Part shown: positions 1 to 28,593 of the stretch, piece after piece
Layout: each line of letters begins with the position of its first letter
How positions within the stretch are numbered: the stretch's first letter is position 1
IMG/VR virus record: IMGVR_UViG_3300022198_002526
Location: 1 to 28,593 of that record
Direction: 5' to 3' (one strand)
DNA length: 28,593 bases
DNA from: a virus
Position numbers and translations under genes: made by a program
Notes under the pieces: model-generated
Told to the model about the DNA's origin: nothing
The model's database searches: none
Seen by the model: only the letters and a program-made list of their open reading frames with translations

Positions 1-151
1 TAGTTGGTTGAGCACCAGTGAATACGGTTTTACTAATAGAGATACCAGCAGACGCATTGATTTTTGCATTGGTAATCGCACCATTATCAATCTTTGCTGA
101 AGTGATTGTTTCGTCTGTGATACTTCCTGTTTTTAATTTACTGATTGCCAT
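1..151 (-). CDS. Tail fibre protein, N-terminal part only (cut by window edge)
   Basis: The first 50 codons of a minus-strand gene run off the left edge. It starts MAISKLKTGSITDETITSAK and continues with a second ITNAKI copy and a SAGISISK stretch. The same style of N-terminus (ITDSAITTAKI, ITNAKIASDAAI, then a SKL or SKT motif) opens the 1038- and 1024-residue fibres in this window, so this is probably another fibre of that group; that is inference from 50 residues. The ATG overlaps the stop of the preceding paralogue as TAATG, which implies translational coupling. The C-terminal part, which would carry the receptor-binding domain, is outside the window, so length and specificity cannot be judged. 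Confidence 0.75.
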   Translation of the reverse strand, partial: MAISKLKTGSITDETITSAKIDNGAITNAKINASAGISISKTVFTGAQPT

Positions 152-795
152 TATGAAACTCCATATAATTTGATTGTGCCGGCATCTATATTTCCTGAAT
201 CAAACTTAAACTGAATAGCATTGATTGCTGATGTGCTATTTAAATATCCTGCTGAATAACAATCAACAACATAATCTCCAGCATCTACTCTCATACTTCT
301 AGTCATAAAATGTTTTACATAAGTTGTAGAACTAGGATTATATATTTTTAAAATACCACTTGTTTGTTGGTCATTATCATTACCAACATCAGGATTTAAA
401 GGTATAAAAGATGTTGATTGTGCTAAATCCATAGAAGTTGTATATGAAACCTGTCCTCCAACACCACCCTCAGATTGACTAGCACCAAAAAAAGTTGAAG
501 TTGTTGTCACACCATAAGAACTTCCACTATTTGTGCTGCCTTGAAACTGAAAATCAGCACCGTCAGTTGCTGGATGAATAGTATTCCAAACAAACCAATA
601 TTCATCATAAGTTGAATCTATATTAGAAGTAAATGATATCGTAGAATCACCTGAAGCTGTAGCAGTCGTCAATAATTTCAAACTCACACCAGTAATTGAT
701 GTAATATTGTTTAACGAAGCATTATTGATAGCACTTGAACCTAATACACCATTTGATCCAATGTTATTTGTAAATGTTCTTGTAATTGTTCCCAT
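151..795 (-). CDS. Tandem tail-tip/adhesin-like paralogue 1 (class A core)
   Basis: This 214-residue protein is the last translated of six tandem paralogues. It has four conserved blocks: an N-terminal MGTITRTFTNNIG segment, an STISFTSNIDSTYDEYWF block near residues 50-70, NPSSTTYVKHF near 155, and a C-terminal TSAINAIQF...GNIDAGTIKLYG block. The stretches between are variable. Predicted composition is beta-rich with many Ser, Thr, Gly and Asn, and there is no signal peptide or membrane segment. It belongs to class A (YWFVWN paired with GILKIYN) and carries the FQGS strand type. It is the most diverged copy: the usual TASASAS is TATASGDS and DGGSNYN is NSGSSYG. A virion tail-tip or receptor-binding role is inferred from its place in the fibre block. 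Both its start and its stop overlap neighbours as TAATG. Confidence 0.85.
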   Translation of the reverse strand: MGTITRTFTNNIGSNGVLGSSAINNASLNNITSITGVSLKLLTTATASGDSTISFTSNIDSTYDEYWFVWNTIHPATDGADFQFQGSTNSGSSYGVTTTSTFFGASQSEGGVGGQVSYTTSMDLAQSTSFIPLNPDVGNDNDQQTSGILKIYNPSSTTYVKHFMTRSMRVDAGDYVVDCYSAGYLNSTSAINAIQFKFDSGNIDAGTIKLYGVS

Positions 796-1457
796 TATGT
801 TTTCTTTACTCCAAATAATTTGATTGTGCCAGCGTCTATGTTACCTGATGCCATTTTAAAATCAATAGCATCGATTGCTGAAGTTGTATTAAAATATCCT
901 CCATAATAAGTATTGATAGAAATATCATTTAAGTTTGTTCTATTTGAAGTTCCCATAAAATGTTTTACATAAGTGGTGCTACTAGGATTAAATAACCATA
1001 ATTCACCACTACCATTTTCATCACTAGCATTACCTAAATCATTAAATAATATTTGATATGATGTTGATTGTGCCAAATCTTCAGAAGGACCATAACCAAG
1101 AGAAGTAACACTGTCACTCTCACTGTGATATGCTTGAAAAAAACTTGATGTCTTAGTCACATTATAATTACTTCCACCATCAGTGCTTCCGTTAAAATGA
1201 AAAGCAGTTCCATCAGTAGCTGGATGAATATTAATAAACTTAAAACAATAAGCATCATATGTTGAATCCAATCCTGATGTGAAACTTAAAGAAGCACTAG
1301 CAGATGCTGTCTGTTCACTAATCAAAAAAAAGTCTCCTACATCACAACCTGATGGTAGAGAAGTCACAGCACTTACACTGGTATTGGAGATACCCGATGC
1401 TGATACAACACCGCCGGTTGTAATATTATTTGCTAATGCTCTTGTTATTGTTCCCAT
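795..1457 (-). CDS. Tandem tail-tip/adhesin-like paralogue 2 (class B core)
   Basis: This 220-residue member of the six-gene array has the full set of blocks: QTASASASLSFTSGLDSTYD, then YCFKFINIHPATDG, FNGSTDGGSNYNVTKT, GELWLFNPSSTTYVKHF and GNIDAGTIKLFG. It is class B (YCFKFINIH with ELWLF) with the FNGS strand type. A 90-bp stretch of this gene (1221-1310) matches the class B copy at 2763-3425 at 86 of 90 positions, much closer than the genes are overall. Start and stop both overlap neighbours as TAATG. No enzymatic motif is visible. Function is inferred from the fibre context: a small beta-structured tip or decoration protein of the tail. Confidence 0.85.
   Translation of the reverse strand: MGTITRALANNITTGGVVSASGISNTSVSAVTSLPSGCDVGDFFLISEQTASASASLSFTSGLDSTYDAYCFKFINIHPATDGTAFHFNGSTDGGSNYNVTKTSSFFQAYHSESDSVTSLGYGPSEDLAQSTSYQILFNDLGNASDENGSGELWLFNPSSTTYVKHFMGTSNRTNLNDISINTYYGGYFNTTSAIDAIDFKMASGNIDAGTIKLFGVKKT
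1221..1310. repeat. 90-bp near-identical patch, copy in paralogue 2
   Basis: It differs from 3189-3278 at four single positions out of 90 by hand count. It encodes block II and the class B strand. Confidence 0.8.
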
Positions 1458-2107
1458 TATTTTAATCCGTATAAGTATATTGTTCCGGCATCAATATTTC
1501 CGAAAACACATTTAAAATCGATAGCATTAATTGCTGATGTGGTATTGAAATATCCTGCATTAAAAACATTTCTTGAAGAATTAGGGTGGTCACCATTACC
1601 AATAGAAATAAAATGTTTTACATAAGTTGTAGATGAAGGATTAAACAATTTCAATATACCACAACAAGAAGCATCATTATTATTTGAAGTTCCACTGCTA
1701 ATATTTGAATATCCTGTACCTTGTGCAATATCATTACCTGTACTATAATCTAGTGATGCTGAAGCATCATCTTCTCTGTGTTGTGCTTGAAAAAAAGTAG
1801 TAGTTTTTGTGACATTATAATTACTACCACCATCTATGCTTCCGTTAAAAGAAAATGGAGTATCATTATTAGCCGGGTGAACATCATTCCATATAAACCA
1901 ATACTCATCATAAGTAGAATCAATACCTGATGTGAAACTAATAGAAGCACTAGCACTAGCAGTCTGAGAGGAAATCAACACTAAATCACTCTTAGCAGCT
2001 GTCGGTAAATCAGTGATACCTGATACGGAAGTGTTATTGATAGCACCAGACAGAAAAGTGCCGTCTGTGTTGAGTAAGTTAGCAAATCCTCTTGTATTAG
2101 CACCCAT
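1457..2107 (-). CDS. Tandem tail-tip/adhesin-like paralogue 3 (class A core)
   Basis: This 216-residue array member is class A (YWFIWNDVHP with GILKLFN) and carries the FNGS strand type (FNGSIDGGSNYNVTKT). It differs from its siblings by an adjacent Cys-Cys pair (DASCCG) just before the GILKLFN strand and by its own loop near residue 170 (NGDHPNSSRN). Unlike most of the array it is not directly coupled to its upstream neighbour: eight bases separate it from the stop of paralogue 4. In that junction lies AATAAATA (2113-2120), one base off the T4 late box, five bases before the ATG. That is the same spacing as the exact late boxes ahead of gp25 and the cysteine-rich gene. The adhesin role is inferred. 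Confidence 0.85.
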   Translation of the reverse strand: MGANTRGFANLLNTDGTFLSGAINNTSVSGITDLPTAAKSDLVLISSQTASASASISFTSGIDSTYDEYWFIWNDVHPANNDTPFSFNGSIDGGSNYNVTKTTTFFQAQHREDDASASLDYSTGNDIAQGTGYSNISSGTSNNNDASCCGILKLFNPSSTTYVKHFISIGNGDHPNSSRNVFNAGYFNTTSAINAIDFKCVFGNIDAGTIYLYGLK

Positions 2108-2112
2108 AGTTC

Positions 2113-2120
2113 TATTTATT
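2113..2120 (-). promoter_or_regulatory. Possible degenerate late-promoter box (AATAAATA)
   Basis: One mismatch to the T4 late box TATAAATA on the minus strand, five bases upstream of the ATG of paralogue 3. It coincides with one of the few uncoupled junctions of the array. It overlaps the stop codon of paralogue 4 (GAAATAAATAG), and in AT-rich DNA such a match can arise by chance. Confidence 0.25.
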
Positions 2121-2763
2121 TCACTCCAAACATTTGTATTGTGCCGGCATCTATGTTTCCTGTATCAAATCTAAAAATAACACCATTAATAGCTGAAGTA
2201 GTATTACAATATCCAGCAACAAGATTATGCCAACTTCTAGCACTAGCAAATACACTGTTTGTTTCAGAAATAAAATGTTTTACATAAGTTGTAGAACTTG
2301 GATTGTATAATTTTACAATACCAGATACAGATTCATCGTTTCCTGTATAAACATTTTGACATATTTCTTGGTCTGCTGTTGATTGTGCTAAATCATAACC
2401 AGTTTGATAATCTAGTTGAGCAATTGTATCATTTTCAGCGTGCTGTGCTACAAAACTTGTAGTCGTTTTGGTGACATTCCAATTACTTCCACCATCAGTA
2501 GAAAAATTAATACCTAGACCACCTGTATTTACTGAAGGGTGACAATTATTTAATACAAACCAATACTCATCATAAGTCGAATCAATACCAGACGTAAAAC
2601 TTATTGAACTACTAGCAGATGCTGTAGATTCACTAATCAATATCAAAGAACCGCCTAATGATAAATCAGTAATGTTTCCTAAAGATGTATTATTGACAGC
2701 ACTGGAAGTAATAACTCCACTGGTTGTAAAACTGTTAGCGATGTTTCTTGTTGCCTGTCCCAT
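2116..2763 (-). CDS. Tandem tail-tip/adhesin-like paralogue 4 (class A core)
   Basis: This 215-residue array member is class A (YWFVLNNCHP with GIVKLYN) and has the INFS strand type (GINFSTDGGSNWNVTKT). The INFS strand is otherwise seen only in paralogue 6, which is class B, so the two halves of the protein have different closest relatives within the array. Its variable loop near residue 175 (SVFASARSWHNLV) is unlike any sibling's. N-terminus MGQATRNIANSFTTSG follows the shared pattern. The ATG overlaps the stop of paralogue 5 (TAATG). The adhesin or tip role is inferred from position. Confidence 0.85.
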   Translation of the reverse strand: MGQATRNIANSFTTSGVITSSAVNNTSLGNITDLSLGGSLILISESTASASSSISFTSGIDSTYDEYWFVLNNCHPSVNTGGLGINFSTDGGSNWNVTKTTTSFVAQHAENDTIAQLDYQTGYDLAQSTADQEICQNVYTGNDESVSGIVKLYNPSSTTYVKHFISETNSVFASARSWHNLVAGYCNTTSAINGVIFRFDTGNIDAGTIQMFGVK

Positions 2764-3425
2764 TAACTTGTTGATACTCCGAATAATTTGATAGTGCCAG
2801 CGTCTATGTTACCTGAAGTAAATTTAAAATCAACAGCATTGATTGCTGATGTGGTATTGAAATAACCAGCCGCATACACATCTGTTGCTCTATCAGCACT
2901 ATGTGCAACACTTATTCTACTCATAAAATGTTTAACATATGTAGTAGAACTAGGATTATATAACCACAATTCACCACTGGTATTTTGGTCATTATCAGCA
3001 CCATCTTCTTCACTAATTGTTTGATAGTTTGTGCCTTGTGCTTGGTCTTGTCCAGCTCTATAAACTAATTGTGTGGCCGAATCATCTTCATGGTGTTTTG
3101 CTATAAAAACAGTTGTTGTCATTGTTGTATTGTAATTAGAACCACCATCAGTTGAACCTTGAAATTGTAAAGTAACATTATCTGTTCCTGGATGAATATT
3201 AATAAACTTAAAACAATAAGCATCATAAGTTGAATCTAAACCTGATGTAAAACTTAAAGAAGCACTAGCAGATGCTGTTTGTGTACTGAGTAAAGTCATT
3301 TTACCAGCATTAGCACCAGAAGGCAACGCTGTAATACCACTTAAACTGGCATTGTTGATACCTGCTGCCTTTAACTTTCCTGTTGTGTCAAAGTTATTGG
3401 CAAGTGATGTAATTCGTGTTCCCAT
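2763..3425 (-). CDS. Tandem tail-tip/adhesin-like paralogue 5 (class B core)
   Basis: This 220-residue array member is class B (YCFKFINIHP with GELWLYN) and has the FQGS strand type (FQGSTDGGSNYNTTMT). Its DNA at 3189-3278 is nearly identical to paralogue 2 at 1221-1310, differing at 4 of 90 positions. The FQGS strand links it instead to paralogue 1, a class A protein. Start and stop are both TAATG overlaps. The protein lacks signal peptide, membrane segment or catalytic motif. The inferred role is a beta-structured tail-tip protein. Confidence 0.85.
   Translation of the reverse strand: MGTRITSLANNFDTTGKLKAAGINNASLSGITALPSGANAGKMTLLSTQTASASASLSFTSGLDSTYDAYCFKFINIHPGTDNVTLQFQGSTDGGSNYNTTMTTTVFIAKHHEDDSATQLVYRAGQDQAQGTNYQTISEEDGADNDQNTSGELWLYNPSSTTYVKHFMSRISVAHSADRATDVYAAGYFNTTSAINAVDFKFTSGNIDAGTIKLFGVSTS
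3189..3278. repeat. 90-bp near-identical patch, copy in paralogue 5
   Basis: Partner of 1221-1310. The two genes sit about 2 kb apart with two class A paralogues between them. Confidence 0.8.
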
Positions 3426-4093
3426 TATGCTATTCCGTATAGTGCTATTGTTCCGTCATCAATGTTGCCTGATGACATTTGAAATCTAACAGCATTAATT
3501 GCTGATGTGGTGTTTCCATATCCTGCTGTAAAAATATGTTGATGATAGGGCGCATTTCCACTTGTTAAAATACTATGTGTTAATTCAGACACAAAATGTT
3601 TTACATAAGTGGTAGATGAGGGGTTGAATAACCATAATTCTAAATTTGTATTTAAATCATTTTCATCACCTGTTAATCCTCTGCCTAATTGGTGGTCGCC
3701 TGTACCTTGTGCTAAATCACCAACTGTATCATAAATAAGACCATTAAATGTATCTGCTTCATCGTGGTATGCTCTAAAATATGTTGTAGTCTTAGTGACA
3801 TTATAATTACTGCCACCGTCAGTAGAAAAATTTATTCCAAAAGTTATATCATCAGCAGAACAATGAATATTAATAAACTTAAAACAATAAGTTTTGTATG
3901 TGGAATCAATACCAGATGTAAATGAAATAGAAGAACTAGCTGATGCTGTTTGTGATGAAATCAGTTTCATCTTGCCGTCAACGGCAGTTGGTAAACTTGT
4001 AACGGAGTTTAGTGAGGCATTATTGAAGGCACTAGATGAGAATACTCCACTGGCGCCAACATTATTGGCTGCTGTTCTAATAATACTTCCCAT
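3425..4093 (-). CDS. Tandem tail-tip/adhesin-like paralogue 6, first of the array (class B core)
   Basis: This 222-residue protein is the first transcribed of the six. It is class B (YCFKFINIHC with LELWLFN) and carries the INFS strand type. Its block II reads STYKTYCF where others have STYDEY or STYDAY, and its C-terminus ends GNIDDGTIALYGIA. It has the longest variable segment before the final block (LTHSILTSGNAPYHQHIF, with a local His/Tyr/Gln cluster). It is preceded by a strong Shine-Dalgarno GGAGG seven bases or less from the ATG, in contrast to its coupled downstream siblings. This suggests it is the main ribosome-loading point for the array. Function is inferred from the fibre context. 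Confidence 0.85.
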   Translation of the reverse strand: MGSIIRTAANNVGASGVFSSSAFNNASLNSVTSLPTAVDGKMKLISSQTASASSSISFTSGIDSTYKTYCFKFINIHCSADDITFGINFSTDGGSNYNVTKTTTYFRAYHDEADTFNGLIYDTVGDLAQGTGDHQLGRGLTGDENDLNTNLELWLFNPSSTTYVKHFVSELTHSILTSGNAPYHQHIFTAGYGNTTSAINAVRFQMSSGNIDDGTIALYGIA

Positions 4094-4108
4094 AAGACCT
4101 CCATGTCA

Positions 4109-5050
4109 TTAGGTTAATCTTAAATATCTGTAAGAAATTTCAGCAGACGATGCCGGTGCTGTAACAAATGTTAATGTAGTTCCTGAGATTGAATAGTCGT
4201 CTGTTGGAACTAGTGTTACACCATTGACAGTTACGATTACATCTTCGACTGTTCTTCCAGAATCGATTGTGAAACCTGTTGTTGATCCATCACCTGTATC
4301 GGTGCCATTAGTATATGTGGCAGTACCAGATAATGGTAGATAACGATAAGCGATTTCAGCACCAGATGCTGGGGCTGTTGTAAATGTTAATGTTGTACCT
4401 GAAATTGTGTAGTCAGTTGTTGGTACTAAATTAAATCCATTGACATACACTAAAACATCAGCAACACTTCTACCTGAATCGATTGTGAAACCTGTTGTTG
4501 ATCCGTCACCAGTATCAGTTCCTGAAGTGTAAGTTAATGAGGGTACAAGATATGAATAAGCAACTTTTTTGTTTGAACCTGCTGATGCATCGTACACAAC
4601 AAACTCATCACCTGAAGCTGGAGTTGCCGCTAAATCAGTTGACCCATTAATATCTAAATCACTGGCAACATTGGATGCCTGAATCTTTTTGAGTGAACCT
4701 GCTGATGTGTCGTAAACAATAAAGTAATCATTATCTGCTCGTGTTTCTGCAAGTTCAGTTAAACCGGTAATGGCACCAGTACCCAGAGTTGCAACTTCCG
4801 TTGTAACACCAAGATAAACAACAAAGACAGTATCTGAAGAACCGGGAGCAGAGGCAAAGACAATCTGTGTACCACCAGAGGTTAGATTGTATGCAACTTC
4901 CGGTTCTTGGACAACACCTGCAATAGATACAAGTATTGAAGAACTTGAACCGACTGTATAATCAAGTGAAAATGTTGTTGTTGATCCGTCAGGCGAAAGT
5001 GGTTGTTTTTCAAAACTTCCGTATAAAGGTGATCTTCCGATATATGCCAT
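4109..5050 (-). CDS. Repeat-built tail-fibre adaptor/connector protein (313 aa)
   Basis: The protein is assembled from short beta repeats. An N-terminal MAYIGRSPLYGSFEKQ segment leads into a DGSTTTFSLDY...SILVSIAGVVQEP...FASAPGSSD unit (residues about 20-80). Two YD(T/A)SAGS(L/N)KK units follow (about 105-165). The last 140 residues are two copies of a roughly 67-residue unit beginning YTSGTDTGDGSTTGF or YTNGTDTGDGSTTGF and ending YRYLPL or YRYLRL. The 264-residue protein at 12506-13300 has the same plan with one such terminal unit. This architecture is common next to marine-phage fibres; a role as fibre shaft or adaptor is inferred. A late box and an AGAAGGA Shine-Dalgarno precede it, so it may start its own late transcript leading into the six-gene array. 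Confidence 0.8.
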   Translation of the reverse strand: MAYIGRSPLYGSFEKQPLSPDGSTTTFSLDYTVGSSSSILVSIAGVVQEPEVAYNLTSGGTQIVFASAPGSSDTVFVVYLGVTTEVATLGTGAITGLTELAETRADNDYFIVYDTSAGSLKKIQASNVASDLDINGSTDLAATPASGDEFVVYDASAGSNKKVAYSYLVPSLTYTSGTDTGDGSTTGFTIDSGRSVADVLVYVNGFNLVPTTDYTISGTTLTFTTAPASGAEIAYRYLPLSGTATYTNGTDTGDGSTTGFTIDSGRTVEDVIVTVNGVTLVPTDDYSISGTTLTFVTAPASSAEISYRYLRLT

Positions 5051-5070
5051 TTATTTAATTCCTTCTATTC

Positions 5071-5078
5071 TATTTATA
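5071..5078 (-). promoter_or_regulatory. T4-type late promoter box TATAAATA
   Basis: An exact TATAAATA lies on the minus strand between the 1024-aa fibre and the 313-aa adaptor, 20 bases before the adaptor ATG, with AGAAGGA between them. In T4-like phages this box is read by the gp55 sigma factor with gp33 and the sliding clamp. Confidence 0.7.
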
Positions 5079-5082
5079 ATAC

Positions 5083-8000
5083 TTATCTCGCTGTTCCTTC
5101 GATAGTTGTAGCACCTGTACCCGATTTAAAGGGGGCTTCAGCAAACGCCATGTAGATGTATGTGCCACCCGATGCGTTAGTATCATTAAAATTTGATCTT
5201 ATTTTAAATCCATTTGATAAGTAATCGTGGTCTATATCTTCTGCTTCTACATTTGTTGCATTTGCATAAACATAATTATCAGTTGGATTTATATATCCTG
5301 CTCTAGCTGAATCATGTAATACCCATGCTTGAATAGCATTTGTTCTTTTAATTAAAGTAAAAGCAGGTCTAAACCCTGTATAGATGAATGCTCCGTCTGT
5401 ACTTCCGTTCCCTGTATAGCTACCGAACTTGCTATATCCTTCTATTTCTGCAAAACAGTAGGCGACCATATTACCACCACTACCATTAACACCATCTCTC
5501 GCACCTACATAAAAAACATTACTTGTTGGTGATGTGTTTTGCCAAACTGTTGTATCTACATCTCCTACACTAGTAGAATTTAAATAAAGTGTATGTCCTG
5601 CTCCTTTATGAACTGAATATGTGTACCAACTCCAACCATCACCATTTCGTCTTTTAACAATATAAAGTTTAGGTACAGCACCTAACCCATGTCCAACAGT
5701 ACCTGTGCTACCATTACCACTATAAGTGACTATAGAAAATCCTGCAGTCGTATTCGCTTGAACTGTTGAGGTAATAGTTCCGTCTGTGTTAGATGATGTA
5801 CTCCCTGCGTTTGCTTTCCAAGACCAACCTACATTTGTATATCCTGTTCCATTGATACCTACATTATCACCTAAAGTAAATCCGTCACTATCAAATGAAG
5901 TCAACATTGTAGTAAATTCACTTTCAGCATCTGTTGCATTACTTGCTAATTGTTTATTAACACCTCTACTTGAATCATTTAATCTGTGAGATGCAGTATT
6001 AGTTCTACTTTTTAACCAAACAAAATCTGGTTGAAATCCAACACCTGTTATAGATTGTGTACTACTATTACCATTCCATAAAACAGTATTAAAATACTCA
6101 GTAGGATCAGCAATAGTAACATTCGGTAAGTTGTTTGTACACAGAGCAAGGTAACCTGTTGGTGGTTCATACTCAAAGTTTCCATATCCGTTTTCATCAC
6201 TGTTGCCAGATGAGATTGAGAATGAGGGATTGCCGAAATTAAATCCTGCAGTTGATGGTGTTCCTGATGATTCAAATGCTGAAATTCTAAAATCTCTTTT
6301 ACGCCCACTTATTGAAATTCCAGTTGCTTGAGCAGTTAAACCTGTATCAATATTTCCATTTTTAGTAAAATAGACTTCACCATCATCTAAATTAATTGCT
6401 ACTGCTAAAATATCACCAGTGGTCATAGCACCTGCATTACTGTTAGCAGTTCCACTTGTACTCGTTTCACCAGTGGAAAAAATTATATGGCATTGATTAG
6501 TACCTGGAGTAGTATCATTGTGGTCGGCATCTGTAAGAGCAAATACCTTAAATTGACCACCTTGACTTATATCTTTAACTTCAAAATACCATTTTCCACT
6601 AGTTAAACCAAAAGTAGAAAAACAATGTTTATCACTTCCACTAGATACAATTTGAAGATTACCTTCGCTTAATGTTCCACCCATAGCATTTGATAAAGGA
6701 TTCAAAGTACAAAAGTTATTAGTCGGTGTATCACTTGTCTGATCCGTGGCAGCTAGATTGCTTGGTGTGAAATCGTTATTGTTTCCTGATGAATCATTTC
6801 CTAAATCAGCACTATTTGAAAAGTCTAAGTAGTATCCATCTGTTCCATAAGTGCCTGTATATTTTTTTGGTACCCAAGCACCTGTTGTTGAATCTGTTTC
6901 ACCAAAGTCAGAAGCAGTTAACGCTTGTCCGTCAACAACATGAAGTTCAGCAATATATCCATCTGCATAAGCAGTAAGGTTTACAGAATCAGAATAATTT
7001 GCTACATCACTTCTTACACCTATTCTATTAGTTGCCCATTTAACATCGGTGTTTTGTCCAATCATAGAAGTATAAGTTGTTTGTTGAACACCGTTTATCC
7101 AGAGTTTTCCTCTGTCATTTGTTGTTGCTTGAGTAGTGTCTGTTTGTGCTACAATATGATACCAAGCACTTACATCTCGTTGGAGTCCATCTGCTCTAAC
7201 TTGAAAACTTCCACCAAAACCACCAAAATAAAATTCACCATTATTCCAAAAACTAATATAATTTCCACTTCCCCCTTTACTTCCGTCACCTGTGTCATTT
7301 GTATTTTGGTCACTGGCCCAAATAGTTTGTCTTGCGTTTAAAGTAGTTCTTTTTACCCATACAGAAACAGTAAAAGTTCTTTTGTTTGTTGTTCCTGTTG
7401 AACGAGTTAAATAAGCACTATCATTATCATTAAATCTAAGGGAATTATCAATCACAAAGTTAGTCACGGTAATACTAAAAGAACGACTAGCCGTTTGTGA
7501 TTCAGCATCTGTTGCTGTAATCGTAAATGTTGAAGTTGTGTCAGCGGCAACAGACGGTGCTGTACCCGTAATAGCACCAGTTGATGAATTTAAAGATAAA
7601 CCTGTTGGTAAACTACCAGATGTCACGGAATAGGAAATAGCACTATTCGAAGAAGCACTTACAGAGAAACTGGCACTCTCTCCTTCACCGACACTTCCTA
7701 ATGAACCAGAAGATGTTGAAAAACTTACGGTTTCTGAGTATAAAACGGTGCCTATTGAAGTAGCAGCCAATCCGTCTGGATTACTTACACGAATTTTATA
7801 ATCAGTTCCCTCTGTTAATGTAGAAGCAGGAATTGTTACACGTAATTGAGTAGCACTCACAAAAGTCACTGTTGGTAAATTAATAACAGCGTTGGTTGTA
7901 CTATGAATAAAATCTACTCGAGCACCATTAGTAAAATCAGTACCATTGATATCGACTGTTTCCGTATCATAGACAGCAGGTTGACCGTTTGTAATACTTA

Positions 8001-8157
8001 AAGAACTGATGGTCGGAAAGGTAATTGTTAATTTAGAATTAGCAATAGCGGCATCAGATGCTATCTTAGCGTTAGTGATTGCTTCGTTTTGAATATTTGT
8101 AGAGTTGACACCACCTGGTCCGAATGTTTCAGTGGTTGCCTTTGTCAAAGAACCCAT
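5083..8157 (-). CDS. Large multidomain tail fibre with IPT, Ig, LamG-like and SPRY-like regions (1024 aa)
   Basis: Likely domain order: N-terminal fibre segment with ITNAKI and IANSKL (1-45), IPT/TIG-like region (about 47-140), putative-Ig region with GSLPTGLSLNSSTGAITG (about 145-232), LamG/concanavalin-like region from SLRFNDNDSAYL to YYLDF (about 240-450), SPRY-like region with GKWYFEVK and VYFTKNG (about 500-650), then a C-terminal region with GFSIVTYSGNGSTGTVGHGLG (about 690-1010) ending GGTYIYMAFAEAPF. Domains are assigned by motif recognition. LamG and SPRY folds usually bind glycans or proteins, so host-surface recognition is the inferred role. It is a full-length paralogue of the next upstream gene, with near-identical DNA patches. 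GAGG lies seven bases before the ATG, inside the four-base-spaced end of that gene. Confidence 0.85.
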   Translation of the reverse strand: MGSLTKATTETFGPGGVNSTNIQNEAITNAKIASDAAIANSKLTITFPTISSLSITNGQPAVYDTETVDINGTDFTNGARVDFIHSTTNAVINLPTVTFVSATQLRVTIPASTLTEGTDYKIRVSNPDGLAATSIGTVLYSETVSFSTSSGSLGSVGEGESASFSVSASSNSAISYSVTSGSLPTGLSLNSSTGAITGTAPSVAADTTSTFTITATDAESQTASRSFSITVTNFVIDNSLRFNDNDSAYLTRSTGTTNKRTFTVSVWVKRTTLNARQTIWASDQNTNDTGDGSKGGSGNYISFWNNGEFYFGGFGGSFQVRADGLQRDVSAWYHIVAQTDTTQATTNDRGKLWINGVQQTTYTSMIGQNTDVKWATNRIGVRSDVANYSDSVNLTAYADGYIAELHVVDGQALTASDFGETDSTTGAWVPKKYTGTYGTDGYYLDFSNSADLGNDSSGNNNDFTPSNLAATDQTSDTPTNNFCTLNPLSNAMGGTLSEGNLQIVSSGSDKHCFSTFGLTSGKWYFEVKDISQGGQFKVFALTDADHNDTTPGTNQCHIIFSTGETSTSGTANSNAGAMTTGDILAVAINLDDGEVYFTKNGNIDTGLTAQATGISISGRKRDFRISAFESSGTPSTAGFNFGNPSFSISSGNSDENGYGNFEYEPPTGYLALCTNNLPNVTIADPTEYFNTVLWNGNSSTQSITGVGFQPDFVWLKSRTNTASHRLNDSSRGVNKQLASNATDAESEFTTMLTSFDSDGFTLGDNVGINGTGYTNVGWSWKANAGSTSSNTDGTITSTVQANTTAGFSIVTYSGNGSTGTVGHGLGAVPKLYIVKRRNGDGWSWYTYSVHKGAGHTLYLNSTSVGDVDTTVWQNTSPTSNVFYVGARDGVNGSGGNMVAYCFAEIEGYSKFGSYTGNGSTDGAFIYTGFRPAFTLIKRTNAIQAWVLHDSARAGYINPTDNYVYANATNVEAEDIDHDYLSNGFKIRSNFNDTNASGGTYIYMAFAEAPFKSGTGATTIEGTAR
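5721..5820. repeat. 100-bp near-identical patch shared by the two giant fibre genes, copy 1
   Basis: It matches 8793-8892 at 96 of 100 positions by hand count, with the first 40 bases identical. The four differences are single substitutions. The genes around it are clearly more diverged, which suggests gene conversion or very strong constraint. Confidence 0.8.
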
Positions 8158-8160
8158 GAT

Positions 8161-11100
8161 TTACCTCGCTGTTGCTTCGTTAGTAAGTATTCCTCCGAAG
8201 GGTGCTTCGGCAAATGCCATGTAGATATAGGTGCCACCAGATGCGTTATGTCTTGCGGCAATTTCTCTTACTTTAAAACCATTAGATAATAAATCAAAAA
8301 AATTACCTGCGGCATCTTCAGTTTCAGATACATTTGCTTTTAACATATCATTATTCACATTATATCCATCTCTTTTATTATCAAACATTGTCCAGTTTTC
8401 ACCTGCACTATCCGTTCTTTTAACCATTAACCAAGCAGGTTTAAAGCCTGTATAGACGAATGTTCCATTTGTACTTCCATTCCCTGTGTACTTACCGAAC
8501 TTGCTATATCCTTCTATTTCTGCGAAACAGTAGGCGACATAAGTAGTTCCATTTGCATTTGTTCCAAGTCTTGTTCCAACACTAAATACAGAACTAGTTG
8601 GTACTGTACTATTCCAAGACGTTGAATTTGTTGATTTTGCATCAGTTGACTGAAGTTCAATTGATTCATCACCTGTTAAAGCATTATGCCAAGCAATCCA
8701 AGCATATCCTGCAGTGTTTCTTGCTTTTGTTACTAAAAATGAAGGTGCTTTACCTAGTCCATGACCAATAGTAGCATTACTTCCTGTTCCTGTATAAGTG
8801 ACTATAGAAAATCCTGCAGTCGTATTCGCTTGAACTGTTGAGGTGATACTTCCATCTGTGTTAGATGATGTACTCCCTACGTTTGCTTTCCAGTTCCAAG
8901 CGACATAAGTTTGTGAATTTTCATTTGTAGAACCACTTGTGCCAAGAGTAAATCCATCAGCATCAAATGATTTATGATTTGTTGTATCAGTCGATTCTGC
9001 ATTGGTATTATCTGGTTCTATTCGTTTAGATGCACCTCGACTTGAATCAAATATTCTATGTGAAGATGTACTAGACCTTTCTTTAATCCATAAAAAGTCT
9101 GGTTGAAATCCTACTCCTGTTACAGTTCTATCATCATTACCGTCACCTGTATATAAAACAGTATTAAAATAATCACTTGAATCTTTAATCGTAGGTTCTG
9201 GCAAATTGTTTGTACACAGAGCAAGGTAACCGGATGGTGGGGCATACTCAAAGTTTCCATATCCGTTATCATCTGAATTACCGCTTGATATTGTAAAAGA
9301 TGGATTGCCAAAATTCATGGATATAGTGTTATTTGCAGAACCATCATTTCTTACCATTAAAAATGGTCTGTAATGTATGCCAGTTGTAATACTAGAATAA
9401 GCGGGGTTAGTACCATTTGTAGGGTTAGAAGAATTACCATCTGCACCATAATATGTGCCGTTTTTATGAAAATAAATTTTTTGATTATCCAAATCAAGAG
9501 CAACTCCAACTATATCACCACTCGCTATTCCCCATTGACTAACATTACTTCCATAAGTGCCTGTTGTATTTAAATATCCGGCGGAATTTGTATTTGAATG
9601 AAACCAATAAGCATTAGTCATATTACTAATAGGGTCTCCAGCAGTACCTTTTCCATCTACTACAACTGTCCATGTTTCTGGGTTTCCCACAAATCCTATA
9701 TCATGTCTTGGGTTAGAATCTGTACTTGTTAATTTTGCTTCATAATACCATTTACCAGTTTGAACACCCATACTTGCAGTTGTTCCGTCCCAATTACTTG
9801 TTCTATTATGTGTAAAATTTAAATTGCCTTCACTAATTGTTAAATTAGCAGCAGGAATCATTGTAGCAAAGTTATTCTGTGGTGTATCTGTTACTTGGTC
9901 AATAGCAGCTAAATTGTTTGCGGTGAAGTCATTTGTGTTTCCACTTTCATCATCTCCTAAGTTTCCACTGTCAGCAAAGTCTAAGTAGAATCCGTTGGTG
10001 CCGTAAGTACCAGAATATGTTTTTGGTTTCCAACGACCATTGGATCCTGTAGTACCAAAAGATGAAGGTGTCAATGCTTGTCCGTCAATGAAATGAACCT
10101 CTGCCATGTAGCCGTCAAATGGTTGGTCAATACCCCAAGTATTTGCTGATACTTGATATGTTTGACCACTAACACCGAAAGCAGTATCATAATCTTGTGT
10201 AGGATATGTATTTCCTTGTAAGGATGTTTCTAACACACCATTTGTATAAATCTTTACTCTATCAGAATCAGTTGCCTGAGTTGTATCCACTGACACCAAT
10301 ATATGGTACCAAGCAGAAACATCTCTATATAATCTATTTGTATTAACAGTATATGTGTTGGCGTTAAATCTTACATCTAAACTATCATCATTATTAAATC
10401 TTACAGCATCAAAACTAGATTGTGGAGAATTAGTAAATATATATTGAAAACTACCGAGAACACTTCTTTTTACCCAAGTTGAAAAAGTAAATATTCTTCT
10501 ACTTGTACCAGTTGCCATAGTTTTATTTAAATAAGGATTATCATTATCATTAAATCTCAATGATTGAAATATCACAATATCTGTGACAGTAATATTAAAC
10601 TCTCTATCAGCAAATTGACTTTCAGCATCGGTGGCACGAACTGTAAATGTAGAAGTGGTATCAGCAGCAACACTACTTGGTGTTCCTGTGATTTCACCGT
10701 TTGATGTATTTAAACTTAAACCTGTTGGTAAACTTCCTGATTGAATCGCATAGGTGATAGCACTATTGGAAGTTGCTGATAATGTAATGGTCGAAATGGC
10801 AACACCCTCATCAAAAGTTCCTAAAGAACCAGCAGAGGTTGACCATGAAACTGCTTGACTGACTGTTAACAATGCTGTTGCTGAGATTCCAGCAAAACCA
10901 TCACTTCTTGTTACACGAATTTTATAAGTACCCGCACTTAGTGATGCGGTTACTCTTAATTGAGTAGCACTGACATAAGTAACTGTGGTCGCATTGGTTG
11001 AAGCATTGGTTGAACTATTTAATAATTCAACAGTCGAAGGATTGGAAAAGTTTGTACCGATAATATCAAAGTATAATGATGTGTCACTTGGTGGAATCGC

Positions 11101-11277
11101 ACCTTGACTATTCTGAATAGAGATAGAAGAAATAGTCGGTAGTGAAAGACTGAGTTTTGATTGAGCAATATTTGCTGAGGCACTAATGTCAGCGTTTACA
11201 ATTGTACCATCTTCAATCTTTGCTGTTGTAATAGCACTATCTGTGATTGCACCTGATGTGACTTTTGTTAGCGGCAT
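8161..11277 (-). CDS. Large multidomain tail fibre, paralogue of the 1024-aa fibre (1038 aa)
   Basis: It has the same order of regions as its neighbour: ITDSAITTAKI and IAQSKL N-terminus (1-45), IPT-like (about 47-140), Ig-like with GSLPTGLSLNTSNGEITG (about 145-232), LamG-like from SLRFNDNDNPYL (about 240-455), SPRY-like with GKWYYEAK and IYFHKNG (about 505-665), then the GFSIVTYTGTGSNATIGHGLG region (about 700-1020) ending GGTYIYMAFAEAPF. The two proteins differ most in the LamG and SPRY loops, which is where ligand contact would be expected. Three shared patches are 96 to 98 percent identical at the DNA level by hand count or clearly near-identical. The Shine-Dalgarno AGAAGGA is well placed. 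It is likely a receptor-binding fibre; why two are kept is unknown. Confidence 0.85.
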   Translation of the reverse strand: MPLTKVTSGAITDSAITTAKIEDGTIVNADISASANIAQSKLSLSLPTISSISIQNSQGAIPPSDTSLYFDIIGTNFSNPSTVELLNSSTNASTNATTVTYVSATQLRVTASLSAGTYKIRVTRSDGFAGISATALLTVSQAVSWSTSAGSLGTFDEGVAISTITLSATSNSAITYAIQSGSLPTGLSLNTSNGEITGTPSSVAADTTSTFTVRATDAESQFADREFNITVTDIVIFQSLRFNDNDNPYLNKTMATGTSRRIFTFSTWVKRSVLGSFQYIFTNSPQSSFDAVRFNNDDSLDVRFNANTYTVNTNRLYRDVSAWYHILVSVDTTQATDSDRVKIYTNGVLETSLQGNTYPTQDYDTAFGVSGQTYQVSANTWGIDQPFDGYMAEVHFIDGQALTPSSFGTTGSNGRWKPKTYSGTYGTNGFYLDFADSGNLGDDESGNTNDFTANNLAAIDQVTDTPQNNFATMIPAANLTISEGNLNFTHNRTSNWDGTTASMGVQTGKWYYEAKLTSTDSNPRHDIGFVGNPETWTVVVDGKGTAGDPISNMTNAYWFHSNTNSAGYLNTTGTYGSNVSQWGIASGDIVGVALDLDNQKIYFHKNGTYYGADGNSSNPTNGTNPAYSSITTGIHYRPFLMVRNDGSANNTISMNFGNPSFTISSGNSDDNGYGNFEYAPPSGYLALCTNNLPEPTIKDSSDYFNTVLYTGDGNDDRTVTGVGFQPDFLWIKERSSTSSHRIFDSSRGASKRIEPDNTNAESTDTTNHKSFDADGFTLGTSGSTNENSQTYVAWNWKANVGSTSSNTDGSITSTVQANTTAGFSIVTYTGTGSNATIGHGLGKAPSFLVTKARNTAGYAWIAWHNALTGDESIELQSTDAKSTNSTSWNSTVPTSSVFSVGTRLGTNANGTTYVAYCFAEIEGYSKFGKYTGNGSTNGTFVYTGFKPAWLMVKRTDSAGENWTMFDNKRDGYNVNNDMLKANVSETEDAAGNFFDLLSNGFKVREIAARHNASGGTYIYMAFAEAPFGGILTNEATAR
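8793..8892. repeat. 100-bp near-identical patch shared by the two giant fibre genes, copy 2
   Basis: Partner of 5721-5820. A second shared patch, 5421-5466 and 8493-8538, differs at one of 46 positions. Confidence 0.8.
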
Positions 11278-11292
11278 TTAAATCCTTCTATA

Positions 11293-11580
11293 TTATGGCT
11301 TTGTCGGCCAAGTAATTGCGTCTATGTCATCTGTGGTTGAAACACCGTCTGTGATATCTCTTAATGCCTGACGATATGTTGTCATATCAGCAGTAAGAGT
11401 TTGATCAGAAAGTGCCAAATAGTCTGTTGCTGCTAAAAGACGATCTCTTTTTGATCTGACATCAGCGATTGCTCTGTCAAATGCACCTGCAGCCCAAGCA
11501 GCTTCTTCAGCATCTCTTGCGGCTTCTTCTTCAGCAGTTAGTGCTATTCTTTCACCGTTAACTAATTTAGTTCTTGCCAT
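11293..11580 (-). CDS. Phage_tail_APC-type tail assembly chaperone-like protein (95 aa)
   Basis: This small protein has an acidic, Ala-rich helical N-terminal half (TAEEEAARDAEEAAWAAGAF, about 15-34). The region RDRLLAATDYLALSDQTL (about 46-63) and TYRQALRDI follow, ending in TWPTKP. The R-x-x-LL-x-x-(S/T)D...YRQALRDI pattern is that of the Phage_tail_APC family, small proteins encoded beside tail-fibre genes and thought to help fibre or tail assembly. The family assignment is by recognised motif; the chaperone role is the family's annotation and not shown here. It sits directly ahead of the two giant fibres, which may be its clients. AGAGGAG lies eight bases before the ATG, giving strong initiation. 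Confidence 0.75.
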   Translation of the reverse strand: MARTKLVNGERIALTAEEEAARDAEEAAWAAGAFDRAIADVRSKRDRLLAATDYLALSDQTLTADMTTYRQALRDITDGVSTTDDIDAITWPTKP

Positions 11581-11593
11581 TAATTATCTCCTC

Positions 11594-11601
11594 TATTTAT
11601 T
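11594..11601 (-). promoter_or_regulatory. Possible degenerate late-promoter box (AATAAATA)
   Basis: One mismatch to TATAAATA, 13 bases before the ATG of the APC-like gene and overlapping the stop of the gene upstream. It is suggestive only because it sits at a gene start with a good Shine-Dalgarno after it. Confidence 0.25.
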
Positions 11602-11974
11602 TTGGATACTTGTCCTTAACAGTTTTAAGGGCAGTATAAAAATCTCCTGTGTTGTCAAGTGTTCCATTGTTTATATCGTGGTAAAGTTTGTCTAATTGTT
11701 CTTTTAAGTCTGGATACTCATCTGCTCTATTTCTTTGATACTCATTGTTGTCATACTCAGTTTGTAGTAAAGTTTTTTCAGCATTGACTTCATCCCAAGT
11801 ATAAGGTTTGGTATCAGAGAAGATAGCAATACCATTTTCATCAGCACCAGAAATATAGTTAACATTACTGTTATATTCTGTTTCATTAGTTGGTTCACCA
11901 TTTACTATAAACTCATGGTTATTACCACCCTTTTTGTTCAAAGATTGAATCGCAGTTCCTAAATTTATTGTCAT
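11597..11974 (-). CDS. Small conserved-looking protein of the fibre block, function unknown (125 aa)
   Basis: I place the start at MTINLGTAIQ (ATG at 11974), six codons inside the longest frame. That ATG forms the TAATG overlap with the stop of the 173-aa gene used throughout this genome and has GGGAG upstream, while the longer start has no Shine-Dalgarno. The protein is charged and mostly helical in its second half: EYQRNRADEYPDLKEQLDKL followed by YHDINNGTLDNTGDFYTALK and VKDKYPK. The YP-x-x-x-x-QLD-x-LYHD and FYTALKTVKDKYPK patterns resemble small proteins found beside fibre genes in other marine phages as I recall them. A helper or chaperone role with the neighbouring APC-like protein is a guess from position. 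Confidence 0.65.
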   Translation of the reverse strand: MTINLGTAIQSLNKKGGNNHEFIVNGEPTNETEYNSNVNYISGADENGIAIFSDTKPYTWDEVNAEKTLLQTEYDNNEYQRNRADEYPDLKEQLDKLYHDINNGTLDNTGDFYTALKTVKDKYPK

Positions 11975-12495
11975 TACGGTAATATCTCCCATGCTGTAAT
12001 AGTATCTGAATTGCCTGTTGGTCTAAATTGTGATGATGAATTTTGAACTTGAGCATAAATATTATAGGTAACAGCACTTGTAGTAGCTGGACTATCATAT
12101 GCACTTAAAACTACAGCATGACCATAATCGCCATTTCCTGTATCACCACCAGCAACAATACTTTTGATTTGAGTACCACCTCTAAAAATTTGGCAGAAAG
12201 ATAAAGTACCATTGTTATATCCATCCTGTGTAGCTGAAAAGGTAGCGTGAACATATATTTTAGAGCTAGCAGATGTAGGAGTTATTGTTACACTAAAACC
12301 TGATATAGCCACAGGGCTAGTAGATGTAATATAAGTTGTGGACATAGCATTACTAGTAGCTACCACTTGACCAATCTTACCAACACCACTCACTGTACCT
12401 GTAAATGCAAAGTTATCTGCTAAATCTAAACCAGCAGCGTTTAGTTTTCCGTCTGTTCCTATTTGATTAGATATTGTTCTTGCAATTGATCCCAT
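11974..12495 (-). CDS. Tail-fibre tip/virion-surface beta protein (173 aa)
   Basis: The N-terminus MGSIARTISNQIGTDGKL matches the segment that opens the six tandem paralogues. The body then reads VGKIGQVVATS...SGFSVTITPTSASSKIYVHAT, a beta-rich domain I recognise from many marine-phage virion proteins, ending SDTITAWEILP. There is no signal peptide, no membrane segment and no catalytic motif. The likely role is a tip or head-like domain attached to the tail through the shared N-terminal segment; this is inference. AAGGAA lies ahead of the ATG, and its stop overlaps the next ATG as TAATG. Confidence 0.75.
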   Translation of the reverse strand: MGSIARTISNQIGTDGKLNAAGLDLADNFAFTGTVSGVGKIGQVVATSNAMSTTYITSTSPVAISGFSVTITPTSASSKIYVHATFSATQDGYNNGTLSFCQIFRGGTQIKSIVAGGDTGNGDYGHAVVLSAYDSPATTSAVTYNIYAQVQNSSSQFRPTGNSDTITAWEILP

Positions 12496-12505
12496 TTGTT
12501 ATTCC

Positions 12506-13300
12506 TTATATCGGTAAGTACCTAAAATCTATTTGAGCACCAGATGCCGGTGCTGTTGTAAATGTTAAAGTAGTAGATGATATTGTATAGTCTGTTGTTG
12601 GTGTTAAAATAATACCATTGACAATCACTAAAATATCGTTTACACTTCTACCACTATTTATTGTGAAACCTGTTGTTGATCCATCACCTGTATCGGTGCC
12701 AGATGTATATGTAAATGTTGTTGCTGGTGCAAAATTTGATTTTGTCATTTTTCTAATTGCACTAGCAGACGTATCATAGATGAGAACCAAATCATCATTT
12801 GCTACAGTTGTTTCAGCAGTTTGTCCTGAAATGTCTAAGTTAGCAGTTAAATTTGTATTTGTAACTTTTTTAATTGTCGAAGCAGAATTATCATACACTG
12901 ATAATAAGTCAGCACCTTCTAATGATGTTAATGCAGTTGCACCAGAGATGATATTGTTTGAATCGTTGGATAGTTTGGCGTATGTGATTGTTCCGTTAGC
13001 GGGACCTGCCATCGTTGTTGCTTCAAATGGTGTGATAACATAAATCGAAGCAGAACTTCCAGGTGCGGATGTAAAAGTAATTCTTTTGAGATCACCTGAA
13101 CCATCATTACCAACTGTAAAGGCATAGGAAGAACCTGGTTCTTGTCGAACATTGTCGATATAAACCATCAGTGAGTTTTCACCACCTGCAGGTATGATAT
13201 TTGCTAAATCAAATGCGGTTGTTGAACCGTCACCTGTAAATCTATCTATCTTCGCAGCTGCCGAAAACTTTGTTTCGGGTTGCTTTCCTATATAAGCCAT
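12506..13300 (-). CDS. Repeat-built tail-fibre adaptor/connector protein (264 aa)
   Basis: A shorter version of the 313-residue adaptor. It opens MAYIGKQPETKFSAAAKIDR, then a DGSTTAFDLANI...SLMVYIDNVRQEPGSSYAF...TSAPGSSASI unit (about 24-92), two SVYDNSASTIKK / LIYDTSASAIRK units (about 125-190), and one C-terminal TYTSGTDTGDGSTTGF unit (about 197-264) ending FRYLPI. The terminal unit is the same as the two terminal units of the 313-residue protein, and all three share the DNA encoding GDGSTTGFTI with few changes. A shaft or attachment role between baseplate and fibres is inferred. AGAGGA at the end of the preceding gene is its ribosome binding site. Confidence 0.8.
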   Translation of the reverse strand: MAYIGKQPETKFSAAAKIDRFTGDGSTTAFDLANIIPAGGENSLMVYIDNVRQEPGSSYAFTVGNDGSGDLKRITFTSAPGSSASIYVITPFEATTMAGPANGTITYAKLSNDSNNIISGATALTSLEGADLLSVYDNSASTIKKVTNTNLTANLDISGQTAETTVANDDLVLIYDTSASAIRKMTKSNFAPATTFTYTSGTDTGDGSTTGFTINSGRSVNDILVIVNGIILTPTTDYTISSTTLTFTTAPASGAQIDFRYLPI

Positions 13301-13303
13301 TTA

Positions 13304-13669
13304 TTATACGTCCTCTAAAACTGAAACTGTAGCGTCAACTGAACTTGATGCACTTGCACTTACACGAATTGCATCGTTTGTTGTTCCATCCCCTTGTAAA
13401 ACAAGTTTATTACCAGACATTACTTCCAGTGAAGAACCGGCAGGTATACTTGCATCTTTTACGATATACACATCATTGGTTCCATCGTAGTTATCTAAGA
13501 ATACACTTGCAGTCACACCTGAAGATGATTTGTTTGCAAGAGTAATACCGATAACGATAGATTCAACTGCTGTACTTGATGAGGAAGGAACTGTATAAAC
13601 AGCAGATGCTGATGCACCTGCACTTGTGTTTACATCGGCTACTGTAAATCTTTTAAAATCGTTTGCCAT
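13304..13669 (-). CDS. Small beta-rich virion protein (121 aa)
   Basis: A compact Ser/Ala/Val-rich protein with alternating hydrophobic pattern: FKRFTVADVNTSAGASASAV, SIVIGITLANKSSSGVTASV, YIVKDASIPAGSSLEV, KLVLQGDGTTNDAIRV. It reads as one small beta-sandwich with no visible active site. Proteins of this type, with an IPAGSSLEVMSG-like hairpin, accompany baseplate and fibre genes in marine myoviruses in my recollection; I cannot name its role. It has its own exact late box and an AAAGGGAT Shine-Dalgarno. It therefore probably heads the transcript that includes the 264-aa adaptor and the genes after it. Confidence 0.7.
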   Translation of the reverse strand: MANDFKRFTVADVNTSAGASASAVYTVPSSSSTAVESIVIGITLANKSSSGVTASVFLDNYDGTNDVYIVKDASIPAGSSLEVMSGNKLVLQGDGTTNDAIRVSASASSSVDATVSVLEDV

Positions 13670-13686
13670 TTTTTATCCCTTTGTAC

Positions 13687-13694
13687 TATTTATA
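13687..13694 (-). promoter_or_regulatory. T4-type late promoter box TATAAATA
   Basis: An exact box lies in the 26-base gap before the 121-aa gene, followed by GTACAAAGGGATAAAAA and the ATG. The box, Shine-Dalgarno and start are in the expected order. Confidence 0.7.
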
Positions 13695-13695
13695 C

Positions 13696-14220
13696 TTATC
13701 CTAATGCAACTGCTTGGGCAATCGCAAAATTTGTTGTTGCAACTGATGTACCATTTATACGAACATCACTTGTACCGTTAATAATCGCACCTTGAATAGT
13801 GCCTGATGCAGTAATATTGACTGCTCCTGTAATTGAACCACTTGTTAAACTGGCAGTTCCGTCAGTTATGGTGCCACCTTGTATTGTGCCAGTGGCAGTG
13901 AAACTTGTAACACCAGAAATTGCACTTGCCAATGCAAAAGTAACTGTCTGAGATCCGTCTGATGTTGTTGTGATTTGATTTGCAGTACCAGATAGGGCGA
14001 ATGTTTGTGCGTCTGATACAGAACCATTTGATCCCGAATCAGCAGAAAAGTCTAAGTCATTAGCAGTAATCGCTGAATTAACTTCATTGATCGCACCAAC
14101 AACACTTGTTGCAGTCGTTGTAAGTGTACCTGGATCACCAATATCAGTAGAAGAAAGACTGTTAAAGGTCGTTCTAAATTCTTCTAATGTATTGGTTGTT
14201 AATACTGTTCTAGCTGCCAT
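13696..14220 (-). CDS. Short fibre-shaft-like protein (174 aa)
   Basis: The N-terminal 55 residues look helical (TLEEFRTTFNSLSSTDIGDP, then SVVGAINEVNSAI). The rest is a repetitive Thr/Ser/Gly/Ile-rich beta region with recurring units such as TATGTIQGGTITDGTASL and TASGTIQGAIING, typical of trimeric fibre shafts. No globular receptor-binding tip follows, since the protein ends SVATTNFAIAQAVALG. It may be a shaft segment or an attachment piece to which other fibre proteins add. Its ATG overlaps the stop of the coiled-coil gene upstream as TAATG. Confidence 0.75.
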   Translation of the reverse strand: MAARTVLTTNTLEEFRTTFNSLSSTDIGDPGTLTTTATSVVGAINEVNSAITANDLDFSADSGSNGSVSDAQTFALSGTANQITTTSDGSQTVTFALASAISGVTSFTATGTIQGGTITDGTASLTSGSITGAVNITASGTIQGAIINGTSDVRINGTSVATTNFAIAQAVALG

Positions 14221-14435
14221 TACTTAATTACCTTTAATAATAATTCTTTTATTTCGTACATTTCTGCTTTTAAATTATTTATTTCTCTTACAACATCTCT
14301 AAATCTATCATTGTCTTTTTGTTTTTGTCTTACTCTTTGCATATAAGCGATATAAGCCTTTCGATCAGAATTTATGACTGCTTTTGAATCTGTGTCTTTT
14401 ACAAAACTTCTATTCTGTTCGACTATCATTTTCAT
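14220..14435 (-). CDS. Small basic coiled-coil protein (71 aa)
   Basis: A highly charged helical protein. The stretch KAYIAYMQRVRQKQKDNDRF (about 27-46) leads into a heptad-like VREINNLKAEMYEIKELLLK (about 49-68), a likely coiled coil. It lies between the 530-aa structural protein and the fibre-shaft protein, coupled to the latter by TAATG and separated from the former by one base. Within a virion operon it could be a minor structural or scaffold-like component, but nothing identifies a function. A second in-frame ATG two codons in is an alternative start. Confidence 0.75.
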   Translation of the reverse strand: MKMIVEQNRSFVKDTDSKAVINSDRKAYIAYMQRVRQKQKDNDRFRDVVREINNLKAEMYEIKELLLKVIK

Positions 14436-14436
14436 A

Positions 14437-16029
14437 TTATACCGCCAGTGCTAATGCTCTCATGTCTGTTATTCTAGGTGCAAATGCAGGATTTGTTCCT
14501 ACCATCACAATCTTAATTGCAAATGAAGAAAACTCATCTAGTCCTTCTGCTGTAAACTTTTGTTCATAGAAACTATCATAGTAATCACCGTTGTATGGTG
14601 ATTGTGAACGACTTTCTGAATAATTAATAGTATCATCGGCAACACCTGTGCTATTAAAATATTCATATGGTATTTCATCAAAACTTCTATTATCATTAAC
14701 ACGTCTTAACTTATATAAAACTTTAATGGATGCAGTTGGATGATTGTTTGCACTTACTCTCACATCTAATGCAGTTGCAGGATTAGCTAGTGAAATTTCT
14801 TTTGTAACATATTTTGAACTTACACTTCCACTATTACCCTCTGTTTCATCTTTGAATCCTGTTGTGTTACCTGATGTCGGATTATCTAATCGATTAGATA
14901 CAGCAATTAAATTTGTTCTTGCCAAATCAATTACTGGTGAAAGATTTTCATTAGCAGTAATCATATCAATTTCATATGTTAAAGATTTGACACTTGATAA
15001 ATTATTTGTTTCATTAATACCCGAAGCAATTTGTTGTTGTGCTTCGAAATAAAAGTTATCGTTAGGAACTATTTGTATCTTATTAGCAGCGGTTGCCTTT
15101 GTATAAGCGGTTTCAGAACCATGAATTGATTTCTTTGTTGTTGCACGAACATAATGTTTAGCGTCTGTATCTGTAAAACCAAGTTGTCCAATTTGTGGAT
15201 ATAAAACTTCAAACGGCACATTGTAAGTTGCAGTCACACTAGAACCACCAATGACACCATCAGCAGTTGTACTTGTAGTTACAGTAATTGTATAACTATC
15301 TAATGTCACATTAGCAATTGTGTGTGTTGTGTTGATTTCACTAATAGGAATACCGTTAGATGTATTAGATGAATTACCTGTAACTCCAGCAATAGTCACA
15401 CGATCACCTGTTGACATACCATGATTGATATGATTTACTTTTAAAATTTTTGGATTACCACCAAATGCAGTACCAGATCCTGCAGATGAATTTGTTTCAA
15501 TTGGATTTGCAGTCAATAATTCAGATGATAAAGCATTATTTTGCAATTCTAAATTTCCAGAAGTAAAAGTTGTGAATTTTGCTTTTCTTAATACAAATTT
15601 TAAATCATCGGTTGCAGTATCTTGTGCAGGACCATCGTTTTGTGCTTTAAATAAACTACCAACTAATGGTTGATCAGAAACTCGTCTTGTTGTTCCAAGA
15701 ATAGTGCCACCCAATTCTGAAACATATAACTTATAATTTTTACTATTTGATTCAACAGATATACCATAAAGAACACCACCTTGTAAATAAACAGGACTAT
15801 CAAATGTAAATGTTGTTGCGGTAGATCCGTCAGTTGATGTATTAATAGCAGAGGGAATTTTTGTCACTCTACTAAAAGGTAATTCTTTTATATTAGGAAG
15901 TTCCATTGTAGTTTCTGTTAAATAAACACTAACAGGTATTGTACTATCTTTTGATTGAAAAAATAAATCAATTGATGTTACAAAACACCCCTCACCTATA
16001 TTGTTTAAAAATGTTTGTGCTATTGCCAT
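14437..16029 (-). CDS. Virion structural protein of the outer baseplate/fibre connector (530 aa)
   Basis: Three regions are visible. Residues about 1-170 form a beta domain opening AIAQTFLNNIGEGCFVTSID and including VYLQGGVLYGISVES. A middle part (about 190-275) contains HINHGMSTGDRVTIAG, a motif recurrent in marine-phage virion proteins. The C-terminal 180 residues include IDLARTNLIAVSNRLDN, ASIKVLYKLRRVNDNRSFDE and FAIKIVMVGTNPAFAPRITD. The gene follows the DUF4815 protein by six bases, so both are probably made together and sit side by side at the baseplate rim; that is inference from order. GAGGAAAA is placed ahead of the ATG. No enzymatic motif is seen. Confidence 0.75.
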   Translation of the reverse strand: MAIAQTFLNNIGEGCFVTSIDLFFQSKDSTIPVSVYLTETTMELPNIKELPFSRVTKIPSAINTSTDGSTATTFTFDSPVYLQGGVLYGISVESNSKNYKLYVSELGGTILGTTRRVSDQPLVGSLFKAQNDGPAQDTATDDLKFVLRKAKFTTFTSGNLELQNNALSSELLTANPIETNSSAGSGTAFGGNPKILKVNHINHGMSTGDRVTIAGVTGNSSNTSNGIPISEINTTHTIANVTLDSYTITVTTSTTADGVIGGSSVTATYNVPFEVLYPQIGQLGFTDTDAKHYVRATTKKSIHGSETAYTKATAANKIQIVPNDNFYFEAQQQIASGINETNNLSSVKSLTYEIDMITANENLSPVIDLARTNLIAVSNRLDNPTSGNTTGFKDETEGNSGSVSSKYVTKEISLANPATALDVRVSANNHPTASIKVLYKLRRVNDNRSFDEIPYEYFNSTGVADDTINYSESRSQSPYNGDYYDSFYEQKFTAEGLDEFSSFAIKIVMVGTNPAFAPRITDMRALALAV

Positions 16030-16035
16030 ATCAAT

Positions 16036-19000
16036 CTATTTTCCTCTACTCCATTTTGTTCCACGCCATGTTGAACCCGTAGCTGTTTTTACTTTATAAG
16101 CTACAATGTTATTATTTCTGTATCTCACTTCTGGAGTCCAACTTTGACCCCCACCACCACGATCTGAAGGACTATTATTTTGTCTTATTACTGTTGTTGA
16201 TGTGCTTGATACTCGTTTTGCCGTTGCTGATTCATATAAATTGGTTTGTTGTATTGCAGGAACTCTTGTTGCATAAATTGTTTCTTCTTGTGATGCTATC
16301 AATCCTTTTGCTGTATATGTTGCAGTTGCAAAAGTTTCAACTTCATCATTACTATTAAAGTTATCAGATTCACTTGTTAATCTAAATCTTCTATCACCAG
16401 TTCTCCATTTTGGATTGCCACTCACATTTGGATTCGGTATTGCAAATGTTCCTGTTAACGAACCATTAGCATCTGTCACTAGATTATCACCTAATGAACC
16501 ACCATTTGGTGTACAATATACAGACACATTAATTTCTTCAAAATACGGATAAACTCTTGTATTTGGTTTCATATTTTCAGCAGTAAATGTAATTGTGTTT
16601 TCTCTTATATAAGTTGCAAAAGCAACATCTACAACTTTTTCTCCAAGAGATTGTTTAATAACATTTGATCCTAAAGTCTTTTTAATACCTGTTCTGGATT
16701 GTGTTCCTGTTTGACCAATTGTAGTTGTTCTTGTATTACCAGATGTTGTGTCTTCTTTAAATGTTCCTGTCCAGTTGTATTGCCATTCATTCCAAAATGT
16801 TCCTGTTACAAATGATGGATTTGGAATATCTTTTACAGAATTATATAATGATTCATTATTTACAATAAGATCAGGACGAACATTTGTATCTTTCCATTCA
16901 TCTATATCTGGTGATAATTTAATGTTTCCTATATGATTAAATACATCAAAAGGATTAACATTAACACTTTTTGTTGCACTTGTATTTTGTACTAAAACTT
17001 CTTCGGTATAAGGTAATGTAATTAAATCACCTGTCTTTTTATAACCACTGTTTGTTCTCTGGGTATCAGTAGTATTAACTTCAATCATTTTAACTTGTCT
17101 TGTGGAACAAACTGGTCGTACTACGCCTTCATGTAAGTCCATTGCACATTTATATTCTAATGAAGTTGTATCACCAACATCATGTCCTTTAAATGAATCA
17201 ACAACAAAACCATTTTTAAATCTATCTAAACCATCAGCATCTTGCACTTGTGTATTTAATGCAGTTTGTTCTAATAATGAAAGTTGTGTATAATATTCTA
17301 AATTTTCAATTCTGTTTTCTAGTTTACCAATATCTCTCATTGTATATCTACGATTATCAATAGGTTTAATTACTACATCAGCAGTATTAAATGTATATGC
17401 AGGTAGTTTTAAATAGTATAATAACATTGCATCATCCATTTTTTCAGGTCTTTGCGGATCAATTGCAGCTGCACCTCGTGCCTGTTTAAAATATCCATAC
17501 TTATCTAAGTAAATTGCATCAATACGTGAAAGATAATATTCAAAATCACATCTGAAATTTGTTCCTGGTTTAATTAAGTCAACAGCAACAGCACCAGTTG
17601 ATGGTCCTGGTGATTGTGCGTTATCAAAGAATGTGGAAACAGTAGTATCAGTGCCATCATATCCAGCAATATCATAATCACCAACTCTTGGTCTAAAGTC
17701 AACACAATCTCTTAATTGTAATGTACCTTTTAGTGATGAATTAAAACTTGGAATGTTTTCATAATCAACAGCACCTGCATAACTATCTACTGAAAAATAA
17801 TCACCAGCACTGTGTGAAAAATAATCAAAGTTAATTAATAATCTTCCTGTTGGTAGTGATTGACCAGGTTTTAAAACAAGATGTCCAATACCATAAAAAT
17901 TATCTCTTTGCCCATTATCTAATGTAAATCGATCAGTGATATTTTCATCACTTGTTGTTGCCGCTGTTGAGAAATCAGCAGCCATGTAAACTGAATTTAA
18001 TGCATAGATATCTGCTTTGCCTAAAGATATTCTACCTTCTTGAGCATTTGCCTGTGTAGTAACTGCTAGTGTTTGACCAGCAACTAATGTTTTTGTTTTT
18101 TCGTTTGCAACTGCTCTTGTGATTGTTGCATATAACTTAACTTTATGTCCTGCATAACCAGAACCCAAATTAATTGTTAACTGTTTAGCTGCAGTCGGAG
18201 ATCCTGTAAAAGATGTACTACCATCAATATCAATAATATCACCAACAGCACCAGAACCACCTCCACCCAATGACATGATCGATAATGTATAATCAGCATC
18301 AGCATAAGTGTCAAATGTTTCGTTGGCACCAGCATCAAAAGCGGCAACACCTGATCCGTTGAGTGTTTTTACAAACTGTCGTCTTATAGTAAATGTAGTA
18401 TCTGTTAACTCATTGTTAGATGCTGTTTTTAAAGTTTTAATTGTATCAAAAGGTAATTTAAATACTAAAGAATTATCTCCTGATTTGTAAAGTCTTACAC
18501 GTCTTCTTTCAAACGGAGATGATGTGGCACCATCAGCAGTTGTGACAGTTGCAGTTAATGTTAGTGTTGTATCATCTGTAATTGATGAAACTGTCGCAGT
18601 TATTTCTTCACCAGTGTCATCTGTAAATGCAATAACATCACCAGCAAGCAGTTCTGTTGTAAACTTTGTTCCTTTACCTATAAGAGTTGTTGTGTCTGAT
18701 ACGGTTGCAATACTAATAGATCCTGTTAATGTTAATTGTGATTCATCAAATGGATCAGTTGAATCGTTTGTTAAAACTGTATCAGCAGTAAATGTAACAG
18801 TTGAACTATCATCTGAAATATCATCAACAACTACAACTTGTTTAGCATTTGCTAAATCATAAGTTGTTACACCATTAGATGCAACGGTAGATGTATTTCC
18901 TGTTTCATCTGATAAAGATTCTCCAGCAACAAATGTACCTTTAACATTGGATAGAATGTATAATCCTGCAGTATCACTATCTGTTTCGATAATACCAGTT

Positions 19001-20505
19001 GCGCCTGAAGTACCACCTGTTAGTGTTTCACCAACAGCAAGTGTAATAGAACCAGTAGTTGCAACATGAGTGAATGCTGATATATTAAATAAACCTAGTT
19101 TGTAAATTGATGTTGTGTTAGATGAAGATGCACCAACTGTACCTGAATCATACTCAAAGAATCTTGCGTTAGCAACACCAATTAAATTTTGATTTGCACC
19201 TGAGCCAACGTTTGCAGTACCTCTACTTGCAGTTGCAGTTTTATATAAACGAACTTTTTTAAATGCGTTAGTTTCACCAGATACAAAACCAATATCAGGT
19301 GAACCATAAATATTCGTAACCTTAATATAATTTCCAATTTGTGCAGCTGTTGTTGAGTTGTTGATTGTATCAAAATCTCTTGGTTTATCTATTGTAACAT
19401 AATTTGTTCCTTGGGTATCTAATTCATAACCACGAACATAAGCTTTACCTTTTGACATTGCAATTGCAAGTAAAGCTTTTGATTGATCTGCTGTGTAAAC
19501 ATCTTCATAATAAGTTACACCTGAATTTTCTACACCACGATAGATACCACGACCATACTTAGAATCGCCTGAAGCATAATAATGTTCTCTTACATCAATA
19601 TCAAAATTTTGTACTACATAATCACCACTTTCATCATATGTTCTTCTTGCTAAGGTATCTTCTAAAATATTATAATCTGTTTTAGTAACTTTACTTTGTA
19701 AACTACCAGTTTTAATTTGCAACAACTCTAAAAAAACATCATCATCTGTATCTGTTAATGTTTTTTTAGCAAGTGTTAATGTAATTTTAAATCGATGAGC
19801 ACCTGGTGCATTTTCGTTTGATGATCCTTGTGCATTGTCATTTAGTGATGCATCACCAGAAGGTGTAGTAAAACTTTCTGTAACTGTAAAACCAACTCTA
19901 TAACTTGGTGATGTGCTATATGGGTCTAATACAATAGTTTGATCTGTATTTCTTACAAAGAAACCATTAATATAATAAACACCTGCTTGAACGTTGACAG
20001 CAGAACCAATACCAGTTGCATCAGTATCAATTGGTAATACAGTAGCACTTACACCAACAGTTGCAGTTTCACCACCATCACCTGTTAACGATTCACCGTC
20101 TGTAAATCTTTTTGTTGTATTATTTGTTCCTTGTTTTTTATATGCAACATATATTGTAGCAGCTGAAGTTGCAGTTGATTCTGCCGTATTAACTACTTCA
20201 GCAACAACACCACTTGTTCCTCCAGTAAATACAGTACCAAGTAAATCAGAAACACTAGAAGTCGAATAAGCAGAAAGTTTAACATATTCATATGCTGGAT
20301 TATAAGTTACTTCACCAGGAATAACTTGAGCACCATCTTTGAACATATGATTGCCAAATCTTGAAATTTGATTTTGTAGGATAGATTGTAGTTGAGTTAG
20401 TTCTCTTGCTTGAACAGCATAACCAGGTCGAAATAGAACTCGATGAAAATTTTTATCCTCACTAAAATCGTCATAGTATGGATTAACATTAAAGTTAGTT
20501 GCCAT
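16036..20505 (-). CDS. DUF4815-type baseplate structural protein, gp10-like position (1489 aa)
   Basis: The N-terminus NPYYDDFSEDKNFHRVLFRP followed by GYAVQARELTQLQSILQNQI (about 8-48) is the hallmark of DUF4815 proteins of T4-like marine phages. These occupy the place of the gp10 wedge or fibre-socket protein. A central region (about 450-640) is Thr/Ser/Asp-rich with VGETLTGGTSGATG-type units. A helical segment, LENRIENLEYYTQLSLLEQT, lies near 1060. A beta domain near 1310-1375 contains YFEEINVSVYCTPNGGS. The C-terminus is basic and Gly/Arg-rich (GSTWRGTKWSRGK). It is the longest gene here, and lies between gp8 and the 530-aa protein. The baseplate role is well supported by family and context; exact equivalence to T4 gp10 is not. 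Confidence 0.8.
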   Translation of the reverse strand: MATNFNVNPYYDDFSEDKNFHRVLFRPGYAVQARELTQLQSILQNQISRFGNHMFKDGAQVIPGEVTYNPAYEYVKLSAYSTSSVSDLLGTVFTGGTSGVVAEVVNTAESTATSAATIYVAYKKQGTNNTTKRFTDGESLTGDGGETATVGVSATVLPIDTDATGIGSAVNVQAGVYYINGFFVRNTDQTIVLDPYSTSPSYRVGFTVTESFTTPSGDASLNDNAQGSSNENAPGAHRFKITLTLAKKTLTDTDDDVFLELLQIKTGSLQSKVTKTDYNILEDTLARRTYDESGDYVVQNFDIDVREHYYASGDSKYGRGIYRGVENSGVTYYEDVYTADQSKALLAIAMSKGKAYVRGYELDTQGTNYVTIDKPRDFDTINNSTTAAQIGNYIKVTNIYGSPDIGFVSGETNAFKKVRLYKTATASRGTANVGSGANQNLIGVANARFFEYDSGTVGASSSNTTSIYKLGLFNISAFTHVATTGSITLAVGETLTGGTSGATGIIETDSDTAGLYILSNVKGTFVAGESLSDETGNTSTVASNGVTTYDLANAKQVVVVDDISDDSSTVTFTADTVLTNDSTDPFDESQLTLTGSISIATVSDTTTLIGKGTKFTTELLAGDVIAFTDDTGEEITATVSSITDDTTLTLTATVTTADGATSSPFERRRVRLYKSGDNSLVFKLPFDTIKTLKTASNNELTDTTFTIRRQFVKTLNGSGVAAFDAGANETFDTYADADYTLSIMSLGGGGSGAVGDIIDIDGSTSFTGSPTAAKQLTINLGSGYAGHKVKLYATITRAVANEKTKTLVAGQTLAVTTQANAQEGRISLGKADIYALNSVYMAADFSTAATTSDENITDRFTLDNGQRDNFYGIGHLVLKPGQSLPTGRLLINFDYFSHSAGDYFSVDSYAGAVDYENIPSFNSSLKGTLQLRDCVDFRPRVGDYDIAGYDGTDTTVSTFFDNAQSPGPSTGAVAVDLIKPGTNFRCDFEYYLSRIDAIYLDKYGYFKQARGAAAIDPQRPEKMDDAMLLYYLKLPAYTFNTADVVIKPIDNRRYTMRDIGKLENRIENLEYYTQLSLLEQTALNTQVQDADGLDRFKNGFVVDSFKGHDVGDTTSLEYKCAMDLHEGVVRPVCSTRQVKMIEVNTTDTQRTNSGYKKTGDLITLPYTEEVLVQNTSATKSVNVNPFDVFNHIGNIKLSPDIDEWKDTNVRPDLIVNNESLYNSVKDIPNPSFVTGTFWNEWQYNWTGTFKEDTTSGNTRTTTIGQTGTQSRTGIKKTLGSNVIKQSLGEKVVDVAFATYIRENTITFTAENMKPNTRVYPYFEEINVSVYCTPNGGSLGDNLVTDANGSLTGTFAIPNPNVSGNPKWRTGDRRFRLTSESDNFNSNDEVETFATATYTAKGLIASQEETIYATRVPAIQQTNLYESATAKRVSSTSTTVIRQNNSPSDRGGGGQSWTPEVRYRNNNIVAYKVKTATGSTWRGTKWSRGK

Positions 20506-20511
20506 AATTTA

Positions 20512-21897
20512 TTAGAACTCCACTATGAGTTTGATGTTTTCTGTTTGATCAGCAGCTCTTGAAATTGGTTTTCTGTTTTCAATATAAAGTATATCGCCAC
20601 TATCATGTGTTAGTTCAGGTGTTGTATCAACACTTGAAGGAGATCCAGAAATACCAGATGTTGCACCTGTGACAGTATCGGAAACTGTAAACTCTGTTAA
20701 ATCTCCACTTGCATCAACACCTTGATTTGCAAACTGTGGTTGAATATATCTTAATACATAAGTTGATGTATTGTAATCAACAACGTATCCAACAGCACCT
20801 GTTGAACTTCCTGTAATCTTTTCATCAACTGTAAATGTTCCAGGGTCAGAAGCAAAAGTCATAGACTTAGTTGCATCTAATGTTGATGCAGTTGCAGTTG
20901 AACCTGTTGTACTATCAACGGGATTTCTTACTAATGCAATTCTTCTAAAGTCATTGTCAGTTGTAAACTCACCACTTTCACTTTGTGTTAAGTCCACATT
21001 TAACATGACAAAGAATCCACCTAATTCTTTTACACAATCAGTAGCGTGTCCACCTTCAGGTGAAATAATGAAATCAATATCAGCACCAGATACACTTCCA
21101 ATATCAGAAGCAAGAACACTTGCAAATGTATAACCAGAACCTGCGTTAGTTATTGTCACTGAAGTTACAGCACCAGATGATACAACAACTGTACAAACAC
21201 CACCAGAGCCATCTCCACGAATAGTGACAGATGTATAAGTGTTATCAGTACCAGAGGATCCACCGTCTGTGATTTTGACATTCTCAATAGCGCCAGCAGT
21301 TGTAGAGTAGTCAGTTGATTCGGTAGAAACATGCATGAAATCGGTTGATAAGAAAGCAGCTTGTTCAGCGGCAGTTAGTGAATACATATACTTCCACTTG
21401 TAACTATCAGCAGTTGTAAATACACTTGTTGATTTATTACCTGTAGGTTCAGTTGTTGATGCACCGCCACTGTTATTGTCGATACATTTATAAACATCAT
21501 ATGTACTATTCATTACATAGAAGGTCGCATCAAATAAATTTGTTGCACCAGAAGTAGCAGAAATTGTAGATCCTGCTGTATTGATGTTTCCGTAATCGTG
21601 TCTGTAATAATCATAGACTGTACCTGAAGTCCAGTTTCTTCTTGGAATGACTATTGATACATCAGAACTTGTAATCTTTTTAGCAGATAACATATCATCG
21701 TAAGCATAAAACTCAGACCCTATGTCATCGTTTGGAGTTGGTGGGGCTGCATCAGTACCATCATTGAATGCTTGATTATCAACAAATGCTTGAGGACGAC
21801 CAATGCCTAGATAGTAAGTATCGCCGGCTTCACCAAAACTCTCATTAAATTGTTCAGCACTGTGAACTCGAAATTTGTTAGTTATTATTGCTGGCAT
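20512..21897 (-). CDS. 8: Baseplate wedge protein gp8-like (461 aa)
   Basis: The N-terminal half carries the landmarks of T4 gp8 in order: IITNKFRVHSAEQFNESFG (T4 has IVTSKFRTEKMLNFYNSIG), YLGIGRPQAF, a Pro-rich AAPPTPNDD, VIPRRNW (T4 VIPRRDW), VYKCIDNNSGG (T4 VYRCLD) and DSYKWKYMYSL (T4 GYVWEYLFEI). gp8 dimers link gp10, gp7 and gp6 in each wedge of the T4 baseplate. This protein is about 125 residues longer than the 334-residue T4 gp8 as I recall it. The extra length lies in Gly/Thr/Ser-rich repeats such as SVTITNAGSGYTF and ITGSSTGAVGYVV. An exact late box lies 26 bases ahead of the ATG. Confidence 0.88.
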   Translation of the reverse strand: MPAIITNKFRVHSAEQFNESFGEAGDTYYLGIGRPQAFVDNQAFNDGTDAAPPTPNDDIGSEFYAYDDMLSAKKITSSDVSIVIPRRNWTSGTVYDYYRHDYGNINTAGSTISATSGATNLFDATFYVMNSTYDVYKCIDNNSGGASTTEPTGNKSTSVFTTADSYKWKYMYSLTAAEQAAFLSTDFMHVSTESTDYSTTAGAIENVKITDGGSSGTDNTYTSVTIRGDGSGGVCTVVVSSGAVTSVTITNAGSGYTFASVLASDIGSVSGADIDFIISPEGGHATDCVKELGGFFVMLNVDLTQSESGEFTTDNDFRRIALVRNPVDSTTGSTATASTLDATKSMTFASDPGTFTVDEKITGSSTGAVGYVVDYNTSTYVLRYIQPQFANQGVDASGDLTEFTVSDTVTGATSGISGSPSSVDTTPELTHDSGDILYIENRKPISRAADQTENIKLIVEF

Positions 21898-21923
21898 CTT
21901 TCATTAAACTCCATTTACTTTAT

Positions 21924-21931
21924 TATTTATA
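21924..21931 (-). promoter_or_regulatory. T4-type late promoter box TATAAATA
   Basis: An exact box lies in the 41-base gap between the gp7-like gene and gp8. It is followed by AATAAAGTAAATGGAG and then the gp8 start. Confidence 0.7.
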
Positions 21932-21938
21932 CATCTTT

Positions 21939-24839
21939 TTAAGATGATCTTGTAATCTCAGCGGGAATCGCAAAATTTGTTTTCATCTTAGGATTACTTA
22001 CAAATTCACCCAATCGCACTGCTTGACCATTTAAACTTGTATTTCGTGTACCAGTTAGAACTATCTTGTTTAGTGATCCTATTGTAATTCCGGTATCAGT
22101 ATCATCACTTGTCTGGTCATACAAAGGATGACTAAATGTTCTTGTCTTATATAGTATGTTTTGCAAAGTACCAATTCTCGGACCCATTGTTGCAATACCA
22201 GTTCGAACTTCGATTGAACGAATTGTTTCTGTTGGTAGAGAAGGAAACTTAACAATCTTTTCTGTACTTAATGTAACATCTCTTGTATTAGCACTGAAGG
22301 CTGTATCTTGTTCAATACCACGATTTGGATTTGCACGAACAGAGGTGCCGTCAGTTGTTGTACCTAATCGTCTACCAATCTTCTCAGCAAAGATAACTTC
22401 AAGTAAAGATACAAAGTCACCTTCACCAAATCCATTGAGTAAGGTAAATCCTTTTTTGATTTGTGCATTGACACTTGTACGAATAGAAACTTCTCCAAAA
22501 ACATTGAAACCTGCTGGGTGGATAGAACGTTTTAAATCATCTCTCCAAGATGTAATTGCTTCACCTACTTTAATAACATATGCATAATCTTGGTAGTAGA
22601 AACTATCTTGTATCTTCTTAGTCAACTCAGAAACATGACCATCAACATTAACGAACTCACCTGATGATGTAACAGTTGTACCAACAGTAGATGTTAAAGA
22701 TGCTTGATTTGCTAATACGACAGTTGCAGTTTCACCTGAAGTATTTCCTGTAATTGTTTGACCAACTAAGAATGTTCCGTCAACACTTGTTAATGTTAAA
22801 ATGTTTCGATCACCATCATAGGATTCTATAACGGCAGTTGCAGTGGATAATGATTCGGTAATAAGTGTATCGTTGTCTTCAGCAATAATATCAAATAGTG
22901 TATCATCTTGTACTAAAGTTTCAGCAATTAAATAATCACCATCTTCAGCTTTTAAAAATTCAATCGGACTTGTTCCTAAAATACTTTTCTTTGAAACTGC
23001 TCGTTCATAATCTTGTGTAATGAATAAACCAGATTCATCTTCTAATTGAATACCACCGTCATCACTTTCTAATAAAATTTCGGAAGGACGATTAGGTTCT
23101 AAAACTACTCGATCTTCTCTTGTATCAAACTGTTCTAAGTTTAAATCATAAACAGCGTTCATGGTAATTGTTTCACCAACTGTAAATGATGAAGAAAGAT
23201 TTTCAATTTGCATATGAAGTTTAGGTGTAAGTATTGGTGCAGTTTCATATCGGAAACCATGATCAAGTATGTTGACATCTAACATACGACCTGCATTATT
23301 ACTTACGGCAAATAAACTTGCACTTGTACCTGCGATACTTGAAACTGTTAAAGTAGGAACAGTTGTATAACCTTGACCTTTGTTTGTGATTAAAATATCA
23401 GTGATGTCATCAAGACCACTATTTGTTTGATCTTCCATAATAATGATGTCACCTTCTTCATTGATAAGTCGATCACTATCATCGGATGTTTCTAAAGTAA
23501 AACTACCATTAACAACTCTTACTTCAGCATCTAATCCTGTACCACCTGCACTTGTATTATCAACAACAACATTATCTCCAATTACATAACCAGAACCACC
23601 TGATTCTACTTTGATTGAATCTATTATAGAACCTTGAACATCTCTTACTGTAATACTTGCATTAGAACCAACGGAGGTTGAATTGTCAACTGTAATAACT
23701 TCGTTTGTTGTATAGTAACTTCCTGATTGGGTTACAGTGACATTATCAAGCACTTTGTCTATTGCACAAGTAATAATGACATCTGGATCTGTATTGTCAA
23801 CACCAGTTAAAAGAACTTGTGCTTCTTGGTCAATCTCATCTCCTGTTTCTAATAAAAGAATACCACTATCATCTTCTAAATCAAAGTTATCACCAGTAGA
23901 AGATAAGAATGTTCCTGTAATACTTCCTGAGTTAATAAAGAGTGTTGATACTTCTTGGTTGTTAACTGTTTGTTTTGTAACTAGATCAACAACTGCTGTT
24001 GCTTCTTGTATGACTGTATTACCTACGACTGTTTGTTGTGTGATTGTTTGCCCAACCAAGTTTCCTGTATCACCATCAGATGGTGAAATTAATGTAACTT
24101 TTAAAATTGAATCGACAGACCACTTACCATCGGAGACACGAAGCATATCTCTGTTTGGATAATATATCTCAGGTGTCTGATTGAATAATGCTTTAAAAAA
24201 TATTTCATGTGCTTTTTTAGTTCCTTTAGCACGATATAAATCAATAACTCTTTTTGTAAATTTTCTTTTATCTAAACTATTATCTAATTCATTTGGTATT
24301 GCATCTAAGAAAGCATTTCTAAATTGAATAAAAAATTCATCTAGTGTTTCATCAACATTTGCATATTCTAAAAGTTGATTAATATTTTCTAAAGGATTTG
24401 CTTTATATTTTCCTACTCTTGCAGTTGCATTAGAACTTGAACCAATAATTTCTTCACCAATAATAAATCTTGTATTTGCTGAAATATATAATTTTCCGTT
24501 ATCAGCATCTTCAACTAATATTGTTGCAGTTTGACCAGATGTTTGTCCTGTAATAATTTCACCAGATTGAAATTCACCAATACCAGATTGTTCATCAACA
24601 AGATAATCACCATTATCATTTCCAAATTCATCAGTAGCATTTAGTTGAAGAAAAGATGTAACTTCGGTTTCAAGTAAAATATTATCTACATCACCTTGAT
24701 TGGTAATAGTAAGTTGAGCAGATTCTAAAAGAGTATAATATTGTTTGACAAATTCTAGTAATTGAGGATGACGTGATAAAACAAAGTCAGGTAGTTGTTG
24801 ACTTACATACGATTGGATTTTATCATTATATTTTGCCAT
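21939..24839 (-). CDS. Baseplate wedge protein, gp7-like by position (966 aa)
   Basis: The helical N-terminus LPDFVLSRHPQLLEFVKQYY (about 15-34) and a second conserved stretch, VIDLYRAKGTKKAHEIFFKA (about 199-218), flank a beta insert with GEIITGQTSGQTATI (about 92-106). The middle (about 240-700) is a chain of beta repeats with motifs such as VESGGSGYVIGDNVVVDN and ITNKGQGYTTVPTLTV. The last 250 residues return to a mixed fold (DYAYVIKVGEAITSWRDDLK, HPAGFNVFGEV). Order between gp6 and gp8, and size close to T4 gp7 (1032 aa), argue for the gp7 role of initiating wedge assembly. Sequence similarity to T4 gp7 is not obvious by eye, so the symbol is withheld. It starts seven bases after gp6 stops, with no clear Shine-Dalgarno. 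Confidence 0.7.
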   Translation of the reverse strand: MAKYNDKIQSYVSQQLPDFVLSRHPQLLEFVKQYYTLLESAQLTITNQGDVDNILLETEVTSFLQLNATDEFGNDNGDYLVDEQSGIGEFQSGEIITGQTSGQTATILVEDADNGKLYISANTRFIIGEEIIGSSSNATARVGKYKANPLENINQLLEYANVDETLDEFFIQFRNAFLDAIPNELDNSLDKRKFTKRVIDLYRAKGTKKAHEIFFKALFNQTPEIYYPNRDMLRVSDGKWSVDSILKVTLISPSDGDTGNLVGQTITQQTVVGNTVIQEATAVVDLVTKQTVNNQEVSTLFINSGSITGTFLSSTGDNFDLEDDSGILLLETGDEIDQEAQVLLTGVDNTDPDVIITCAIDKVLDNVTVTQSGSYYTTNEVITVDNSTSVGSNASITVRDVQGSIIDSIKVESGGSGYVIGDNVVVDNTSAGGTGLDAEVRVVNGSFTLETSDDSDRLINEEGDIIIMEDQTNSGLDDITDILITNKGQGYTTVPTLTVSSIAGTSASLFAVSNNAGRMLDVNILDHGFRYETAPILTPKLHMQIENLSSSFTVGETITMNAVYDLNLEQFDTREDRVVLEPNRPSEILLESDDGGIQLEDESGLFITQDYERAVSKKSILGTSPIEFLKAEDGDYLIAETLVQDDTLFDIIAEDNDTLITESLSTATAVIESYDGDRNILTLTSVDGTFLVGQTITGNTSGETATVVLANQASLTSTVGTTVTSSGEFVNVDGHVSELTKKIQDSFYYQDYAYVIKVGEAITSWRDDLKRSIHPAGFNVFGEVSIRTSVNAQIKKGFTLLNGFGEGDFVSLLEVIFAEKIGRRLGTTTDGTSVRANPNRGIEQDTAFSANTRDVTLSTEKIVKFPSLPTETIRSIEVRTGIATMGPRIGTLQNILYKTRTFSHPLYDQTSDDTDTGITIGSLNKIVLTGTRNTSLNGQAVRLGEFVSNPKMKTNFAIPAEITRSS

Positions 24840-24845
24840 TGGTCA

Positions 24846-26774
24846 TTAATAACTTGATGATGATCCAGAACCAGCACCAGTCGTTGTCACAGTAGTTGTT
24901 GTTCCTGTTGTTGTACCTGCAGTTGTTCCTGTACCTGCATATGAACTTGCATTAGTTGTATATCCTACACCTGCATTAGTTTCATAAGTATCTAAGTTTG
25001 CATCAATAATAATATTGTTTAAATCTATTTCTAAAAGTTGTTGACGAACAGGAACAATATCGTTTGATGCAGGTTGTGTCTTTATTCTAATCTTTGTGCT
25101 TGTTGCACCATCAACATTAGAAACAGCAGTAATGTAAATATTATTAATTACAATTTGTCCAGTGGTATAATTAATGGTTCCTTGTGCTGAGTTTTGAACT
25201 GTTTTTGTTCCACCTACATAATAGATTAAACGAACATTACCAGAACCATCATCATCTAAAAAGTATTCTCTACCAGAACCATCGTTAGTATTAAATCCTG
25301 TTGTTTCTAAAATAGAAGTATGACCGGCGTGTGGGTGATATAAACCATTATTAAAATCAATTGTGTAAGTATTTGTACCAGAAGTATTTGGTGTAAAATA
25401 TTGATATAGTTTTAATCTTGTAATGTTAGAAAGAATGGATGAATCAGAATTATCAATAGTAGAAATAAATTTAGAATATCTAAACATCTTACCAAATTGT
25501 TGTAATTGACTTGTGTTGAAATCTGTAATGCTTGATAGAACAACTGATTCAATATCAGTATCAGTCTTTGATGTTATTTTAGAATCATACTTTACATAAA
25601 CTTCAGGTACTAAGTAAGTAATATTAGCATCAACAATTACAGGTATAATAGAACCAATTGAATAATTACCAAGACTAGATATGATAGATTGTTTTACAGA
25701 GTTTGTTAATGTGACACCACTGGTAGGTTTGATTGCAATAAACACACGACCATAAGTTGGAGGATTGTTATCTTCCCCACCCCATACTTGTATTGACTGT
25801 ACATTTGCATATACATCTTGTACAATTGCTTTATAGTCTGCTGTTGTGACTGCTCGATTTTGTGCTGAATATCTTCTTGGTGCATTAAACTTAATTGACT
25901 TAACTGTTTCTGGTAAAGCTCCACCACTTGCATTTGAAGTTGTAGTGACTGTGATATTAGCAAAACCTCCGATTGTACCAGAGAAAGAAAAACTAGATGC
26001 ACCATTTGCTTCATCTGTATTACAAACAATATATTCCAAAGTTACAATGTTTCCATTTTCTATTGCTTTACCAAATACACTATCACCAAAGAATACTTCA
26101 AATTTTTGATCTTCTACTTCTTGTAAAAAATAAACACGAGAGGTAGAAGTAATATCGGTTAAACTTGTATTTAAAGTATAAGTGTGTGTTGTTGTATCAC
26201 TAGAAGAATTTTGAACAGTAACTTTTAATGTTGTTGTATCGGAATTAATATTGTTAATAAGAAAACGTTGATCAGCATCCGATGTATTTGCTGTATATCT
26301 TTCAGTAACTAAAGTACCTTCATAAATGGGAACACTAGAAAATGTAAAGACACCATTAGTTGGTGTAATACTTGTTGCTTGATTGACAACAAATTGATAA
26401 GTGGTATCATCTACCGAGGTTGTTAGTGTTGCACCTTTATTTATTGTTAAAGTAGAAACACCAGTAACATTATTTACTGTAATGTTTACTCTGGCTGTTG
26501 ATGCACGAGCTGATCTTGGTGTGTATCCAACATGTTTAGCATGAGATACTACAGCAGAACGTGTTTGTGCTGAATCTAAAAACATTTCATTGGCAAGCAT
26601 GTTAGCATGAAAGGCATTGTAATGAGTATTGTAAGCAAGAATATCTAAAAGAATATTCATACCAGAACCTTCAAAATCATAATCAGTAAATTCTGTTTGT
26701 CTGGATAAAAATGTTTTTAAATTATTTTTGATATCATCAAAATCTAAATCAGTAATCTGTAAATCATTTGCCAT
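24846..26774 (-). CDS. 6: Baseplate wedge protein gp6-like (642 aa)
   Basis: The N-terminus is typical of gp6: DFDDIKNNLKTFLSRQTEFT, DYDFEGSGMNILLDILAYNT (about 34-53), HYNAFHANMLANEMFLDSAQ and RSAVVSHAKHVGYTPRSARA. A baseplate-J-like core follows, with FEVFFGDSVFGKAIENGNIV (about 228-247) and APRRYSAQNRAVTTADYKAI (about 303-322). gp6 forms the continuous ring that joins wedges around the T4 baseplate hub. Length is close to T4 gp6 (660). The last 40 residues are a low-complexity Gly/Thr/Ser tail that I do not expect in the family core. The ATG overlaps the gp25 stop as TAATG, and gp25-gp6 is the conserved T4-like order. Confidence 0.92.
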   Translation of the reverse strand: MANDLQITDLDFDDIKNNLKTFLSRQTEFTDYDFEGSGMNILLDILAYNTHYNAFHANMLANEMFLDSAQTRSAVVSHAKHVGYTPRSARASTARVNITVNNVTGVSTLTINKGATLTTSVDDTTYQFVVNQATSITPTNGVFTFSSVPIYEGTLVTERYTANTSDADQRFLINNINSDTTTLKVTVQNSSSDTTTHTYTLNTSLTDITSTSRVYFLQEVEDQKFEVFFGDSVFGKAIENGNIVTLEYIVCNTDEANGASSFSFSGTIGGFANITVTTTSNASGGALPETVKSIKFNAPRRYSAQNRAVTTADYKAIVQDVYANVQSIQVWGGEDNNPPTYGRVFIAIKPTSGVTLTNSVKQSIISSLGNYSIGSIIPVIVDANITYLVPEVYVKYDSKITSKTDTDIESVVLSSITDFNTSQLQQFGKMFRYSKFISTIDNSDSSILSNITRLKLYQYFTPNTSGTNTYTIDFNNGLYHPHAGHTSILETTGFNTNDGSGREYFLDDDGSGNVRLIYYVGGTKTVQNSAQGTINYTTGQIVINNIYITAVSNVDGATSTKIRIKTQPASNDIVPVRQQLLEIDLNNIIIDANLDTYETNAGVGYTTNASSYAGTGTTAGTTTGTTTTVTTTGAGSGSSSSY

Positions 26775-27199
26775 TAACGTGTTCTCTCTAACATGGTTTG
26801 AATTGTAATTGATTCAGCAGAACCAATAACATAAAAACTTATTGACACCTGATAGGCATTTCGGTCGTACTGTGGATTGGATTTAACACTAATCAATTTT
26901 GCTCTGGGTTCATAGGCGGTTAATAAATCTTCCACTGCTCGTGTTATGGCAATCTCTGTTACTGGTGTCATGTTTTCAAATAACAGATTTCTTATATCAG
27001 AACCAATCTCTGGATGAAAAGGTTTTTCAAAATGATTCAGTTCAATTAAATTACGAACACTTCGTTTGACTGCTTCAACATCTTTTAATTTTGCAACGTC
27101 TTTGGTTGCAGGATTCTTAATAAAAGATAAATTCAAATCTTTGTAAGTTCGATTTGATCTTTCTCTACTTAAAGATGTTGTATCGTAACGACCTGCCAT
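26774..27199 (-). CDS. 25: Baseplate wedge protein gp25-like (141 aa)
   Basis: A small protein of the gp25/IraD fold. It has DLNLSFIKNPATKDVAKLKD (about 22-41), VKRSVRNLIELNHFEKPFHP (about 44-63), EIGSDIRNLLFENMTP, the ITRAVEDLLTAYEPRAKLIS helix-strand and a terminal VSISFYVIGSAESITI. The EKPFHPEIG-x-x-I-x-x-LLFE motif is diagnostic. gp25 pairs with gp6 and gp53 in the inner baseplate and seeds sheath contact. The older lysozyme label for the family is not supported in T4. It has its own exact late box five bases before the ATG, with no room for a conventional Shine-Dalgarno after the expected transcription start. Confidence 0.93.
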   Translation of the reverse strand: MAGRYDTTSLSRERSNRTYKDLNLSFIKNPATKDVAKLKDVEAVKRSVRNLIELNHFEKPFHPEIGSDIRNLLFENMTPVTEIAITRAVEDLLTAYEPRAKLISVKSNPQYDRNAYQVSISFYVIGSAESITIQTMLERTR

Positions 27200-27204
27200 A
27201 CCAA

Positions 27205-27212
27205 TATTTATA
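27205..27212 (-). promoter_or_regulatory. T4-type late promoter box TATAAATA ahead of gp25
   Basis: An exact box is followed by TTGGT and then the gp25 ATG. Since late transcripts begin a few bases after the box, the message would start at or next to the start codon. Confidence 0.7.
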
Positions 27213-27228
27213 TGACAATCTATAAGAT

Positions 27229-27375
27229 TTATCGACCTTGACGATTATACTTTTTGAAATCTCTGCGTTTTGATTTGTTCATAGAATTAAGTTTAAGTTT
27301 ACCATCTCCAATAGACGTACCTTTGACGATTGATTCGTGGGCTACTTTATCTTTATCATACTTTGCTTTTGCCAT
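27229..27375 (-). CDS. Small highly basic conserved-looking phage protein (48 aa)
   Basis: The protein starts MAKAKYDKDKVAHESIVKGT, continues SIGDGKLKLNSMNKSKRRDF and ends KKYNRQGR. Nearly a third of its residues are Lys or Arg, with no membrane segment or cysteine. The SMNKxKRR...KKY...QGR ending resembles small unnamed proteins near gp25 in other T4-like marine phages as I recall, so it is probably a real conserved gene; function is unknown. Charge suggests nucleic-acid or acidic-protein binding, which is a guess. Its ATG overlaps the stop of the cysteine-rich gene as TAATG, so the two are translated together, and gp25's late box follows it directly. Confidence 0.7.
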   Translation of the reverse strand: MAKAKYDKDKVAHESIVKGTSIGDGKLKLNSMNKSKRRDFKKYNRQGR

Positions 27376-27467
27376 TACTTACACTCACAGTTTCCGCAGC
27401 CACAAGATGTACACGAACCACCGTTCGAACAGTGACATCCATGACCACAATTTTTACATTCACTCAT
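27375..27467 (-). CDS. Cysteine-rich 30-residue protein, metallothionein-like in composition
   Basis: Nine of 30 residues are Cys and two are His, arranged C-x2-C-x3-C-x-C-x5-C-x2-C-x-C-x2-C-x-C (Cys 4, 7, 11, 13, 19, 22, 24, 27, 29). It starts MSECKNCGHGCHC and ends CECK. There is no hydrophobic core, so folding would depend on bound metal (zinc, copper or iron) or on disulfides. The pattern resembles metallothioneins in kind, but I do not match it to a named family. The reading frame is supported by an exact late box five bases ahead of the ATG and a TAATG overlap with the basic 48-aa gene. Late expression at the head of the baseplate operon suggests a role in or around virion assembly; this is inference. 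Confidence 0.7.
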   Translation of the reverse strand: MSECKNCGHGCHCSNGGSCTSCGCGNCECK

Positions 27468-27472
27468 AGTAA

Positions 27473-27480
27473 TATTTATA
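27473..27480 (-). promoter_or_regulatory. T4-type late promoter box TATAAATA ahead of the cysteine-rich gene
   Basis: An exact box is followed by TTACT and the ATG. Box, spacing and the TT after the box match the gp25 promoter. It is the first leftward promoter of the divergent region and would read into the whole baseplate operon. Confidence 0.7.
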
Positions 27481-27483
27481 AGG

Positions 27484-27495
27484 GGTGCGACAATA
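27484..27495 (+). repeat. 12-bp repeat GGTGCGACAATA, copy 1
   Basis: An exact copy occurs at 27725-27736. This copy forms the left edge of the phased inverted-repeat element. Confidence 0.6.
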
Positions 27496-27519
27496 TGTCG
27501 CAGTGCGACAGAATGTGGC
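27487..27519. promoter_or_regulatory. Phased inverted-repeat element (GCGACA / TGTCGC), putative operator
   Basis: Half-sites alternate in orientation every nine bases: GCGACA-ATA-TGTCGC-AGT-GCGACA-GAA-TGTGGC. The first three are perfect and the fourth has one mismatch. Viewed differently, it is two tandem 18-bp units matching at 14 of 18 positions. It lies seven bases upstream of the leftward late box, in the 117-bp region between divergent genes. That location argues for a regulator-binding site or DNA/RNA structure over a terminator. The binding protein is unknown. Confidence 0.5.
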
Positions 27520-27550
27520 AATATTTTACCAATTTTTTCCTTTTTAACCC

Positions 27551-27578
27551 TTGACTATACCGTGCAACCTGATAGCGT
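27551..27578 (+). promoter_or_regulatory. Possible sigma70-like promoter for the rightward genes
   Basis: TTGACT (five of six to TTGACA) is followed after 16 bases by TAGCGT (three of six to TATAAT), just ahead of the 50-aa gene. If it is used, transcription would start close to the ATG. The weak -10 keeps confidence low. Confidence 0.3.
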
Positions 27579-27584
27579 AGAGAT

Positions 27585-27737
27585 ATGGAAAAACAATTAT
27601 TTAAAGTAACTTATCCCGATAAATCCGTTGAATATTTCGAAGAAACATTCAATGATATGTTAGAAGAATATGACCGAATTTTATCTGTATCTACCGAAGA
27701 TATTTCATTATTTTCAATCGAAGAGGTGCGACAATAA
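27585..27737 (+). CDS. Small acidic protein, first rightward gene (50 aa)
   Basis: The sequence opens MEKQLFKVTYPDKSVEYFEE and continues TFNDMLEEYDRILSVSTEDI, ending SIEEVRQ. It is rich in Glu and Asp, with predicted strand-helix-strand character. The V-x-Y-P-D-x-S-V-E-Y pattern looks like a small beta-hairpin reading a positional motif, but I do not recognise a family. It has no good Shine-Dalgarno (TAGAGAT only), and the putative promoter is immediately upstream. Its stop overlaps the next ATG as TAATG. Strand and location, away from the late genes, suggest early or middle expression. The 12-bp GGTGCGACAATA repeat forms its last codons. Confidence 0.55.
   Translation: MEKQLFKVTYPDKSVEYFEETFNDMLEEYDRILSVSTEDISLFSIEEVRQ
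27725..27736 (+). repeat. 12-bp repeat GGTGCGACAATA, copy 2
   Basis: Exact copy of 27484-27495. It spans the end of the 50-aa gene up to the base before the next ATG. Confidence 0.6.
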
Positions 27738-27799
27738 TGACCAACAAAAGTAATAATATATTACCAAATAACCCTTGTATTCACCAAATAAACCAATAG
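27737..27799 (+). CDS. Possible 20-residue micro-ORF
   Basis: The frame reads MTNKSNNILPNNPCIHQINQ and stops at TAG. Its only support is a TAATG overlap with the 50-aa gene, the junction type used by real gene pairs here. It has no recognisable motif and is Asn-rich, as expected of AT-rich noncoding DNA. It may be a leader peptide or chance. Confidence 0.2.
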   Translation: MTNKSNNILPNNPCIHQINQ

Positions 27800-27809
27800 A
27801 ATAAAAAGT

Positions 27810-28007
27810 ATGAAAAACAAAATGTATGAAGACGAAAACCTAGACGCTCTGTTAAAAGAGTTTAACTTTGAACCAAAACCTGTTCAAGGGTTTTGTAAGA
27901 CACGTAAGACACTATTAACCAAATATAGTGATTACGAAACAAACTATGATGATGTTGAAATTGTGTCTTTCGATGAGATCGAAGACCTAGACATGTTTAA
28001 CCAATAA
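27810..28007 (+). CDS. Small acidic protein of unknown function (65 aa)
   Basis: The protein reads MKNKMYEDENLDALLKEFNF at its start and ends VEIVSFDEIEDLDMFNQ. The N-terminal part looks helical, the middle (CKTRKTLLTKYSDYETNYDD) is mixed, and the C-terminal 20 residues are strongly acidic. One cysteine and no metal-binding or catalytic pattern is seen. The Shine-Dalgarno is weak (AAAAAG), and an in-frame ATG four codons in is an alternative start. It lies in the rightward set of small genes that probably act early in infection; no function can be assigned. Confidence 0.65.
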   Translation: MKNKMYEDENLDALLKEFNFEPKPVQGFCKTRKTLLTKYSDYETNYDDVEIVSFDEIEDLDMFNQ

Positions 28008-28025
28008 GAAAGAGAGAACTACATT

Positions 28026-28334
28026 ATGAAACACAACTTAACAAATTTAGAAACCATGTTGAAGATCAAGGATCTTCTCAAAAAGTTACCAGACGATTGT
28101 CTAGTGACTGTATCTAAAATGGTACGTGAACAACAAGTCACTACCAGACGTAGAAACCCCATGAAGGGTTCCTTCGCCGGTTTTCGAATTGGTGAGAAAG
28201 TCCAATTCGGTCGACCACAAGGTCGTAAACACTTTGGAGTGATACTGAAATGTAATCCATCCAAAGCATTAATCCAAGAATCCACTGGAACGAAATGGAG
28301 AGTTCCTTATACTTTAATTCAGGAGGTAGCATAA
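28026..28334 (+). CDS. Small basic protein with probable SH3-like beta-barrel C-terminus (102 aa)
   Basis: Residues 1-45 look helical (NLETMLKIKDLLKKLPDDCL). After an Arg-rich linker (TTRRRNPMKGSFAGFRIG), residues about 55-102 form GEKVQFGRPQGRKHFGVILK, then CNPSKALIQE...KWRVPYTLIQEV. A V-x-FGRP-x-G-x...G-x-V/I-L/V-K-x-NP...W-x-VPY-x-L/I pattern is shared with small phage and bacterial proteins I recall as unnamed, and reads like an SH3-like or KOW-like barrel that could bind nucleic acid. That is fold inference. It starts after AGAGAG with normal spacing and ends just before the next gene. Confidence 0.7.
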   Translation: MKHNLTNLETMLKIKDLLKKLPDDCLVTVSKMVREQQVTTRRRNPMKGSFAGFRIGEKVQFGRPQGRKHFGVILKCNPSKALIQESTGTKWRVPYTLIQEVA

Positions 28335-28335
28335 C

Positions 28336-28593
28336 ATGATCGAAGTAAAACCTGCACAGTCTTTAGACGAAGGCATTTCAAACATTATCGAAGCAAGTAA
28401 CGAAGACTATGATCGTTTTATTGATAATGAAAATATGAAACAAGAGTTCGCCAACTCTTGGAAAATTCAACCCGGACAGAAATTTATTAAGTTAGTATCG
28501 AAGGGTTCTGTTCACAGTTTCATTGTGAAAGAAGACATGTACACCCCTGGTGGTCAACTTCGATTTCGAAAAGGTGATATATTGAAAGCCGCT
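28336..28593 (+). CDS. Unknown phage protein, N-terminal part only (cut by window edge, 86 aa seen)
   Basis: The start is fixed by a perfect AGGAGG (28321-28326) nine bases before the ATG. The visible part has an acidic helical N-terminus (IEVKPAQSLDEGISNIIEAS, DYDRFIDNENMKQEFANSW). A compact beta region follows: PGQKFIKLVSKGSVHSFIVK, then GGQLRFRKGDILKAA. The FIK-x-V...GSVHSFIV...F-x-KGDILKAA pattern is one I associate with short unnamed proteins in marine myoviruses. No function is known to me. The frame is open at the right edge. Confidence 0.75.
   Translation, partial: MIEVKPAQSLDEGISNIIEASNEDYDRFIDNENMKQEFANSWKIQPGQKFIKLVSKGSVHSFIVKEDMYTPGGQLRFRKGDILKAA

Follow-up and report, generated by a model that had tools for sequence, protein, structure and literature searches.

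Tandem tail-tip-like paralogues of marine phages come in threes and sixes, as might be expected of hetero-trimeric receptor-binding tips

Marine phages encode the small tail-tip-like proteins of PHROG 14820 in tandem arrays in which three or six copies are the rule and three is the unit. We consider it fairly probable that every three consecutive genes specify one receptor-binding tip, a hetero-trimer with one chain from each gene, and that the window, by which we mean the whole stretch of virus DNA analysed (28,593 nucleotides, IMG/VR record IMGVR_UViG_3300022198_002526), encodes two such tips, ABC and DEF (Table 1). An earlier note on this DNA had left the choice between a hetero-oligomeric tip, a set of alternative adhesins and a decoration layer; the first fits best, given the multiples of three, the matched tags and the specific ends with shuffled loops. 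The single long C-terminus of most triads, the nearly tagless chains of three siphovirus-like contigs and the precedent of the mycobacteriophage Mysterious also count in its favour.

Six complete, collinear paralogous ORFs of 214–222 aa were called at positions 151–4093; all six lie on the minus strand, which corrects the earlier note. Its description of six intact paralogues with shared conserved blocks and mostly coupled genes agrees with our data. The blocks are seen in the alignment, where A–F are 48–53% identical to the first sequence and the mean column identity is 66%, and four of the five junctions are one-base overlaps of the TAATG type, with 8 bases between C and D. Used as a query, D matches the other five paralogues of its own record with E values of 1.6e-57 or better, which excludes chance resemblance. 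The three proteins tested against PHROGs, A, D and F, all match phrog_14820 (1e-67 to 1e-69, residues 22–222); B, C and E align with them end to end and belong to the same family, membership being taken as a profile match over the domain. PHROG 14820 is annotated as function unknown, and a Pfam search of the six proteins gave no match above cut-offs. The intact, coupled reading frames suggest that a single infection yields all six proteins. Since the record, a virus fragment of 28.6 kb, ends just past F, six copies are a minimum for this phage.

Table 1. Features of the window discussed in the text.
Feature	Position	Strand	Basis
Gene A, triad 1 position 1	3425..4093	-	222 aa ORF; phrog_14820 1.9e-67; tag same in L161, L163
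Gene B, triad 1 position 2	2763..3425	-	220 aa ORF; extended C-terminus ..LFGVSTS
Gene C, triad 1 position 3	2116..2763	-	215 aa ORF; alignment
Gene D, triad 2 position 1	1457..2107	-	216 aa ORF; PHROG match; AlphaFold2 model pLDDT 91.8
Gene E, triad 2 position 2	795..1457	-	220 aa ORF; extended C-terminus ..LFGVKKT; AlphaFold2 model pLDDT 88.5
Gene F, triad 2 position 3	151..795	-	214 aa ORF; PHROG match
N-terminal tag of A, 48 aa	3950..4093	-	tag alignment and comparison with sister loci
N-terminal tag of B, 49 aa	3279..3425	-	tag alignment and comparison with sister loci
N-terminal tag of C, 46 aa	2626..2763	-	tag alignment and comparison with sister loci
N-terminal tag of D, 48 aa	1964..2107	-	tag alignment and comparison with sister loci
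N-terminal tag of E, 49 aa	1311..1457	-	tag alignment and comparison with sister loci
N-terminal tag of F, 43 aa	667..795	-	tag alignment and comparison with sister loci
Upstream fibre protein MAYIGRSP.., T7-tail-fibre-N and CBM_X2-like repeats	4109..5050	-	PHROG/Pfam matches
Tail-fibre-assembly-like protein (phrog_4912)	11293..11580	-	PHROG match; position in relatives
Start of next gene MAISKLKTGSITDETIT.., fibre-type N-terminus	1..151	-	starts at base 151, cut by record end

To count copies, about 310 loci were taken from IMG/VR together with four from bacterial genome contigs, and a profile was built. With duplicates, arrays cut at contig edges and a chimeric MAG contig excluded, 182 unique closed arrays were left (IMG/VR and cultured pelagiphages); 158 of them hold three copies and 21 hold six, figures to be read with the shared descent of the arrays in mind, which makes them non-independent samples, and with most loci being metagenomic contigs. 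The view of the earlier note that six copies are unusual thus has to be restated, three or six being normal for this family; the threefold pattern was absent from the note. Among 15 uncut whole records, three copies were found in ten, six in four and nine in one (distant matches below 90 bits left out).

The exceptions among the closed arrays are L196 with two copies, L039 with four and L054 with five, which break the threes and speak against our reading. L039 and L054 resemble single crossovers between two triad kinds within the conserved body, and these could be real or made by assembly. L180 was counted as six with one frameshifted member, and L199 as three with a weak member (143 bits). 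These two loci, as well as the chimeric MAG contig L320, were among the arrays initially scored as one, two, four or five copies, most of which proved to be contig-edge cuts. Distant relatives of this domain, which often sit in longer proteins with other N-termini, served as a control and formed 25 single, 11 double and 0 triple clusters. Only one distant member each is present in Lederberg EXVC029P and in a Manatee Spring record, which also weighs against our reading; a scan using the Lederberg member as query gave two loci only. Two bacterial entries deserve mention: in L320 (4007–6540), a Roseovarius MAG contig is joined to beta and gamma genes of a phage, whereas the Campylobacteraceae MAG contig L321 (5917–7792) is itself phage DNA carrying an ISNG triad.

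The tags are of several kinds (MGxITR.., MALNFANNNSL.., MSINVCNDRSM.., MALSKVNFNS.., MAFISNGTT.., MSTYNAIKY.. and others), and the three tags of a triad are normally of one kind and length, yet position-specific. The standard deviation of tag length inside triads is 1.59 residues versus 5.95 in shuffled data, and 0 of 2000 shuffles gave a value as low. Typing of tags by regular expressions is crude, and single-linkage clustering of aligned tags merges most kinds, so that the rule of one kind per triad rests on the length statistics and on inspection. In the inspected cases, arrays with two tag kinds read XXXYYY (L074, L109, L136, L187, L306); L070 has its two triads more than 1 kb apart, and the hybrid array L277, in which two tag kinds are joined, still has three genes. 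Short "MTLIKTLT" tags were rejected as an artefact of overlooked GTG starts.

Exactly one longer C-terminus is present in 173 of 199 triads, in 159 of these at position 2; in the window there is likewise one per triad, on B in ABC and on E in DEF. The siphovirus-like contigs L197, L199 and L233 have one tagged chain, and the other two begin almost at the domain. Such near-tagless chains plausibly depend on a partner to reach the virion.

Chain class was examined by a nearest-neighbour test, in which each chain was compared with chains of other loci with bodies less than 75% identical. The neighbour has the same position at a frequency of about 0.8–1.0 when the tag, profile columns 21–65 or the last 15 columns (191–205) are used, the first 15 columns of SKV, outside the aligned tag, being the exception. 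Over most of columns 71–185 the agreement is at or near chance (0.33), with columns 131–155 slightly above it (0.4–0.6), and we conclude that both ends are chain-specific while the middle is a common recombining pool. The loops of NNN chains have the same identity of 0.45 within the triad, with the same class elsewhere and with another class elsewhere, and the same equality holds for SKV and MG; entropy is highest at columns 156–170 and 121–130.

The same division is seen at the DNA level between sister phages, where most tags are 98–100% identical and the middles mostly 51–67%. Compared with L163, the tags of A–D and F of the window are 98–100% identical and the middles 51–63%; compared with L161, genes A, B and D show this pattern and C keeps a similar middle. 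Backbone stretches that the window has in common with these relatives are about 70–86% identical, and the assembly-like gene reaches up to 94%; conservation of the tags thus exceeds that of the backbone, which would fit a role as recombination anchors.

Class profiles of the podovirus chains, applied to the base columns, read alpha-beta-gamma in 95 of 95 NNN triads (a partly circular figure, because NNN trained the profile) and in 31 of 33 SKV triads, beta-alpha-gamma in five of eight ISNG triads and gamma-beta-alpha in six of ten STY triads. The order of the genes thus differs by tag kind, yet one of each class is often kept; that ISNG and STY show this only in part is a point against our reading. 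Transfer of the podovirus classes to the MG-type triads of the window was tried and rejected, as the profiles do not map. With MG-triad profiles, D-E-F read 1-2-3 weakly and A-B-C are ambiguous. The MG triads may have had a separate origin, or their class signal may have been lost; their chains fit no podovirus class, which leaves a common ancestry of the classes unproven and again weakens the case.

Position-specific tags and a domain base that is chain-specific at both ends are also what one would see in three (or six) separate homotrimeric adhesins with private docking sites, comparable to the branched tailspikes seen in some myoviruses, three being the number of docks. As a rule, tail fibres and spikes are homotrimeric, and homotrimers that must avoid mixing would also yield chain-specific ends. 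Nevertheless, we regard this explanation as unlikely, because it accounts neither for the addition of whole triads (3, 6, 9) nor for the tag kind and length common to each triad, the usual single longer C-terminus and the nearly tagless chains of L197, L199 and L233.

Simple inheritance would assign no functional meaning to the number three: an ancestral triplication would have been passed on and shuffled as one unit. The NNN and SKV kinds do share base chain classes (nearest-neighbour agreement up to 0.86), so at least these two descend from one triad. But the several tag kinds, permuted orders and freely recombining middle would easily have given arrays of two, four or five copies, and only 3 of 182 are of this sort, which makes the explanation quite improbable.

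Genes A–F stand amid tail-fibre and baseplate genes. The phrog_4912 gene is directly 3' of the array in relatives of the window and of the triads in pelagipodoviruses, and is displaced in the window. DNA similar to the upstream fibre gene region also precedes the array in L018, L019, L046, L161 and L162, and the fibre protein is a possible carrier of the tips. The gp6-like baseplate protein of the window has its nearest phage record in Pelagibacter phage HTVC008M (55%), and other baseplate-wedge-like genes are also found on the minus strand of the window; on this basis, the phage is T4-like and probably has a SAR11-type host, the host being assigned only through relatives. In a tblastn of D against HTVC008M, no match was reported.

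The AlphaFold2 models of D and E have short helices in the less certain tag, followed by a sandwich of 11 to 12 strands. For both models, the structures that match best are concanavalin-A-like, namely galectins and GH32 C-terminal domains, at about 10% identity, with Foldseek E values no better than 1.9e-3 and listed Z scores of 6.4–8.9 (best 7.7 for D and 8.9 for E), in or near the background; sugar binding is putative. The models thus predict a beta-sandwich for D and E, whose membership of the concanavalin-A-like family is likely but unproven. The earlier note had reckoned with an unrelated intracellular fold as an argument against an adhesin; the fold predicted instead is lectin-like. At E 1e-3 or better, 104 viral models match, including domains of longer tail-fibre proteins. 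A search of PDB sequences with the family profile gave zero matches, and the listed fold matches include no relation to C1q, gp37 or T4 gp9-12. By residue numbering, the chain-specific columns would correspond to strands 1–3 and the last strand of the models. A decoration or glycan-binding layer on the head or tail would suit the predicted lectin-like sandwich, but is highly improbable, as the genes adjoin tail-fibre genes and lie directly 5' of the tail-fibre-assembly-like gene in podoviruses and window relatives, and the hypervariable, exchanged loops suit host recognition.

Among cultured phages, the Pelagibacter podoviruses HTVC010P, HTVC019P and HTVC034P carry the same PHROG 14820 (48–54% identity to D) in exactly three consecutive copies past the tail-fibre region, followed by a tail-fibre-assembly-like gene; the genes are annotated as hypothetical, and their N-termini are position-specific and conserved between these phages. 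They differ from the window in being podoviruses with one triad, shorter tags and chain classes that do not match. In the open-access texts we searched, no account of tandem tail-fibre genes or of paralogous trios in pelagiphages was found.

A precedent for the hetero-trimer comes from the mycobacteriophage Mysterious, in which, according to the passages of a cryo-EM preprint used here, the three consecutive baseplate genes gp35, gp36 and gp37 yield a heterotrimer that docks via a composite N-terminal groove; gp35, modelled to residue 205, has an N-terminal arm, a central beta-sandwich and a C-terminal extension (PMC13252515). Three consecutive genes for proteins of about 200 aa with an N-terminal arm and a beta-sandwich are also what the arrays, tags and models indicate here. 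The likeness is one of gene layout and architecture, without a demonstrated sequence relation; tandem paralogues, sets of 3/6/9 and exchanged loops are not described in those passages of the preprint. In the virophage DSLV2, three consecutive genes encode tripartite tail proteins, which are reported to assemble 1:1:1 into a heterotrimer with affinity for bacterial LPS (PMC12724248), but with a T4 gp37-tip-like fold and in a different virus class.

In a hetero-trimeric tip, the N-terminal tags of about 45 aa of the three chains would pair with one another and attach the tip to the fibre or baseplate, chain identity would be fixed by the tag together with the first and last strands of the sandwich, and the middle of the domain with its hypervariable loops would face the host surface. 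Middles are exchanged by recombination between chains and between phages, so that the fixed slots of one virion could display three, six or nine different binding surfaces. The wider proposition that a widespread class of marine phages builds combinatorial hetero-trimeric tips in this manner, with fixed ends forming slots, middles shuffled between slots and phages, and slots added only as whole triads (3, 6, 9), may equally well prove right or wrong. It gives a direct prediction for the cultured HTVC010P, HTVC019P and HTVC034P, and the threefold copy lock with specific ends and swapped middles would mark hetero-trimeric assembly at the genome level and could be looked for in other fibre families. 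The most abundant viruses of the ocean include the SAR11 phages, and to our knowledge little has been established about how they recognise and track the host surface.

Some further features of these genomes should be noted. In HTVC010P (L007 6785–7608, KC465898), two adjoining CDS resemble one broken C1q-like gene. On the minus strand of the window, positions 5083–8157 and 8161–11277 encode tandem fibre proteins of about 1030 aa with He_PIG, LamG, SPRY-like and DUF7483 domains, and paralogous MAYIG-type proteins with repeated GDGSTTGFTI modules (4109–5050 and 12506–13300) lie on both sides of this fibre region.
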